From: Acidimicrobiia bacterium | GTDB taxonomy: Bacteria > Actinomycetota > Acidimicrobiia > IMCC26256 > JAGPDB01 | Assembly (NCBI GenBank): GCA_018057765.1 | Contig: JAGPDB010000001.1 | Coordinates: forward strand, 1-64,000 | DNA length: 64,000 bases | Direction of reading: 5' to 3' | Shown here: one piece after another, positions 1 to 64,000 of the stretch | Layout: each line of letters opens with the position of its first letter | Position numbering within the stretch: position 1 is the stretch's first letter | Translations under genes and position numbers: made by a program | Notes under the pieces: generated by a model | What the model was told of the DNA's origin: nothing | The model's input: the letters and a program-made list of their open reading frames with translations, nothing else | The model's database searches: none

Positions 1-14
1 TATATCTGTAATTT

Positions 15-28
15 TGATCTTAAGATCA
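15..28. promoter_or_regulatory. 14-bp perfect palindrome, possible operator
   Basis: The sequence TGATCTTAAGATCA is a perfect inverted repeat about 90 bases before the copper-protein operon. A -10-like TATAAT follows at 57-62. The half-site recalls an FNR/CRP-type TTGAT half-site, but the spacing does not fit the usual TTGAT-N4-ATCAA form. It may equally belong to the gene upstream of the window. Confidence 0.3.
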
Positions 29-118
29 CCCATCGAGATATCTTTTATTTCTTCTATATAATCAATAATTAAGAAATTATATCTGTTAACATTGTATCAA
101 CTACAAAAGGAGTAGAAG

Positions 119-541
119 ATGAAAAAAATTAGAATTACAAAAATTACAAAAATGGCGATTATCGCATTAAGCCTTGTGAGTATTGCAGCGCTCTCTACAG
201 CATGTGGATCGAGTAGCGATGACAAAAAGGAATCAAAGACAAGTACTAGTACCAATACTAAAACAGTAAAAGTTTCACTTAAAGATGATGTATCAGGTAT
301 GTCTGTTACACCAGCATCAATAGAAGTAGAAGCTGGAACCAATCTTAAGCTAGTTGTGACTAATGATGGAACAGTTGTTCATAATTTAAGCACTGAAGAT
401 GGAAAATTCAAAACTGCGGATCTTACCCCTTTCTCTTCTGCTGATTTAGAAATAGGTAAAGTGGAAAAAAGTACTGAACTTAATTGTGCAATACCTGGAC
501 ACAAAGAAGCAGGCATGTTTATGAATATAGTTGTTAAATAA
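119..541 (+). CDS. Cupredoxin-like lipoprotein (blue copper protein)
   Basis: This is a predicted membrane-anchored extracytoplasmic type 1 copper protein of 140 residues. Residues 12-29 form a lipoprotein signal ending in LSTAC, with Cys29 as the lipidated residue. A charged Ser/Thr/Lys linker follows (31-48), then one cupredoxin domain (about 49-140). His88, Cys123, His128 and Met133 fit the four type 1 copper ligands. An AAAGGAG Shine-Dalgarno at 106-112 supports the start. The nitrite reductase-like gene starts 49 bases downstream, so this protein may be its electron donor; that pairing is inferred from proximity and type. Confidence 0.85.
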   Translation: MKKIRITKITKMAIIALSLVSIAALSTACGSSSDDKKESKTSTSTNTKTVKVSLKDDVSGMSVTPASIEVEAGTNLKLVVTNDGTVVHNLSTEDGKFKTADLTPFSSADLEIGKVEKSTELNCAIPGHKEAGMFMNIVVK

Positions 542-590
542 GCGACTATATAGATAAGACCTTAATATTAACCATCTAAGAAAAGAGCTA

Positions 591-1703
591 ATGATGAATA
601 AGACAAAAGAATCAAGTGGAGAAATAAACTCCACAAAGAACAAGAAAGGTATGCTTAAAAGATCAATTACTATAGTTGCTCTTGCCTTAAGTATATTTAT
701 GATTCTCTCACTTACTGCTTGTGGGGATGACAAAAAAGACGATAAGAAGCAAGACTCAATGGATATGAGTCCAACTTCAATTAATAAAGATGATGCAAAG
801 ATCGACTTTACAGCAACACCTGCTAAAGACTTTAAACCTAGAGATGCTGTTTTAGCTCCTGCTGATGGTGCAAAGGTACATAACATTACACTTTCTGCAA
901 CTGAAGAAGTTATAGAAGTATCTCCTGGTCTAAAGCAAGAGATGTGGGTATTTAATGGTGTGGCTCCTGCACCTGTACTACATGGTAAAATTGGTGACAC
1001 TTTTAACATCACTCTTAAAAATGATGGTAAAATGTCACACTCATTGGACTTCCATGCTGGATATGCAGCAATGGATGAGAAAATGAAATCTATCGCTCCA
1101 GGCGAATCTCTACTTTATAGTTTCGTTGCAGAAAAAGCGGGTATTTGGATGTACCATTGTGCAACAGCGCCAGCACTACACCATATTGGAAACGGTATGT
1201 GGGGTGCAGTTGTTATTGATCCACCAGATTTAGCAAAAGTTGATCACGAATATATTGTTATGCAAGGTGAACTCTATACTGGTCCAAAAGACAAGCCAGG
1301 CGATTTGGCAAAAATGACTGACAGTAAATTTGATGCAGTAATGTTTAACGGTTATGTTAATCAATATAAATTCAAGCCACTTGAAGTAAAAGTAAACGAA
1401 CGAATACGTATGTGGGTTCTAGATGGTGGGCCGAATGAGAATTCTTCTTTCCATATAATCGGAACAATTTTTGACACAGTGTATAAAGAAGGAAACTACT
1501 TATTAAAGCCAGGACCTGGTGGATCACAAGCACTTGACCTTCAACCTGCACAAGGTGGATTCGTTGAATTTACTTTGAAAGAAGCAGGCCACTATGCGTT
1601 TGTAACACACAAGTTTTCAAACATCGGTAAAGGTGCTTTAGGTTTATTTCAAGCTAATAATGCAGATGGAAGTGCACCTGTAGCTGGAATGGCCGGTCAT
1701 TAA
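591..1703 (+). CDS. nirK: Copper nitrite reductase-like two-domain multicopper oxidase, lipoprotein
   Basis: Copper nitrite reductases reduce nitrite to nitric oxide outside the cytoplasmic membrane. The 370-residue protein has a lipoprotein signal ending in LTAC (Cys44) and a Lys/Asp-rich linker (46-54), then two cupredoxin domains. Ligands can be placed by analogy with NirK: His150, Cys190, His198 (or His197) and Met203 for type 1 copper; His155, His189 and His340 for type 2 copper. Asp153 and His288 match the catalytic Asp and His. All key residues are present, so nitrite reductase activity is plausible. A related two-domain multicopper oxidase is the alternative. The start has a weak AAAAGAG upstream. 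Confidence 0.8.
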   Translation: MMNKTKESSGEINSTKNKKGMLKRSITIVALALSIFMILSLTACGDDKKDDKKQDSMDMSPTSINKDDAKIDFTATPAKDFKPRDAVLAPADGAKVHNITLSATEEVIEVSPGLKQEMWVFNGVAPAPVLHGKIGDTFNITLKNDGKMSHSLDFHAGYAAMDEKMKSIAPGESLLYSFVAEKAGIWMYHCATAPALHHIGNGMWGAVVIDPPDLAKVDHEYIVMQGELYTGPKDKPGDLAKMTDSKFDAVMFNGYVNQYKFKPLEVKVNERIRMWVLDGGPNENSSFHIIGTIFDTVYKEGNYLLKPGPGGSQALDLQPAQGGFVEFTLKEAGHYAFVTHKFSNIGKGALGLFQANNADGSAPVAGMAGH

Positions 1704-1735
1704 TCTTATTTAGTTAAGTTTATAAAAATTACATT

Positions 1736-1762
1736 AGGAGGGCTTTAGGGCCCTCTTTTTTT
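1736..1762 (+). terminator. Rho-independent terminator after the nirK-like gene
   Basis: The arms GAGGGC (1738-1743) and GCCCTC (1750-1755) enclose a six-base loop and are followed at once by seven T residues. It lies 33 bases past the stop codon and is the clearest intrinsic terminator in the window. Confidence 0.85.
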
Positions 1763-1833
1763 GTGAAAATTACATGTATCTAAAATTTAAATATCCATAA
1801 GTAGAAAATGAAATATAAATTATTTTTTAATAT

Positions 1834-2238
1834 TTAGCAAACAAACATTGCAATTGCTTGGTTTACAAGATCTACTAATCTATCTAGTGGAGTTTCTGCT
1901 TTCTTAACGATCTTTATACCATCAAGGTTTGCACTTGTAGTACTAATGCTTTGATATTCAATAACATTATCTACATTTGATAATACAATGACAGGAATAT
2001 GCCTAGTTGAATCAACGGCTTTTAATGCATCTATTAGTTCCGCGCCATTCATATTTGGCATCATCAGATCAGAAACTATAACATCTGGCAAACTCTTTAA
2101 TGCAAGTTCTAAACCTTCTCTTCCATCAGCAGCTTGAAATACCTCATAGCCACGACTAGAAAGTTTAAGAGCCATAGCATTACGAAGGGAAGGTTCATCA
2201 TCAATTACAAGGACACTAAAGCTTGGCGAATTTTCCAT
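1834..2238 (-). CDS. Single-domain response regulator (CheY-like receiver)
   Basis: This 134-residue protein is one receiver domain with no output domain. The acidic pair Asp13/Asp14, phospho-acceptor Asp57 (in VSDLMMP), Ser87 (in VLSN) and Lys112 or Lys113 are in place, so phosphorylation should be possible. No histidine kinase is adjacent; the only kinase in the window is at 12.9-14.9 kb. A TTGACT -35-like element lies upstream near 2265. The output and partner cannot be read from the sequence. Two other lone receivers lie near 12 kb. Confidence 0.85.
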   Translation of the reverse strand: MENSPSFSVLVIDDEPSLRNAMALKLSSRGYEVFQAADGREGLELALKSLPDVIVSDLMMPNMNGAELIDALKAVDSTRHIPVIVLSNVDNVIEYQSISTTSANLDGIKIVKKAETPLDRLVDLVNQAIAMFVC

Positions 2239-2294
2239 ATAAATTTATCGTCACTTTAGGGACTTAAGTCAAGTAAAAATATAAATTATCAAGT

Positions 2295-3110
2295 TTATGG
2301 CATCCAATAAGGTTTGGGTGTCCCTTCAAAAACAGTTACACATTCGCAATTTCTTTGTTTTTCTGGTAAAAAATCAATCGCTCTCATAACAATATCTTTC
2401 ATTTTAGGAAGATTGGCTGAAAATAGTTCAAGTACTTCCTTTTGGGTCACACCTTCACCAGAATTAACTCCAGCATCAAAATCGGTAACTAAAGAAAGTG
2501 TGCTGTAACACATCGATAACTCTCTAGCTAACGCAGCTTCAGGCATTCCTGTCATTCCAATAATAGACCAACCGTTGCGTTGAAATTCTTGAGATTCAGC
2601 ACGAGAAGAAAATCTCGGACCGTCGATAACTACCATAATTGACTTGTCGCAAAATTTGAACTCTAAAGATTTGCAAGACTCCACTAATGCAGATCTTCCT
2701 TTTTCGCAATATGGGTCAGCAAGCGAGACATGTATAGCACCTTTATCCTCATTGCAAAAAGTAGAAATTCGTGTACGTGTGCGATCAACGATTTGATCGG
2801 AAACAACAAATGTCCCAGGTGTGAGTTGTGCATCGAGAGAACCAACTGCTGTCAGGGAAATAATTTGGTTAATACCAAGTGACTTTAATGCCCAAAGATT
2901 TGCTTGGTAAGGAACCCGATGTGCGGGGTATTGATGTTTAGAACCATGGCGAGAAAGAAAGTATACAGTGCGGTCGTTGATTGTACCTTTAGTGATATCA
3001 TCACTAGTTTTTCCATATGGTGTTGCAATATTAAGAGTTTCAGAATCGTTAAGTAATGAATAAAAACCCGAACCTCCTATAATTCCAATTGGTTCAGCAG
3101 TTTTATACAT
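2295..3110 (-). CDS. mtnP: S-methyl-5'-thioadenosine phosphorylase / purine nucleoside phosphorylase family
   Basis: Family members cleave 5'-methylthioadenosine or a related nucleoside with phosphate, giving adenine and a 1-phosphosugar, in the cytosol. The 271-residue protein has the phosphate loop IGGSGFY near residue 11, SRHG at 53-56 followed by a His/Arg-rich PAHR segment, a central AVGSL (88-92), an MTGMPEAALARE block and a DFDAG segment near the C terminus. It is divergent from the radical-SAM/glycosyltransferase cluster at 3.2-10 kb. A pnp gene borders the similar mycobacterial cluster as I recall it, so its substrate may be a product of that pathway rather than MTA alone. Confidence 0.88.
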   Translation of the reverse strand: MYKTAEPIGIIGGSGFYSLLNDSETLNIATPYGKTSDDITKGTINDRTVYFLSRHGSKHQYPAHRVPYQANLWALKSLGINQIISLTAVGSLDAQLTPGTFVVSDQIVDRTRTRISTFCNEDKGAIHVSLADPYCEKGRSALVESCKSLEFKFCDKSIMVVIDGPRFSSRAESQEFQRNGWSIIGMTGMPEAALARELSMCYSTLSLVTDFDAGVNSGEGVTQKEVLELFSANLPKMKDIVMRAIDFLPEKQRNCECVTVFEGTPKPYWMP

Positions 3111-3174
3111 GTCAAATATAGTAGCATTGCAAAAGGTATTTAATCTAAAAGCACTGCGAGCATCGTAATGTATA

Positions 3175-3196
3175 TATAATACCGCAAAGAAGGAGG
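3175..3196 (+). promoter_or_regulatory. -10 box and consensus Shine-Dalgarno leading the 3.2-10 kb cluster
   Basis: A TATAAT at 3175-3180 is followed by AAGGAGG at 3190-3196, seven bases before the ATG at 3204. It is among the strongest ribosome-binding sites in the window and marks a short-leader mRNA for the cluster. I see no good -35 element. Confidence 0.6.
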
Positions 3197-3203
3197 AATA
3201 TAT

Positions 3204-4343
3204 ATGATTACCGACATCCTAGATCGGCTAGAAAAAGTTCTACCAATAATCCGCGATAATGCACAAGCGACTGATGATAATGCAAAATTTCCAACAGAAT
3301 CAATTAGTGCACTTGCCGATTCTGGTTTGATGGGTGTTAATATTCCAGTAACTAATGGCGGACTTGGTTATGGACCAGTTGAATTTGCGCATGTGGTTCG
3401 TGAAATCGCACAAGCTTGTGGATCGACTTCAATGATCTATCTGATGCATATGTGTTCAGTATCGGTTATTGCCGCAGCACCGCCAAGTAATGGAGGAGAT
3501 CAACTTGTAAAGGATCTTGCTAGTGGAAAAAAATTAGCAACACTTGCTTTTAGCGAAAAAGGATCACGTAGTCATTTTTGGGCGCCAGTCTCACAAGCGA
3601 AATCGACAGATGAAGACAAAGTTAGTATTGTTGCCGAAAAAAGTTGGGTAACTTCCGCATCAGAAGCTGATGTTTATGTTATTACATCACAAGCCCCAGA
3701 AGGAGAAAGTCCTGTAGAGAGCAACCTATATGTAGTTGACCGAACTGCACTAGGAGTTAAAGTTTCAGGGCAATTTACTGGTCTTGGTTTACGTGGCAAT
3801 GACTCTGCACCAGTATCACTTGATATAGAACTTTCTAATAGTACCGCTCGTTTAGGTGAAGAAAAAACTGGTTTTGGTCAATTAATGTCAGTTGTACTTC
3901 CATGGTTCTGTCTCGGTAATTCGGCTGTTTCAGTAGGTTTGGCACGAGCTGCTTTAACTGGTGCTATCGATCATGCTTCAGCTTCTCGTTTTGAATATTC
4001 AGATTCAACACTTGCTGATCTTCCTACCATTCGTGCTTATATAGCTAAAGCTTGGGTTCAACTAGCATCTATTGATGCTTTGTTAGAAAAAACTGCAGAA
4101 AAGATAGCATCACCTGACGACTCAACTATCCTATTTGTTCTCGGCTCGAAAGCAGGATGTAATGAAGGTGCACTTAACGTCACTGATTTATCTATGCGTA
4201 TAGCTGGTGGCGCGGGATTCTCAAAGCAGTTAGGAATTGACCGACCAGCACGCGATGCACGTGCAGGATTTGTAATGGCACCAACATCTGATGCCCTATT
4301 TGATTTCTTAGGCAAAGGCCTTTGCGGAATGGATCTATTTTGA
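3204..4343 (+). CDS. Acyl-CoA dehydrogenase family flavoprotein
   Basis: This 379-residue protein has the full acyl-CoA dehydrogenase layout: an N-terminal helical domain (about 1-115), a middle beta domain (about 116-230) and a C-terminal helical domain ending in RIAGGAGF and the ARDARAG stretch. Members oxidise acyl thioesters using FAD. The acceptor and substrate cannot be read here. It is the first gene of a run whose next gene overlaps its stop codon, so it is probably co-expressed with the PhnD-like, radical-SAM and sugar genes. That placement argues for a role in a biosynthetic pathway rather than beta-oxidation. The Shine-Dalgarno is near perfect. Confidence 0.85.
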   Translation: MITDILDRLEKVLPIIRDNAQATDDNAKFPTESISALADSGLMGVNIPVTNGGLGYGPVEFAHVVREIAQACGSTSMIYLMHMCSVSVIAAAPPSNGGDQLVKDLASGKKLATLAFSEKGSRSHFWAPVSQAKSTDEDKVSIVAEKSWVTSASEADVYVITSQAPEGESPVESNLYVVDRTALGVKVSGQFTGLGLRGNDSAPVSLDIELSNSTARLGEEKTGFGQLMSVVLPWFCLGNSAVSVGLARAALTGAIDHASASRFEYSDSTLADLPTIRAYIAKAWVQLASIDALLEKTAEKIASPDDSTILFVLGSKAGCNEGALNVTDLSMRIAGGAGFSKQLGIDRPARDARAGFVMAPTSDALFDFLGKGLCGMDLF

Positions 4344-5176
4344 ATAATAATAATGAACAAAAAACTAATGAACTCTTAATAGGTGCGGTTGCCTATAGCC
4401 CTAACGTAGTACCAATATGGGAAGGAATCAAAGATTACTTTCGAGAAACCGATACACCTATGGACTTTGTTTTATATTCAAATTATGAACGTCAAGTTGA
4501 ATCATTAATTGCAGGTCATGTTGATGTTGCATGGAATACAAATGTGGCATGGATACGTACTTTGCATCAGACTGATGGTAAAGCTAGAGCTCTAGCGACT
4601 CGTGATACTGACTTAGTATTTACAACTGTGTTTGTTTCAAGATCAGGTTCAGGTTTAAAGTCTCTTGAATCATTAAAGAATAAACGTGTTGCTCTTGGTT
4701 CTCGTGATTCGGGTCAAGCAAGAATTTTAGCCGAACATTATTTGGCACAAGCAGGAATAGACAAAGACAATTGTACTTTCATTATTTTTGATTCAGATGT
4801 TGGTAAGCATGGTGACACAGGTCGATCTGATCTTGATGCTCTACGAGCTGTACTTAACGATGAAGCGGATGTTGCAGCAATCGGTGTTAATACTTGGAAT
4901 AATTTAAATGCAGCTGGTGACGAATCAACTTCTGATTTAGAAGTTGTATTTGAGTCTGAACAATATAGCCATTGTAACTTTACAACGCTAAGACCTGATA
5001 AAGATCCTTTGATCGAAAGATGGGTTAATAATCTTTTGAAGATGGACTGGGAAATCCCAGAACATCGTGTTGTATTAGAACTTGAAGGCTTAAAAGAATG
5101 GAAACTTCCAAACTTAGATGGCTATAAATCTTTAGAAATGGCCATGGAAACTCAAGGCATTTCGGATCGTTGGTAA
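4340..5176 (+). CDS. PhnD/SsuA-type periplasmic-binding fold protein without signal peptide
   Basis: This protein of about 278 residues resembles substrate-binding proteins of the phosphonate/phosphate (PhnD) type: it opens with a GAVAYSPNVVPIWEG-like strand-helix, has DVAWNTNVAW after the first lobe strand, and LKNKRVALGSRDSGQ at the second. I see no signal peptide or lipobox, and no transporter genes adjoin. The start is probably TTG 4340, which overlaps the upstream stop as TTGA; a TTG 18 bases earlier is possible. Some cytosolic relatives of this fold are enzymes (MqnA, MqnD, THI5-type), so an enzymatic role is a reasonable inference. Confidence 0.75.
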   Translation: MNNNNEQKTNELLIGAVAYSPNVVPIWEGIKDYFRETDTPMDFVLYSNYERQVESLIAGHVDVAWNTNVAWIRTLHQTDGKARALATRDTDLVFTTVFVSRSGSGLKSLESLKNKRVALGSRDSGQARILAEHYLAQAGIDKDNCTFIIFDSDVGKHGDTGRSDLDALRAVLNDEADVAAIGVNTWNNLNAAGDESTSDLEVVFESEQYSHCNFTTLRPDKDPLIERWVNNLLKMDWEIPEHRVVLELEGLKEWKLPNLDGYKSLEMAMETQGISDRW

Positions 5177-5179
5177 ATT

Positions 5180-6172
5180 ATGAATTCATTGCTCGCGCTT
5201 GAGCTAGTCGAACGTGTGCAGATGATACCTTTAGGCACCACAGTTCGTATAGAAGTTAATGGTCCTGATGATGTTGATACTATAAACCGTTGGACACAAT
5301 CAACGGGGAATACTTTATTGACTGTTCATGGTGATTCTGTAGAAATTTTAAGAGGTCGGGTAACTGATCCAATAGAAGCTCTAGCCCCTGATAAAAGACC
5401 AGGCCATCGACTTTGGATCTACACAAATTTTTCATGTAATCTTCAATGCGATTATTGTTGTGTGGAAGCATCCCCAAAAGTTGACCCACGCACAATTACT
5501 GTTGATGAATTTGAGAAGATTATTGATCAAGCTAAAAATTCAAATGTAAAAGAGGTTTTCATAACCGGTGGAGAACCATTTATGCTCATTGACTTAGATG
5601 AACGTCTGAATTTATCTACAAAAATATTCCCAACAACAGTATTGACTAATGCAATGGTATTTACTGGTGAACGTAGACGTCGTTTAGAAAATGTTGATCG
5701 TAATAATTTGACTTTACAAATAAGTTTAGATTCTGCAACACCAGATCTACATGATTTACATCGCGGGCAGGGGAGTTTCGATAAGGCATTAGCTGGCATA
5801 AAGTTTGCTATAGAAAGTGGATTTCGAGTCAGGGTCGCTGCAACTTTAGGCGAGGATGCAGGCGAAACAGAAAGCGAATGGAATGCATTATGTGATGATT
5901 TGAAGTTGGAACAAGACCAGAGGGTTATTCGACGTATTGCAAAACAAGGTTATGCAAATGCTGGGCTTGTAATGTCTCGCGCGTCTTTGATTCCTGAAGT
6001 GTGTATTACAAAAGAAGGTGTTTATTGGCATCCTGTTGCAGCGATTGATCCAAGCATGAAAGTCCAAAACGATTGGTCACCATTAGCTGAAACTATATCA
6101 ACAATTAAAGATGAATATAGGCAACATCGCATTAAGGGAGATGTTCTTGCATCTGCTTTTCCATGTGCCTGA
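5180..6172 (+). CDS. Radical SAM protein with N-terminal TusA-like domain
   Basis: This 330-residue protein has two parts. Residues 1-62 have a TusA/SirA-like pattern (ELVERV, then PLGTTVRIEV, then a helix and INRWTQSTG) but lack the CPxP cysteine of TusA; an in-frame stop six bases upstream rules out a longer N terminus. Residues about 76-330 form a radical SAM domain with Cys86, Cys90 and Cys93 in CxxxCxxC for the 4Fe-4S cluster, and GGEP at 130-133. Cys94, Cys238, Cys275 and Cys329 are extra cysteines, perhaps for an auxiliary site. It starts three bases after the PhnD-like gene. The reaction is unknown. Confidence 0.85.
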   Translation: MNSLLALELVERVQMIPLGTTVRIEVNGPDDVDTINRWTQSTGNTLLTVHGDSVEILRGRVTDPIEALAPDKRPGHRLWIYTNFSCNLQCDYCCVEASPKVDPRTITVDEFEKIIDQAKNSNVKEVFITGGEPFMLIDLDERLNLSTKIFPTTVLTNAMVFTGERRRRLENVDRNNLTLQISLDSATPDLHDLHRGQGSFDKALAGIKFAIESGFRVRVAATLGEDAGETESEWNALCDDLKLEQDQRVIRRIAKQGYANAGLVMSRASLIPEVCITKEGVYWHPVAAIDPSMKVQNDWSPLAETISTIKDEYRQHRIKGDVLASAFPCA

Positions 6173-6185
6173 TTGGAATTGATTG

Positions 6186-7235
6186 ATGAAAATTTTAGTT
6201 ACTGGTGGTGCTGGATTTATTGGACAAAATGTTGTTAATGAACTTTTAATAGCAGGACATAGTGTCAGAGTCATAGATTCTTTAAGACCAGATGTTCACC
6301 ATGGCAATGAGGTTAAATTTTCAGATGATGTTAATTTTATTCATGAAGATATAAGAAATGAAATTTTATTGCCCAAAGTACTAAATGGTATTGATCATGT
6401 TATACATTTGGCTGGTAAAGTTGGCTTAGGTGTAGATATGTATGACACTGTTGATTATACATCTTCTAATGTTTTAGCTACTGCAATATTATTAGAAGAA
6501 ATGACAAAACAAAATATCTCTAATATTACGCTTGCGAGCTCAATGGTTGTATACGGTGAAGGATATTCACTATGTGCTGAACATGGCAAAGTGATACCTA
6601 CTCAACGCAATGAGGATGATCTGACAAAAGGAATCTTCGAAGCCAATTGTCCTATGTGTGATAATGAATTAACTCCAATAAGTGTCATAGAAGATGATCC
6701 ATTAATGCCACGTAATGTATATGCATCAACAAAACTTGCTCAAGAAAATCTATGTTCCTCATGGTCAAGATTAACGAATGGTTCTGTTAGCGCAATGAGA
6801 TACCATAATGTTTATGGGCCAAAAATGCCTAAAGATAGTATGTATTCAGGTGTAGCTGCAATTTTCATTTCGTCATTATTAAGAGATCAAGCGCCAAAAG
6901 TTTTTGAAGATGGTTGTCAACGTAGAGATTTTATACATGTATCTGACATTGCAAAAGCAACAGTGAAAGCAAACCTTAATCACAAATCTGGATTTCGTGC
7001 TTTTAATACTGGATCGGGCACTATTCGAACAATAGGAAATATGGCTAATGAATTGTCGAGAGCATTTAATGGGAAAGCTCCTATTGTGACAAAACAATAC
7101 CGTCTTGGAGATGTTCGACATATTACTGCGGACTCAACAAGGCTAAAAACTGAATTAGATTGGCAGCCAGAAATAGATTTTGAGAAAGGCATGAAAGGCC
7201 TTGTTGACGAAGCGATGAAGACCAATCATGTCTAG
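6186..7235 (+). CDS. NAD-dependent epimerase/dehydratase (extended SDR, nucleotide-sugar type)
   Basis: This protein of about 349 residues is an extended short-chain dehydrogenase acting on a nucleotide-activated sugar. It has the Rossmann motif GGAGFIG at 7-13, a Ser-Ser pair at about 118-119, and Tyr179/Lys183 in YASTK. Between them sits an unusual insert (about 126-172) with Cys130, His133, Cys155 and Cys158, spaced like a small zinc site. ATG 6186 is preferred over the TTG just before it. The spacing to the radical-SAM gene is 13 bases. It resembles the galE3-type gene next to pnp in mycobacteria, as I recall it. The substrate is unknown. Confidence 0.85.
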   Translation: MKILVTGGAGFIGQNVVNELLIAGHSVRVIDSLRPDVHHGNEVKFSDDVNFIHEDIRNEILLPKVLNGIDHVIHLAGKVGLGVDMYDTVDYTSSNVLATAILLEEMTKQNISNITLASSMVVYGEGYSLCAEHGKVIPTQRNEDDLTKGIFEANCPMCDNELTPISVIEDDPLMPRNVYASTKLAQENLCSSWSRLTNGSVSAMRYHNVYGPKMPKDSMYSGVAAIFISSLLRDQAPKVFEDGCQRRDFIHVSDIAKATVKANLNHKSGFRAFNTGSGTIRTIGNMANELSRAFNGKAPIVTKQYRLGDVRHITADSTRLKTELDWQPEIDFEKGMKGLVDEAMKTNHV

Positions 7236-7259
7236 TGAAAATATGGGTATAAATATAAT

Positions 7260-7931
7260 ATGATTGATCTAATTCTGCCATGTCTAAATGAAGAAAAAGC
7301 ATTACCATGGGTTCTAAGTAGAGTAAGCAAAAATATTAATGCGATTGTTGTAGATAATGGTTCAAGTGACAATTCTATTGAGATCGCAAAAAGTTTTGGA
7401 GCAAAAGTTATTGAGTGTGAACAGCCTGGTTATGGCGCTGCTTGCCATGCCGGCTTGTTAGCTGCAAGTGCACAAACAATCGCATTTTGTGATTGTGATG
7501 CAACTATTGATCCAAGCGTAATAGATTTACAGGCAGTTGCAGTCCAAGAACAAACTATAGATTTAGCAATCGCTAGACGAATTCCCGCATCTTATAGTGC
7601 AATGACAATTCCTATGCGAATTGCTAATAGAGAATTAGCTAGAAGAATAAGGAAAAGTACAACCTATAAACTTTTTGATCTTGGTCCACTTCGAATAGTG
7701 AATACACAAAAATATATTGATCTTAATATTAAAGATAGACGTAGTGGCTATCCATTGGAAATGATTTTACGAGCTAACGCAAAAAATTGGAAAATTAAGA
7801 CTTTTGATATTCAATATCTCAAACGTGAAGGTAAGTCTAAAGTAACAGGCACTCTTCGTGGTACGATAAATGCTATTAAAGATATGAATAAGGCATTTTC
7901 AGATATGCATATTGAAAGTGAAAGTCGGTAA
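7260..7931 (+). CDS. Glycosyltransferase family 2 (polyprenyl-phosphate sugar synthase-like)
   Basis: This 223-residue GT-A transferase starts with the ILPCLNEE nucleotide-binding strand and has VVDNGSSDNS at about 30-39, CDCDATID (the DxD metal site) at about 78-85, and an acceptor-side segment with DLGPLR and RSGYPLEM. It has no membrane segments. Its size and motifs suit a DPM1/polyprenyl-phosphate mannosyl- or glucosyl-transferase. Together with the GT-C gene downstream, it could supply a lipid-linked sugar donor; that link is inferred from the operon. Confidence 0.82.
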   Translation: MIDLILPCLNEEKALPWVLSRVSKNINAIVVDNGSSDNSIEIAKSFGAKVIECEQPGYGAACHAGLLAASAQTIAFCDCDATIDPSVIDLQAVAVQEQTIDLAIARRIPASYSAMTIPMRIANRELARRIRKSTTYKLFDLGPLRIVNTQKYIDLNIKDRRSGYPLEMILRANAKNWKIKTFDIQYLKREGKSKVTGTLRGTINAIKDMNKAFSDMHIESESR

Positions 7932-7938
7932 TAATCTA

Positions 7939-8610
7939 ATGGAGGCTAGTGATACTTCAACCATATCGAACAATATTTCTAGAAAAACAATTATTTTAAT
8001 TGCAAAAGAACCAATTGTTGGTAATGTAAAAACTCGTCTCGTCCCTCCGTTAACCTACGAACAAGCAGCTGAACTTGCAGATAGCGCTTTATTAGATACT
8101 ATTGATACTATAAAAGGAATCAATTCAATAGATTCAGTCCTATACTTTCAAGGCGATCCTAAAAAATACTCTGAAGCTTTTACAAGTATAATTTCTCAAT
8201 GTGATGGAGATTTTTCTAAGCGGTTAAGTTTTGCATTTATGAATGTTAGCCATAAACAACCAGCGATGTTGGTCGCTATGGATACACCACAGATAACAAA
8301 TTATTTACTATCGGCTTTTGACCCAATTAAATTTGATGCATGTATAGGGATGACAACAGATGGTGGTTATTGGATTATTGGGTTCAGAAATCCGGACTTA
8401 GCGAAATATGCATTTAGTGATATTGCTATGTCAACAAATGAGACAGGTAAAGCACAACTTAATAGATTAAAAGAATTAAATTTAAATGTTCAGATACTCG
8501 ATACATTAACTGATTTTGATGATATAGAATCTGCCCACATGGTTTATGAAATGATACCAAGTTCGCGATTTGGGCATACCTTTAAAAAGATCATTGAAGA
8601 ATTAGATTAG
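7939..8610 (+). CDS. DUF2064 / CofC-like GT-A transferase
   Basis: This protein has the DUF2064 pattern (about 223 residues): LIAKEPIVGNVKTRL near the N terminus, LVAMDTPQI in the middle, then TTDGGYWIIGF. The fold is nucleotidyl/glycosyl-transferase-like, and some members have been tied to arsenosugar biosynthesis; nothing here shows arsenic chemistry. The frame is open from TTG 7912 inside the preceding gene, but ATG 7939, eight bases after that gene's stop, is the simpler start. The pairing of GT2 and DUF2064 also occurs in the mycobacterial pnp-galE3 region as I recall it. Confidence 0.8.
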   Translation: MEASDTSTISNNISRKTIILIAKEPIVGNVKTRLVPPLTYEQAAELADSALLDTIDTIKGINSIDSVLYFQGDPKKYSEAFTSIISQCDGDFSKRLSFAFMNVSHKQPAMLVAMDTPQITNYLLSAFDPIKFDACIGMTTDGGYWIIGFRNPDLAKYAFSDIAMSTNETGKAQLNRLKELNLNVQILDTLTDFDDIESAHMVYEMIPSSRFGHTFKKIIEELD

Positions 8611-8613
8611 TTA

Positions 8614-9981
8614 ATGAGTATTCTCCTTAAGCAAAGTTTTTTCAAATATCTTTTATTTATATCTTTCCTTGCACAAGGTATAATCACAGTTCTATTTTTA
8701 AATACTGAAACAATTAAATATAATGATATAAAACTATTAACTATAAATCTAATTTTATTTTCAATATCGATTTTAGCTATCAAGAATTTAAACATTTCAA
8801 AAAAATCATTTGCTGTAATTTTAGTTTTAGGTGCCGTTTTTCTACAAATATGTGCGATGAGTTCGCCTCCTTCGACTAGTGATGATGACTTTAGATATTA
8901 TTGGGATGGAAAAGTACAAGTAAATGCCATTAATCCTTATAGGTATTCGCCTGCTGATGAGAAGGTAGCGTATCTTCGTGACGATTTTATATTTTCAAGA
9001 AAAAAGCCATGCCCCGAACATCGTATTAAACCGCGTGAGTGTTCAAAGATTAATAGACCAACTGTTAATACAATTTATCCTCCAGCATCACAGGCTACAT
9101 TTACTGCTTTGTATCTAACTACATTTATAACTGGCAAAAGCCATTTGCCTTACCAGGTAGCTGGAGCAATTGGAGTATTAATAATTTCTTTTCTAATAGC
9201 AAAAAGGCTAGCTGTAAATGGAAGTTCTCTTTGGGCGAGTGCTGTTTTTGCCTGGTGCCCAATAACATATATTGAATTGGTTAATAATGCACATATAGAT
9301 TGGCTTGGTATAATATTTGCACTATTAGCTTTATCTGCTTGTGCTTCAAAGAAATATATTCGATGTGGGATTTTCATTGGTATTGCTTTTGCCTCAAAGT
9401 TCTATCCGGCAGTTATATCTCCATCATTGATTTCAAAAAAGCCGCTTCGGGTTATCCTCAGCGCTATTTTGACTGTAGCAGTGTCTTATTTAGGATATGT
9501 GCTTTCTATTGGTACTAAAGTTCTTGGCTTTTTACCTGGCTATCTTGAAGAAGAAAAATATTCTAATGGTGAAAGATTTTTACTATTAAGTAGAATTTTT
9601 ACTACTCATCAATCAACTTATATTGCTTTGTTGGTACTAGTGATAGTATCTATTTATGCGATGTTTAAAACTGATCCATCATTTCCGGAAAATAGTGCAT
9701 TGCTATTACTAGTTTGTGTAACTTTAATTTCAACTCCTGCTCAAGGTTGGTATAGTCTATTATTACTTTCGCTAATCGCTATCACAAAGAAATTCTTTAT
9801 ATTACCAATAGTCTTTGTGTCATCTTACGTTTATCTAGCACAACAGTCTTTTGGAACTCAGCGAGGTATAGCTTATAATTTGTATATATGGGCAGTTATA
9901 ATAACTTTAGCGCTATGGGGTGCTGGAAGTTATAGAAAGAAAAAAGAGCATCACGTTAATTTAGAGATTGCTCAGGTATAA
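8614..9981 (+). CDS. GT-C membrane glycosyltransferase (GT87/DUF2029-like)
   Basis: This 455-residue integral membrane protein has about ten or more hydrophobic segments. An extracytoplasmic loop after the second or third segment carries SDDDFRYYWDG followed by NPYRY (about residues 87-110). That acidic Asp-rich motif is typical of polyprenyl-phosphate-sugar-dependent mannosyltransferases. It would transfer a sugar on the outer membrane face from a lipid donor, possibly one made by the GT2 protein two genes upstream. It is the last gene of the sugar cluster, since a new promoter appears at 9977. The C terminus is short and basic. Confidence 0.8.
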   Translation: MSILLKQSFFKYLLFISFLAQGIITVLFLNTETIKYNDIKLLTINLILFSISILAIKNLNISKKSFAVILVLGAVFLQICAMSSPPSTSDDDFRYYWDGKVQVNAINPYRYSPADEKVAYLRDDFIFSRKKPCPEHRIKPRECSKINRPTVNTIYPPASQATFTALYLTTFITGKSHLPYQVAGAIGVLIISFLIAKRLAVNGSSLWASAVFAWCPITYIELVNNAHIDWLGIIFALLALSACASKKYIRCGIFIGIAFASKFYPAVISPSLISKKPLRVILSAILTVAVSYLGYVLSIGTKVLGFLPGYLEEEKYSNGERFLLLSRIFTTHQSTYIALLVLVIVSIYAMFKTDPSFPENSALLLLVCVTLISTPAQGWYSLLLLSLIAITKKFFILPIVFVSSYVYLAQQSFGTQRGIAYNLYIWAVIITLALWGAGSYRKKKEHHVNLEIAQV

Positions 9982-9982
9982 T
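9977..9982 (+). promoter_or_regulatory. Internal -10 box TATAAT, leaderless start of the DoxX gene
   Basis: TATAAT sits six bases before ATG 9989, inside the last codons of the GT-C gene. No Shine-Dalgarno is present. This spacing recurs before many unit-leading genes in the window and suggests the DoxX gene starts its own leaderless mRNA. Confidence 0.55.
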
Positions 9983-9988
9983 AAATTT

Positions 9989-10507
9989 ATGATTAAGCAA
10001 ATAAGAAAGTTAAATTTTTCTTCAATTATTATCTGCGTTTCAAGAATCTCATTAGGTTTACTCTGGATTGAAAATTCTGGTTGGAAATCAATTTCAGATA
10101 ATTTTGGAAAGAAAAATAATAGTGGTCTATATTATTACACTAAGTTTGGTTCAACAAAACCTGTATTAGGATTTATGAAACCATTAGTCGATAATATAAT
10201 TTTACCTAATTTTACTTTTTTTGGTTGGATGTCTTTAATAACAGAAGCAACGCTTGGCGCTTTTATTTTATTTGGTTTATACACTAGATTTTTCTCTTTG
10301 TTAGGTGCTTTTATGTCGATAACTATTGCGCTAACGGTTTTAAATGCTCCCAATGAATGGCCGTGGAGTTATTATTTACTACTAATGGCAAACCTATTAA
10401 TGTTTGCTAGTTGCGCTGGTAGACACGGTGGCCTAGATGGGGTACTACGTAAATTCTGGATTAATGGTAAAGGCAGAATTACAAAACTATTCTTGGCGGT
10501 ATCATAA
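9989..10507 (+). CDS. DoxX/DoxD family membrane protein
   Basis: This protein of about 172 residues has four predicted membrane helices. ISLGLLWIENSGWK near the N terminus and the helix ending GLYTRFFSLLGAF are typical of the DoxX/TQO-small-subunit family. In archaea DoxD belongs to a thiosulfate:quinone oxidoreductase, but most bacterial DoxX proteins have no assigned substrate. ATG 9989 is chosen over TTG 9968 because of the TATAAT box. The next gene overlaps its stop by one base, so the two are coupled. Confidence 0.78.
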   Translation: MIKQIRKLNFSSIIICVSRISLGLLWIENSGWKSISDNFGKKNNSGLYYYTKFGSTKPVLGFMKPLVDNIILPNFTFFGWMSLITEATLGAFILFGLYTRFFSLLGAFMSITIALTVLNAPNEWPWSYYLLLMANLLMFASCAGRHGGLDGVLRKFWINGKGRITKLFLAVS

Positions 10508-10878
10508 TGATGAAACTAAATAAAGAATTCTCAACTAGTATTACTGTCATTGGTGCTAGCTCCATTGCTTTTAGTTTGTTCTCACAAATTGACTCAGATT
10601 TAATAAATTTTATAAAAATGGGTAATAGTGCTGCTATTACACTTATAGTCTTGGGTATTGCAACTATCCTAGTTGGTCTATCAAAAAGCATATTACTATT
10701 ACTAGGAATCGGATTGGCATACTTAGCGATGTGTATTACTGCTTTGTATCAATTTCGTTTGCCGGGCAAAGAGCGAATATTTGATAGTGGAGGATCTTTA
10801 TTCTCATTAACTTTAGGTTTTTGTGTTGCATTGTTAGCTATAGCGTTAACAAATATTTTTTATACAAAACAGGAATAA
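10507..10878 (+). CDS. Small membrane protein, unrecognised
   Basis: This 123-residue protein has four predicted membrane helices and short polar loops. Its ATG shares a base with the DoxX stop (TAATG), so it is translationally coupled to it. I recognise no family motif. Its neighbours suggest a membrane accessory of the DoxX protein, but that is only position-based. An adjacent second ATG (10510) could be used. Confidence 0.7.
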   Translation: MMKLNKEFSTSITVIGASSIAFSLFSQIDSDLINFIKMGNSAAITLIVLGIATILVGLSKSILLLLGIGLAYLAMCITALYQFRLPGKERIFDSGGSLFSLTLGFCVALLAIALTNIFYTKQE

Positions 10879-10890
10879 GTATATTGCGTT

Positions 10891-11283
10891 ATGAAAATTA
10901 TTAATATTATTGTAAGAATATTAATTGGCGCAGAGATGCTATTTCTTTTTTCACTAGCAACTATTTGGATCTGCAATATTGAGAAAGCTAAAAATTTATA
11001 TAAAATAAATAGTAATTCTGCTTCAGGAAATAATGCACTTGCGAGTCATATTGGTGGATCGTTTCTTATATTTATAGCGTTAGTTGGTATCTATTTTATT
11101 ACAAAAGACGACGTATGGCTTTTATCGGCAATGCTAGCTGTTGGTGTAATATTCATGACTCGAATATTTTCTATTGCCTTTAGTGGTATATCTTCATATG
11201 CTTGGATAGCGATAATAAATGAAATTTTAATAATGGCATTGCTTTGGCTAGAACGCGTGAGATCGATTTCAAATAAACACTAG
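10891..11283 (+). CDS. Small membrane protein, unrecognised
   Basis: This 130-residue protein has about four hydrophobic segments and a polar Asn/Ser-rich loop at about 38-50. It starts 12 bases after the previous gene. A TATATT box five bases before the ATG could also give it a leaderless transcript. It is somewhat like DUF4345-type proteins in size and helix spacing, but I cannot claim membership. Confidence 0.65.
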   Translation: MKIINIIVRILIGAEMLFLFSLATIWICNIEKAKNLYKINSNSASGNNALASHIGGSFLIFIALVGIYFITKDDVWLLSAMLAVGVIFMTRIFSIAFSGISSYAWIAIINEILIMALLWLERVRSISNKH

Positions 11284-11447
11284 ATGATAAAACTTGTTGT
11301 ATTAATGCCTATTCAGAAAATTATAGATATTCTTTATATCAATATAGCAAAAATCGAAGAAATACATAATATGTGAGATATTTTACAGATTTATTGCTTT
11401 AATTAATGTTATTATATAAATTAAATATTAGTGGAAAGTTGGAGTTT

Positions 11448-11840
11448 ATGTCTGAAAACGAAGAAGTAAGAGTAGTTCATGAAAATACTGCTGTTTCAAA
11501 TGGTACTAGACCTAAAGAGGTCGATCGCACAGTATCTGGTCGTTCATTTGTTTCCCAAATAATATATTTAATAACTTCAGTATTATTATCATTACTAGCA
11601 ATTAGATTCATATTATTGTTGCTCGGTGCTAGAACAGCTAATGGCTTTGTTTCATTCATTTATAATATAACAAATCCTTTTGTACGTCCGTTTTATGGAA
11701 TTTTTGGTAAAAGTTTTGTTTATGGGAACGGTCAAGGAAAGATCGAATATGAGACTATAATCGCAGCTATTATTTATCTAATTATTTCTGCTCTTATATT
11801 AAAAGTAGTTTCTCTTGGAAAAAGAAATGTTCAACCATAA
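11448..11840 (+). CDS. YggT family membrane protein
   Basis: This protein of about 130 residues has a charged N-terminal tail (about 1-37), then two main membrane helices. The loop between them holds NPFVRPFYGIFG, the typical YggT signature. YggT proteins sit in the cytoplasmic membrane and are often near division genes; the exact role is unknown. The frame is open from TTG 11406, but ATG 11448 follows a TTGGAG Shine-Dalgarno three bases upstream and is preferred. Confidence 0.78.
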   Translation: MSENEEVRVVHENTAVSNGTRPKEVDRTVSGRSFVSQIIYLITSVLLSLLAIRFILLLLGARTANGFVSFIYNITNPFVRPFYGIFGKSFVYGNGQGKIEYETIIAAIIYLIISALILKVVSLGKRNVQP

Positions 11841-12012
11841 ATGATTAACATCAGTTATGAATTATAACTAAAGTTCTTCTTGAATAATTCTCTCAATATG
11901 TTCTCCTGGATATAGTATTTCAATAAATGCTTTATCGAGATAATTATCATATGTAGATTGAACTACTTTCAAAATAATATTTTTATTAATCAGTACATAG
12001 AATTTTATAATG

Positions 12013-12018
12013 TATACT
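12013..12018 (+). promoter_or_regulatory. -10 box TATACT, leaderless receiver gene
   Basis: TATACT lies six bases before ATG 12025. It overlaps an alternative upstream ATG (12010), which argues that translation begins at 12025. Confidence 0.55.
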
Positions 12019-12024
12019 TTAAAA

Positions 12025-12414
12025 ATGAATTTAACAAAACCGACAGTACTAGTTGTTGAAGATGAGATACCATTACAGAAAGTTGTTGGATTTAAGTTAG
12101 AACTTGCAGGTTTCAATACCATATCTGCACGAACTACAAAACAAGCGCTTGAGTATTTAGATGAAATTGAGAATATAGACCTAATTTGGCTAGACCACTA
12201 TCTATTAGGTAAAGAAACAGGAATGGACCTGGTAGTTGAAATTAAAAAAAATGATAAATATAAACATTTGCCAATTTTTTTAATTTCAAATTCAAGCGAT
12301 GATGAAAAGAAGCATATCTACATTGGCTTAGGTATTGATAAATATTTCATTAAAGCAGAAATGCGACTCGATGCTATTATTCAAGATATTAAAGAAAATT
12401 TACAAAATAAATAA
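12025..12414 (+). CDS. Single-domain response regulator (CheY-like receiver)
   Basis: This 129-residue receiver has the acidic pair in VVEDE (about residues 12-14), Asp56 in WLDHYLLG as phospho-acceptor, Ser in FLISNSS, and Lys in YFIKAE. There is no output domain. It is convergent with a second lone receiver, with the two stops adjacent. Start 12025 rests on the TATACT box six bases upstream. It may take phosphate from the membrane kinase at 12.9-14.9 kb; that is inferred from proximity. Confidence 0.82.
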   Translation: MNLTKPTVLVVEDEIPLQKVVGFKLELAGFNTISARTTKQALEYLDEIENIDLIWLDHYLLGKETGMDLVVEIKKNDKYKHLPIFLISNSSDDEKKHIYIGLGIDKYFIKAEMRLDAIIQDIKENLQNK

Positions 12415-12825
12415 TTAGATAATATCTGAGATATTATCTGTGTCAATTGACATATCTCTATCTAGTAATAAAATAATTTTACTTTTGATTACAGACAGCG
12501 GTGAATCTGATTTAATAAGAAAACCAGCAGTCCCCAAAGCCATTGCCTTTTGGCGATCATTTAAATTATCTAGATTTGAGAGAACAAGTATTTGAATTTT
12601 GGGACCATATTTTTCTCGTATTTTTTCGATAAGTTCGAATCCATTTAGTCTGGGCATCAATAAATCCGTTACAACAAGATCAGGTTTAAATTCATCATAT
12701 TTTTCAAGTGCATCTAAACCATCTTCACACAAACATACCTCATAGCCCGCCTTTTCGATGGCTAAACCCAAAAGTGTACGCAGAGATGGCTCATCTTCTA
12801 CTAACAGTACTTTTTTTACTTCAAT
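12415..12825 (-). CDS. Single-domain response regulator with non-standard start
   Basis: This is a receiver domain of about 136 residues with VLLVEDEPSLR at the N terminus, the phospho-acceptor in VVTDLLMPRLNG, VLSN and FLIKSD. The first in-frame ATG (12771) would remove the whole first strand and the acidic pair, yet the frame upstream reads as good receiver sequence back to an in-frame TGA at about 12840. No ATG, GTG or TTG is available there; ATT 12825 (or ATA/ATC just before it) would have to serve, with AGGTGA upstream. It lies downstream of the histidine kinase on the same strand, so the two are a likely phosphorelay pair. Confidence 0.72.
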   Translation of the reverse strand: MEVKKVLLVEDEPSLRTLLGLAIEKAGYEVCLCEDGLDALEKYDEFKPDLVVTDLLMPRLNGFELIEKIREKYGPKIQILVLSNLDNLNDRQKAMALGTAGFLIKSDSPLSVIKSKIILLLDRDMSIDTDNISDII

Positions 12826-12894
12826 ATTTCCTATGATTCACCTACTTTTTAATCTTTCGTTTTAAAACTTATGGGCTAAAGGTTAATTGTATAT

Positions 12895-14886
12895 TTATGC
12901 ATCAAGAAGAGTGGACCCTTCTAAGTTTTGGCCCAGACCCTTGAGAGGTAGTAATACGTAAAAGTTAGTTCCTTTACCTTCGTCTGAAATAAACCAAATT
13001 TTTCCGCCAATGCTTTCAACAATACCTTTTGCTATATAAAGACCTAAACCATTACCATTGCTTGACATGATCTGTGCATTACTTGCTCTGAACATTTTTG
13101 TATACATTTTGTCTTGTTGCTCTATTGGTATTCCAATTCCCGAATCAGATACTGCAAATAATAATGTAGGTTCATTTATATCAAGGTTGTTTATTGATTT
13201 ATTTTTACTTTCTTTATCTAATAATGAAGTTTCGATTGTAATAGTTCCATCGGGCGGCGTGTATTTAATTGCATTGCTTATCAAATTCTGTGCGAGGATA
13301 GATATAAAACCATCGTCAAATAGGATCTCAGGTATATCTGCATAGTTTCTAATTATTGTATTTTTATGTACTTTGGATAATGGAATTAGTTCTTTAATAT
13401 TTTTATCAATTGAATTGTTAAAATCATTCATAGATGGTTCGAAATGAAGAGAACCAAGTTCAATACGAGATACATTTAGAAGCGATCGAACTAAATCGAC
13501 CATTCTGCGACTTGCATCATAAATCTCATTCGTCATCATCTGCTGAGTTTCATTCATCTCTCCAGCGTCACCGCTAATAAGTAATTCTGCATTCCAGTTT
13601 ATTGAAGATAAGGGTGTTCGTAACTGGTGCGATGCAATTGAAACGAATTCGGATTTTGCTCTATCGATTTCATTTTCTCGAGTGATGTCTCGAAAAATAT
13701 TTATGGCACCAAGGATTCTACCTTCGAGAATTATTGGTGTCATGGTTGATGATACTGCAACTTTTTCTGTATCAGAAAAAACATAATAAAAATTGCCAGA
13801 TTCTTTTATACCTTGGTTTAAAACTCTATTTAAAGGTAGTTCATTATCATTAAGAACAGATCCTGATAAGGTATGTACTTTCCAAAGCCCTTCATAGGCT
13901 TTACCTAATATTTCACTTTCCTCATAATTCAACATTGAAAGGGCAGTAGCATTGATTGATTTAATCGTTCCGTCATAGTTAATAATTACCATAGCGTCAC
14001 CAATACTAGAAAGAACAACGTCATCCCATGCTTTACTCTCTTGTAAAAGTTCGGTAAGGTTCTCGGTTTTTACTGAAGTTATTAGTGTCACAATAATAAA
14101 GAATGCAGCAAATGTGACCGAAAATAAAGCAGAACCTACAGAGGGTTCGTACAGATTGTTTTTGATTCCTTTATCTATTATTAAAACCATACACAAAGTT
14201 CCAATAATAATATAATTAATTAGACGTCTTGACGTATTACCGCCAACACCGGCACTAACAATAATCTTTGTTGTACCCTTATCTGGATCTATTAGAATTA
14301 TCGAAATACTTAAGAGGATGATCGTTATCGATGTGTGTAAAGCCATTGCAGCAAAAAATAAAAATGTTCCTGCGATTCTTGCGCCAAGGGTATAACCTAT
14401 GATGGCAAATGAGCCTATAAAAAGCGAGATGCTAACAAGTATTTGTGAAATTATTACCTTGCTAATTTTATAATCATCTATCAACATTGAAATGGCTAGT
14501 AGTGCAAAGCTAAATGCAGTTAAATACGCAACTGGACTTGTGATTAGGTCAGATCTAAATATTAATTTAATAATACGACTGTTTATATCTATATTATTAT
14601 TAATTAAGTCAAGGAATCTAGTAAAAGTAATTAATAATACTAGCCAGCTCAAAATAGGTGATAATTTACGCTTGTTCGATTCTTTAAATAAAATCGATGA
14701 GCTTATAAGCATAATCATTGTTGCTGTCATCGGATTCATCGATGGAAGAGTCGGTATGATTGACTGTAAAGTTTTGATGTTTAAAAAATAGCCGATTACA
14801 ACCAAGACAGCAATTAGCAAAGAAGCGTATGCCAGTAACTTAGAGACAATCTTGCAATTACTTAATATTCGTTGATTTGCAGTCAT
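12895..14886 (-). CDS. Membrane-bound sensor histidine kinase with PAS domain
   Basis: This protein of about 663 residues has an N-terminal region of about eight membrane helices (20-275), which resembles a MASE-type sensor. A PAS domain (about 285-405), a HisKA domain with His420 in SHQLRTPL, and a HATPase domain follow, with the N box NLISNAIKYTP, the G1 box DSGIGIP and NGLGL. All catalytic features are present. ATG 14886 is preferred over TTG 14913, though neither has a clear ribosome-binding site. The receiver at 12415-12825 follows on the same strand. The signal sensed cannot be inferred. Confidence 0.88.
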   Translation of the reverse strand: MTANQRILSNCKIVSKLLAYASLLIAVLVVIGYFLNIKTLQSIIPTLPSMNPMTATMIMLISSSILFKESNKRKLSPILSWLVLLITFTRFLDLINNNIDINSRIIKLIFRSDLITSPVAYLTAFSFALLAISMLIDDYKISKVIISQILVSISLFIGSFAIIGYTLGARIAGTFLFFAAMALHTSITIILLSISIILIDPDKGTTKIIVSAGVGGNTSRRLINYIIIGTLCMVLIIDKGIKNNLYEPSVGSALFSVTFAAFFIIVTLITSVKTENLTELLQESKAWDDVVLSSIGDAMVIINYDGTIKSINATALSMLNYEESEILGKAYEGLWKVHTLSGSVLNDNELPLNRVLNQGIKESGNFYYVFSDTEKVAVSSTMTPIILEGRILGAINIFRDITRENEIDRAKSEFVSIASHQLRTPLSSINWNAELLISGDAGEMNETQQMMTNEIYDASRRMVDLVRSLLNVSRIELGSLHFEPSMNDFNNSIDKNIKELIPLSKVHKNTIIRNYADIPEILFDDGFISILAQNLISNAIKYTPPDGTITIETSLLDKESKNKSINNLDINEPTLLFAVSDSGIGIPIEQQDKMYTKMFRASNAQIMSSNGNGLGLYIAKGIVESIGGKIWFISDEGKGTNFYVLLPLKGLGQNLEGSTLLDA

Positions 14887-15025
14887 ATAGTTAATTAAAA
14901 GTATAACGCACAAATATAGTTATATCATCGATGTGTACTTTGAGAATTAAATCATATTACCAATAAAATCATTAACAAATAAACATATTCTTTTCTGCAA
15001 TTAGTGCGCTAGAAATACAATAAGA

Positions 15026-15056
15026 AATTCCGGCGAATATATTATCCACCGGAATT
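15026..15056 (-). terminator. Hairpin after the GH16 gene
   Basis: Eight-base arms AATTCCGG and CCGGAATT enclose a 15-base loop. On the minus strand it begins seven bases after the GH16 stop and is followed by a T-rich TTTCTTATT stretch, so it probably terminates the GH16 transcript. Confidence 0.55.
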
Positions 15057-15063
15057 GATTTTG

Positions 15064-16650
15064 TTAGCTAAGCGGTGTGTATCTTACGTAGTCAACTTCG
15101 TATTGTACTGGGAACACAGTTTGCATGATTCCTGTTGTCGCACAGTTCGCTTGGGCACATTGACCGTTTCCTAGTTTTGATATATCGCCGTCTGGGTTTC
15201 CTACCCAGTCGCCCCCAATTGACATGTTCACTGCCATGTCCCATGTACCATCTGCTGGAGCAGATGTGTTCCATGCTGATGCATTCTGATCCATATAAGA
15301 TCCAGCATCGTTGCCGTCAATTAAGAATTGGAATTTAACTGCATTTCCAACAGGTGAGATTGTCACCGCCCATGTGTGCCATCCCGGTTGCGTTGTTGGA
15401 GTCTCAAAGAAAGTTGATTTCTTGTAAGTATTTTTTTTGCCTGCTAGGTGTAGTGTGGAAGTAGTTTTTCCTGGGAGTTGAGGATGGAAGTATTCCATAA
15501 TATCTACTTCAGCACCGTTAGTTGCAGTTGCTCCGTTACGGTGTCGTAACCAGAATCCTGGCCAGTTAGCATTACCGTGAGGAAGTTTTGCTCTCATTTG
15601 AAAAGTACCGTATCTTGGATAGTATTTTCCTACTTCACGTGAACCTAAAAATCCGGATGTGAAATTATAAGTACCCCATTTTGAGCAAGTAACGGTTTCT
15701 CGTTTACCAAAGATTTTAAGTGTGCCATTAGATACAGTTAAGTTATTTGGTGTTAAACATTGAAGTTCATGATTAGCTGATCCATAGTTATTATAATATG
15801 CTTTCCAATTTGCAGTGTTTACCGCGCTACCATCAAAGTTATCTATAAAACTATTTACAAGAGGTAAAGTGGTAGTTGTAGTAGGTGCAATAGTAGTTGT
15901 AGTTGTAGTAGGTGCAAGAGTAGTAGTAGTAACAGGAGCAACTGGTGTTGCTAGTGTTGGGTTAGTGTAGTTTCCTTTTATGCTTTTGTTTGTGGTGTCT
16001 CTTGCTGCGATCGATATGTTGTATTGTTTACCGTTTTTTAGACCTGTGATTGTGTATTTGTTGGTACGTGGATTATCTGCTGCTGATCGATTGTTTGAGT
16101 AGTTGCTGTATTGGCCGTTTGTTCCCCAGCGTACTGTGTAATTATCAGCACCTGTAACTAGGTTCCAAGTAAGTTTCAATGAACCATTGCTAGGAGTGAC
16201 TGTTAGATTCTGCACATCCGACAACTTCGTAATATTTGGTGTTGCTAGTGTTGGGTTAGTGTAGTTTCCTTTTATGCTTTTGTTTGTGGTGTCTCTTGCT
16301 GCGATCGATATGTTGTATTGTTTACCGTTTTTTAGACCTGTGATTGTGTATTTGTTGGTACGTGGATTATCTGCTGCTGATCGATTGTTTGAGTAGTTGC
16401 TGTATTGGCCGTTTGTTCCCCAGCGTACTGTGTAATTATCAGCACCTGTAACTAGGTTCCAAGTAAGTTTCAATGAACCATTGCTAGGAGTGACTGTTAG
16501 ATTCTGCACATCCGACAACTTCTTTTTAGACGTATCCGCCGTTGCGACTGACATAGTTAGTATTAAAGAAAGTGCTACTAATACTATGAGCCAACGAGTT
16601 TTGGATGATGAGATCAGCTGTTTGTTGAAATTGGGGGCAGTTGTTTTCAT
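15064..16650 (-). CDS. Secreted glycoside hydrolase family 16 enzyme with two Fn3 domains
   Basis: This 528-residue exported protein probably cleaves a beta-glucan or related polysaccharide. It has a signal peptide (1-38, ending near ATA), two fibronectin type III domains of identical sequence (about 44-138 and 142-236), a Thr/Pro linker (about 240-263), then a GH16 domain (about 266-528). The catalytic motif ExDxxE is intact with Glu381, Asp383 and Glu386. AAAGGA eight bases upstream supports the start. The exact substrate (laminarin, lichenan, agar, carrageenan) cannot be told. The tandem Fn3 copies are identical at DNA level and so look recent. Confidence 0.88.
   Translation of the reverse strand: MKTTAPNFNKQLISSSKTRWLIVLVALSLILTMSVATADTSKKKLSDVQNLTVTPSNGSLKLTWNLVTGADNYTVRWGTNGQYSNYSNNRSAADNPRTNKYTITGLKNGKQYNISIAARDTTNKSIKGNYTNPTLATPNITKLSDVQNLTVTPSNGSLKLTWNLVTGADNYTVRWGTNGQYSNYSNNRSAADNPRTNKYTITGLKNGKQYNISIAARDTTNKSIKGNYTNPTLATPVAPVTTTTLAPTTTTTTIAPTTTTTLPLVNSFIDNFDGSAVNTANWKAYYNNYGSANHELQCLTPNNLTVSNGTLKIFGKRETVTCSKWGTYNFTSGFLGSREVGKYYPRYGTFQMRAKLPHGNANWPGFWLRHRNGATATNGAEVDIMEYFHPQLPGKTTSTLHLAGKKNTYKKSTFFETPTTQPGWHTWAVTISPVGNAVKFQFLIDGNDAGSYMDQNASAWNTSAPADGTWDMAVNMSIGGDWVGNPDGDISKLGNGQCAQANCATTGIMQTVFPVQYEVDYVRYTPLS
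15944..16228 (-). repeat. 285-bp direct repeat, copy encoding the second Fn3 domain
   Basis: This is one copy of a tandem duplication with a 294-bp period inside the GH16 gene. By eye I find no difference from the copy at 16238-16522. The period is 98 codons, so gain or loss of a unit keeps the reading frame. Confidence 0.9.
16238..16522 (-). repeat. 285-bp direct repeat, copy encoding the first Fn3 domain
   Basis: This is the partner of the 15944-16228 copy. A nine-base spacer separates them. Identity with no silent changes indicates a very recent duplication, gene conversion, or an assembly artefact. Confidence 0.9.
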
Positions 16651-16995
16651 GAATCTTCCTTTATTGGGGTGCAGTTTATTTATTAGAAAAACTGTTTTAT
16701 GAAAGAGAGTTATTCCTATCTTTTCGTTTCATACTTACAGGGGGGACTGTTTAATAAGTATTTAGTAGCTACGTCCATAGCGCATCTTAATGATAGATAT
16801 ACTCATTTACTAATATGAATATTTCAAACACTCTTTTAAGAAAAATGAGTAGCCGTAATGAGCATAACATGAAGTGTCAATTAATTGTTATAATATTTTT
16901 TGTGATTAGTGAGATATATCATGTTTTATAGCTTAGAAATCAAAACGAGCTAAAAAGACGAACATTAGATTAAGGCTCTTGTAAACAGATATGAA
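16651..16995. other. 345-bp divergent intergenic region
   Basis: This AT-rich spacer lies between the GH16 gene and the J-domain gene. It holds the GH16 ribosome-binding site (AAAGGA on the minus strand just before 16650), a run of six G at about 16741-16746, and a TATAAT-like box at 16889-16894. I see no RNA gene, repeat or credible small reading frame. Confidence 0.5.
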
Positions 16996-17007
16996 TTGTC
17001 CTATAAT
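16979..17007 (+). promoter_or_regulatory. Leaderless promoter: TTGTAA-17-TATAAT
   Basis: TTGTAA at 16979-16984, a 17-base spacer and TATAAT at 17002-17007 precede ATG 17014 by six bases. It is the best -35/-10 pair of the leaderless type in the window and fixes the start of the J-domain gene. Confidence 0.65.
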
Positions 17008-17013
17008 GTCTAT

Positions 17014-18225
17014 ATGTCCAATTTTGAACTACATCCAGATCCGTGTGAGGTTTTGGGCTTAAACTGGGAAGACTTAGTAGGAAAATCTCAAATTGAGGCT
17101 AGACGAATTATTAACGAAGCCGCTCGTCCCAAATTGCGAGATTTACATCCCGATATAAACTCTGGATTACAAGGAAATATAAAAGCAATACGTGAACTTG
17201 AGGCAGTCATTGGAGCTAAAACACTATTAGGCAATGTTAGTACACGAAGCGCTTATCTCCATAGGATGAGATTACTTAATCCACAAACATCTACAGGTCA
17301 AATGCCAGGCAGTTCTAGGCAAAGCAATGATGGGGCTTCAGGTCCAATCGGTGATCCTCTAGGTGGCTCTAGAATACCTAGAACTCCTAGAATGCCTGAT
17401 TTTACTGCAGTTTTTGAAAGAGATATGAAAGATTTGCAAACTCAAACAGGTGTTTTCATAACAAACCTTCCATTTCAAGAAGTAGAACAACGAGAAAGAC
17501 TGTTTGAATACTTACAAAGGCTTCTTCGTGAAAGAAGAGCAAAACGTGATGATCGAGAACCAAGAAATGGAATTAAAAGTGCTGAAACAAATTTACTACT
17601 ATCTCGTTCGTCTAGAGGTGACAATGAGGCGCTTAGAACTTTAGTTAATACCACCGATTTTAACTCTAAGCTCGGTATAAGAGTTATCCAATCTTTATTT
17701 GATGCCAAGTTGCTGCCACCAGCATCTCTAGCAGGCGATAATTTTGGTACAACTGAAACTAGAAATATTGGTGGGCCAAAACTTGCTCTTGAAATAATGC
17801 AGAAACTCGACTTATCAAGTAAATATGGACAAAAAACTGCTTTAATGATGGTCGATCTTGGGTTAGTTAAGTCAGGTGAGAACGTAACGAAGACCGTGCT
17901 GGAGTCTGGTAGCGTTTTGCCGGATCATTTGCTAGCAGATTTAATACATAGGACAGATTTTAATTCTCAATTTGGTGTACTTTTGACGGAAAAGCTTATT
18001 TCGACAAGAACTATTGGAGATAGTTACCCAACTACTGAAGCAGTAGAAGAAATATTGCGCAAAGTTGATATAGATAATTGTTATGGTGAAAAAGTGAAAG
18101 CAGATTTGAGAGTTGCAAAATTTATAGGTATGGATGACAAACCTGTTGAATTCGATGCGACAATGCAACATTTAACTAACACTTTTAATTCGACACCTTC
18201 TGCGCAGAACTTTGTGCAATACTAA
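17014..18225 (+). CDS. J-domain protein with internal TDFNS-type repeats
   Basis: This 403-residue protein opens with a J-like domain (about 6-85): a helix after DPCEVLGL, the HPD tripeptide at 45-47 needed to stimulate Hsp70, then a third helix. A Gly/Ser/Pro-rich linker (about 89-128) and a charged helical stretch (150-185) follow. The C-terminal half carries four copies of a motif around Asp215, Asp266, Asp315 and Asp352, of the form [T/L/V]-D-[F/L/I]-[N/S/D]-[S/N] followed by an aromatic or Leu and Gly. It is not a standard DnaJ: there is no zinc domain or CTD. The client is unknown. ATG 17014 is chosen from the promoter. Confidence 0.75.
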   Translation: MSNFELHPDPCEVLGLNWEDLVGKSQIEARRIINEAARPKLRDLHPDINSGLQGNIKAIRELEAVIGAKTLLGNVSTRSAYLHRMRLLNPQTSTGQMPGSSRQSNDGASGPIGDPLGGSRIPRTPRMPDFTAVFERDMKDLQTQTGVFITNLPFQEVEQRERLFEYLQRLLRERRAKRDDREPRNGIKSAETNLLLSRSSRGDNEALRTLVNTTDFNSKLGIRVIQSLFDAKLLPPASLAGDNFGTTETRNIGGPKLALEIMQKLDLSSKYGQKTALMMVDLGLVKSGENVTKTVLESGSVLPDHLLADLIHRTDFNSQFGVLLTEKLISTRTIGDSYPTTEAVEEILRKVDIDNCYGEKVKADLRVAKFIGMDDKPVEFDATMQHLTNTFNSTPSAQNFVQY

Positions 18226-18345
18226 TAAGCGTATAATTTAACTGTTTAATAATCGAGCAATTAGTAAACATCTTTTTCATCACACACACATAGATGCTAA
18301 TATACTATGTTATTCTTTACACTTAGTTAATTAGTAAGGAATTAA

Positions 18346-19431
18346 ATGTATCTTTCATTACGAGATTTAAAGTACACCAAAGCTCGCTATTCTTTAGTCT
18401 GTACTGTGATTGCATTAATAGCGTTAATGACGACTGTACTCGCTGGCCTAGCTACCGGTTTAGTCAATGACGGTATTTCTGGTCTCAGAAATTTGCCAAT
18501 GACGCACCTTGCTCTCCAGGAAGGCTCTGAAAATAGTTTTAGTCGTTCAACACTTACTGATAAAAATCTTAAACCATGGAAAGGCGTTAAATCAATAGAA
18601 ACCTCGAAATTGGGTGTTTCGTTTTTTAACGCTAAAACTAAAGATGGCCAAACTATTGATGTCGCACTCTTTGGAGTTCCTCAAGATAGTTTTCTTGCTC
18701 CAGATAAGCGTGCAAAAGAATCACTTAGCGGTAAGCCCGGTATTGTATTGAGCGAAAAATCAAGAATTGATGGATTAAAGGTTGGTGATTATTTAACAAT
18801 TGATGGACCAGACATTAAATTACCAATACTTGGATTTACTTATACAGGATCTTATGGACATGTACCAATAGCTTTTACTTCATTAAAAACATGGCAATCT
18901 TTATTTTATGGCGAAAATTCTAAAGGTAGATTTTCGGCAATCGCAATTAAAGCAGAAGATACCAGTGAATTTAATTCTCTTGATAGCGAAGCTCGAACGC
19001 AAGTAAGGACAAAAGAAGCTTCATATGCAGGTTCACCTGGTTATTCTGCAGAGACTGCAACCATGACATTGATTAGAAGTTTTCTTCTAATCATTTCTGC
19101 TCTAATTGTTGGAGCTTTCTTCACTGTTTGGACAATACAACGTACACGCCAGATTGGATTGCTAAAAGCTTTAGGGGCATCAAATTCATATGTTTTAAAA
19201 GATGCGCTTGGTCAACTTATTTTGATTGTTTTTCTATCAACAACAATTGGCGTTGGTATTGGCGTAGGTTTAGGTAGTCTTGTGGGGGATGGGGCGCCAT
19301 TTAGCTTAGAACCTGGGTCAGTAATCTTATCTAATTTGCTGTTAGCAGTTTTGGGAATTGCAGGAAGTCTTGTCGCTGTAAGACGCATCATGAAGGTAGA
19401 TCCAATTATTGCACTTGGTTCAGAAAATTAG
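18346..19431 (+). CDS. FtsX-like ABC transporter permease
   Basis: This 361-residue MacB/FtsX-type permease has an N-terminal membrane helix (about 15-40), a large extracytoplasmic domain (about 41-240) and three C-terminal helices (about 242-350) with the conserved TRQIGLLKALGAS segment after the second helix. An AAGGA Shine-Dalgarno supports ATG 18346. The ATPase gene begins 12 bases downstream with the same type of ribosome-binding site, so the two form one transporter, probably for export of a lipid, peptide or lipoprotein. The substrate is unknown. Confidence 0.85.
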   Translation: MYLSLRDLKYTKARYSLVCTVIALIALMTTVLAGLATGLVNDGISGLRNLPMTHLALQEGSENSFSRSTLTDKNLKPWKGVKSIETSKLGVSFFNAKTKDGQTIDVALFGVPQDSFLAPDKRAKESLSGKPGIVLSEKSRIDGLKVGDYLTIDGPDIKLPILGFTYTGSYGHVPIAFTSLKTWQSLFYGENSKGRFSAIAIKAEDTSEFNSLDSEARTQVRTKEASYAGSPGYSAETATMTLIRSFLLIISALIVGAFFTVWTIQRTRQIGLLKALGASNSYVLKDALGQLILIVFLSTTIGVGIGVGLGSLVGDGAPFSLEPGSVILSNLLLAVLGIAGSLVAVRRIMKVDPIIALGSEN

Positions 19432-19443
19432 TAAGGATTTAAA

Positions 19444-20118
19444 TTGTCGCTAAAACTAGAGAATATCACTGTTAAAGTTCCAGATGGGTCAGAAACACAC
19501 ACACTTTTAGAGGATGTTTCATTAGAAGTTAAAAGTGGCACAATCCTTTGTCTAACTGGCCCTTCAGGTTCTGGAAAATCCACATTACTTGCAGTTGCAG
19601 GACTGCTTCGTACACCAGACAGAGGAATAGTTAGCATTGACGGTGAACAGAATATTTCACAGCAAAAACAAAATATTAGAGCACGTATTCGTAAAGAAAA
19701 AATCGGATTCATATTTCAATCATCAAATCTTTTCCCGGCGCTTAGAGCAATTGAACAACTTGAACTTATTGCGCATATTAATAAAAAGCTAGACAAGAAA
19801 ACTAAAGCAAAAGCAAAAGAATTGTTAGACGCTGTTGGGTTAAGTAGCAAATTTGATTCTCGACCTGCCGAGCTTTCAGGAGGAGAACGTCAACGAGTAG
19901 CGATCGCAAGGGCGCTAATGAACGATCCTAAAGTTTTGTTATGCGATGAACCAACTGCCTCATTAGATGAAGCACGAGGTATTGAGATCATGAGTATTCT
20001 TCATAACCAGGCAATTGAGCATAAGGTCGCAACTCTTGTAGTAACTCATGCTCCGAGTCAATTTAAATTAGAAGTAAAAAAGATTTCTTTGATAGAAGGC
20101 GCACTTACTGCTAGCTAA
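19444..20118 (+). CDS. ABC transporter ATP-binding protein (LolD/MacB-like)
   Basis: This 224-residue ATPase has Walker A GPSGSGKST at 39-47, a Q-loop near FQSSN, signature LSGGE at 144-148, Walker B LLCDEPTASLD at about 165-175 and a switch His in VVTHAP. It pairs with the FtsX-like permease just upstream. TTG 19444 is the start, supported by AAGGA seven bases before it. The size and motifs fit the LolD/DevA/MacB group, whose transporters act mechanically on extracytoplasmic substrates. Confidence 0.88.
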   Translation: MSLKLENITVKVPDGSETHTLLEDVSLEVKSGTILCLTGPSGSGKSTLLAVAGLLRTPDRGIVSIDGEQNISQQKQNIRARIRKEKIGFIFQSSNLFPALRAIEQLELIAHINKKLDKKTKAKAKELLDAVGLSSKFDSRPAELSGGERQRVAIARALMNDPKVLLCDEPTASLDEARGIEIMSILHNQAIEHKVATLVVTHAPSQFKLEVKKISLIEGALTAS

Positions 20119-20123
20119 TTAGA

Positions 20124-20158
20124 TGTGAAATCAGCCGATAAAGACAACGAATTTCACA
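20124..20158. repeat. Inverted repeat after the ABC ATPase gene
   Basis: Arms TGTGAAAT and ATTTCACA are separated by 19 bases, starting six bases after the stop codon. There is no T-run after it, so it may be a weak terminator, an mRNA-stabilising hairpin or an operator. Confidence 0.4.
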
Positions 20159-20229
20159 CAATATATCAATTATTGTCTAAAAACTAAATAATTTAAGTGC
20201 AATTGCATTAATTAAACTCTATGAAATAC

Positions 20230-20235
20230 TAGAAT
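20230..20235 (+). promoter_or_regulatory. -10 box TAGAAT, leaderless Rnk-like gene
   Basis: TAGAAT lies exactly six bases before ATG 20242, with no Shine-Dalgarno between them. A TTGCAT at 20203-20208 is too far (21 bases) to be a confident -35. Confidence 0.5.
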
Positions 20236-20241
20236 GGTAAA

Positions 20242-20646
20242 ATGCTAGATAAGGTAAATATTTTTATAACTAAATTTGATCTTGAGAGACTTAAAAATCT
20301 TTTAGATAAGAAATTACGACTCGATGATTATGATCATGCTCTTTTGACTGAATTAAAGAAAGCGCAGGTTGTAGAGCCAGAATTAATTCCTGGTGATGTA
20401 ATTACTATGAACTCCAAGATTCGTCTAAAGGAAGAAAATGGTGATAGTTGGGACTGTACACTAGTTTTTCCAGAGGATGCTGATATTGAAGAAGACAAAA
20501 TTTCGATTCTCTCACCAATTGGCTGCTCAATTATTGGGTATAAAGTTGGCAGTACCATTTCGTTCCCAACACCGAAAGGTGATAAACAGGTTTCAGTTGA
20601 AGATATTCTCTATCAACCTGAACGTTCTGGCGATATGAATATATAG
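20242..20646 (+). CDS. Rnk/GreA-GreB C-terminal-domain protein
   Basis: This 134-residue protein has a short helical N-terminal part (about 10-55) and a GreA/GreB-type C-terminal FKBP-like domain, with VITMNSKIRLKEE, LVFPEDAD, ILSPIGCSIIGYKVG and a final DILYQPE. Rnk proteins bind RNA polymerase but lack the long coiled coil that GreA inserts into the secondary channel, so transcript-cleavage activity is not expected. It is monocistronic by spacing, with a TAGAAT box six bases before its ATG. Confidence 0.8.
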   Translation: MLDKVNIFITKFDLERLKNLLDKKLRLDDYDHALLTELKKAQVVEPELIPGDVITMNSKIRLKEENGDSWDCTLVFPEDADIEEDKISILSPIGCSIIGYKVGSTISFPTPKGDKQVSVEDILYQPERSGDMNI

Positions 20647-20707
20647 GATAATTCCTATATAAATTAGCTAATGTTGCGACAAGGTATTTAATTACCTTAA
20701 ATGACGC

Positions 20708-20737
20708 TTGTTCAGTATGTCCGTTATGTGGTATTAT
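20708..20737 (+). promoter_or_regulatory. Leaderless promoter: TTGTTC-18-TATTAT
   Basis: TTGTTC at 20708-20713 and TATTAT at 20732-20737 are 18 bases apart, and ATG 20745 follows seven bases later. The in-frame ATG 20736 overlaps the -10 box and so is unlikely to be transcribed. Confidence 0.55.
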
Positions 20738-20744
20738 GGTTTAT

Positions 20745-21842
20745 ATGACAGTTAATGGAATAAAGCGGAATTATACATTGGCTGATGCTTTGTTAGACCC
20801 CGCTGATCTACTAAGGATAAATGGGTTATATGATCCAACAATAAGAAAAATTGTTGATCGGGACTTTTCTTCAGCTTTAAGAGTTCTTGATCCTGCCTCT
20901 TTCGCCGAGCAAGTTAGAGATTCAGACTTAGCTCAGTTACTATACAACACTAGAATAAAAAAACTTTTTAAACTTGAAACTGCAATATTCCTAAAAGTTA
21001 GTGAACTACATCCTGAGATACTAGCTCAAGCATTGCAGTGTACTGATCTTCAAAAGTTTACTTATATGCATAGTCACTCATTAAGTATAAACGTTAAAGA
21101 AATTTTTAATTCTATTGCACAATTAGATGATCCACTTTTTGCACAAATTATGCGAAGTACGGATTTATCCGCATTCCAGACTCCAAAATCTATTTATTCT
21201 CTCCTATTTCCATTAGAGCGAGCAATTAAAAGAAGAATATCAAAACTATCTGCTAATGATTACGCGCTAGCATCACAAAGTACCGATCATGCCAAGCTAC
21301 TAAATGGACAAAATTTTAATATACCGATAATAAAAAGAAAAAATAGATTGCCCAAAATAATGCAAGCAGACCCCGAATTGCTTCCTACAGCATTGAAGAA
21401 CACAGACCTATCAAGTTTAGTTAGAAGTATTAGTCACGCAACTGACACTGAACGAACTCTAAGTTTTATAAATAATATCCTTGATTTAGATAATGGTAAA
21501 TGTTACGAAATTCTTCAAAATACTGATATATCGGATTTAATTCAAAGGGTACGCATGTATACTCTAGATGATCAATACGCACTACTTAGAGATGAAACCA
21601 TAAATAATATTTTAGAAACAACGGCTTTTTTAACCCCAGAATTATATGCTAAAGCAATTAAATCCACCAATAGAGAAGAACTTATTAAAGCTGCGAAAGA
21701 ACTCGGAATTGATCAGTTAGCAAAGATTCATGAAAGTTGGGATCCAGAAGATACTACAAAGTTTGTGGAAGCACAACAAGTGTGTATGGTAAAACAACAA
21801 GTTGTACAAGCTGCATACCTGCCCGCGCAAGAATATATGTAA
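20745..21842 (+). CDS. Protein of about 40-residue helical repeats, unrecognised
   Basis: This protein has about 365 residues and no signal peptide or membrane segment. It is built of repeats with a core like DPELFAQALxSTDL. Numbered from ATG 20736, the motif Asp falls at 64, 104, 143, 184, 224 and 264, spacings of 40, 39, 41, 40 and 40, with a degenerate last copy near 312. The repeats read as helix pairs, suggesting an alpha-solenoid used for binding. I do not recognise the family. It shares with the J-domain protein at 17 kb a TD[L/F]-centred motif and a leaderless promoter, but the repeat lengths differ. Confidence 0.72.
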   Translation: MTVNGIKRNYTLADALLDPADLLRINGLYDPTIRKIVDRDFSSALRVLDPASFAEQVRDSDLAQLLYNTRIKKLFKLETAIFLKVSELHPEILAQALQCTDLQKFTYMHSHSLSINVKEIFNSIAQLDDPLFAQIMRSTDLSAFQTPKSIYSLLFPLERAIKRRISKLSANDYALASQSTDHAKLLNGQNFNIPIIKRKNRLPKIMQADPELLPTALKNTDLSSLVRSISHATDTERTLSFINNILDLDNGKCYEILQNTDISDLIQRVRMYTLDDQYALLRDETINNILETTAFLTPELYAKAIKSTNREELIKAAKELGIDQLAKIHESWDPEDTTKFVEAQQVCMVKQQVVQAAYLPAQEYM

Positions 21843-21908
21843 GATATTAATCGAATCTATTAATGCAAATTTAGATTTAGACCTACAAGGTCAAGACTCA
21901 CAACTACA

Positions 21909-22838
21909 CTAAATCATTGATATCAGCATATCGTTTACAACATTCGAACATTTTTCAAAATTGTCCCAACCATAAATAAAAGCATTGTAACCCATATGCT
22001 CTAAACCTATATACAGTTCATAGGCAAAAAGTCGTGTTTCGAAATCTGGTACATCGAGCCCAATATTGACAAAGTGTTCTTTAAATATTTTAAGCCAATC
22101 AATATCTTTTAATCCATCTATCCAAGGGCTCCAAAATGTAAATGTTGCAAGTTCGAAAACAAAATCTCCATATAATGCACAGCCCCAATCAAAGACTGCA
22201 CTAATCTTATTATCATTTACCATTACATTTGAATTTAAAAGATCGTAATGAATTAGATTTCTACTATTTGGTAAGGTAAGTGCTAATTGTTGAAATATTT
22301 TTAACCCATCATCAAAAACTTGTGTGCCAAAATTAGAATTCTTTATTATTTGATACCATCCATGAACTCTACGTTCTGGATTATCGTTTAAAGCATCTAA
22401 TAAAAAATCGGCCCAAGTTTTATGTGGGGCATTCCCATTTGGTTTATAGCTGCCAAAACCGATTGTCTTAGATATATCAACCGCACGAAGTGAATCAAAG
22501 GTATTAAGCAAAGAGGGGATAGTGTCTCTCATTTTGCCAATAGATAGTTGGTCTAGCATTTCTCCATAAGCTCGCTCTGAAACTGCAAAATATCCATCGA
22601 ATGCATTGCCTATTTTTATCAATTTTGGAATTGGTAAATTTGATCCAACAAAATTATTTGCATAAAGATCTTTCCGAAAATCAGTATCGTATTTTGAAAA
22701 TCTTATAACGAAAGTATTGTTATTCAGACTAAATTCAAATGCATCTGACCATCCACCTTTAGAAAGTGGTGCTATTTTAGTCGCATCAGGATATAGTGAT
22801 TTTATAAAATTTTGAACATCGGCAAATTGATAACCCAT
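21909..22838 (-). CDS. Aminoglycoside phosphotransferase-family kinase
   Basis: This 309-residue kinase-fold protein has a glycine-rich SKGGWSDAFEF loop at about 26-36, Brenner-type HxDxxxxN with His197, Asp199 and Asn204, and the metal-binding Asp217 in FDWG. The family phosphorylates antibiotics or small metabolites such as choline, homoserine or sugars. The sequence does not decide the substrate, and an antibiotic role should not be assumed. AAAGGA five bases before the ATG supports the start. It is convergent with the repeat protein at 20.7 kb. Confidence 0.8.
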   Translation of the reverse strand: MGYQFADVQNFIKSLYPDATKIAPLSKGGWSDAFEFSLNNNTFVIRFSKYDTDFRKDLYANNFVGSNLPIPKLIKIGNAFDGYFAVSERAYGEMLDQLSIGKMRDTIPSLLNTFDSLRAVDISKTIGFGSYKPNGNAPHKTWADFLLDALNDNPERRVHGWYQIIKNSNFGTQVFDDGLKIFQQLALTLPNSRNLIHYDLLNSNVMVNDNKISAVFDWGCALYGDFVFELATFTFWSPWIDGLKDIDWLKIFKEHFVNIGLDVPDFETRLFAYELYIGLEHMGYNAFIYGWDNFEKCSNVVNDMLISMI

Positions 22839-22938
22839 TTAATCCTTTCATGGCTATACATGTTCTCATAATTTCAAAAAGAAATCGACTTATTTAATAG
22901 ATCGACTTTCTTCGAATATATCTATAGTAAAATTTAAT

Positions 22939-24210
22939 ATGGTATTAAATACGTATGCACTATTGGCTATATTGAGCGGCATATTGATAATTGCTTTTGT
23001 TTATGATGATTTTGCAGATCGTATTAAGGTACCCTCAATCATTCTTTTGATTTTAACAGGTATTGGTTTAAACGAATTAGCGACCTTGTTTAGCATAAAA
23101 ACGCCGGATTTAAAACACTTATTAGCACCTGCTGGAACAATAGCACTATTACTTATTGTCCTTGAAGGCGCTCTTGAACTTCGAGTTCATAACCGGACTA
23201 AAGCTACAATAAGAAAAGCGGCTGCGTCATCGCTAATTGGCATACTCGCAACTGCTTTAACAATTGCTGCCTACATTTCCTATACGACCCATGACTCATT
23301 TCGCTTAAGCCTAATATCTGCGATTCCTTTCAGCATAATTAGCAGTACTGTAGCAATACCTACTGTTGCCAACATGATTAAAACAAAAAAAGATATCATT
23401 GTTTATGAATCTACATTATCTGACATAATAGGTATCGTCTTCTTCAATTTCATGATCGCAAATAGATATATTGATGGCTATTCTTTTATCAATTTAGGAT
23501 TTAAGCTAATAGTAGTAATAGTGATTTCAGTTGTCTCTTCATTAATTATTATGCTTTTATTAAAAAAATTGAAAAGTAGTGCGCGTTTTTCACTAATTAT
23601 TTCAATCTTATTGTTTGTCTATTCGATATCAAAAATGTTACATTTATCTGCATTAATTGTTGTACTTATTTTCGGTATGATCGTCAATAATGGTGACAAA
23701 ATAAACTATCGATGGTTCTCTAAATATTTAAGTTACAATAAACAAAAAGTCGATACTAAAACTTTATATTCTTTTACTAGAGAACTAGCTTTTGTTGCAA
23801 AAGCTGTGGTTTTTGTACTTTTCGGGTTTACTATTGAAATATCATCGATTGCTGAGGCACAATCTATTCGCAATGGAACTGTTATTGTTGTGATATATTT
23901 TATAATTAGAGTGATTGCTCTAAAAATATCTCGGATGGAATTACTACCGAATCTATTTATTGCGCCAAGAGGCTTAATAACAATTATTCTTTTTCTGTCA
24001 ATACCAGCGAGTCAGGCGATTGAAGGAATTAATTCTGGATCAGTCTTGTTTGTAATTATTGTTTCTTGCACTTTAATGCCTTTAGGTTTTATCTTAGCTA
24101 ATAGAAGAGAAAGCAATAAAGAGCGTGAAAATTATTCGGAACTAGATGTTCTTGAATATGATTTAAATTCAGATAATGATGAAAATGTTGACAATGACCG
24201 ATCTTTGTAA
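22939..24210 (+). CDS. Cation/proton antiporter (CPA family)
   Basis: This 423-residue integral membrane protein has about 12-13 helices. The N-terminal helices carry VPSIILLILTGIGLNE and a later GTIALLLIVLEGALE, matching the sodium/proton exchanger domain. The C-terminal tail (about 395-423) is short and acidic. It probably exchanges Na+ or K+ for H+ at the cytoplasmic membrane. There is no regulatory TrkA domain. A TAAAAT box lies five bases before the ATG, which is consistent with a leaderless start. The ClC gene follows after about 140 bases on the same strand. Confidence 0.82.
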   Translation: MVLNTYALLAILSGILIIAFVYDDFADRIKVPSIILLILTGIGLNELATLFSIKTPDLKHLLAPAGTIALLLIVLEGALELRVHNRTKATIRKAAASSLIGILATALTIAAYISYTTHDSFRLSLISAIPFSIISSTVAIPTVANMIKTKKDIIVYESTLSDIIGIVFFNFMIANRYIDGYSFINLGFKLIVVIVISVVSSLIIMLLLKKLKSSARFSLIISILLFVYSISKMLHLSALIVVLIFGMIVNNGDKINYRWFSKYLSYNKQKVDTKTLYSFTRELAFVAKAVVFVLFGFTIEISSIAEAQSIRNGTVIVVIYFIIRVIALKISRMELLPNLFIAPRGLITIILFLSIPASQAIEGINSGSVLFVIIVSCTLMPLGFILANRRESNKERENYSELDVLEYDLNSDNDENVDNDRSL

Positions 24211-24353
24211 CTCTATGCTTGTTGCTTATAGGAATTTCCATCCTTATAGACCAAAATAATACTAAATATTACATCTTATGGAACATATATATATTTAATT
24301 CATTTTAGCAGTTGATAACATATTGGTATTTTTACAGAGTAATATTAATAATT

Positions 24354-25607
24354 GTGGTAGAACCTTTAAGCGAAGACAGACATAGGGAAAAGCGTATCCA
24401 TCGTATTTTGATTGCTGGAGCGTGTATAGGAATCATTACAGGTTTCTTAGTTTTTGTTGTTGCTAGTATTGCAGAAAATATATTTGAATATCTAACTACC
24501 CATAATACCATTTGGGTAGTTTCTACGTTGCCGTTTATTGGACTGATACTTTCATGGTTATCAATGAAATATATAGGAGATAATGCCACACCTGATACAT
24601 CAGATATTTATATCCAGCATTTTCATGGTGCTGGTTTCGTCCTAACTTTCCGTAGATTTTTTGCACGAATAATTGGGACCATCTGTACTTTAGGCTTTGG
24701 TGGTGCACTCGGTTTTGAGGGCATCTCCATGTACATGGGAACTTTTATTGGTGATCACGTACAAAAAAGATTCCCAAAAATGCTCGAAGGTTTTGATCGT
24801 CGAGTATTTTTTGTTTGTGGTGCTGCAGCTGGCGTATCAGCTATTTTCAAGGCACCCGCAACTGGTGCTGTTTTTGCATTAGAAGTTCCATATCAAGATG
24901 ATTTTGCAAGATCGATGTTATTGCCAACTTTAGTTTCAAGCGCAACTAGCTATCTAACATATATAGCATTTAAAGGAATTACGCCAATATTGCAACTGGT
25001 AGGAACTCCGACTTTTTCGTATCGAGATATTGTAGGTGCATTGGTACTTGGTTTATTTGCAGGGTTATGTGCAAAATTATTTAGTGTTGGTCTAAGATTT
25101 GCTAAACGTTACTCTAGGGAAATTTCACCACTAGTGCGAATTTCATTTGCAGGAATAATAATGGCAGGTATTGTTTTAATCGGACATGAATTGACTGGAA
25201 ATTCTAATGTTATTGGTCCTCCATATGATTTGTTCTCTTGGATTCTTGTGCCTCATAGAGCAATTGGAATCCTTGTGGTTCTACTCGTTATGAGAATGTT
25301 AGGTGCTATTACAACTGTTGGCGGAGGTGGGGTAGGTGGTATCTTCATACCTCTTGTTATCTGTGGTGCAATTTTGGGAAGTATTGCAGGCGGGTTTTTT
25401 CCTGGCAATGATACATCAATGTTTGTTGTTGTAGGTATAGCCGCATTTTTGGGGGCCGGATATCGAGTTCCTCTAGCTGGTGTAACATTTATTGCTGAAG
25501 CAACTGGTAGACCAGGATATATTGTTCCTGGCTTGCTTGCTGCTGTTTTAGCTGATGTTGTTATGGGATCTAGCTCTGTAACTAAATACCAATTACCTGC
25601 TAACTAG
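24354..25607 (+). CDS. ClC family chloride channel/transporter
   Basis: This protein of about 417 residues is a ClC-fold protein with about ten or more helices. It has LGFEGIS at the position of the GxEGP motif, with the gating-type Glu retained, and GGIFIP for GxFxP. The first selectivity motif (GSGIP in classical ClCs) is replaced by a TPDTSD stretch, so its ion preference may differ. There are no CBS domains. The start is uncertain: GTG 24354 gives a conventional cytosolic N terminus; TTG 24312 would add 14 hydrophobic residues. Confidence 0.82.
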   Translation: MVEPLSEDRHREKRIHRILIAGACIGIITGFLVFVVASIAENIFEYLTTHNTIWVVSTLPFIGLILSWLSMKYIGDNATPDTSDIYIQHFHGAGFVLTFRRFFARIIGTICTLGFGGALGFEGISMYMGTFIGDHVQKRFPKMLEGFDRRVFFVCGAAAGVSAIFKAPATGAVFALEVPYQDDFARSMLLPTLVSSATSYLTYIAFKGITPILQLVGTPTFSYRDIVGALVLGLFAGLCAKLFSVGLRFAKRYSREISPLVRISFAGIIMAGIVLIGHELTGNSNVIGPPYDLFSWILVPHRAIGILVVLLVMRMLGAITTVGGGGVGGIFIPLVICGAILGSIAGGFFPGNDTSMFVVVGIAAFLGAGYRVPLAGVTFIAEATGRPGYIVPGLLAAVLADVVMGSSSVTKYQLPAN

Positions 25608-25672
25608 CTAATTTTTAAATACTATGTGTATAATTTTGTAAAAAATAATCTTGTATATTAACATTCAACTAT

Positions 25673-26016
25673 ATGGTTGAATGTATTTCTTCTTTGAAAT
25701 TAGACTCAATATTTAGTTCACTTTCAAATTCAACACGCAGAGATATACTATATCAAGTTGCAAAGAAAGAAATGTCTTTGGGGGAGATAGCAAAAAAATA
25801 TAATTTAACTTTTGCTGGTGTTTCAAAGCATTTAAAAGTGTTAGAGAAAGCAAATTTAATTGTTAAAAGACGACAGGGAAAAAGCAATTTGTAAATATTT
25901 CACCCCTGGCAGTAAATGATGCCACACAATACTTAGAACACTATAAGAAAATCTGGGAAGATCGATTTGATTCACTCGATGAATATCTAAAAAAAATACA
26001 GGAGAAAAATGAATAA
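25673..26016 (+). pseudogene. ArsR-family regulator, frameshifted near codon 72
   Basis: The first frame encodes 73 residues of a winged-helix ArsR repressor with the recognition region AGVSKHLKVLEKANLI, then stops at 25894. From about 25887 another frame continues with perfect family sequence (FVNISPLAV, then YLEHYKKIWEDRFD and ...LDEYLKKIQ) to TAA 26014-26016. One extra A in the A5 run (about 25878-25882) would restore an uninterrupted protein of about 114 residues. It is therefore a real frameshift, a phase-variable homopolymer or a sequencing error. It precedes an SRPBCC gene, the usual partner of this ArsR type. Confidence 0.78.
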
Positions 26017-26521
26017 AATTATTACAAGTACTCAAGACAATGTTCTAACTATGGAAAGAGTCTACGATGCTCCGCGCGATCTAGTGTTTAAAGCATGGAC
26101 GGATGCTAACGCAATTGCTCAATGGTGGGGACCTGCCAATTGGACAACTCCATTTTCAAAAATGGATTTACGCGAAGGTGGCTCATGGCATTATATGATG
26201 AAAGGTCCAGACGACGGTAGCGAATGGGCTAATTTTGAATCTTGGGGTATTTTCTTTTATGAAAAAATCACACCAGTTTCACAACTTATTTATACTGATT
26301 CATTCACAGATGAAACTGGTATTCCGAACAAAGAAATGCCAAATTCCAGAACTGTTATGGATTTCATTGAGGAAGAAAATAAGAGTAGAGTAATATCAAA
26401 AATAACATATGTAAGCGAAAAAGAATTAAAAACTGTTTTAGAAATGGGTATGATCGAAGGCACAACACAGATGTTTGAGCGACTCGATGAATATTTAGAA
26501 AATGTATTGACAAAAGGGTAG
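26009..26521 (+). CDS. SRPBCC (AHSA1-like) domain protein
   Basis: This 170-residue protein has the START/Bet v1-like fold: VYDAPRDLVFKAWTD near the N terminus, WWGPANWTTP, a central GGSWHYMM and a C-terminal helix after MIEGTTQMFERLDEYL. Such proteins bind hydrophobic ligands, and those paired with ArsR regulators are of unknown function. The start codon overlaps the end of the restored ArsR frame by eight bases and has a GGAGA Shine-Dalgarno, which supports co-translation. Confidence 0.85.
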   Translation: MNKIITSTQDNVLTMERVYDAPRDLVFKAWTDANAIAQWWGPANWTTPFSKMDLREGGSWHYMMKGPDDGSEWANFESWGIFFYEKITPVSQLIYTDSFTDETGIPNKEMPNSRTVMDFIEEENKSRVISKITYVSEKELKTVLEMGMIEGTTQMFERLDEYLENVLTKG

Positions 26522-26622
26522 TTTGGCGCACTACGTCAAAAGACTTAAAATTAAATATGGTTAAGGGTTCTAATATATAATGTAGTATTTTATTATATAA
26601 AGATTTTATTAAGAAAGTAGAT

Positions 26623-27606
26623 ATGACAGAAAATAGTATTGAAATTAAAGGATTGCGAAAATCCTTTGGAGATAAAGAAGTTCTTAAGGGGATCGATCTC
26701 ACCGTAGGTAAAGGCAAGATAGTTGCAATACTTGGTCCAAATGGTGCAGGTAAAACTACAACTGTAAAAATACTTTCAACGCTCCTAGATCCCGATGGAG
26801 GCAAAGCAACAGTCATGGGATTTGATGTTGTTAAAGATGCAATGTCAGTGCGTGCAAGTATTGGTTTAACTGGACAATATGCAGCTGTTGACGAATATTT
26901 AACCGGTCGTGAAAATCTTAATCTCATAGGAGGCTTATACCATATTAGAAAGGGACCAACTAAAAAAATATCCGAAAAATTAATTAAACTAGTTGATCTT
27001 GAAGAATCCGCAGACAAAGTTGTTAAATCTTATTCTGGCGGTATGAAGCGTCGCATTGACCTAGCTATGAGCTTAATTGCGAATCCAAAAGTTATATATC
27101 TCGATGAGCCTACGACTGGTTTAGATCCACGAAGTCGTATTGCAATGTGGAAGATGATAAAAGAATTAGCATCTCAAGGCACAGCAATACTTTTAACAAC
27201 ACAATATATGGACGAGGCGGACTACTTGGCGGATCATATAATAGTCATTGACCATGGTGTAGTTATCGCTCAAGGTTCAGCAACTGAACTAAAAGCTCAA
27301 GTTGGCGAAGATCGTCTCGATGTAATTATTTCTGGCGATCAAGATTTCGCTGCTGCGCTAAAAGCTCTTGATGGCGAAAATACAACAGTTGATGAAATTG
27401 AAAGAATTATCAGTCTTCCTGCAAAGGACGGAGTTAATAAATTAACTTCTACGCTTGTAATATTAGAGAAAGCAAATATTAAAGTCGAAACCATATCTCT
27501 TCGTAAACCAACTCTTGATGATGTATTCCTAAAATTAACAGGACATGAAGCGCAAGAAAAAGTTGATGAAGAAAAACCTTCTAAAAGATCGAAAGGTAAA
27601 AAATAA
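26623..27606 (+). CDS. DrrA-type ABC transporter ATP-binding protein
   Basis: This 327-residue ATPase has Walker A GPNGAGKTT at 38-46, the signature YSGGM at 137-141, Walker B with DEPTTGLDP at 161-169, and a C-terminal extension (about 225-320) typical of the daunorubicin-resistance DrrA type, ending in a Lys-rich tail. It couples by a one-base overlap to the permease gene. DrrAB-type exporters move lipids, drugs or natural products; the substrate here cannot be told. Confidence 0.87.
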   Translation: MTENSIEIKGLRKSFGDKEVLKGIDLTVGKGKIVAILGPNGAGKTTTVKILSTLLDPDGGKATVMGFDVVKDAMSVRASIGLTGQYAAVDEYLTGRENLNLIGGLYHIRKGPTKKISEKLIKLVDLEESADKVVKSYSGGMKRRIDLAMSLIANPKVIYLDEPTTGLDPRSRIAMWKMIKELASQGTAILLTTQYMDEADYLADHIIVIDHGVVIAQGSATELKAQVGEDRLDVIISGDQDFAAALKALDGENTTVDEIERIISLPAKDGVNKLTSTLVILEKANIKVETISLRKPTLDDVFLKLTGHEAQEKVDEEKPSKRSKGKK

Positions 27607-28430
27607 TGACTAGGTCTACAATTGCTGAGGTGACACCACAAACAAAATTCAGTATCTATTGGCTAATTAGTGATTCTTGGCTAATGGCAAAGAGAAGCAT
27701 CACACATATTATTAGAAGTATGGATCAGCTCGTTGGCTTGATTATGTTCCCAGTAATGTTTACGTTACTAAATAAATATGTTTTAGGTGGAGCTATTGCA
27801 AAAAGTTTACCGTCTAATATCTCGTATGTTAATTTTCTTTTCGCTGGAGTGTTTATACAGACGCTTGCTTTCGGTGCAAATTCAACAACGATTAACTTGG
27901 CGGCAGATTTAAAAGAAGGTATAACTGACCGATTCAGATCGCTACCCATGTCTAATAGCGCATTAATTATCGGCCATATAATTGCTGACTTAGTTAGAAA
28001 TATACTTTCTGGTGCAATTATTATTGTTGTTGCCTTAATTATTGGATTTAGACCAGATGCCAGTTTTATCGAATGGTTACAAATTATTGGTCTTGCTATG
28101 TTATTTACACTTGCTATCTCGTGGATGTCTGCAATTCTTGGGTTAATGGTTAAAACATTAGAAGCTGCTCAATGGTTTGGTTTCGTTGTAATCTTCCCGT
28201 TGACTTTTATATCTAGCGCATTTGTGCCTACTGACACAATGCCTGCAGGTCTTCGAGCATTCGCAGAAAATCAACCACTAACCAAAGTGATGAATGCTAT
28301 CCGTGGATTGACACTGGGCCAAGCTACAGGAAATGCAATCACGCTTTCAATAATTTGGTGTGTAGGATTGATCGTGTTTGCTGTTCCTGTTACAACATTT
28401 ATGTTTAAAAGAAGATCACAAAAAGGCTAA
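27606..28430 (+). CDS. DrrB-type ABC-2 permease
   Basis: This 274-residue ABC-2 permease has six predicted membrane helices. It contains LKEGITDRFRSLPMS after the second helix and, near the end, FISSAFVPTDTMPAGLRAFAENQPLT, a typical DrrB/NodJ signature. Its ATG uses the last base of the ATPase stop (TAATG). With the ATPase it would form an exporter in the cytoplasmic membrane. It is convergent with the YciI gene 26 bases downstream. Confidence 0.87.
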   Translation: MTRSTIAEVTPQTKFSIYWLISDSWLMAKRSITHIIRSMDQLVGLIMFPVMFTLLNKYVLGGAIAKSLPSNISYVNFLFAGVFIQTLAFGANSTTINLAADLKEGITDRFRSLPMSNSALIIGHIIADLVRNILSGAIIIVVALIIGFRPDASFIEWLQIIGLAMLFTLAISWMSAILGLMVKTLEAAQWFGFVVIFPLTFISSAFVPTDTMPAGLRAFAENQPLTKVMNAIRGLTLGQATGNAITLSIIWCVGLIVFAVPVTTFMFKRRSQKG

Positions 28431-28456
28431 AAATATATATAGTTTAGTAAATTTAA

Positions 28457-28789
28457 TTATGATCTATTTTTTTCATACCATTCTTCATCACGATTAAATT
28501 GCCAAGGATTACGAGTATTAGATTTATGTATCTCTATACTTTCCCAAACTTTGCCCACTACATAAGGTTCAGTATCTAACCAATTCTGTAGATCTTGATC
28601 AGTATCAAAATCCAGCACGAGCATTGAACCTTTCATAGTACCATCATCGTGTAATAACGCAGCACCATACATCATATTGCCTTTATTAACCATCTTGTCA
28701 CCTAGAGAAAGATGGTCTTCGCGTACAGCCAAACGCCTATCCAATGCTTCATTGTCAGTGCCGTCTAGTCCTACTATTACATACTGCAT
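28457..28789 (-). CDS. YciI-like family protein
   Basis: This 110-residue protein has the ferredoxin-like YciI fold: a first strand QYVIVGLDG, a VREDHLSLGDKMV helix holding the conserved His, MYGAALLHDDG, and the LDFDTDQDLQNWLDTEPYV segment with the conserved Asp residues. The biochemical role of the family is mostly unknown. It starts two bases after the stop of the acyltransferase, with an AAAAGG Shine-Dalgarno, so it is probably co-transcribed with it. Confidence 0.82.
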   Translation of the reverse strand: MQYVIVGLDGTDNEALDRRLAVREDHLSLGDKMVNKGNMMYGAALLHDDGTMKGSMLVLDFDTDQDLQNWLDTEPYVVGKVWESIEIHKSNTRNPWQFNRDEEWYEKNRS

Positions 28790-28791
28790 AT

Positions 28792-29916
28792 TTATACCTT
28801 TTCTTTTTTTGAGAATTTATTTCTTATATATAATTGTGTTGGTTGTTCTATAAATTTATGTGTAAACCAACTTAATATAACTAAACCAAATAATAATATT
28901 GAAATAAATAATAAATATGATGTTTTTGTTTCTAAAAATCTACCTGCTCCATGGTTCATTAAGTAAATATATATTTGATCGTGAAAAAGATAAAATGCAA
29001 AAGATAATGTACCTAATTCAACTAATGGCTTTGAAGAGAATATATGTTTTGATTCTTTAAGTGTTGGAATAGCTAATGAATATATTGCAAGTGAAAATAC
29101 TGGAATCCAGATTAAGTCAAATGAAGAAGCTCCTGAGAAAGATTGAAAACGGTAGGTCTGGCTTGCCACTAGAATATAGAGCAAGGCTGAGGCTATTTGC
29201 AAAAGATACGCTATCTTTTTGGAAACCGGTTTTGAATTATAAACTATAAAAGCTAATCCCATTCCTATTATTAAATCTCCGAGTCTCGTGATTGGAAATC
29301 TATAAAGAAAATAATGAGCTGACCACATTTTATCAATTGGATATCTATTCAAATTAAATATTGAAGTCGCTGTAATGGCTATTGTCGGAACTGATATTCC
29401 AATAATAATTAGTAGCCATGCCATATTCGTACTATTAGTAATTTTTTTGATAGCAATTCTAAAGATAAACGGAAAACATAAATAAAGAAATACCTCTACA
29501 CTAAGTGCCCAAGATACAGAGTTGTAAACATATACGGTGGATAACTTTGGCAACCAAGCTTGCAATAATGTGATATTTGCTAAAAAAGCGATAAGCGAAA
29601 ATGTAGGTATTCCTAGTAATACCAATGATGTTATTAATGTGAATATATGTAATGGATAGATTTTTGAAAATCTATCCACATAAAATTTCCTTAATGGAAT
29701 TATCCCATTTATATTTTTCCCTAGTTGGCTCCACGTTAAAACAAATCCAGAAAGTATAAAGAATGCTGTAACTGCACTATATCCCTTGAAAAATACTATT
29801 GATTCATTTTCTAAACCTTTAACAAACTTAAAATCAAAGTGTGAAAATGCGACGAGTAGAGCAGCTATTGCTCTAAATCCGCTTAGGTTGTTGATTATTT
29901 TAGGTTTAGTTACGAT
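28792..29916 (-). CDS. Acyltransferase family 3 (OafA/NodX-like) with apparent ATC start
   Basis: This protein of about 374 residues has about ten membrane helices and would O-acylate a surface sugar. The N terminus reads NNLSGFRAIAALLVAFSH, the expected family opening with the catalytic His, followed by FFILSGFVL. No ATG, GTG or TTG lies between the in-frame TAG at 29926-29928 and this opening. The first usual start (GTG 29679) would cut off about 80 conserved residues. A TAGTAT box at 29923-29928 sits exactly six bases before ATC 29916, matching the leaderless pattern. So ATC may be the start, or the start codon has mutated. Confidence 0.75.
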   Translation of the reverse strand: MVTKPKIINNLSGFRAIAALLVAFSHFDFKFVKGLENESIVFFKGYSAVTAFFILSGFVLTWSQLGKNINGIIPLRKFYVDRFSKIYPLHIFTLITSLVLLGIPTFSLIAFLANITLLQAWLPKLSTVYVYNSVSWALSVEVFLYLCFPFIFRIAIKKITNSTNMAWLLIIIGISVPTIAITATSIFNLNRYPIDKMWSAHYFLYRFPITRLGDLIIGMGLAFIVYNSKPVSKKIAYLLQIASALLYILVASQTYRFQSFSGASSFDLIWIPVFSLAIYSLAIPTLKESKHIFSSKPLVELGTLSFAFYLFHDQIYIYLMNHGAGRFLETKTSYLLFISILLFGLVILSWFTHKFIEQPTQLYIRNKFSKKEKV

Positions 29917-29922
29917 TGTTAA

Positions 29923-29928
29923 ATACTA
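29923..29928 (-). promoter_or_regulatory. -10 box TAGTAT before the ATC-initiated acyltransferase
   Basis: On the minus strand, TAGTAT is followed by six bases and then ATC 29916-29914. The spacing is identical to that at leaderless ATG/GTG genes in this window. The divergent TPR gene has its own box 52 bases away. Confidence 0.45.
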
Positions 29929-29979
29929 GTTGAACAACGATTCACTAAAGCTCATAAGGGTATATTTACCTTATCCGAC

Positions 29980-29985
29980 TAGAAT
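29980..29985 (+). promoter_or_regulatory. -10 box TAGAAT, leaderless TPR gene
   Basis: TAGAAT is followed by six bases and then GTG 29992, with no Shine-Dalgarno. It fixes GTG as the start. Confidence 0.55.
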
Positions 29986-29991
29986 ATATTA

Positions 29992-30618
29992 GTGAAGAAT
30001 TTTGAAGATCCATATGAAGAATTGGAACATATTGCCGGTAAAAGAGCCGAAAGGGCGATCCCTGTTTTACAAGAAGCAGCTCAAGCTTTCCAAGATGGTC
30101 GAGAAAGAGATGCTTTAAGAATAATTAAGCCTTTAGTCGAGAGGTATCCTTCAGCACAAGGTGTTCAAGAATTATACGGGATGTCTCTTTATGCTAATGG
30201 TAAATATGAACAGGCTCTAAAAGTTCTTGAAGAATTTACATCTAGAACTAAAAGTTATGACCAGCTTCCTTTAATCATGGATTGTTATCGCTCATTTAAA
30301 GAATACGACAAAGTTGACAAACTATGGCGAGAACTCGGTGAAGTTTCCCCAGATGGTGCCGTTACGGCAGAAGGACGAATTGTTCATTCTCAATCCTTGG
30401 CAGAACAAGGCAATATAGAAGAAGCTCTACGTTTGCTTAGAAAAAAAGTTAAACCTATTGGTAAACCAAAGCAACATCACCTTAGGCTTTGGTATTGTTT
30501 GGCAGATCTTGAAGAAAGAGCTGGAAATATAATTGCAGCTCGTCAATGGTTTGAAAGATTAATGAATCAAGCACCTAATTTTGCAGATGTTAAAGATCGC
30601 TTAGACGCTCTTTCTTAA
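29992..30618 (+). CDS. Tetratricopeptide-repeat protein
   Basis: This 208-residue soluble protein is made of TPR-like helix pairs. The clearest are at about 22-75 (ALRIIKPLVERYPSAQ, then ELYGMSLYANGKYEQAL) and about 155-205 (WYCLADLEERAGNIIAARQWFERL, then APNF). No catalytic or membrane segment is present, so it probably acts as a scaffold. Similar small TPR proteins are common in actinobacteria, but I cannot name a partner. GTG 29992 is the start, with the TAGAAT box six bases upstream. Confidence 0.78.
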   Translation: MKNFEDPYEELEHIAGKRAERAIPVLQEAAQAFQDGRERDALRIIKPLVERYPSAQGVQELYGMSLYANGKYEQALKVLEEFTSRTKSYDQLPLIMDCYRSFKEYDKVDKLWRELGEVSPDGAVTAEGRIVHSQSLAEQGNIEEALRLLRKKVKPIGKPKQHHLRLWYCLADLEERAGNIIAARQWFERLMNQAPNFADVKDRLDALS

Positions 30619-30637
30619 TAACTACCATGGTGTTTGC

Positions 30638-31804
30638 TTATAGATCAAGACTTATAGCTGATGGTAATCCAGCAGACTCAGCAGTTGTTGTTATACTTAA
30701 ATCTAAATCAGTTGGCTTTACCAGACTAATACTCGAGTGTGTATCTCTAGGTCCACCATTAGCTCTTTCACGGCGTTTTGCACTTTTAGACATTTTCTCT
30801 CTCTTAATTGGATCCAATCCAAGGACTTCGCGTGCCTTATCAATTAAAATTTGATATGCCTTTGTAGGGCCAATGATCAAACCGTCATCAACCTTAAATG
30901 GCTCTAAACGATGTAAATGTTCACTACACCCTGGGAATACTCGTTCTTTAATCTCAGCGTATTCAATATTTAAGAACTCATATACTTGACCATTATGCAT
31001 TTTGGGCACTAAATCTGACTCTAATGTCAAATATACCCGTATTAAACCTGAATAATATTCTTGATCTAATTGGTCGAAGGGTATGTCTAATTCATCAAAT
31101 AATTCTGCGGACCAAAGTGCCATTTGTTTATGAAAAGCTAGATTTGGATTAGGAGAGTCAACAAAATCGGATCCACCAAAAACGCCAAGTTGTTTTTCTA
31201 GATACCCAGCATAGTGTGCATTAGATATAAATGTTATTGCTTCCATCTTCACACTTAAGTCTGAATCATATTTACCTTCATTTAGTCCTTCTAAAATTTC
31301 TCCAACGACTCGATCAATAGCCTCAGGTACATCTTCTTCATACATTAAAAATCCAGTTGTATTGCGTAGTGCCTTATACGCACTACGCACATATTGTTGA
31401 TCTAAAATCTCTTCAAACGGGTTTAACTTCATATTTATCGAAAAAAACAAATACATACCAGACACATATAAACCTTTTGAGAAATCATGTAAGGCTAAAT
31501 CAAAACCATTTGATATTGTATGGTTTGTAATAAAATATGAGATACTATTTAATATATCTCTAGAGACTGTAAACCCATTTGTTGCTTCTCCAGCTAAAAT
31601 TGTACATATAGCTATCTTGTGGTCGAATAAATCTAACTCTTTTAATTGATCTTTTATCGAGTCTGTTTCATATACCTTATTAGTATCAATCGTTTGTCTT
31701 AGTGGAAAATTGTGTTCTGCAATAACTCTACTTGCTTCTATAGCTGTTAGCTGTTTGTTGCTTTGGCCATTTTGTTTCCCAGGCTTACGATTAACCATTC
31801 TCAT
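30638..31804 (-). CDS. Conserved-looking protein of unknown function
   Basis: This 388-residue soluble, mostly helical and acidic protein has no recognised domain. Visible features are a basic Gln/Asn-rich N terminus, a Trp/Tyr-containing middle (about 225-270), a basic segment SKSAKRRERANGG at about 345-357, and a Ser/Thr-rich tail. There is no signal peptide, and I see no nucleotide-binding or metal motif. It is convergent with the TPR gene (20-base gap) and stands alone on its strand. ATG 31804 or the ATG two codons later could be the start. Confidence 0.65.
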   Translation of the reverse strand: MRMVNRKPGKQNGQSNKQLTAIEASRVIAEHNFPLRQTIDTNKVYETDSIKDQLKELDLFDHKIAICTILAGEATNGFTVSRDILNSISYFITNHTISNGFDLALHDFSKGLYVSGMYLFFSINMKLNPFEEILDQQYVRSAYKALRNTTGFLMYEEDVPEAIDRVVGEILEGLNEGKYDSDLSVKMEAITFISNAHYAGYLEKQLGVFGGSDFVDSPNPNLAFHKQMALWSAELFDELDIPFDQLDQEYYSGLIRVYLTLESDLVPKMHNGQVYEFLNIEYAEIKERVFPGCSEHLHRLEPFKVDDGLIIGPTKAYQILIDKAREVLGLDPIKREKMSKSAKRRERANGGPRDTHSSISLVKPTDLDLSITTTAESAGLPSAISLDL

Positions 31805-31973
31805 GACGGCACCAAAATGTATGAATTAGAGTTTAAATGCGCATTAAATTGTTCCATCCGATGTTAATTATCATATGGATATTAAATATTTGGTATGAAT
31901 CATTTTTGTAACTACGATATATATTGCAATGCTATAGCCTTTTCAGTGAAGTTACACACTGGATTGTTAAATT

Positions 31974-33017
31974 TTAGGCAACTGTAACAGAGCTATCAAG
32001 ATAAACATCTTGAATTGCATTTAATAAATCAATACCTTCAGCCATCGGTCTCTGAAAAGCTTTGCGCCCTAGAATTAGACCAGCACCACCAGCACGTTTA
32101 TTGATTATTGCAGTTACTATTGATTGCTCAAAGTCATTATCACCACTAGGTCCTCCAGAGTTGATTAATGGAATTCTCCCCATATAACAATTAGCAAGTT
32201 GGTATCTAGTCATATCAATAGGATTATCACTTAAAAGTTCCGAATATACACGATCATCAGTTTGATTAGTACCCACTTCTTTAAAGCCATTCAAATTTGT
32301 TTCAGGAAGTTTTTGCTTAATAATATCCGCGTGCATTGTCACACCTAGATGATTAGCTTGTCCAGTTAAATCAGCAGCAGTATGGAAATCGGTTTCAGAA
32401 GTTGCAAAACCAGAGTTTCGCGTATAGCACCAAAGCACTGTTGCTAAACCGCGTTCATGTGCATAAGCAAAAGCTTCACTAACCTCAATTATCTGTCTAT
32501 TAGATTCAGGTGCTCCAAAATATACAGTTGCACCAACAGCCGCTGCACCCATATCAACTGCTTGGTCAATTGTACCAAACATTATCTGATCATAAGTAGC
32601 TGGCATTGTCATCATCTCGTTATGGTTAATTTTCACAATAAAAGGAATACGATGTGCATATTTACGAGCAACTGAACCCAAAACACCAAACGTTGAAGCA
32701 ACGGCATTGCATCCGCCTTCAATCGCGAGCTCAATAATATTAGATGGGTCAAAATAGATTGGATTTTTCGCAAAAGATTTACCAGCACTATGTTCAATAC
32801 CTTGATCAACTGGGAGGATAGAAACATAACCAGTATTATCAAGACGGCCATGTGCATATATAGAGTTCAAATTTCGAACAACCTGATTTGATCTATCACT
32901 TTGTGTGAAAAGATCAATTGCATCGCGAGAAGGTAAGTGAAGTAAATCTGACGAAATTGTCTTACATTTATGATTCATCAATTTTTCGTTTTTTGAATAT
33001 ATATCTTCTAGCTTCAT
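31974..33017 (-). CDS. fbaB: Class I fructose-bisphosphate aldolase (DhnA/FbaB type)
   Basis: This 347-residue aldolase would split fructose 1,6-bisphosphate into two trioses in glycolysis, or make it in gluconeogenesis. The DhnA-type barrel shows [22 protein letters not shown], a CYTRNSG stretch and, near the end, [14 protein letters not shown] for phosphate binding, then [15 protein letters not shown]. The Schiff-base Lys should lie in the central strands, but I cannot fix it by eye. An AAAGG Shine-Dalgarno five bases before the ATG supports the start. The gene stands alone. Confidence 0.88.
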
Positions 33018-33095
33018 TGCTGCCTTTCAATTTTTCTAACACTTAAAGTATTTAAAAAGAATTTATTAATATGTTGCACACTAGTATAGTTGCTC

Positions 33096-33956
33096 GTGGC
33101 CAAAATTAAACTCGAGAAGCTCATAGTTAGGCAGAATATTTCTGAAAACTTAGAGAGTGCTCGAGAACTTATTGTGAATAATAGAGTATTGGTTAATGGA
33201 GCACTAATAAATAATATAAATGCAAATTTCGAGAATTCTGTTCAAATTTCATTGACTAAATTAGCTACGAAATATGTTTCGCGAGGTGGCTATAAGCTCG
33301 AGAAGGCACTCAAAGTTTTTAACATTGATGTGAATGGATACAAAGCACTAGACATTGGCGCTTCAACTGGAGGATTTAGTGATTGTTTGATTCAAAATGG
33401 TGCAGAACACGTCATTGCCGTAGATGTGGGTAGAAGTCAACTTGATAATAAAATCAGAAACCATAAACAAGTAACTATATTTGAAAGGCTCAATGCTAAA
33501 GACCTCACTTTAGAAAATACAAGTGGCCCTTGTGATATTTGTGTAATTGATGTTTCCTTCACATCTATTCTTCCATTATTACCTGCAATCTTCTCTGTAT
33601 TAAATGATGATGCATTAATAATTGCTTTAATCAAACCACAATTCGAAGGTAATAAAAACCAAGTTAATGATACTGGTATAATTACTGATCCTAATATCCA
33701 TATAGAAATATTGAAAAAATTTGTAGAAGATTTTCCATCCCAATACTATTTAAATGGCTTATCGGCATCACCAATTACTGGCGCAAAAGGTAATATCGAG
33801 TTTATATCTTTATTTCTTCCTGCGACTCGAGATTCAAAAGGTAGTTACACAAAGATTGATAAAGCTGGTAAAATCAACACAATAAATATAGAAGACGTAG
33901 TAATGCAAGCACATAATGATTTACGTCAATCTGAACGGAGTGAAGAAACTAAATGA
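33096..33956 (+). CDS. tlyA: TlyA family rRNA (cytidine-2'-O)-methyltransferase
   Basis: This protein of about 286 residues has an N-terminal S4 RNA-binding domain (about 1-60, with ARELIVNNRVLVNG) and an FtsJ-like methyltransferase domain with YVSRGGYKLEKAL, the SAM loop ALDIGASTGGFSD and the catalytic-type KPQFEG. TlyA methylates 16S and 23S rRNA and is a determinant of capreomycin susceptibility in mycobacteria. GTG 33096 is preferred over TTG 33090; TATAGT lies five bases before it. The stop overlaps nadK by four bases (ATGA), the usual actinobacterial pairing. Confidence 0.9.
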   Translation: MAKIKLEKLIVRQNISENLESARELIVNNRVLVNGALINNINANFENSVQISLTKLATKYVSRGGYKLEKALKVFNIDVNGYKALDIGASTGGFSDCLIQNGAEHVIAVDVGRSQLDNKIRNHKQVTIFERLNAKDLTLENTSGPCDICVIDVSFTSILPLLPAIFSVLNDDALIIALIKPQFEGNKNQVNDTGIITDPNIHIEILKKFVEDFPSQYYLNGLSASPITGAKGNIEFISLFLPATRDSKGSYTKIDKAGKINTINIEDVVMQAHNDLRQSERSEETK

Positions 33957-34744
33957 TAGATAAAATACATATTTGTATAAATAAAGAAAAAAACGGTGCA
34001 GATAAAGTATATGATCAAATAGTCGCTATTGCCAAAAATGAAAAATTGGAAATAGTGGCTGATCCGTCAAAAGCGGGTTGTGTAATTAGTATAGGAGGGG
34101 ATGGTACCTTTCTATATACTTCGAGGATTGCTATCGAATATGATATTGCACTATTAGGTATTAACTTAGGAAGATTTGGTTTTTTACCATATTTCGATAC
34201 AAATCAATTGGAACTTGCTGTTAAATCAATAAATACTTTAATTCCTAATGAAAGATTAATGTTAAAGGCAGTGGTAGGCGATGAAGAGTTTTTATCTGTA
34301 AATGAGTTCGTTATTGAAAGAAAACGACATGAACGTGCAGCAAGATTAACTGCATTGGTTTATGACTCTGAATTGAATAATCATAAAAAACATTACGAAT
34401 CTTTTGTATGTGATGGTGTCATTTTGGCAACACCAACTGGCTCAACAGCATATTCATCGTCAGCAGGAGGACCAGCATTAGCCTCAGATGTAAAAGCCTA
34501 TTCAGTGACGTTCTCTGCTTTACATAATCCTCGGATTCCACAAGTAGTTGTTAAAGACAGCGAAGTGATTTCTTTCGAAGTCGAAGAAGATTGTGTTTTA
34601 TTGTGTGATGGTCGTTTTTTAATGGATCTTCCCCCTAACGTTTCTGTAACTGTCACAGGTTCTGCTCGAACTTTGAAAGTAATCGAACGCCCTGAAAATA
34701 TTTTAACTCGGTTATCAGAGTCATTTGGTGGAAAAAGACCATAA
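33953..34744 (+). CDS. nadK: NAD kinase
   Basis: This 263-residue enzyme phosphorylates NAD to NADP in the cytosol. It has GGDGT at 48-52, the NEFVIER motif near residue 115, and TPTGSTAYSSSAGGP near 155-168, all diagnostic. The start overlaps tlyA as ATGA. In most actinobacteria recN follows; here a GNAT gene follows after a 113-base gap. Confidence 0.93.
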   Translation: MIDKIHICINKEKNGADKVYDQIVAIAKNEKLEIVADPSKAGCVISIGGDGTFLYTSRIAIEYDIALLGINLGRFGFLPYFDTNQLELAVKSINTLIPNERLMLKAVVGDEEFLSVNEFVIERKRHERAARLTALVYDSELNNHKKHYESFVCDGVILATPTGSTAYSSSAGGPALASDVKAYSVTFSALHNPRIPQVVVKDSEVISFEVEEDCVLLCDGRFLMDLPPNVSVTVTGSARTLKVIERPENILTRLSESFGGKRP

Positions 34745-34857
34745 ATCGCCCCATTTATTTATATATTAAAACGTTTGGCATTTTACGCTCAAAGTTAAAT
34801 GAACTATCATCTCTATGTAATACATTAAGTGCTCGATTCAAAGTTAGGACCCTACTA

Positions 34858-35400
34858 ATGAATAAAACCGACGTTGAAACTTTAATCTTACGGGACTTAG
34901 AATCGAATGATATTGATCAGCTCTGGGAATCAATTGAAAATGACTTAAAAGATCTACCTAGTTCTTGGCCTGTGAATAAAAGATTTTTCACAGAATGGTT
35001 ATTAGAAAATGTATTAAGTGAATTTCCAACAAAATATATAATTGAATATAAATCTGATCAGGGGATAAAAACAATAGCCGGAATTATTTCAGTTGATATA
35101 ATTACTAACCAAAATCAAATTAATTACCAAATGGCTGATCAAGGCGATGCCGATGTTACATATATGACATTTTCAAAATATTCTGGTCTAGGTGTAGCAA
35201 CTTTTGCTGTACAACAAATTTCGAAAATACTGATTAACAGTAAATTTAATCCAACCTTACGTATTGCCAATTGGAATAAGGCTTCAGCTCGGGTTGCGAT
35301 TAAATGTGGGTATATTAAATATGATTCAAGTGAATTAAAAGATGGTTATTTCGATGATGAGTTATCAATAACTGATGTATATAGAAAAATCAGAATATAA
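34858..35400 (+). CDS. GNAT family N-acetyltransferase (RimJ-like)
   Basis: This 180-residue protein has a GNAT layout: LILRDLESNDIDQLWESI at the start (the RimJ/RimL opening), a central strand with IAGIISVDII, an acetyl-CoA region with the GLGVATFAVQQISKIL helix, and WNKASARVAIKCGYIK near the C terminus. It would acetylate an amine, perhaps a protein N terminus or small metabolite. It sits where recN is usually found between nadK and steA. A TTAGGA Shine-Dalgarno about eight bases upstream supports the start. Confidence 0.75.
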   Translation: MNKTDVETLILRDLESNDIDQLWESIENDLKDLPSSWPVNKRFFTEWLLENVLSEFPTKYIIEYKSDQGIKTIAGIISVDIITNQNQINYQMADQGDADVTYMTFSKYSGLGVATFAVQQISKILINSKFNPTLRIANWNKASARVAIKCGYIKYDSSELKDGYFDDELSITDVYRKIRI

Positions 35401-35536
35401 TTATAAAGCGCGCAGTATAAATGTCTTAGATTCGATAAAAACATTGCATAATTATACTCATATTCGCAAAAATTAATAAAAATATCATTCAGGCTCTGAT
35501 ATATCAGCATATATTTATTAGAATCAATATCAAATT

Positions 35537-36742
35537 ATGGCAATATTAAATTCTCTAAGAAAAAATGAAATTCAAGAATTGTTGGCCTTTCAATGTTCGA
35601 AAAGAACCAAAGATCTTGCAAAGGTTATTCCCACAAAATTTGTTGCTGTAATTGCTCATGATGATTTAGACAGAGTTGCTGCAGAAAGTTTGGTTGCTGC
35701 AAAGGTAAGTGCTGTAATAAACACTAAACCATCTATATCTGGTCGTTATCCTAATGGTGGACCTAGTGTTTTGCTTGAAGCTGGGATTCCTATTATCGAT
35801 ATTGATACAGACATAGATATTTGTGAAAACTATAAAAATATTTCTATTGATAATGATTCAAATACAGTAACCTTCTCAAGATTTTCTGATTTAAAAAACG
35901 AAGATAATAAAATCGAAGAATTACAGTTCACAGCCAAAATCTGGGATAAACAATCTTTAGAAAAATCAATGATTGATGCGAAAAATAATATTGGTTCAGA
36001 ATTAAAGGTATTTGCAAAAAATACTCTTGAATATATTGATAAAGAAGTTGATGAATTTTTTGCACCTTTAGAACTTCCAGCATTAAAGACTCAGTTTAAA
36101 GGTAGACATTGCGTTGTAGTGGTTAGAGGTCACGATTATAAAAAAGATCTAAAGGCATTAAAACCATATATTAAAGAATATTCACCCGTATTAATCGCTG
36201 TAGATGGTGGGGCAGATGCTCTATTAGAAGTTGGTTTGAAGGCCGATATTATTATCGGAGATTTTGATTCTGTGACCGCTGAAGCATTAGTTGGTCCTGA
36301 ACTTATACATCACGTACATCGTGATGGTAGAAATCCTGGAAAAGAAGAGTTGGAAGCATTTGGTGTTGAATACTTAGAATTTGTATCTAATGGTATGAGT
36401 GAAGATGTAGCAATGCTCATGGCTTTTGAAGCGGGGGCATCATTAATTGTTGCTGTCGGTACTCACGGTACCATGGTAGAACTATTAGATAAAGGTCGTA
36501 GGGGAATGGCTTCGACCTTTTTAACTCGCATTAGCTTAGGACCAGTTTTAGTTGATGCTAAAGGAGTTAGTAAATTATACGAAGGTCGTATTAGACGTCG
36601 TGATATTATTCTTTTGGTGATGTCAGCATTACTGGTAGTAATTATTATGGTTTTTGTTTCTGAACCACTTAGAGTATTTTTAAAAGGGTTAAGATTAACT
36701 ATACGAGATTATTGGTATAGTTTTTCAGATTGGTTTTCATGA
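35537..36742 (+). CDS. steA: SteA-like cytokinetic-ring protein
   Basis: This 401-residue protein has an N-terminal regulatory region (about 1-190), a thiamine-pyrophosphokinase-like domain (about 195-335) with AVDGGADALLEVG and IIGDFDSVT, and one membrane helix near 355-375 before a short C-terminal tail. SteA with SteB was described in Corynebacterium as part of the septum machinery for daughter-cell separation. The next gene overlaps its stop as ATGA and encodes the SteB-like protein, as expected. Confidence 0.85.
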   Translation: MAILNSLRKNEIQELLAFQCSKRTKDLAKVIPTKFVAVIAHDDLDRVAAESLVAAKVSAVINTKPSISGRYPNGGPSVLLEAGIPIIDIDTDIDICENYKNISIDNDSNTVTFSRFSDLKNEDNKIEELQFTAKIWDKQSLEKSMIDAKNNIGSELKVFAKNTLEYIDKEVDEFFAPLELPALKTQFKGRHCVVVVRGHDYKKDLKALKPYIKEYSPVLIAVDGGADALLEVGLKADIIIGDFDSVTAEALVGPELIHHVHRDGRNPGKEELEAFGVEYLEFVSNGMSEDVAMLMAFEAGASLIVAVGTHGTMVELLDKGRRGMASTFLTRISLGPVLVDAKGVSKLYEGRIRRRDIILLVMSALLVVIIMVFVSEPLRVFLKGLRLTIRDYWYSFSDWFS

Positions 36743-37671
36743 TAAATTTTAGATTTCATATTATTTCTATAGTTGCTATTTTTTTAGCCTTAGGAATTGG
36801 GATTATTATGGGTTCGACAGTTATCGATAGAGCAATTGTTGATGGACTGCGTACGCGTATCGATATTGCTGAATCAAACTCTATAAATCGCAAGGAACAA
36901 AATGATCAGTTACAAGATGATATAAAAAAAATAAATGAGCAAGACACTATACTTGCAGCTCATAGTGTGCGTGAATACTTAAACAATCAAAGCGTATATG
37001 TAATCGTAGTTGGTGATGTTTCTGATTCTGATACTACTGAAGTCGTAGAATTATCTGCTCTTGCAGGTGCACAAGTCTCATCTGTTATTAAGTTCAGTGA
37101 TGATTTTATATTAGCCGACAAGAAGAAACTGTTAGAAAGTTATATTACAAGTTCATCTAATCCTGCTCAGAAACCAACTGTCGATGATAGCCAAAAAGTA
37201 ATGCTAAGTTATTTTGAGAATGCACTTAATGTATTGAGAGATAAAAATACTGATGAATCAAATAATGAGATAGATTATGATTCCTATCTATCTTTTTTAG
37301 TAAACAAATCAGCTTATAGCGAAAACAATGTATTCCAGAACCCTATGGCTAATCAAAATGTGTCATTCATGGTTTTGGTAGATCAACAAAAGTTGTCTGA
37401 TACAAAATATGCAAATTTTGTTACTGACTTACAAAATAATTTTCCGCTAACTATCGGTATTGTTGGATCAGAAAACCTTAAACTAAAACCAACTCGTGTC
37501 GATGCAGCAAAAAAATTAATTTCGTCGCTATCTGATATTAATTTAGTAGATACAGCTGATTCACCTAGTGGTAGAATTTCATTGATTATTGCACATAAAG
37601 ATAATATTGCAGGAAAAAAAGGGCTTTATGGTGTAACTTCGGTTGTGAATGAACGAGCACCTGCTCTATAA
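36739..37671 (+). CDS. steB: SteB/MctB-like membrane protein (copper transporter family name)
   Basis: This 310-residue protein has an N-terminal membrane helix (about 6-28, with AIFLALGIGIIMGS), a coiled-coil stretch (about 40-75) and an extracytoplasmic domain. The family is often annotated as copper transporter MctB, but in Corynebacterium the SteA partner acts in septation. I see no Cys/Met-rich copper site, so the septation role is preferred here. ATG 36739 overlaps the steA stop (ATGA), three codons inside an upstream GTG/ATG-type extension. Confidence 0.83.
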   Translation: MINFRFHIISIVAIFLALGIGIIMGSTVIDRAIVDGLRTRIDIAESNSINRKEQNDQLQDDIKKINEQDTILAAHSVREYLNNQSVYVIVVGDVSDSDTTEVVELSALAGAQVSSVIKFSDDFILADKKKLLESYITSSSNPAQKPTVDDSQKVMLSYFENALNVLRDKNTDESNNEIDYDSYLSFLVNKSAYSENNVFQNPMANQNVSFMVLVDQQKLSDTKYANFVTDLQNNFPLTIGIVGSENLKLKPTRVDAAKKLISSLSDINLVDTADSPSGRISLIIAHKDNIAGKKGLYGVTSVVNERAPAL

Positions 37672-37676
37672 CTATT

Positions 37677-39245
37677 ATGAACGAGCATAAACCAGTTATA
37701 AATTTAGCGTTCTTTACAATACTCTCACGTATAGTTGGATTCCTCCGGGTACTAGCTGTGGGTGCACTTCTTGGGACGACATTAATTGGAAACACCTTTC
37801 AATCTACTAATTCAATATCAAACATACTTTTTGACCTTTTGGTTGCTGGAGCTTTAAGTTCAGCTTTAGTGCCTCAGTTGTCTATTGCATTGAATAAATC
37901 CGACGCAGAGTTTAAGAATATTGTTTCCTCACTATTGACTGTAGTATTAATAATCCTTGGATTAATTACTATTGTAGGATTCATTTTCGCGCCATATATT
38001 TCAGATATATTATTTCAAAATGTACCTTTGGGTCATCGTACTGAACAAATAAAAACTGGTACGATATTAATTAGATTTTTTATTCCTCAAGTATTTCTTT
38101 ATGGTATAGGGGCGGTTTCAGTAGCAGCATTAAGTGCAAAGAAAATCTTTACTCCTGCAGCAATAGCGCCAATAGCTAGTTCTATCGTTCTTGTTGTTGG
38201 ATTGGGTATATTTCGACTGGAAAGCAGAGATATAAGTGATGATTTATCAACTAAATCCATAATTATATTAGGTATAACTGGTACTTTAGCTTGTATAGGG
38301 TTTGTAATAATACCTGTTTACGTTGGCATAAAAAATCGTATTAGCATGAGTTTGTCTTCAAATTTTAAATTAGGAATTTCAGTCTTAAAAACATCTACAT
38401 GGGCTATTGCTATACAAGCTTCTGCGGCGTTAATATTAGGAATATCAATTTTTCTCGGCAATAAAACACCTGGTGCTGTTGTAGCTTATCAAATAGGCTT
38501 TATGTTTTTTATAGCTCCATACGCAATAATTTCACAATCTTTTTCGACGGTTGTGTTACCTGATCTTTCATTGCAGGCTGCAAATTCACACGAGGAAGAG
38601 AATAAGTTATTATTTGAAAAAAATGTTTCAAAGACTATGAGTTGGACTTATATACCGCTTTCTGTACTAACAGCGATAGTTATTTCCTTATCAAAACCGA
38701 TAGCTACGATTATTTCGATTGGCGAAGCAAAAAATGGTACTCGGCTTTTCGAACTAATATTAATTTCTATGTATATAGGTTTGATGCCTTACGGTGTTTA
38801 CCAGAGTTGTTCAAGAATATTTTTTGCAAAAGCTAGTGTCAAAATGCCTGCTCTAGTCATCTTTATTTCTTCAGTACTAATCTCTATTATTGGATTATCT
38901 ATATCATCGAGATTTGAAGCTAAAAATATAATTATTGTTATGGGTCTTGTTCATACAATTGCTTATCTAATTTCTGCATTAGCATTGGTAGTTATGTTAA
39001 ATGTTAGAGGAATAAATACACTCCCAAATAAGACTGATTCACTTTTTATATTTGGTTCGATAATTTTTGGATCATTAGGTTTTATAATATCTAAAATAGT
39101 TAATCCCAATACTATGACATCATCTTATACATTTATATCTATTTTTATAGCCATATTATTTATTATGATGTTATTTATAGTTCCGAATTCGAAATTAAAA
39201 GAATATAAAAATGCGATATCTTCTAGAAAGAATATTAATGTATAG
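37677..39245 (+). CDS. murJ: MurJ/MviN lipid II flippase
   Basis: This 522-residue MOP-superfamily flippase has about 14 membrane helices. It would move lipid II, the peptidoglycan precursor, across the cytoplasmic membrane. The N terminus shows LSRIVGFLRVLAVGALLGTT and a typical LVAGALSSALVPQLS, both MurJ signatures. It lacks the long cytosolic pseudokinase tail of mycobacterial MviN. It begins five bases after steB and overlaps the next gene, so it belongs to a septum/envelope operon. Confidence 0.9.
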   Translation: MNEHKPVINLAFFTILSRIVGFLRVLAVGALLGTTLIGNTFQSTNSISNILFDLLVAGALSSALVPQLSIALNKSDAEFKNIVSSLLTVVLIILGLITIVGFIFAPYISDILFQNVPLGHRTEQIKTGTILIRFFIPQVFLYGIGAVSVAALSAKKIFTPAAIAPIASSIVLVVGLGIFRLESRDISDDLSTKSIIILGITGTLACIGFVIIPVYVGIKNRISMSLSSNFKLGISVLKTSTWAIAIQASAALILGISIFLGNKTPGAVVAYQIGFMFFIAPYAIISQSFSTVVLPDLSLQAANSHEEENKLLFEKNVSKTMSWTYIPLSVLTAIVISLSKPIATIISIGEAKNGTRLFELILISMYIGLMPYGVYQSCSRIFFAKASVKMPALVIFISSVLISIIGLSISSRFEAKNIIIVMGLVHTIAYLISALALVVMLNVRGINTLPNKTDSLFIFGSIIFGSLGFIISKIVNPNTMTSSYTFISIFIAILFIMMLFIVPNSKLKEYKNAISSRKNINV

Positions 39246-40095
39246 TTCGGTTATTTTCCTTTTAGGCATAATCATCACAATAATTTCATATTATTTCCTA
39301 AAAGACATATGTTCTAGTGAATTATGCACAGGCACGAATTATCGAGGTAATAAAATACTAAGCATAGGCGGAATACATTTTCTTTTTTCAATCTTTATAC
39401 TTGCATCTGTAACCTTGATAATTAGTAATATTAAAACTTATAAAGGCGCAGTATCCTATTCATTAATTTTAATAATAATAGGTTTTGCATTTTTAGGTTT
39501 AATAGATGATCTGTTGGGTAATAAAGATTCACAAGGTTTTAAAGGTCATATTCGATCATTATTACATGGTCGATTAACAACAGGTGGACTCAAATTATTT
39601 GGTGGACCAATAATTTGTATACTGGCTTTTATGCCATCAGTTCACAGTTTGGGATATCTAACACTAATATGCGATGTAATTGCAATCTCTTTAATTGCGA
39701 ATCTTACTAATCTATTTGATTTAGCACCAGGTAGATCTTTAAAAATCTCAATAGTAGTGATAATTTTTTGTTTGATATTTTCTACAAACAATGAATGGCA
39801 ATATGGCGTATTAGGAATATTAGCTGTTCTTCTTTATTTTGATTTAAAAGAAATGTTGATGCTTGGAGATATAGGTTCAAATTCTATTGGGGCAATGTTG
39901 GGATTTAGTATTGTAAACATTGTAAATATTAATCAAACCTATATCGTAATAGCGATAGCGCTTGTATTAAATTTGTTGTCTGAATTTGTATCATTTTCGT
40001 TGATCATTAATAAATTTATCCCATTTAGAATATTGGACACATTTGGACAGTCTAAAGAACGTAAGATTTGGTTAAAAAAGAAACTTTCAAATTAA
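39211..40095 (+). CDS. MraY/WecA-like polyprenyl-phosphate phosphotransferase
   Basis: This protein of up to 294 residues has about nine membrane helices. LIDDLLGNKDS (Asp99-Asp100) and GHIRSLLHGRLTTGG match the metal and substrate loop of the family, and NLTNLFDLAPGRSLK matches its second conserved loop. Such enzymes transfer a phospho-sugar to undecaprenyl phosphate. The actual sugar is not shown, and the protein is shorter than MraY. ATG 39211 overlaps murJ by 35 bases; ATG 39238 would shorten the overlap and remove only nine residues. Confidence 0.8.
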   Translation: MRYLLERILMYSSVIFLLGIIITIISYYFLKDICSSELCTGTNYRGNKILSIGGIHFLFSIFILASVTLIISNIKTYKGAVSYSLILIIIGFAFLGLIDDLLGNKDSQGFKGHIRSLLHGRLTTGGLKLFGGPIICILAFMPSVHSLGYLTLICDVIAISLIANLTNLFDLAPGRSLKISIVVIIFCLIFSTNNEWQYGVLGILAVLLYFDLKEMLMLGDIGSNSIGAMLGFSIVNIVNINQTYIVIAIALVLNLLSEFVSFSLIINKFIPFRILDTFGQSKERKIWLKKKLSN

Positions 40096-40130
40096 AATAT
40101 TAAATGATAATTATCTAATTGATTTATTGA

Positions 40131-41567
40131 CTAGGAGATAGTGCAATTTGTTGAATTATTTAACCAAATATTATAGTTACCTTTTTGGATTACCTGTGAC
40201 CATTTATCATTCAAGATATCTTCAATACTAAATATTCGATCGTTATCATCCTCTTTAATTACGATTGAACATATATCAGAATTGTTCAAGTATTTACTAA
40301 ATGAAGAATTGTCTAATTTGATACTCTCCGTTTTTGATTGAAATCTGTATCTAGATGTATCTTCTAGTAATTTAGGTATACCCATTTTTGCGAAGTAAGC
40401 AAAGCCAGGGTCATTAGTGAGCATTAATTTATCTTTTTTTACCCGTTCAATAATGTTTTGACTATTTTTGTAACCTGATACCTTTTTAAATCCGGAATCA
40501 TTTTCAACATTGTTTATAGTAAAGATTGAAGAAATTAAAAGTAGTACTACAAGGATAATTTCATATAACTTATTTAGCTTATACAAACTAAAATAATAAA
40601 TACTTATGATTATAATTGCAGGCATTATTATTGCAAGATGATTCCTAAATAGAGGTGCTTGAAATACGAGCAGCAGAAAAGTGGGAAAGAGGTACCCTAG
40701 ATTCAAAAGTTTGATCTCACTATTATGTAGTTTCGAATCTTTTTTAATCATTTTGATGACAAAAATTCCAATCCCTATTATTGCCATGATGCTTATAAAA
40801 ATATCCAGAGTGGAAATTGTAGAAAATATTTTTCCGATATTGGAAGTAATATTTAATGGATCATCTTTCTCAATATGATACACAACGCTTTGATCCCATA
40901 CATCTTTATATCCAAAAAGGATGAATGGCAAAATGAAAATAATTACCGCACTTATAAATGCTATAAACCGTTTTAATAATTCAGTATTATATGTTGATAT
41001 GAATAAAAAGATGATTGTCGGAATCATAAAAATACTTTTAATAGAGCATCCTAAACCTAAACTTATGCCTAAATAAATAGCATTCATATTTGTTTGTGAG
41101 CCGATGAATTTATACATTAAGAGTATCGTGGCTAAAGAAAATGCTGTCATAACGCCGTCAGAAGTAATTGCAGAAGTTGTACGAATAAGAGTTCCAGATA
41201 ATGCACATATCAATCCGGTAAATAATGCACATTTATAGCTCATAGTCCGTTTTGCTATTAATCCGGCGAATATAGCTATTAACATACCAGCAATTACAGG
41301 GATGATCCTAGGCGCCCAAAAGTTATTATTAAATATCCGGACAGGTAGAGCTAGCAATTCTAAAAACCATCCACCTTGAGAAGAAAACACCTGTTTAAAT
41401 GGGGTCAAGCCGTCAGCAACATGTTTTGAGCTTATTGCATATATGCCATCATCTGGTCCAAGTGGGTATTTTTTTAGAAATAAGCCTATTCGAGATAATG
41501 CCGCAACAATCGCTATTGAGATTATAAAGACAGTATTTGATTGTTTAGTGGAAAGTTTTATTTTCAA
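40131..41567 (-). CDS. GT-C glycosyltransferase (GT39/ArnT-like)
   Basis: This 478-residue membrane protein has about 11 helices and an acidic first loop with GPDDGIYA (about residues 37-44), the Asp pair expected of polyprenyl-phosphate-sugar transferases. The C-terminal part (about 365-478) is a soluble extracytoplasmic domain. It probably glycosylates a lipid, protein or surface polymer; the acceptor is unknown. TTG 41567 is the start, supported by a GAGGA Shine-Dalgarno. It is inserted on the opposite strand between the envelope operon and pyrG. Confidence 0.75.
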   Translation of the reverse strand: MKIKLSTKQSNTVFIISIAIVAALSRIGLFLKKYPLGPDDGIYAISSKHVADGLTPFKQVFSSQGGWFLELLALPVRIFNNNFWAPRIIPVIAGMLIAIFAGLIAKRTMSYKCALFTGLICALSGTLIRTTSAITSDGVMTAFSLATILLMYKFIGSQTNMNAIYLGISLGLGCSIKSIFMIPTIIFLFISTYNTELLKRFIAFISAVIIFILPFILFGYKDVWDQSVVYHIEKDDPLNITSNIGKIFSTISTLDIFISIMAIIGIGIFVIKMIKKDSKLHNSEIKLLNLGYLFPTFLLLVFQAPLFRNHLAIIMPAIIIISIYYFSLYKLNKLYEIILVVLLLISSIFTINNVENDSGFKKVSGYKNSQNIIERVKKDKLMLTNDPGFAYFAKMGIPKLLEDTSRYRFQSKTESIKLDNSSFSKYLNNSDICSIVIKEDDNDRIFSIEDILNDKWSQVIQKGNYNIWLNNSTNCTIS

Positions 41568-41614
41568 GTTTGTTCCTCAGATTACTTATGAAAAAATAAT
41601 TCATGGTAATATAG

Positions 41615-43294
<1,680 letters not shown>

Positions 43295-43322
43295 TGAACC
43301 TTAGTCACATTAATATTTGTAT

Positions 43323-44225
43323 ATGTCTATAGATGAAGCAATAGAAGAGTTTTTAATATATTGTTCTTCCGTACGCGGTTTTTCTAAAAATACATTATCT
43401 GCATATTCGAGCGATTTATCTCGTTTTAAATCTGGGATTGTTTTAAATAAGATCGAGAAAATAACTATTACAGATATCGCAAAATTTTTAGATTCAAAAA
43501 ATGAAAAAGCGAGGTCAGTAGCCTCAAGTGCACGTATGGTTGCAACGATAAGGTCTTTAGTTAAGTTTTTGCAAAGTGAATACGAAAATACTGATTTAGA
43601 TTTATCTGATTTAAAGTTACCTAAAGTCCCCCAACCTATGGCCAAAGCATTGACAAAAGAAGAAATATTTCTACTTTTAGATTCTTTTGGTAGTGATGAT
43701 GTCTCGATTAGGGATAAAGCTATTTGCGAAGTCTTATATTCAAGTGGAATTAGAATAAGTGAAGCATCGGGATTAGACACAAATGATATAGATTATGAAA
43801 ATCAAATGTTGAGAGTATTTGGTAAAGGTTCTAAAGAGAGAGTTGCTCCTTTTGGTTCAATAGCAATGTCATCTATAAAACTATATCATCAAATCTCAAG
43901 ACCACATTTTGTTGCTAAAAGAAAAACGAACGATTCAATTAATGCGTTATTTCTTTCGCAAAGAGGCCATAGATTAACTCGTCAGGGCATTTACGACATA
44001 GTGAAAAAAGCAGCAAAGAGGGTGGACTTAGAAGATGAAATCTCGCCACATGTATTTAGACACTCTTACGCAACCCATTTAATTGAAGGTGGAGCCGATA
44101 TACGTATTGTTCAGGAATTGCTTGGCCATTCATCTATTGCGACTACACAGAGATATACAAAAACGGATACAAAAAAAATAATAGAAACATTTACAAGAGC
44201 TCATCCTAGAGCAACTAAAATATAA
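43323..44225 (+). CDS. xerD: Tyrosine recombinase XerD
   Basis: This 300-residue recombinase resolves chromosome dimers at dif with XerC. It has an N-terminal SAM-like core-binding domain (about 1-85) and a catalytic domain with Arg144 (in SSGIRISE), His243 and Arg246 (HVFRH), His269 (LLGHSS) and the nucleophile Tyr278 (RYTKT). A TAATAT box at 43311-43316 is six bases before ATG 43323, fixing that start over TTG 43317. The location next to pyrG and scpA is conserved in actinobacteria, so it is the housekeeping enzyme rather than a phage integrase. Confidence 0.9.
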   Translation: MSIDEAIEEFLIYCSSVRGFSKNTLSAYSSDLSRFKSGIVLNKIEKITITDIAKFLDSKNEKARSVASSARMVATIRSLVKFLQSEYENTDLDLSDLKLPKVPQPMAKALTKEEIFLLLDSFGSDDVSIRDKAICEVLYSSGIRISEASGLDTNDIDYENQMLRVFGKGSKERVAPFGSIAMSSIKLYHQISRPHFVAKRKTNDSINALFLSQRGHRLTRQGIYDIVKKAAKRVDLEDEISPHVFRHSYATHLIEGGADIRIVQELLGHSSIATTQRYTKTDTKKIIETFTRAHPRATKI

Positions 44226-44232
44226 AAAACTT

Positions 44233-44781
44233 ATGCTTATTATAAAGAAATTTCGTCATTATTTAATTCGTGTAAAGCAATCGTATTTTGTATCTAAACT
44301 AAGCAGCACAGAAATTAAATGTGTGAAAAATACCTTGAAACCTGAATTACAAGTTATATTTTTTTCGCAAGCTATGTGTGACCAACGACATGGTTTCTTA
44401 GTATTTAATAAGTGTAAAGAACTATTTAAAGATAGTGTTGATATTTCCCATGAAGAACTATTTACGGCTAGTTTGCTACACGATGTTGGTAAAACTACAA
44501 GTTTTAGTAGTGTTACCATGCGCATCATAACCGCACTTTTCGTTGCTATCTATGGCGTCAATAATTCTATAAATCTTGATAATTCAAGATTTAGTTTATT
44601 GAGAAGGGTTGGAGCATACGCAAACCACTCTGAAATCGGTGGGGAAATGATTCGTAAATATTGTGAAAGCGATTTTGTATATGAAGCTACAAGGTATCAT
44701 CACTCTAAGCCTGAAACCCTGTACAAAAACTGCAAAAACCCCCTAGCTATAGAGCTGTTTATTGAAGCAGACAATCTATAA
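44233..44781 (+). CDS. HD-domain protein
   Basis: This 182-residue protein has an HD-type metal-binding core: HGFLVFNKC (His at about 55), the SLLHDVGKTT motif with the His-Asp pair at about 87-88, and a later ANHSEIGG and RYHHSKP. These residues fit a small metal-dependent phosphohydrolase, possibly on a nucleotide. It starts eight bases after xerD, so the two are probably co-transcribed. The substrate is not known. ParA often lies in this position in other actinobacteria. Confidence 0.75.
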   Translation: MLIIKKFRHYLIRVKQSYFVSKLSSTEIKCVKNTLKPELQVIFFSQAMCDQRHGFLVFNKCKELFKDSVDISHEELFTASLLHDVGKTTSFSSVTMRIITALFVAIYGVNNSINLDNSRFSLLRRVGAYANHSEIGGEMIRKYCESDFVYEATRYHHSKPETLYKNCKNPLAIELFIEADNL

Positions 44782-44826
44782 ACTTTAGACCTAAGCATGA
44801 ATCACAGACTAGAATAGTTTGATTAT

Positions 44827-45651
44827 ATGAGTTACGAGATTAAAACAGATATTTATCAAGGACCATTTGACCTATTGCTTGATTTAATCCTTAAACAGGA
44901 TGTCGAAATATTTGATGTTGAACTTTCTAAAGTTATTGAAGCATTTGTAACTGAGAGTGAAGCCTTAAGTAAAGATGCATACAATTTAGATGTTTCGACA
45001 GAATTTTTATTAATAGCATCGACACTTGTTGAATTAAAAATAAAAAGACTGTTACCTTCACGCGAAAATGTTGAACTTGATGAAGAACTTTTAAAATTTG
45101 AACATCGCGACTTATTGTTAGCAAGACTCCTTGAGTGTAAGACTTTTAAAGATGTTGCAAGCGTATTTACACAAATGATGGAAACTGCATCTAAAAGTAT
45201 TTCATATTCTATGCCACTCGAAGAGCCTTTTGCTTCAATGGCACCAGATCCCCTTGAACGAACTCCTATCGAAAAACTAAAAGCTGCTTACATGAAAGCA
45301 TTTACAGGCAAGGTTATAGAGAAAGTTGGCGTTTATCATCTTCATGATTCTACAATTTCAGTTAAAGAAGCAGTTGATGAAGTTATTGCTAAATTAGAAT
45401 TTGGTATGCCTTTAAGTTTTAAAGCTATAGCTTCAGGAGCAGATTCTAAGTTACATGTTGTCGTCACTTTTTTAGCAATTCTAGAACTTTATAAACAAGG
45501 TTTTGTCGATATAGATTTGAGCGAAAAATTAGGTGACATGAATATATCTTTGATTGCTAAGACAGGTGAGGATATAAATGTGAATGTAGATGACTGGGGA
45601 GAAGAGATATCAGAGCCGGTTAATAAAATAATAGAGGAAGAAAAAGTATGA
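44827..45651 (+). CDS. scpA: Segregation and condensation protein A
   Basis: This 274-residue kleisin links the SMC heads of the bacterial condensin and takes part in chromosome segregation. The N-terminal block IYQGPFDLLLDLILKQDV and the following FLLIASTLVELKIKRLLP are diagnostic, and the C-terminal winged-helix part holds HVVVTFLAILELYKQG. It overlaps scpB by four bases. A TAGTTT box six bases before ATG 44827 fits the leaderless pattern. Confidence 0.92.
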   Translation: MSYEIKTDIYQGPFDLLLDLILKQDVEIFDVELSKVIEAFVTESEALSKDAYNLDVSTEFLLIASTLVELKIKRLLPSRENVELDEELLKFEHRDLLLARLLECKTFKDVASVFTQMMETASKSISYSMPLEEPFASMAPDPLERTPIEKLKAAYMKAFTGKVIEKVGVYHLHDSTISVKEAVDEVIAKLEFGMPLSFKAIASGADSKLHVVVTFLAILELYKQGFVDIDLSEKLGDMNISLIAKTGEDINVNVDDWGEEISEPVNKIIEEEKV

Positions 45652-46262
45652 GTTCTTTAAATGCGCAAATTGAAGCAATTATAATTGCTGCAAGTGACCC
45701 TGTTTCTGTCGAGAACATAGCCCAAGTGTGTGATGTACACCCACAAGTAATTGATAAAGCACTTAAAGATTTATCAAAAGAATACGAAGAATCACAGAGA
45801 GGTTTTCGTCTATCAATCAATGAAAATGGTATTCGTTTTATTACTTCCCCCGATTGTTATAATGTAGTTGAACAATTTATTACCAAGCCAATGAATTCAA
45901 AACTTTCTCCATCCGCATTAGAAACCTTGGCAGTCATTGCTTATAAGCAACCTGTTAGTCGTGGACAAATATCATCTATTAGAGGTGTTAATGCTGATGG
46001 TGTAATAAAAACTTTAGAATCTCGTGGCTATATTTGTGAAGTAGCTAGAGACTCCGGACCGGGACAAGCAATACTATATGGCACATCTGCAGAATTTTTA
46101 GAAAGATTAGGTATAGGTTCAGTATCAGAATTGCCTACATTGGCAGATTTCGTTCCTGATGCCGAAATTATGGATATTTTTGAAAAATCATTATTAGGTG
46201 ATCTAATAGAATCTTCTCCTAAAAAAGAAATTGAAAAAGAACCTTCTACACAAGACGCATAA
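45648..46262 (+). CDS. scpB: Segregation and condensation protein B
   Basis: This 204-residue protein has two winged-helix domains and binds ScpA in the SMC complex. It shows AQIEAIIIAASDPVS at the start, LSPSALETLAVIAYKQPVSRGQI and RGVNADGVIKTLESRG, all family hallmarks. The last 30 residues are a charged tail. ATG 45648 overlaps the scpA stop (ATGA), so the pair is translationally coupled. Confidence 0.93.
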   Translation: MSSLNAQIEAIIIAASDPVSVENIAQVCDVHPQVIDKALKDLSKEYEESQRGFRLSINENGIRFITSPDCYNVVEQFITKPMNSKLSPSALETLAVIAYKQPVSRGQISSIRGVNADGVIKTLESRGYICEVARDSGPGQAILYGTSAEFLERLGIGSVSELPTLADFVPDAEIMDIFEKSLLGDLIESSPKKEIEKEPSTQDA

Positions 46263-46267
46263 TTGAA

Positions 46268-47008
46268 TTGGAAAATCTAGAACCACAACGCATACAAAAA
46301 CTTCTAGCGCACGCAGGTGTGGCATCTCGTCGTGTTGTCGAAGATATGATTGAAGAAGGCAGAATAACATTAAATGGTAGTGTTGTAAATTTGGGAGAAA
46401 AAGCAACAGTTAACGATGAGATTTGTGTCGATGATATTAAGGTTCCTTTATCAAGTGAACTTGTATGGTTCTTATTAAATAAGCCATTAAATATTCTTTC
46501 GAGTTCTAGTGATGATAGAGGAAGAAAAACTGTAGTCGACATTATAGATACTGATAAAAGAATATTTCCTGTAGGACGTTTAGATATTAATACGACAGGA
46601 TTATTAATATTGACTAACGATGGGGAACTGACAAATCTATTAACTCATCCAAAATATGGTGTTAGTAAAACATATGTTGCACGCTTAGATGGTCACGTTC
46701 AAAATGCTCAAATCGAGACCTTGCAAAATGGTGTCGAATTAGATGATGGTATGACTTCGCCTGCAAAAGTCAAAGTAATCGCTCGTAAATCTGACCAGAG
46801 CGTATTAGAGATAATTATTCATGAAGGTAGGAATCGCCAAATACGAAGGATGGCTTCAGCTATAGGACATGAAGTATTAAGTTTACAAAGAATAGCTATA
46901 GGTCCAATAGTTGACAAGAAATTGAAAACTGGCGAGTACCGTAAACTAGAAATAAATGAGATATTAACATTAAATTCTTCAATACATAATACATCAAGAT
47001 CAAATTAA
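46268..47008 (+). CDS. rluB: RluB-family rRNA pseudouridine synthase
   Basis: This 246-residue enzyme would make pseudouridine in 23S rRNA. It has an N-terminal S4 domain (about 6-65, QKLLAHAGVASRR) and an RsuA-type catalytic domain with VGRLDINTTGLLILTNDG, in which the Asp of RLD is the catalytic residue, and later IHEGRNRQIRRM. Start TTG 46268 is five bases after scpB, with no clear Shine-Dalgarno. The place after scpAB is conserved in many bacteria. Confidence 0.9.
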   Translation: MENLEPQRIQKLLAHAGVASRRVVEDMIEEGRITLNGSVVNLGEKATVNDEICVDDIKVPLSSELVWFLLNKPLNILSSSSDDRGRKTVVDIIDTDKRIFPVGRLDINTTGLLILTNDGELTNLLTHPKYGVSKTYVARLDGHVQNAQIETLQNGVELDDGMTSPAKVKVIARKSDQSVLEIIIHEGRNRQIRRMASAIGHEVLSLQRIAIGPIVDKKLKTGEYRKLEINEILTLNSSIHNTSRSN

Positions 47009-47047
47009 TATGTAATGTTTTTATTGCTTTTCGACTAACCTATATAT

Positions 47048-47422
47048 ATGACATTTTTAGCAATTCGCGGTGCTACGACCTGCGCACATGATACAAAAGA
47101 AGAAGTTTCGAGAGTAACTCAAGAATTATTAACTGAGATGATAAAACGTAATTCTTTAATGATGGAAAATATTGTTAGTGTAATATTTACTGCTACAAAT
47201 GATATACATAGTGAGTTTCCAGCCACTGCGTCAAGAAAATTAGAAGGGTTCAGCGAAATACCCGTAATGTGTGCACAAGAACTTGATATATCGGGTGCAA
47301 TGCCAAATTGTATTCGCGTAATGATGCATGTTGATATCGACATGTCGCGTAAAGATATCAAACATGTATTTATGGGCAATGCGCAAAAATTAAGAAAAGA
47401 TCTAAATCAGGATAGCAAATAA
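47048..47422 (+). CDS. aroH: Chorismate mutase, AroH type
   Basis: This 124-residue protein is a monofunctional AroH-class chorismate mutase that turns chorismate into prephenate. It opens with FLAIRGATTCAHDTKEEV (active-site Arg6 in the RGATT block), has VIFTATNDIHSEFPATASR in the middle and IRVMMHVD near the end. A TAACCT box at 47036-47041 is six bases before the ATG, suggesting a leaderless mRNA that also reads tyrA and aroA. tyrA follows after seven bases and uses its product. Confidence 0.9.
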   Translation: MTFLAIRGATTCAHDTKEEVSRVTQELLTEMIKRNSLMMENIVSVIFTATNDIHSEFPATASRKLEGFSEIPVMCAQELDISGAMPNCIRVMMHVDIDMSRKDIKHVFMGNAQKLRKDLNQDSK

Positions 47423-47429
47423 GGTATTT

Positions 47430-48506
47430 ATGAAGATTGGGATAGTTGGACTAGGTCTAATCGGTAGTTCTATAGCAAAATGTTTGGAGAATACTACTCA
47501 TGAAGTCGTTGGTTTAGATAATTCTGAAAAAGTTAATGAACAAGCAATAGCAACAAAACTAGTAAGTAAGATTCTAGCTCTAAAAGAGATGACGAATTCT
47601 TGTGATCTTATTGTGTTGTGTGTACCTTCGCTTCAAGTTATTGAGCTATTAGATATTGCGCTCGACGGTAGTGCAATCGTTACTGATGTCGCTTCAGTTA
47701 AACGAAATATATTTGAACATGTAGCTACATTAGATCAAGAAAAACAAAGCCGATTTTTTGGGGGCCACCCAATGGCAGGTTCGGAACTCTCTGGTATCAA
47801 AGCTGGTAGGGCAGATCTTTTCAAAGGTAGATTGTGGGTTACTATTCCACCTATCGATTGTGATTTGACACAATTTAGTTTTATCAAAGATTTTATTACT
47901 TCACTTGGTGCAGAACAAACAATTTTATCTGCCATTGAGCATGATGAACTAGTTGCATATGCTAGCCACCTTCCTCAATTAGCTGCTTCATCTCTTATGG
48001 ATCTGGCGAGAAGTAAATCTCAAGATAGGATTGCACTTTTGAGATTGGCAGCTGGCGGTTTTAGAGATATGACTCGTATCGCATCTTCGAATCCTGGTAT
48101 ATGGCTAGATATAGTAAATGAAAATTCAAGTGCTATCACAAAATCTTTAGATGAATATATTGCTTGTTTAACAAAAGTTCGTAATGACGTTTCGAATCAT
48201 GATACAAAAGCTATAGAAGAATTATTCTTACGTGCGAGAAGTGCGAGAATTGAATTGCCAGAATCTGCAAAACTTGAAGGAGCATATGATGAGATTGTTG
48301 TTAATGTAAAAAATGAACCAGGCGCCATAGAGCAGATTATATCTTTAAAACAAAATATAAATATTTATGACATTAGAATCGAACATTCTTCTAATGGCGC
48401 AGAGGGATTAATGAACCTACTTGTAGACAGAAATATCGGAAGTGATTTTGAGAATTCATTAGTTGAAGCTGGTTACGTGGTTTCTCGATCAGAGTTAACA
48501 ATCTGA
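47430..48506 (+). CDS. tyrA: Prephenate dehydrogenase
   Basis: This 358-residue enzyme oxidises prephenate towards tyrosine with NAD(P). It has a Rossmann domain with GLGLIGSSIA at 7-16, the GGHPMAGSE motif near 112 that carries the catalytic His, and a helical dimer domain. The C-terminal part (about 285-358, IVVNVKNEPGAIEQI) is an ACT domain, which points to amino-acid feedback control. An AAGG Shine-Dalgarno five bases before the ATG is present. The stop overlaps aroA. Confidence 0.9.
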   Translation: MKIGIVGLGLIGSSIAKCLENTTHEVVGLDNSEKVNEQAIATKLVSKILALKEMTNSCDLIVLCVPSLQVIELLDIALDGSAIVTDVASVKRNIFEHVATLDQEKQSRFFGGHPMAGSELSGIKAGRADLFKGRLWVTIPPIDCDLTQFSFIKDFITSLGAEQTILSAIEHDELVAYASHLPQLAASSLMDLARSKSQDRIALLRLAAGGFRDMTRIASSNPGIWLDIVNENSSAITKSLDEYIACLTKVRNDVSNHDTKAIEELFLRARSARIELPESAKLEGAYDEIVVNVKNEPGAIEQIISLKQNINIYDIRIEHSSNGAEGLMNLLVDRNIGSDFENSLVEAGYVVSRSELTI

Positions 48507-49792
48507 TGTTAGAAGTAAAACCATTAACTGGAAATATTATTCTACCTGGAGATAAATCCATTTCACATAGAAGTGCCATGTTTAGTGTTTTAGCTAAGGG
48601 CAAATCTGTAATTGAAAATATTTCTAGTGGAGGCGATGTACTTTCTACCATTTCTGTATTAAAGCAATTAGGTGCAGATATTAATATTGAAGAAAATACT
48701 TTAACTACAAATGGAAAAGGACTAATTTCCCTAAGCGGAGAAAACCAAACATTAGATTGTGGCAACTCAGGTACTTCATTGAGATTATTTTGTGGGTTTT
48801 TATCTGGCCAAAACCTAAAAAATATAACTCTTATAGGTGATGAGTCTTTATCTAGACGCCCTCAAGATCGAGTCGTCAAACCATTGCAGCGAATGGGTAT
48901 AAATATTTCATCTACCAATGGACTGACACCAATTCTATTAAATAAATCTAATCCAGATGGTGGGAGATTTGAAAGTATAATTTCTAGTGGCCAAATAAAA
49001 AGTGCAATTTTGCTTGCTGGTCTTTATGCAGAAAATCCTGTAACGGATATTGAAGAGACATTTACACGTGATCATAGTGAAAACATGTTACGAGCAATGG
49101 GAGTTAAAGTAATAAGTGAAAAAACAGAATTTGGTTATGAAGCAACAGTTTTTCCGCCTGTAAATGATCTAAAACCTCTAATTGGGCTGGTTCCATCGGA
49201 CCCATCTTCAGCTGTATTCTTTGGCGTCTTAGCAGCATTGATTCCAGGTAGCGATATTTTAATATCGAATCTTTTAGGTAACGCTACAAGAATTGGTTGG
49301 TTAAAAGTTTTACAACGCATGGGCGCTGAAATAGAGATAATTGAGAAATCAAAAGTATTTAATGAAAAAGTGATAGATGTAAAAGTTAAATATTCTGAAT
49401 TAATTGCAACAGATATTCGTGGTGATGAAATATCATCACTAATTGACGAATTACCTATGTTGAGTATTGCAATGGCAAAAGCAAAAGGCATATCAAGAGT
49501 GAGAGATGCTACAGAACTAAGAGTTAAAGAATCAGATCGTATAACTGTAGTTTTAGACCATTTAAACCGCATGGGGGTTAAAACCACTGAATACGATGAT
49601 GGGTATGACATTGTTGGTTCAACTGACGAATTAAACAACTGCTATATTGAACCTCATCATGATCATCGTATTGCAATGACATTTGTAGCAGCCAATTACC
49701 TAATTTCGGGGGTATTAGAGATAGCCCAGAAAGAGACAATATCTACATCATTCCCAACTTTTTATCATGTATTTGAACAGGTAATTGTCTAG
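48506..49792 (+). CDS. aroA: 3-phosphoshikimate 1-carboxyvinyltransferase (EPSP synthase)
   Basis: This 428-residue enzyme joins PEP to shikimate 3-phosphate in the shikimate pathway. It has LPGDKSISHRSAMF at about 13-26, LDCGNSGTSLRLF near 90, LSRRPQDR, and RVKESDRI near 333, so substrate-binding Lys, Arg and Asp residues are present. It starts one base into the tyrA stop (TGATG). The order aroH-tyrA-aroA makes a compact aromatic amino-acid unit. cmk follows closely. Confidence 0.93.
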   Translation: MLEVKPLTGNIILPGDKSISHRSAMFSVLAKGKSVIENISSGGDVLSTISVLKQLGADINIEENTLTTNGKGLISLSGENQTLDCGNSGTSLRLFCGFLSGQNLKNITLIGDESLSRRPQDRVVKPLQRMGINISSTNGLTPILLNKSNPDGGRFESIISSGQIKSAILLAGLYAENPVTDIEETFTRDHSENMLRAMGVKVISEKTEFGYEATVFPPVNDLKPLIGLVPSDPSSAVFFGVLAALIPGSDILISNLLGNATRIGWLKVLQRMGAEIEIIEKSKVFNEKVIDVKVKYSELIATDIRGDEISSLIDELPMLSIAMAKAKGISRVRDATELRVKESDRITVVLDHLNRMGVKTTEYDDGYDIVGSTDELNNCYIEPHHDHRIAMTFVAANYLISGVLEIAQKETISTSFPTFYHVFEQVIV

Positions 49793-49807
49793 AACTATTT
49801 GGTTAAT

Positions 49808-50476
49808 ATGTATAGTATGAACTTTGATAAACACACAATAGCTATAGATGGTCCTTCGGGTTCAGGAAAAACTACTTTGTCTTATGAATTAAGTAAGAAT
49901 TTAGGCTTATCAGTTTTAGAAACTGGTTCATTATATAGATGTGTAACGCTATTATGCCTAGAAAATGATTTAAATGTAAATAATCAAGAAGAAGTATTAG
50001 ATATCGCAAAAACACTGGATTTTCATTTTGATAATCGTATCGTTACTTTAAATAACCAAGATGTTTCGAAACGAATTCGAGATCACGATGTAGTTCTTAA
50101 TGTTAGCTATGTATCAGTTCATGGAAAAGTACGTGCTGTTCTAACAAAGAAAATGCAGGATTGGGTTATTGAACATAAAGGCGGAATTTTAGAAGGTCGA
50201 GATATAACTACTGTAGTGGTACCCAATGCCAAAGTGAGAGTATATTTGGATGCACCACAAGCTATTAGAATCGATCGTAGAAGTGAAGATAAAAGTGACA
50301 GTGCATTTAATGAGAAATTTGAAAATGTTACAGAATCTATAGCACTTAGAGATAAAATTGATTCCACAAGAAAAATTGATCCTTTAATTAAGGCTGATGG
50401 TGTGCTCGAATTAGATTCTCATACAAATACTTTAGATGAACTAGTTAATTTAATTGTTAAGGAATACAAAAGATGA
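49808..50476 (+). CDS. cmk: Cytidylate kinase
   Basis: This protein of about 222 residues phosphorylates CMP and dCMP. It has the P-loop DGPSGSGKTT, ETGSLYRCV for the nucleotide site, LEGRDITTVV, and the RRSEDK lid. The start is not certain: TTG 49799, ATG 49808 and ATG 49817 are in frame, and none has a clear Shine-Dalgarno. It overlaps plsC by four bases and continues the aroA direction, an order found in many bacteria. Confidence 0.92.
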   Translation: MYSMNFDKHTIAIDGPSGSGKTTLSYELSKNLGLSVLETGSLYRCVTLLCLENDLNVNNQEEVLDIAKTLDFHFDNRIVTLNNQDVSKRIRDHDVVLNVSYVSVHGKVRAVLTKKMQDWVIEHKGGILEGRDITTVVVPNAKVRVYLDAPQAIRIDRRSEDKSDSAFNEKFENVTESIALRDKIDSTRKIDPLIKADGVLELDSHTNTLDELVNLIVKEYKR

Positions 50477-51114
50477 GTTGGAAAAGAAAAGAATATATTT
50501 GGTTTCAAACAAGTCATATTATCAATAATTTATTGACGCATCTTATACTACAGCCAACTATCTTGGGTAAAAATAATATTCCAAAAAAGGGTAGAGTGAT
50601 CATCGCTCCAACTCATAGATCAATGGTTGATATTCCATGTGCAGGATGTATAACTTGGCAGCCAATGAGATGGATGATAAAGAAAGAATTAATCGCAAAT
50701 AAATATAGTAAATATTATTTTGAAACTTGTGGATCTTTTGGAGTTGATAAAGATAGTAATGATCCTACAGCTATCAAAAAAGCTATTAAGGCATTAAATG
50801 ATGAAGATAAATTATTGATATTTCCTGAAGGAACTAGAAATAAGTTCGATAATATCGGTGAACTTAATAGTGGTGTAAGTTTTCTTGCTGCAAAAACTAA
50901 TAGCCCAATAGTCCCCGTTGCTCTTTATGGTGTTGATAAACCCTTTTATATAAAAAACTTTATTCCGCGCAAGTCTAAAATATATATCCTGATAGGTGAA
51001 CCAATAACTAGTCATATAGAAAAGGCTGGAAAAACTTCAGCTATAGCAAAAGATATTCAAGATGAATTAACAGAAAAGCTCTTTGAATTATATGAGAGAT
51101 GTAAAGATTTTTGA
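50473..51114 (+). CDS. plsC: 1-acyl-sn-glycerol-3-phosphate acyltransferase (PlsC family)
   Basis: This 213-residue membrane-associated enzyme would acylate lysophosphatidic acid to phosphatidic acid. It has the HxxxxD catalytic motif (His48 and Asp53 in HRSMVD) and FPEGTR at 117-122, with the usual spacing. The overlap with cmk (ATGA) and position before der are common in actinobacteria. It is convergent with ispH, with stop codons 12 bases apart. Confidence 0.88.
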   Translation: MSWKRKEYIWFQTSHIINNLLTHLILQPTILGKNNIPKKGRVIIAPTHRSMVDIPCAGCITWQPMRWMIKKELIANKYSKYYFETCGSFGVDKDSNDPTAIKKAIKALNDEDKLLIFPEGTRNKFDNIGELNSGVSFLAAKTNSPIVPVALYGVDKPFYIKNFIPRKSKIYILIGEPITSHIEKAGKTSAIAKDIQDELTEKLFELYERCKDF

Positions 51115-51125
51115 TAAAAAAGATT

Positions 51126-52208
51126 TTAATTTGTTAAACTATCACTCGCATTTTTATGGCGATCATCTTTAAATACACTTCTAAGTGTTTCATCATCAAT
51201 GATATTTTCTTTAATATTTAATTGCTTTTTTCTTAGGTTAAAGATATTAAAAATTGCGTAATTTAAATCTGTAGCAAGCTCTCTTAATTCTCGAGGTGGT
51301 GGAAAATACTCGTCTTCATTTATTGCATCTACTAATTCTACGCCGTCTCTAGCATTTAGCTTATAGATGACGGCTTGAACTATGTCTTCGGGTGCACTTG
51401 CACCTGCAGTTACACCAACAATATCTTCGTTGGCCAGATCGCAAGTTTCAACATCATCTGGGCTATCTATCCTAAAAACTCTTTTACATCCTCTTTCGAG
51501 TGCTACTTTTTCTAATGCTAAAGTATTGGAAGAATTATCCGAACCGATCACTATTATTGCATCGCTAACATCAACCAATTTCCTCAATGCGATTTGGCGA
51601 TTCGTTGTTGCGAAACAAAGGTCGCCTTTAGAAGCTGTCCATAATTCGGGAAATTTATTTTTAGCTAGAACCTGCATCTCTTGCCATTCTTCCATGGCTA
51701 ATGTTGTCTGTGCTAATAGTGCAACAGGTGAACCTTCACTAATAGATTCAACTGCTCTGTTTAACTGTTCTTCATTTTCTATAATATGTATATTGTTAGG
51801 CGCTACAGCTTTTGTACCTATAGCTTCATCATGACCTTGGTGGCCAATATATAATATTTCATAATTTTTTTTCGTTCTAGTTTTTGCCTCATGGTGAACT
51901 TTTGTAACTAGAGGACATACAGCATTGATAGATATTCGATTTTCATCATTCGAATCTTTGACAATCTCAGGTGCTGTTCCATGAGCGCTTAACATCACCA
52001 CAGCTCCTTGAGGAACTTCATCAATACTATTTACAAAGATTACTCCCTTATTTTCGAATCTTTCTACCACTATACGATTGTGTACAATTTCGTGGTAGCA
52101 ATAAATAGGTTTCTCGAAAGAATTTGCTAAAAATGACAAAGCTTTTATTGCCATCTCCACACCTGCACAAAAACCTCTAGGTTGAGCTAAGTAGACTTTT
52201 TTAACCAT
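51126..52208 (-). CDS. ispH: 4-hydroxy-3-methylbut-2-enyl diphosphate reductase
   Basis: This 360-residue iron-sulfur enzyme makes IPP and DMAPP in the last step of the MEP isoprenoid pathway. The three cluster cysteines are visible in GFCAGVEMA (Cys14), NAVCPLVTK (near 98) and GDLCFATTN (near 198), and TTLA and GSDNSSNT are present. The C-terminal 45 residues after the ELATDLNYA stretch are longer than usual and charged. A TAGACT box lies six bases before the ATG with no Shine-Dalgarno. Confidence 0.93.
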   Translation of the reverse strand: MVKKVYLAQPRGFCAGVEMAIKALSFLANSFEKPIYCYHEIVHNRIVVERFENKGVIFVNSIDEVPQGAVVMLSAHGTAPEIVKDSNDENRISINAVCPLVTKVHHEAKTRTKKNYEILYIGHQGHDEAIGTKAVAPNNIHIIENEEQLNRAVESISEGSPVALLAQTTLAMEEWQEMQVLAKNKFPELWTASKGDLCFATTNRQIALRKLVDVSDAIIVIGSDNSSNTLALEKVALERGCKRVFRIDSPDDVETCDLANEDIVGVTAGASAPEDIVQAVIYKLNARDGVELVDAINEDEYFPPPRELRELATDLNYAIFNIFNLRKKQLNIKENIIDDETLRSVFKDDRHKNASDSLTN

Positions 52209-52214
52209 GTAATC

Positions 52215-52220
52215 AGTCTA
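52215..52220 (-). promoter_or_regulatory. -10 box TAGACT, leaderless ispH
   Basis: On the minus strand, TAGACT, six bases and then ATG 52208 follow in order. No Shine-Dalgarno lies between them. Confidence 0.5.
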
Positions 52221-52341
52221 GTACTCGCTTGACATGTGAGTAATAATTGGCAATCGACTAAACTATATATATAAATTCGGCTCTTGACTTACTAGTCTTT
52301 TTTAACAGAGTTGATATTTGAATCTATTTAAAGGTAATAAA

Positions 52342-53754
52342 ATGAAGAATCGTGTGGCTGTTGTCGGTCGACCAAATGTTGGAAAATCTACTCTTGTAAA
52401 CCGTTTAGTTGGTAAACGAGAAACTATTGTCGAAGAAAAGTCTGGTGTAACAAGAGATAGACGTACGTTGTCTGTTACATGGAAAGATAACGCATTTGAA
52501 ATTATCGATACTGGAGGTTGGACTTCCTATGCAGCTAAAAAATCTAGAGTTTCAACTAAAGCGAATAAATTTACGAAATATGACGAAGCCATTGATAAAT
52601 CTTTGGGAATAAAGAAAGATCCAATAATAAATGCTAATGAAACACCATTAGATGAAAAGATTTCACGACAAAGCGAAATGGCAATACAAGAAGCGGACAT
52701 AATACTTTTAGTAGTTGATTCAACAACCGGTGTAACTCAAGAAGATATTGATATAGCTAATATTGTAAAAAAATCTAAAAAGCCTACATACGTTGTTTGT
52801 AATAAGGCTGATAATGATTTAGTGATAAGTGAATCATGGGAATTTCTTTCTTTAGGACTAGGTGACCCATATCCCGTAAGTGCTATTCATGGAATTGGTA
52901 CGGGAGATCTACTTGATGTTGTTGTTGAGAATCTTCCACATGAATTTGAAGATAACGAAAGCGAAACGGACTCTAGTTTTCGTGTAGCTATCGCTGGTAG
53001 ACCTAACGTTGGTAAATCTACTTTATTTAATAAGCTCATTGGTTCTGAGAGAGTAATCGTTCATGATATGGCTGGAACTACGCGTGACCCAGTTGATACT
53101 AGCATCGATACTGAATTTGGTACCTTGACTTTTGTTGATACAGCAGGACTTAAGCGTCAAGCACGTCAAAGTGATGCTACTGAATACTATTCTTCACTTC
53201 GTTCATTTGCAGCTATTGATCGTGCTGATTGTGTTTTATTTATGGTTGATGGGGAAGAGGGCGTGACTCATTTTGATATGCGTCTTTTAGAACGTATCGA
53301 TGCTGCTGGTTGTGCTCTTGTAATTTTAATGAATAAATGGGACCTGTTAGATACTGATCAGCGTTTGGAGACATTGGCAAAAGCAAAACGCGAACTTGGT
53401 TTTGTTGATTATGCTCCTATTGTAACCTTGAGTGCTATAACTGGTCGCAAGTTAGACAAAATAATACCCGCACTTTTTGAAGCACGTGATGCTTATGAAC
53501 AAAGGATACCAACAGCAGAGTTAAATAAAGTTATTCATACTGCTCAAATTGCACATCCTCATCCAATGAGAAGAAATAAGCGAGTTAGAATTTTTTACGC
53601 TACGCAAGGTGCTTCTAATCCTCCGACTATCACACTGTTTACTTCTCAAGCTTTAGACGAGAGCTATATGAGATATTTAGAAAATGTATTGCGAGAAAGT
53701 TTCAATTTAGGTTCAACTGCTATTAAATTACGTTTTAAGCGCAAAAGCGGCTAA
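52342..53754 (+). CDS. der: Ribosome-assembly GTPase Der (EngA)
   Basis: This protein of about 470 residues has two consecutive GTPase domains and a C-terminal KH-like domain and acts in 50S subunit assembly. Both P-loops read GRPNVGKST; both G3 motifs (DTGGW, DTAGL) and G4 motifs (NKAD, NKWD) are present. A Lys/Ser-rich insert follows the first G3 motif. ATG 52342 with AAAGG nine bases upstream is preferred over TTG 52318. The distance to plsC is split by the inverted ispH gene. Confidence 0.93.
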   Translation: MKNRVAVVGRPNVGKSTLVNRLVGKRETIVEEKSGVTRDRRTLSVTWKDNAFEIIDTGGWTSYAAKKSRVSTKANKFTKYDEAIDKSLGIKKDPIINANETPLDEKISRQSEMAIQEADIILLVVDSTTGVTQEDIDIANIVKKSKKPTYVVCNKADNDLVISESWEFLSLGLGDPYPVSAIHGIGTGDLLDVVVENLPHEFEDNESETDSSFRVAIAGRPNVGKSTLFNKLIGSERVIVHDMAGTTRDPVDTSIDTEFGTLTFVDTAGLKRQARQSDATEYYSSLRSFAAIDRADCVLFMVDGEEGVTHFDMRLLERIDAAGCALVILMNKWDLLDTDQRLETLAKAKRELGFVDYAPIVTLSAITGRKLDKIIPALFEARDAYEQRIPTAELNKVIHTAQIAHPHPMRRNKRVRIFYATQGASNPPTITLFTSQALDESYMRYLENVLRESFNLGSTAIKLRFKRKSG

Positions 53755-53766
53755 GATAAATTTGTA

Positions 53767-53943
53767 ATGATAAAAAAAAGAAAACCAAATTTTGAAACTA
53801 AAGATGATCGTGATATTCACAGTATTGATGAACTAATAAAAGATGATACGAAAATTCCTTGGCATTTTTGGTTAGTAGTAGGACTTATAGCTTTATATTT
53901 AGTCTTTCGTTTTGTTCAAATTATTTATAGATTACTGACATAA
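53767..53943 (+). CDS. Small single-pass membrane protein downstream of der
   Basis: This 58-residue frame starts 13 bases after der. It has a basic start (IKKRKPNF), an acidic middle (about 11-28) and one clear membrane helix (about 33-54, from WHFWLVVGLIALYLVF). Amino-acid composition and layout are protein-like, and the position in the der operon supports expression. It has no recognised family. It would have a cytosolic N terminus by the positive-inside rule. Confidence 0.6.
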   Translation: MIKKRKPNFETKDDRDIHSIDELIKDDTKIPWHFWLVVGLIALYLVFRFVQIIYRLLT

Positions 53944-54100
53944 ATATTTGTACTAATAGTTTATTTACCTAGGTTGTATTCCGATTTCCTCGAGATATTT
54001 GGAAAGCTTAGCCAGAGAGCAAATAATTCTATCCGGATTTCCTAATTTGATATGTGGTGTATTGTCTATTATAATATATTTCACTACATAAGGAATTAAT

Positions 54101-55261
54101 TTGCCTAATATTAATACGATATCAAACTCTTTAAGGGAGCAATATAACAAGCGAAGAATAAAAAAGGCTATGCATGAAGCTTTTAATTGGAGATTCCATC
54201 AAAAGCCCAAAAAGTATAATGAGCCTATCCTTCCAGCGTATATAGCTAAAGCGATTCTAAAAGCTTATAACAATGTATTTCTAAATGAAGATGATAAGTT
54301 GAAAATAGTAAATGATTATATCTCGGATGCTGTTCGTTATGCGGGAAATAAGGCACTTACTGAATTTATTAAAAACATAATATTAAGTGACCAAAATAGT
54401 CTTAACGTACTTCAAGGACTAATAAAACAAGGTGCAACAACACCACAAATATTAGATACAATAATTGATCGAATTACAACTAGGAAGCCGGACGAAAATC
54501 TTAGATCTTTTCAATCTGTTAGATTACCTTTAGTTCTTGCATTAATCCAAGAACAGGCCAAAGGTTTTGGAAGGATTGCGCTTTCCGGTCAACAAAACGT
54601 AAAACTATTAAATCCTTTTACAGGGGATAGCTTAGTCGCAGTTGCTGAAATGCTAATTATTCCTGGTCGAATGAATGACGGTGAAACTGAGCAACTGAAT
54701 GATTTGGCAGTTGCGCATCTTGCTGAAATATTAAATCCAAATGATCCATCGACATTAGATTTATTTAAATCAATTATGGATCGTTTGAAAAAGGAACAAG
54801 TAAAATCTATAGCTAGGAAAATAGGTTTAGATTCTTATTCTGGCTTAGTCATCTTATGTCAATTAAGGTCTAGATTAGGTGATGGTATTTTTGATAACCC
54901 TATACTTAATGCTAGTCAATTATCAAGAATAAATACAATAACAGGTCTTGAAAATGAACCTATAACACAACTAGAAATACTTTCCCTAAATTTTCATCTT
55001 GGTTTTCTGACAGAAGAAAACTTTAAAAATGCAGCACTTGATGTTTTTCATGGATTAAATGATGATATTGTTGAACATATAAGAAGTGAAGTATCTAATA
55101 AAGCTGGTTCAGTTTTAGCGGAATTAGTGGAATCTAAAATCATCACACCTGCAGAAGATTTTTGCTATGGAGATAGAAGTTATAATCCATCGGGGGATAC
55201 TATTAAGCCAGATGTACAGGAGACTGGTGGAGTTTTATCTATTGGATTTCCATACCCATAA
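54101..55261 (+). CDS. Helical protein of unknown function
   Basis: This 386-residue soluble, mostly helical protein has a strongly basic N terminus (residues 11-40). I recognise no family. Several helices read like repeats, for example IARKIGLDSYSGLVILCQL (about 237-255), which faintly recalls the motif in the J-domain protein at 17 kb. A Gly/Pro-rich tail ends the protein. The start is TTG 54101, supported by AAGGA six bases upstream. It stands apart from der and is convergent with the YbaK gene. Confidence 0.65.
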   Translation: MPNINTISNSLREQYNKRRIKKAMHEAFNWRFHQKPKKYNEPILPAYIAKAILKAYNNVFLNEDDKLKIVNDYISDAVRYAGNKALTEFIKNIILSDQNSLNVLQGLIKQGATTPQILDTIIDRITTRKPDENLRSFQSVRLPLVLALIQEQAKGFGRIALSGQQNVKLLNPFTGDSLVAVAEMLIIPGRMNDGETEQLNDLAVAHLAEILNPNDPSTLDLFKSIMDRLKKEQVKSIARKIGLDSYSGLVILCQLRSRLGDGIFDNPILNASQLSRINTITGLENEPITQLEILSLNFHLGFLTEENFKNAALDVFHGLNDDIVEHIRSEVSNKAGSVLAELVESKIITPAEDFCYGDRSYNPSGDTIKPDVQETGGVLSIGFPYP

Positions 55262-55274
55262 GAGCTACTAATAT

Positions 55275-55838
55275 TTAAACTATTTCAATAGCCATATTTT
55301 CTATGACTGTCGCGTATGTGATTTTAATCAAGGCATTTGGGGTGATAGCTATTTTTGAACCACGAATACCACTACCAATAATTACATATTCGTGATCAAG
55401 TACTTTACTATCTATTAAAATCGGCCAATCTTTAGGCATTCCAATTATTCCAATACCACCATGTTCCATTTTTGTTTTACTAACCGCAAAATCCATTGAA
55501 GCAAATGAAGCAGTCTTAGCATTTATATGTTTACGGATAATTTTATTAATATCAGCACGGGTAGTAGCTAAAATATTACAAGCACAGTGCCATATATTGC
55601 CGGCTCGTTTAGCTTCAATAACAATAGTGTTTGCTGAAATATCTAGACCAATATCATAGAAATTACAAAATTCAGCAGTATCAGCAAAACCAGGGTCTAT
55701 TTCACTCACGAAAACTTGATTTATATATTGAGAATATTCAGGCTTTGATAGATGCTCAAGTACAGGTTCTGCTAATAAATCCTTATGATTAAGATATTTT
55801 TCAAATTTTAGTTTTCCAATATTTATAACATCTGTCAT
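55275..55838 (-). CDS. YbaK/ProX-like aminoacyl-tRNA deacylase domain protein
   Basis: This 187-residue protein has the YbaK/EbsC fold, which hydrolyses mischarged tRNAs such as Cys- or Ala-tRNA(Pro). ANTIVIEAKRAG, ILATTRADINKIIRKHI, ASFAS, MEHGGIGIIGMP and IGSGIRGSKI match the family blocks. The N-terminal 65 residues are an extension found in actinobacterial versions. On the minus strand a TATAAT at 55847-55852 lies eight bases before the ATG. It is divergent from pgsA with only 22 bases between the start codons. Confidence 0.82.
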   Translation of the reverse strand: MTDVINIGKLKFEKYLNHKDLLAEPVLEHLSKPEYSQYINQVFVSEIDPGFADTAEFCNFYDIGLDISANTIVIEAKRAGNIWHCACNILATTRADINKIIRKHINAKTASFASMDFAVSKTKMEHGGIGIIGMPKDWPILIDSKVLDHEYVIIGSGIRGSKIAITPNALIKITYATVIENMAIEIV

Positions 55839-55860
55839 AGGCTAAGATTATACAACAATT
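55839..55860. promoter_or_regulatory. 22-bp divergent promoter space between ybaK-like and pgsA genes
   Basis: The two start codons are only 22 bases apart. A minus-strand TATAAT (55847-55852) and an overlapping plus-strand TATACA share the same bases, so polymerase binding at one should block the other, and both -35 regions must lie inside the opposite coding sequence. Confidence 0.5.
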
Positions 55861-56406
55861 ATGAAAAATATTAATATTCCGAATACCTTAACAGTACTGC
55901 GAATAATACTATTGGTGCCAATGTTTATAGTTGGTTTAGATGATCCTTTCAAAGGAGCATTAATAGCTGCTGTCTTAGGAATTACAGATTTTATAGATGG
56001 ATATATTGCACGTAGATTTAATCAGGTAACAGCTTTAGGGCGTATATTGGATCCGATATCCGATAGGTTATTATTAATTACATCATTCATTTTATTTTTT
56101 ATGACACGCAGTGTCCCGAACTGGTTTTTAATAGTAATAGGACTAAGAGAATTATTAGTCGGCGTTGGTACACTGCTTATTTTTATAAGGAAAATTCCAA
56201 GGCCAGATGTAAATAAAGTGGGAAAAATTTCTGCATTTGCTGCAATGGTTGCAACACCTAGTTGGGTAGTAGTAAATACACACTATGGTATTGTCGAAAA
56301 AGTATTTTTAGCGTTGGCGATATTTGCAACTTGTGTGTCGATTCCTACAGGATACATATCACTATATGAATATCTATCAGTATTACGTCCAAAAACAAAG
56401 CAATAA
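55861..56406 (+). CDS. pgsA: CDP-alcohol phosphatidyltransferase (PgsA-like)
   Basis: This 181-residue membrane enzyme has about five helices. The signature DGxxARx8Gx3Dx3D is complete in the segment starting at DGYIARRF (about residues 44-66). The family joins CDP-diacylglycerol with glycerol 3-phosphate, inositol or a related alcohol. The gene's place upstream of FHA/MerR genes is typical for actinobacterial pgsA-like genes, but the acceptor alcohol is not proven. Confidence 0.85.
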   Translation: MKNINIPNTLTVLRIILLVPMFIVGLDDPFKGALIAAVLGITDFIDGYIARRFNQVTALGRILDPISDRLLLITSFILFFMTRSVPNWFLIVIGLRELLVGVGTLLIFIRKIPRPDVNKVGKISAFAAMVATPSWVVVNTHYGIVEKVFLALAIFATCVSIPTGYISLYEYLSVLRPKTKQ

Positions 56407-56475
56407 AAGCTCTGACTTTACGTTTTGTCCAATATTCTAATAGACTGTTAGCTAATAACTAGTGGGGGATGTGTA

Positions 56476-56922
56476 ATGGCAAATAGCAAAGATATAGATT
56501 CGGCTGACCCAGATACAAAATCGCCAAATAATAAAGATTTAGTTGATACTTCTGCAACACAAGTTGTTAGCTCTATTCTTAATTCAGATGGACCGATTGC
56601 ATCGAATAAAGAAATTGAAGGTGAATCGTATTGCTTTGAAGTATTACGTGGACCAACTAAAGGTGATTTGATATTTTTTCACGATGAGAAAAATACTTTT
56701 GGTCGAGGAACAGATTGTACAGTTTTACTTGATGACATTACCGTCTCGCGTCATCATTGTGAAATATTATCTAAAGATGGCGACTTGATATTAAATGATA
56801 CCGGATCAACAAATGGTACTTATGTCAATTCGAATGCAGTGGAATCATGCAAAATTGAAACAGGAGATGTGATACAAATTGGTAAATTTGTTTTTGCATT
56901 AGCAAGAAGGACTCAAAAATGA
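56476..56922 (+). CDS. FHA-domain protein (GarA/OdhI-like)
   Basis: This 148-residue protein has a disordered acidic/Ser-Thr N terminus (about 1-50) and one FHA domain (about 55-148) with FGRGTDCTVLLDD, the SRHHCEI phosphothreonine-binding motif and GSTNGTYVN. In mycobacteria and corynebacteria GarA/OdhI of similar size is switched by Ser/Thr kinases and regulates 2-oxoglutarate metabolism. A Thr pair near 26-28 could be phosphorylated, but the usual ETTS motif is not obvious. GGGGGAT seven bases upstream is the Shine-Dalgarno. The stop overlaps the MerR gene (ATGA). Confidence 0.83.
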   Translation: MANSKDIDSADPDTKSPNNKDLVDTSATQVVSSILNSDGPIASNKEIEGESYCFEVLRGPTKGDLIFFHDEKNTFGRGTDCTVLLDDITVSRHHCEILSKDGDLILNDTGSTNGTYVNSNAVESCKIETGDVIQIGKFVFALARRTQK

Positions 56923-57998
56923 CATTTTCTATTGGTGATGTATTAGAACAATTACATGACGAATTTCCAGATATAACAGTATCAAAAATTCGTTTTTTGG
57001 AATCACAAGGTCTAATAGCACCAATGAGAACTTCTTCAGGGTTTCGAATGTTTTCTGAAGTAGATATAACGAAATTAAAATGGATTCTTTCTCACCAACG
57101 TGATCGTTTTTTGCCTCTTAAAGTTATAAAAGAATACTTATTAAAACTTAATGATAATGACTTTGACGAGGGAAAATCTCCATCATTTGATTTTGAAACA
57201 TCAGGCACTTTACCGCTAAATGGCATTTCCAAAAATGTTGTCGATATAACTGAAAGAAATTTATCTGAATTGACGCCAAAACGTGAACAAACACATTTGA
57301 GTGCTGTAAAAGATAAAGTTGAAAGCATAGAGCAAGAAAACTTAAGTAACAATATTGGTTCAACTATAAGTACTTTAGTTAAAAGTGTTGCAGATTCAAA
57401 TTCAACGAATAATAAACAAAAAATTTCGCAAATACAAGAATCACCTTTTTCGCGTGACTCAATTATAACAAGATCAAATGATCAAGATAAGAAAATACAT
57501 CCAATTCGCATAGCACATGGTATTGATTCACAAAGAGAAAAATTAGATGTAGAAGATCTTGTGGGGGCTACATCAACTTTAACTCATACTAATAAATCAA
57601 AATCGAAGAAGAAGCCACTTGATTCAGTTCTATCATTAGAGAAGATGACTATTCTTACAGGTGTAAGCGGGCCAATACTTAAAGAACTTGTTAGGTTCTC
57701 AATATTGGATGCGACGGGTGAAGGTAATTCAATGGTTTTCGATAAAAGTCAGATAGATATAGCTGAAGTTGCATCAAAACTAATGGGATTAGGAATAGAA
57801 CCTAGATTATTAAAAACATATGTATTATTTGCTGGTCGAGAAGTGGGATATTTAGAACACGTAATACAAGATGATCTTAGAAAACGTAATCCAGGGGCTA
57901 GCGAAATCGCAAAAGAAAAAGCTATTGAATTTATTAGACAATCAGCAGCATTAAAAGAATTAATGTTACTTCGTGCTTATGAGAATGATACCCTATAA
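56919..57998 (+). CDS. MerR-family regulator (FtsR-like)
   Basis: This 359-residue protein has an N-terminal MerR winged helix (about 1-75, SKIRFLESQGLIAPMRTSSGFRMF), a long, low-complexity linker (about 85-215), and a second conserved helical domain (about 225-355). This layout fits FtsR of corynebacteria, a regulator of ftsZ, which also follows a garA-type gene. The regulated genes here are not known. The ATG overlaps the FHA stop by four bases. Confidence 0.83.
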   Translation: MTFSIGDVLEQLHDEFPDITVSKIRFLESQGLIAPMRTSSGFRMFSEVDITKLKWILSHQRDRFLPLKVIKEYLLKLNDNDFDEGKSPSFDFETSGTLPLNGISKNVVDITERNLSELTPKREQTHLSAVKDKVESIEQENLSNNIGSTISTLVKSVADSNSTNNKQKISQIQESPFSRDSIITRSNDQDKKIHPIRIAHGIDSQREKLDVEDLVGATSTLTHTNKSKSKKKPLDSVLSLEKMTILTGVSGPILKELVRFSILDATGEGNSMVFDKSQIDIAEVASKLMGLGIEPRLLKTYVLFAGREVGYLEHVIQDDLRKRNPGASEIAKEKAIEFIRQSAALKELMLLRAYENDTL

Positions 57999-58039
57999 TT
58001 GTTCTATAGATAATATCCATTACATAAAAGATTTGAGCT

Positions 58040-58558
58040 ATGCCTGAAGAAAATAAGGATATAAACTTACCAAGTATTGAAGTTGATTTTGTTGGTATTC
58101 GTATTGAAGTACCAAGCAATATTCCGATGCTCTTGTTTAAAGAAAATGGTACTAATAAATATCTTCCAATATCTATAGGTATGCCTGAAGCTACATCGAT
58201 TATGACGATATTGCAAAATCAAATATTGCTAAGACCACTCACACATGACCTTTTTAATGATTTCTTGAATATATCAGGTTATGGTATTTCTAAACTGAAT
58301 ATTACAAATATAGACAATGGGACTTTTTATGCAGACATAGTTTTTATAGAGAGAAATATTGATAAGGAAATTGTTATGTCATGTCGACCTAGTGATGGAG
58401 TAGCACTTGCGATAAGAAACGATACTCCTGTTAAAATTTTTATAAATAGAGAACTTTTTGAAGAAAATTATATAGAACTCGACGCAGATAATGCAGAAGA
58501 AGAAATAGAACAATTCAAATCATTCCTAGATGAAATATCACCAGAAGATTTTGTTTAA
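58040..58558 (+). CDS. DUF151 bifunctional nuclease-family protein
   Basis: This 172-residue protein of the DUF151 family has a VDFVGIRIEVPSNIPMLLF start, YLPISIGMPEATSI, RPLTHDLFNDFLN and a SCRPSDGVALAIRN block. Members have been described as bifunctional DNase/RNases. It lies between two MerR genes, the stable actinobacterial arrangement. There is a 41-base gap to the gene upstream and no clear Shine-Dalgarno. Confidence 0.87.
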   Translation: MPEENKDINLPSIEVDFVGIRIEVPSNIPMLLFKENGTNKYLPISIGMPEATSIMTILQNQILLRPLTHDLFNDFLNISGYGISKLNITNIDNGTFYADIVFIERNIDKEIVMSCRPSDGVALAIRNDTPVKIFINRELFEENYIELDADNAEEEIEQFKSFLDEISPEDFV

Positions 58559-58610
58559 AAAATAAATTAAAAACCTAACAACCTGGTAGATCGAATTATT
58601 TATTTAATGT

Positions 58611-58640
58611 TTGTTATTCTTAACATTTTAGTTGTATCCT
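58611..58640 (+). promoter_or_regulatory. Leaderless promoter: TTGTTA-18-TATCCT
   Basis: TTGTTA at 58611-58616, an 18-base spacer and TATCCT at 58635-58640 are followed by six bases and GTG 58647. This shows that the second MerR gene starts at GTG 58647 rather than TTG 58632. Confidence 0.6.
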
Positions 58641-58646
58641 GTTGAT

Positions 58647-59108
58647 GTGCAAAATCAACAATCATTTTCTTCGAAAGAAACATGTAAATTAGTTTCTATA
58701 ACTTATCGCCAACTTGATTATTGGGCAAGAGAAAACATATTCGTACCGACAGTTGAAGCAAAAGGATCTGGGTCTTCACGTGAATATTCATTCACAGATT
58801 TAGTTGAGCTGAGAGTAATTAAAAAAATGTTAGATTCAGGAATGAAACTAAGTGAAGTTCGTAGGGCAACAGATTATTTACATGAAGAAGGTCTAAGTCT
58901 TTCACAAGCTGATCTTGTCATGACCTCAGATTCAGTATTTCTAAATGATCCTTCAAATCCAAAATTATTGATAGATATAATTAAAGGTGGTCAAGGTGTA
59001 TTTACAATTGTTGCTTTAAGTCAAGCTGCAGACGAAGTTCGTAAAAAGATTAACAACAATACAAGTGGTGCAGATGCGTCGGTTGAATCTAACTTTGCGA
59101 TAGCATAA
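58647..59108 (+). CDS. MerR-family transcriptional regulator
   Basis: This 153-residue protein has a MerR DNA-binding domain (about 8-75, FSSKETCKLVSITYRQLDYW and SREYSFTDLVELRVI) and a helical C-terminal part without metal-binding cysteines. It is the second MerR gene flanking the DUF151 nuclease, as in other actinobacteria. The ligand and targets are unknown. GTG 58647 is chosen because of the promoter box six bases upstream. The next gene starts immediately after its stop. Confidence 0.82.
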   Translation: MQNQQSFSSKETCKLVSITYRQLDYWARENIFVPTVEAKGSGSSREYSFTDLVELRVIKKMLDSGMKLSEVRRATDYLHEEGLSLSQADLVMTSDSVFLNDPSNPKLLIDIIKGGQGVFTIVALSQAADEVRKKINNNTSGADASVESNFAIA

Positions 59109-59546
59109 ATGTTAATGAAAAAAACTGAGAAAAAAAAGGGTAAAACTGTTGTCTATTTCGTATTATCTTTCATACTCATAATTTCATCTTTATTATTGCT
59201 TAGATGGCATGTAAATGAACAAAGTTATAGGGCTCGAATCAAACAAAACGGTGTCAAAATTCGTGCGTTAGTAATTTCTCGCAGTCAAGTACAATACCCG
59301 ACGTCTGAGGGTATAGTTAAAATAACGCCCATAGTTTCGCCATCGCAAGGTACCTTAAAACGTTTTAGTGAAGTTACGGTTTATTACGATAAGTCAAATG
59401 TTAGGAATGCTGTATTGGATCAAGATGATGGTGCTTTTAACATTACAATATTTGTAGTTTGTGTAAAACTTTTCGTTGTTGGTGTTCTGCTACTTTATTT
59501 TGGTCTCAACCGTACAAGAAAATATTCAAATAAAGTTAAGTCCTAA
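59109..59546 (+). CDS. DUF3592-like two-helix membrane protein
   Basis: This 145-residue protein has a basic N terminus, a membrane helix (about 14-33), an extracytoplasmic beta-rich part (about 40-100, with RIKQNGVKIRALVISR and SEVTVYYD), and a second helix (about 112-132). This layout resembles DUF3592. It starts directly after the MerR stop and its 3' end overlaps the convergent helicase gene by 11 bases. ATG 59115 is an alternative start. Confidence 0.7.
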   Translation: MLMKKTEKKKGKTVVYFVLSFILIISSLLLLRWHVNEQSYRARIKQNGVKIRALVISRSQVQYPTSEGIVKITPIVSPSQGTLKRFSEVTVYYDKSNVRNAVLDQDDGAFNITIFVVCVKLFVVGVLLLYFGLNRTRKYSNKVKS

Positions 59547-61164
59547 TCTTTTTCATTAGTTTATTTGCGTGATTTAATCGCTCTTCTAGTTGTTCAATAC
59601 TTGCTTTAGTAATCGATGTGATCCCGACAAGTTTATTTAGATTTGAGTTAATCTGGGCATACTGTTCTCCGGAGTATGTAGCTAAAGTTCTTACTCGTTC
59701 TGTATTTAAATCCCTTAAAGCTTTTTTGGTTCTACGTATTTTTCTTAAATCTATATCATTATGCTTAACTTTAATATTTGAGTAGGGTAGAGGTGGTAGT
59801 TCAATTTCAATACCTTCAAAAACACTCTGAGTCAAAATAGAATTTAATTTCTTAGACATTGGTGAATCTAAAATGTCATCTTGTGAATGTATTGGTGTAG
59901 AACTTAGTACTTGGAACATTGAAAGTTGTTCATCGTCTTTCCAGGTTTGTTCTTTTTTTTCTTCGTCGAATAATATTGAATCTGTGTCATCGTCGTCATT
60001 TCTTTTTAGGTTGTGGACTCTTGACTCAGCCATACTTTGAGCGTGAGCGACTATACGAGGATCATTAGGTATAAACATCATTGCTTCTTCGCCATGATTT
60101 CTCAAACGCACAAATCTACCAACTGCCTGACGAAAAAATAATTCTGTAGTGGTATTAGTTGCAAAAACTCCAACACGTAATCTTGGTATGTCTACTCCTT
60201 CAGAGACCATACGAACGGCCACCAACCACTCACTATTACCATTTGCAAAATCAGCTATTTTATCTGATGCATTTGAATCATCACTCAGAACTGTTGTTGG
60301 CTCTACACCTAACTTTCTCAATAATGAGGAAACTGTTTTCGCGTGTTCATGATCAATGCAAATTACTAATGCGCCAGCACTAGGATCAATCTTTCTTAGT
60401 TTTTTTAAATATCGATTAGCACGTGATAATGAATTTGATAAAAAGGCACCATCCTTATTAAGTGCAACATTTAATCTTTGCTGAATACGTTTAGTGTCGA
60501 TCGCTTGAGCAAATGAAAATGAATTAAATTCGCCATCAGTATCGATCCATTCCATATGCCCATCTAGCCTTGTAAAATTTATCGGTCGTACAACACCACC
60601 GTCTTTTAGTGCTTGTTCGTATCCATATTCAAAATCCACTTGTAATTCATCATTAACATATTTTACAAATGGGATAGCATTTTCATCTGACCTAAAAGGG
60701 GTACCAGAAAGTAATAGGCGAGTGGTTGCCCTGCTAAAAGCTATTCGTAATGAATCTCCCCAGGTCTTATCATCTCCAGCATGATGAATTTCATCTAATA
60801 TAATCATCGCATTTTCTGAAATTTCTGAAAAAGATTTTGTATTTGCTGCTACACCTTGATAAGTTGTTATTACGCCAAAGCTATCTTGTGATAGTTCTTT
60901 TATATTTGTGTCGAATAGGATCCCTAGTTCAGCGCCAGCATCTGCCCATTGTTCTTTAAGATGCGCAGACGGCACTACTATGATTATTTTGTTAACTTTA
61001 CTAGTACTCAATAATTGTCGCGCACAAACTAAAGCAAATGTTGTTTTTCCGGCACCGGGAGTGGCCACACATAAAAAGTTTGATTCACCACCTTGGGTTA
61101 TTTTATTGTCAAATTCCTTTATAGCTTTATCTTGCCATAACCTCACGTTGTATTTAGATTTCAT
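59536..61164 (-). CDS. DEAD/DEAH-box (XPB/SSL2-like) helicase
   Basis: This 542-residue superfamily 2 helicase has Walker A TPGAGKT at about 34-40, DEIHHAGDD (motif II) near 121, SGTPFRSD (motif III) near 153, and a second RecA lobe with VSEGVDIPRLRVGV and motif VI QAVGRFVRLR near 342-351. The C-terminal 150 residues are helical and family-specific. It probably acts on DNA repair or RNA metabolism. It is monocistronic by spacing. Confidence 0.85.
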   Translation of the reverse strand: MKSKYNVRLWQDKAIKEFDNKITQGGESNFLCVATPGAGKTTFALVCARQLLSTSKVNKIIIVVPSAHLKEQWADAGAELGILFDTNIKELSQDSFGVITTYQGVAANTKSFSEISENAMIILDEIHHAGDDKTWGDSLRIAFSRATTRLLLSGTPFRSDENAIPFVKYVNDELQVDFEYGYEQALKDGGVVRPINFTRLDGHMEWIDTDGEFNSFSFAQAIDTKRIQQRLNVALNKDGAFLSNSLSRANRYLKKLRKIDPSAGALVICIDHEHAKTVSSLLRKLGVEPTTVLSDDSNASDKIADFANGNSEWLVAVRMVSEGVDIPRLRVGVFATNTTTELFFRQAVGRFVRLRNHGEEAMMFIPNDPRIVAHAQSMAESRVHNLKRNDDDDTDSILFDEEKKEQTWKDDEQLSMFQVLSSTPIHSQDDILDSPMSKKLNSILTQSVFEGIEIELPPLPYSNIKVKHNDIDLRKIRRTKKALRDLNTERVRTLATYSGEQYAQINSNLNKLVGITSITKASIEQLEERLNHANKLMKKIRT

Positions 61165-61292
61165 TAATAGATTTGTATTTCATCTTGATTAGTTTTAGTT
61201 GTTAGAGTTTAGTCTCAATTTTTCAATTCGCCTGTTACCAATTTAATTTGTTAATATTTATCTCCAACAAAAGATCTAATTTGATATGAGAG

Positions 61293-61637
61293 ATGAAGAT
61301 GAGTAAAAGAACAACGGCAGTCAAAGTACTCCTACTCGCTGGAGCAGTAAGAGGAATATTTTTTGGTGCAGATGCTTATGCTGAACATCAATTAAATAAT
61401 GATGGTGATCAAGAAGATTTAACAGCTCAGATAATTGAAACTGTACCAGGTGCTAAAAATATTGAAATTGATGGCAAGAAAGGTATCGGAACATTTGAAG
61501 CTAATGGGAAACAGTGCCTGGCTGCATTAAAAGAGACACATGGAAACGGATTTACTGACTCTCGTTGGGTATTAGCTCAAATAGGTGATATTACAATAAA
61601 TGGACCGGTTAGTGGTCCAAACCCGACTTGTCTGTAA
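61293..61637 (+). CDS. Small secreted protein of unknown function
   Basis: This 114-residue protein has a signal-peptide-like N terminus (basic MSKRTTAVK, hydrophobic core to about residue 26, then DAYAE as a possible cleavage site) and an acidic mature part with two cysteines (near 72 and 113). Length and layout suggest a small extracytoplasmic protein. I recognise no family. A weak GAGA-type element lies upstream; ATG 61293 or the ATG two codons later may be used. Confidence 0.6.
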   Translation: MKMSKRTTAVKVLLLAGAVRGIFFGADAYAEHQLNNDGDQEDLTAQIIETVPGAKNIEIDGKKGIGTFEANGKQCLAALKETHGNGFTDSRWVLAQIGDITINGPVSGPNPTCL

Positions 61638-61803
61638 ATATTCAGATATATTTGTGATCTTAATAATATAAAGGCAACCGTGTATACTCATACTTTTCTA
61701 AGTTAACATTAAGATATGGAGTGTCACATTCCTTGCTTTACATAACATATATTATGGGCAAACGGGAAAGAGGTATAGTTTAAATAAGTTTGGCAGTAAA
61801 TGG

Positions 61804-62274
61804 TTATTGTTCAGTTTTCGCTTCAGTTATAATACCCTGGACAATTAGCTCACGGGTCTTGCCGGCATGTTGCTCAAAAAAGTTTTTTGCATTTCTATCA
61901 CCAGGTAATACTTGCGATTCAAATGTTTTTGCATCTTTATAAATATTATGCGATAAAATTGAGTTAAATAAATAATCTCCGATCCCAATTTCTCTAAAAC
62001 CAGCATCAACAATAAATATTGGAATCTTAATTACATCATCTTTTAAATAAGACCACGACAACCCACAAGCTATACTATCGCTAAATGCAAGAAGATAAAG
62101 CTGATTTGTTAATTCAGATGAGCCAGAAAGCTCTTTAATCTCGTTTAGAAGCTCTTTGTAGCCTCTAAGGTGTAATCTATCCATAAAATAGCTTTGAGCT
62201 CTCTCAAAGAAATCAGTGGTCTGTTTTGGAGTTGTTTCAACAACTTTAAAATTTAAAATCTTATTTATGCTCAA
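61804..62274 (-). CDS. GNAT-fold protein
   Basis: This 156-residue protein has the acetyl-CoA-binding layout of GNAT enzymes: IPIFIVDAGFREIGIGDYLFNSIL in the central part and VLPGDRNAKNFFEQHAGKTRELIV at the end. The N-terminal half is less typical. The substrate is unknown. TTG 62274 is the start, four bases after the stop of the preceding gene, so it is co-transcribed with the hypothetical gene and lnt. Confidence 0.65.
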   Translation of the reverse strand: MSINKILNFKVVETTPKQTTDFFERAQSYFMDRLHLRGYKELLNEIKELSGSSELTNQLYLLAFSDSIACGLSWSYLKDDVIKIPIFIVDAGFREIGIGDYLFNSILSHNIYKDAKTFESQVLPGDRNAKNFFEQHAGKTRELIVQGIITEAKTEQ

Positions 62275-62278
62275 AATA

Positions 62279-62848
62279 TTAAGATTGCCTTGAATTCAAT
62301 TGGTAATTGGCTGCATGGATGATAGTTTTTCGATCACGAAAATTCTTTTCAAAATCTACAATGATTTTTAGATCATCATGACTTAACATATCTAATTTAC
62401 CAATAATTTCAGGTGCACTTAATATCTCATAATGATTGATGATTCCATTAATTCCACTTGCAGCAAATGCATGCTCGACATCTTGCTTAGTAATTTTTGA
62501 TTCATCAAATGCAACGCGAACTTCATCTTCAGTGATTTTATGAGCAGCATCATTTTGTTCAATGTCCGAAATGTCTATTTGGTCGGCAAGATTACGAATT
62601 GAGCTTTCTACAAAATCGATCACTTTCATAGCACCAACTACAACTTGGCCAGCAACTTCTTCCCCGCGTGCTTGAACTTCTTGTGCTACTTTTTCATCTG
62701 GAATTAAATTTGTATTAGATGCATCTCTTTTTCCGCGATTCACAAACATTGTGAAAAATGTTGGAGCATTATCTTTGACGAATCCGAATGCACCTAGTGG
62801 TGCGTAAATGAATAGATCTTTAGCTTTTTCTATATTCGTTTTTTCCAT
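62279..62848 (-). CDS. Conserved hypothetical protein downstream of lnt
   Basis: This 189-residue protein has a short hydrophobic amphipathic N-terminal region (about 10-35, FIYAPLGAFGFV), a central helical part with many acidic residues, and no signal peptide. I recognise no domain. The start overlaps the end of lnt by 19 bases and has a strong AAGGAG Shine-Dalgarno. The same N-terminal pattern occurs in other actinobacterial hypothetical proteins, as I recall. A peripheral membrane role is possible but not shown. Confidence 0.65.
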   Translation of the reverse strand: MEKTNIEKAKDLFIYAPLGAFGFVKDNAPTFFTMFVNRGKRDASNTNLIPDEKVAQEVQARGEEVAGQVVVGAMKVIDFVESSIRNLADQIDISDIEQNDAAHKITEDEVRVAFDESKITKQDVEHAFAASGINGIINHYEILSAPEIIGKLDMLSHDDLKIIVDFEKNFRDRKTIIHAANYQLNSRQS

Positions 62849-64000
62849 TTTGACTCCTTAGCCTTTAATACTACTGACCATAGTACAACTATTAAACATA
62901 GAAAAGAAAACCAGTCGTGATATTGTGAGAAAAAAGAACGCGAAATAGACGTATTAACGCTACCTTCAATGAGTTTGTTCTTGAACATTTCAGACTGTGC
63001 AATCAATTCCCCGTCTTTACCAATTATTGCCGATTTACCAGAAACCGATGCGTGAATTACTGGTATTGAAAACTCTATAGCTCGCAATTTTGATTGCGCT
63101 AGATGTTGCTTAGAATTTCCCGAGAGACGATATGATCTATTGTTAGTAGTTATCACCATTAACTTCGTAGATGGTGTTATGGCTCTGTAGAAATCGTCTG
63201 TAAAAGTTGATTCAAAGCAGATTAATGATGTTATACCTTTTAGTGTTAAATCTTTTTTTCCAGGTGAAAAACCTTCACCAATATTTTTAAATACAGACCA
63301 TTTTCCAATAACATTTTTTAAAGGAACATATTCTCCGAATGGGACTAGCCTCTTTTTAGAATATTTTCCTATATATTTCATGTTCGAATTATAAAAGATA
63401 TTTGTATTGTAATAGTTAGCACCTTGATACGTATTAGAATTTATTATCATTAGAGATTTTGCTTTTTTCGCTATAGGTTTTAAATCTTGCACAAGCCTAT
63501 TGCTCTTATCAAATGGGTCTACATTAAAAGCAGATTCTGGAAAAACTATTAAATCTGGATTCGTATCTATATTTTTTGCTAAATCAATGTGTGAGTTTCG
63601 AAGATAGTCGTTGTCAATCTCATCTTTGGTTAAATATCGATTTATGTCATTTCCTTGAACAATAGTTATTTTATAATTAGGCTTAGTGTCATCTAAGACA
63701 TTATTTCCTAGAAAAAATGTAATTAGTAGAAAAGAAATTAATACTACATTAATAATATTTTGATTTTTTGTTAATACTTTTAGATTAAAACTAAAGATCT
63801 TTCTTTTGCTAAAAACCAACTCACTAAATTTTGCACTTATAAGAACGAATATAAAAGTAAGCAGTGCTCCCCCACCAGCGCGAATGAAATTATGCAAGTA
63901 GCTTATATTTATAGGAATTGTTGATATGTTTAACCAAGTAAATGAAAGTGTTGGTATGTGGCCCAGGATAAATTCAAAAGTACAAAATGAAATAGCAAAA
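62830..64000 (-). CDS. lnt: Apolipoprotein N-acyltransferase, 5' end cut by the window
   Basis: This frame runs off the window edge, so only the C-terminal 389 or so codons are seen. Lnt adds the N-acyl chain to lipoproteins at the cytoplasmic membrane. Several membrane helices precede a nitrilase-like domain with the catalytic triad Glu (in VFPESAF), Lys (in KKRLVPFGEYVP) and Cys (in LICFEST). A final helix closes the protein. TTG 63897 is not the true start: the frame is open through 63999 with Lnt-like sequence. The copper lipoproteins at 0.1-1.7 kb would be substrates of this pathway. Confidence 0.85.
   Translation of the reverse strand, partial: FAISFCTFEFILGHIPTLSFTWLNISTIPINISYLHNFIRAGGGALLTFIFVLISAKFSELVFSKRKIFSFNLKVLTKNQNIINVVLISFLLITFFLGNNVLDDTKPNYKITIVQGNDINRYLTKDEIDNDYLRNSHIDLAKNIDTNPDLIVFPESAFNVDPFDKSNRLVQDLKPIAKKAKSLMIINSNTYQGANYYNTNIFYNSNMKYIGKYSKKRLVPFGEYVPLKNVIGKWSVFKNIGEGFSPGKKDLTLKGITSLICFESTFTDDFYRAITPSTKLMVITTNNRSYRLSGNSKQHLAQSKLRAIEFSIPVIHASVSGKSAIIGKDGELIAQSEMFKNKLIEGSVNTSISRSFFSQYHDWFSFLCLIVVLWSVVLKAKESKWKKRI

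What the first reader, a model, noticed from the sequence alone, without database searches (positions are those of the whole stretch)
2295..9981. Candidate undescribed pathway: nucleoside phosphorylase, TusA/radical SAM, cytosolic PBP-like protein and sugar transferases
Seven co-directional genes with gaps of 24 bases or less (acyl-CoA dehydrogenase, signal-less PhnD-like protein, radical SAM, epimerase, GT2, DUF2064, GT-C) lie divergent from an MTAP-family phosphorylase. The sequence shows the families and spacing directly. From memory, the pnp-galE3-GT2-DUF2064-membrane core resembles M. tuberculosis Rv0535-Rv0541c, which has no assigned product. The radical SAM, PBP-like and dehydrogenase genes look like added chemistry. 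Inference: a SAM-derived nucleoside or sugar is modified, the base is removed by the phosphorylase, and the sugar is attached to a lipid or surface acceptor.
Basis: partly seen in the sequence, partly recalled or inferred. Interest (0 to 1): 0.75.

Follow-up and report, generated by a model that had tools for sequence, protein, structure and literature searches.

The report
Methylthio-sugar cap pathway with radical-SAM add-on
A bacterium that is not a mycobacterium carries, in one operon, relatives of the genes that put the unusual methylthioxylose sugar on the tuberculosis cell surface, joined to a second gene block (Rv1678-Rv1681) of unknown function that almost never occurs without them, which suggests what that orphan tuberculosis block is for.

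Summary
In detail: seven tightly packed genes (3204-9981) lie divergent from a methylthioadenosine phosphorylase (MTAP, 2295-3110). The operon continues to about 11283 with DoxD, the Rv1678 C-terminal part and a small membrane protein. It joins two modules that M. tuberculosis keeps apart: (1) the MTAP / GalE-like / GT2 / DUF2064 / GT-C set of Rv0535-Rv0541c and (2) the Rv1678-Rv1681 block (DoxD, FadE16, PhnD-like protein, radical SAM). It has one: methylthioxylose (MTX), the cap of lipoarabinomannan (MtxS = Rv0539, MtxT = Rv0541c). Module 2 has no known function. It is tied to module 1 far beyond chance: 40 of 40 radical-SAM-bearing genomes tested have an MtxS relative (43 of 296 in a phylum sample), 18 of 80 loci have it within 10 kb (about 0.3 expected), and two congeners lack both. 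Best reading: a surface-glycosylation pathway turning methylthioadenosine into a lipid-linked methylthiopentose, here with a different final transferase and so probably another acceptor, plus a redox/radical block that tailors this sugar. The exact chemistry of the block is not resolved. New variant of a known kind.

The parts
2295..3110 (-). S-methyl-5'-thioadenosine phosphorylase (MTAP), Rv0535-like; divergent from the operon; only copy found in the genome
   Evidence: NF005876 353.8 bits (cut-off 306) and TIGR01694 282 (cut-off 274.9); single hit in own genome
3204..4343 (+). FadE16/Rv1679-like flavoprotein of the acyl-CoA dehydrogenase fold without the catalytic Glu (MAPT where the fold has the catalytic E-G-T)
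   Evidence: NF049984 499.8 bits, below its cut-off of 600; conservation in 74 relatives
4340..5176 (+). cytosolic PhnD-fold binding-protein-like protein, Rv1680 family; no signal peptide
   Evidence: NF049985 409.8 bits (cut-off 400); AlphaFold pLDDT 89; nearest folds PhnD, PtxB, ArrX, AioX; no hydrophobic segment. Open frame begins at 4322
5180..6172 (+). radical SAM protein, Rv1681 (MoeX) family; CxxxCxxCC plus an invariant C-terminal FxCA cysteine; TusA-like N-terminal domain without its cysteine
   Evidence: NF049973 433.7 bits (cut-off 380); C329 in 81 of 81; model pLDDT 85
6186..7235 (+). GalE/SDR-type sugar-nucleotide epimerase (Rv0536/GalE3-like); ribo-to-xylo inversion inferred
   Evidence: PF01370 1.6e-43; same family next to MTAP in mycobacteria
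7260..7931 (+). MtxS (Rv0539)-like GT2, polyprenyl-phosphate sugar synthase
   Evidence: PF00535; nearest NCBIfam is dolichyl-phosphate hexose transferase; aligns with the mycobacterial gene at the MtxS position, 36-49% identity to relatives
7939..8610 (+). DUF2064/TIGR04282, CofC-like; candidate nucleotidyltransferase for the sugar 1-phosphate (inferred)
   Evidence: PF09837 and PF01983; TIGR04282 112 bits, below its cut-off of 134. Open frame begins at 7912
8614..9981 (+). GT87-like GT-C membrane glycosyltransferase, not of the family found at the MtxT position in mycobacteria
   Evidence: PF09594 22.4 bits, below its cut-off; relatives L066 and L093 score above it; about 11 hydrophobic segments; no relation to the A2 family by hhalign
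9989..10507 (+). DoxD-family membrane protein, N-terminal half of Rv1678
   Evidence: PF04173 1.7e-9; 69 of 80 loci carry it
10507..10878 (+). C-terminal half of Rv1678 as a separate gene
   Evidence: NF049986 2.4e-7, 30.6 bits, below its cut-off of 50; fused to DoxD in L121
10891..11283 (+). small membrane protein, last gene of the run; relation to the pathway not known
   Evidence: 12-base gap; no Pfam match; five hydrophobic segments

Best explanation
The locus is an MTX-type surface-glycosylation operon. Proposed order: MTAP splits 5'-methylthioadenosine into adenine and 5-methylthioribose 1-phosphate; the DUF2064 protein activates it to an NDP-sugar; the GalE-like enzyme inverts it towards the xylo form; the MtxS-like GT2 loads it on polyprenyl phosphate; and the GT87-like GT-C transfers it outside the membrane to a surface glycan that is probably not lipoarabinomannan. 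The Rv1678-Rv1681 block (DoxD, FadE16, PhnD-fold protein, radical SAM) belongs to the same pathway as an accessory tailoring unit acting on the methylthiopentose or its precursor, by radical and flavin redox chemistry; one candidate is oxidation or remodelling around sulfur/C5. Shown here: families, operon, co-inheritance and co-localisation. Shown by others in M. tuberculosis: MtxS and MtxT roles and the MTA origin. Inferred: the DUF2064 and GalE steps, the acceptor, and everything about the chemistry of the block.
For: Families: MTAP above two curated cut-offs; Rv1680 and Rv1681 families above cut-off. Literature: MtxS = Rv0539 makes MTX-P-C50 and MtxT = Rv0541c transfers MTX to LAM (PMC8780516); five-gene MTX cluster (PMC6461223); MTA is the starting donor (PMC11127046). 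Order MTAP-Epim-MtxS-DUF2064-GT-C confirmed in three mycobacterial genomes. Linkage of the two modules: 40 of 40 radical-SAM-bearing genomes have an MtxS relative against 43 of 296 in a phylum sample; in that sample 8 of 8 with this radical SAM type have it (p about 1e-7); 18 of 80 loci have it within 10 kb where about 0.3 is expected; all 13 radical-SAM-positive of 198 mycobacteria have strong MtxS and GT-C hits, in seven of them about 20-27 kb away. All eight partner families around one radical SAM gene, within the 20 kb fetched, in L062, L070, L073, L078, L111, L113, L121, L134. Two congeners lack both modules. Own genome lacks the mycobacterial-type GT-C, so the last transferase is swapped.
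Against: Most mycobacteria with the MTX genes lack the block (136 of 149), so it is not needed for MTX itself. In mycobacteria alone the association is weak (p 0.02) because MTX genes are common, and no count here is corrected for phylogeny. No product is known for any organism outside mycobacteria. GalE-like and DUF2064 roles are not tested. The cluster MTAP is the only one in the genome, so it may also serve ordinary salvage.
Confidence: 0.62

Rival explanations
1. The block makes the sulfoxide form (MSX) of methylthioxylose: FadE16 is an S-monooxygenase of the acyl-CoA dehydrogenase fold, with DoxD and the radical SAM protein as partners.
For: FadE16 lacks the catalytic Glu, as expected if it is not a dehydrogenase; weaker hits to sulfur-oxidising relatives of the fold (SfnB, DszC); MSX is abundant in LAM of all four M. 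tuberculosis strains examined (PMC8531672); members of the M. kansasii complex also carry the block.
Against: MSX could arise by plain oxidation; the closest solved relatives are ordinary acyl-CoA dehydrogenases; gives no job to the radical SAM enzyme or the PhnD-fold protein.
Confidence: 0.15
2. The radical SAM enzyme installs a different 5-substituent, as ArsS does in arsenosugar biosynthesis, making a second 5'-substituted adenosine that MTAP and the sugar genes then process.
For: Same logic as arsenosugar and adenosylhopane pathways (5'-deoxyadenosyl adduct, base removal, sugar transfer; from general knowledge); DUF2064 and GT2 belong near the families NCBIfam calls arsenosugar glycosyltransferases; the PhnD-fold protein resembles arsenate, arsenite and phosphonate binders.
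Against: Radical SAM scores only 48.9 against ArsS (cut-off 300); no arsenite methyltransferase match in the own genome; the invariant C-terminal Cys is more typical of an H-atom donor (inference).
Confidence: 0.12
3. The radical SAM enzyme is a sugar epimerase that inverts C3 (ribo to xylo), with the C-terminal Cys as hydrogen donor.
For: C329 is invariant in 81 of 81; fold neighbours include the epimerase EpeE and sugar or nucleotide enzymes BlsE, DesII, AbmM, MoaA.
Against: A GalE-like epimerase is already present, and most mycobacteria with MTX genes have no radical SAM of this family.
Confidence: 0.08
4. Two unrelated operons lie together by accident, and each gene has a separate housekeeping role.
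For: Separate loci in some mycobacteria (G435: about 1.5 Mb apart).
Against: Co-inheritance and co-localisation far above expectation, with many different gene orders.
Confidence: 0.06

Closest known systems
Methylthioxylose (MTX) capping pathway of M. tuberculosis lipoarabinomannan (Rv0535-Rv0541c; MtxS Rv0539, MtxT Rv0541c)
   Same: MTAP, GalE-like, MtxS-like GT2, DUF2064 and a GT-C membrane transferase in one locus
   Different: GT-C is of a different family; the operon also holds the Rv1678-Rv1681 block; found in a low-G+C actinomycete that is not a mycobacterium, with no evidence of lipoarabinomannan
M. tuberculosis Rv1678-Rv1681 block (NCBIfam NF049986, NF049984, NF049985, NF049973)
   Same: All four families present, two above curated cut-off
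   Different: Rv1678 is split into two genes and placed at the other end of the operon; physically joined to MTX-type genes; no function known anywhere
Arsenosugar biosynthesis (ArsM, ArsS, phosphorylase, TIGR04282/TIGR04283)
   Same: 5-deoxy-5-hetero-pentofuranose logic; DUF2064/TIGR04282 relative, GT2, radical SAM
   Different: No ArsS-level score and no ArsM in the genome
Three-component extracytoplasmic pentofuranosylation (GT136 systems, PMC11127046)
   Same: Polyprenyl-phosphate pentofuranose donor and GT-C transferase
   Different: Donor from methylthioadenosine, not PRPP; no UbiA-type synthase in the operon

Membership tests
MTX-type pathway | MTAP acting on methylthioadenosine | tested here: met
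   Family membership only: NF005876 and TIGR01694 above cut-off; activity not testable
MTX-type pathway | MtxS-type GT2 | tested here: met
   Aligns with the mycobacterial gene at the Rv0539 position; 36% identity to it, 36-49% to relatives. The window protein is part of profile A3, so its own profile score is circular
MTX-type pathway | MtxT (Rv0541c)-type GT-C | tested here: not met
   Own genome has no hit to A2; window GT-C unrelated by hhalign. That A2 is the Rv0541c family rests on position, size and topology, not on the Rv sequence itself
MTX-type pathway | Methylthioxylose product on a surface glycan | not testable with these tools
   needs glycan analysis
Rv1681 radical SAM family (NF049973) | score above curated cut-off 380; CxxxCxxC | tested here: met
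   433.7 bits; cysteines in 81 of 81
Rv1680 SBP-like family (NF049985) | score above curated cut-off 400; no signal peptide | tested here: met
   409.8 bits; no hydrophobic segment
Rv1679 FadE16 family (NF049984) | score above curated cut-off 600 | tested here: not met
   499.8 bits, still far above every other family
Acyl-CoA dehydrogenase (as an activity) | catalytic glutamate | tested here: not met
   MAPT motif at that position, conserved in relatives
TusA sulfur carrier | CPxP cysteine | tested here: not met
   no such motif in the N-terminal domain
Arsenosugar radical SAM ArsS (TIGR04167) | score above cut-off 300; ArsM in genome | tested here: not met
   48.9 bits; no ArsM match in own genome

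The most novel reading that the evidence does not exclude
The Rv1678-Rv1681 block makes a so far undescribed derivative of a methylthioadenosine-derived pentofuranose by radical SAM chemistry, and this modified sugar decorates the surface of many Actinomycetota, including M. tuberculosis and the M. kansasii complex.
Probability: 0.3. Interest if true: 0.8.

Novelty: new variant of a known kind. Interest (0 to 1): 0.62.

Why it matters
MTX is the epitope behind a sensitive urine test for tuberculosis (PMC6258851), and a 2024 paper states that it is unclear whether MTX exists outside lipoarabinomannan (PMC11127046). This locus and its relatives make that directly testable in harmless soil and water bacteria. 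It also gives a concrete functional lead for four M. tuberculosis genes of unknown role (Rv1678-Rv1681), one of which is still called a molybdopterin gene (moeX), and bears on the unexplained sulfoxide form of the cap.

Tried and rejected
A single-protein scan of genome contigs found no relatives; the alignment query worked. Futalosine-type menaquinone synthesis was considered because it also combines PBP-fold enzymes, radical SAM enzymes and a nucleosidase; no Mqn family appears among the hits shown, so rejected. TusA sulfur transfer was rejected for lack of the cysteine. Arsenosugar synthesis was lowered by the missing ArsM. Metallophosphatase-radical SAM fusions (L004-L008) looked related, but none of those five genomes has a strong MtxS hit, so they are kept apart. 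The promoter/terminator scan was at chance level. Papers naming at least two of Rv1679, Rv1680 and Rv1681: none; the moeX papers listed do not treat its function. The key MTX paper (Angala 2017) is not held and is cited through papers that describe it. A Streptomyces-only baseline could not be run.

Full report
What is there. An MTAP gene (2295-3110, minus strand) faces a tight plus-strand run: FadE16-like, PhnD-like, radical SAM, GalE-like, GT2, DUF2064 and GT-C. The run continues past the given end with DoxD, the Rv1678 C-terminal part and a small membrane protein, to 11283. NCBIfam names the first three genes of this run and the gene after DoxD after four consecutive M. tuberculosis genes: Rv1679 (FadE16), Rv1680 (SBP-like), Rv1681 (radical SAM) and Rv1678 (membrane). 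Rv1680 and Rv1681 pass their curated cut-offs; FadE16 and the Rv1678 C-terminal part fall below theirs. In L121 the DoxD and Rv1678 C-terminal parts are one gene.

Rv0539 is MtxS, forming decaprenyl-phosphate-MTX, and Rv0541c is MtxT, which transfers MTX to the mannose caps of LAM (PMC8780516). A five-gene cluster is dedicated to it (PMC6461223). The starting donor is 5'-methylthioadenosine, and whether the modification exists outside LAM was unclear in 2024 (PMC11127046). In three mycobacterial genomes the order MTAP, epimerase, MtxS, DUF2064, convergent GT-C was confirmed. The primary paper is not held. That the Rv0535, Rv0536 and Rv0540 products are MTAP, GalE3 and DUF2064 is from memory plus this synteny.

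The two modules belong together. An alignment-based scan returned 80 loci around the radical SAM gene. DoxD is beside it in 69, the FadE16 gene in 73 and the PhnD-like gene in 79. An MtxS-type GT2 lies within about 10 kb in 18, where about 0.3 is expected for a random position. Complete or near-complete sets occur in Glycomyces, Agromyces, Phytoactinopolyspora, Mycolicibacterium pyrenivorans, Arthrobacter, a marine actinobacterium and several uncultured lineages, in different gene orders and orientations. Of 40 radical-SAM-bearing genomes, picked to span genera before the result was seen, all 40 have an MtxS relative, 38 of them with E of about 1e-80 or lower. In a phylum-wide sample only 43 of 296 have one at E below 1e-60, yet all 8 genomes with this type of radical SAM (metallophosphatase fusions excluded) do (p about 1e-7). 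In 198 mycobacteria the radical SAM gene occurs in 13; all 13 have strong MtxS and GT-C hits, although those are common in the genus (149 of 198 for the GT-C), so p is only 0.02. Two genomes of the window's own genus lack both radical SAM and MtxS. None of these numbers is corrected for shared ancestry.

What differs from the known pathway. The window's GT-C is a GT87-like protein (relatives L066, L093, L123, L128), not the family found at the MtxT position in mycobacteria and in many other relatives; a profile comparison gives no relation, and the own genome has no member of that family. The genes for the donor are kept while the last transferase is exchanged, which suggests the same or a similar donor and a different acceptor (inference).

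What the block may do. FadE16 has the acyl-CoA dehydrogenase fold by sequence, but the catalytic glutamate position reads MAPT, and a GSRSHFW motif is conserved. The PhnD-like protein has no signal peptide, a strongly conserved set of residues including one invariant cysteine, and a predicted fold nearest to phosphonate, phosphite, arsenate and arsenite binders. The radical SAM protein has CxxxCxxCC and an invariant penultimate cysteine (81 of 81); its fold neighbours include sugar- and nucleotide-acting enzymes (BlsE, DesII, AbmM, MoaA) and an epimerase as well as peptide maturases. DoxD is a small membrane protein of a family that includes a thiosulfate:quinone oxidoreductase subunit. Since most mycobacteria with MTX genes lack the block, it cannot be needed for MTX itself; a tailoring role fits best. 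Sulfoxidation is the most concrete option because the sulfoxide MSX is abundant in M. tuberculosis LAM (PMC8531672), but it leaves the radical SAM and PhnD-like proteins unexplained.

Verdict. Observation confirmed and extended. The locus is a new variant of the MTX pathway, and the tie between the two M. tuberculosis gene sets is the finding of interest. Whether NCBI's curators already noted this tie in model comments could not be checked here.

Noticed in passing
window 119-541 and 591-1703: A cupredoxin-like lipoprotein-type protein next to a multicopper oxidase-type protein (copper nitrite reductase-like), just upstream of the locus.
   Followed up: partly
window 1834-2238 and 12010-14913: Stand-alone response-regulator receiver proteins on both sides of the operon and a PAS histidine kinase at 12895-14913; many relatives carry an OmpR-type regulator and histidine kinase inside the cluster.
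   Followed up: partly
L004, L005, L006, L007, L008: Metallophosphatase-radical SAM fusion proteins related to the Rv1681 family (fusion seen by Pfam in L004, L005, L006, L008), in L006/L007 overlapping a DUF2064 gene; their genomes have no strong MtxS hit.
   Followed up: partly
L009-L013, L033-L036: A shorter radical SAM sister family (about 275 aa, no TusA-like domain) usually beside DoxD, in some with a carboxymuconolactone decarboxylase-like gene; its genomes tested also have MtxS relatives.
   Followed up: partly
L128 (Acidobacteriaceae bacterium KBS 83): The same gene set (GT2, DUF2064, GT-C, radical SAM, PhnD-like, FadE16) in an acidobacterium, suggesting transfer between phyla.
   Followed up: no
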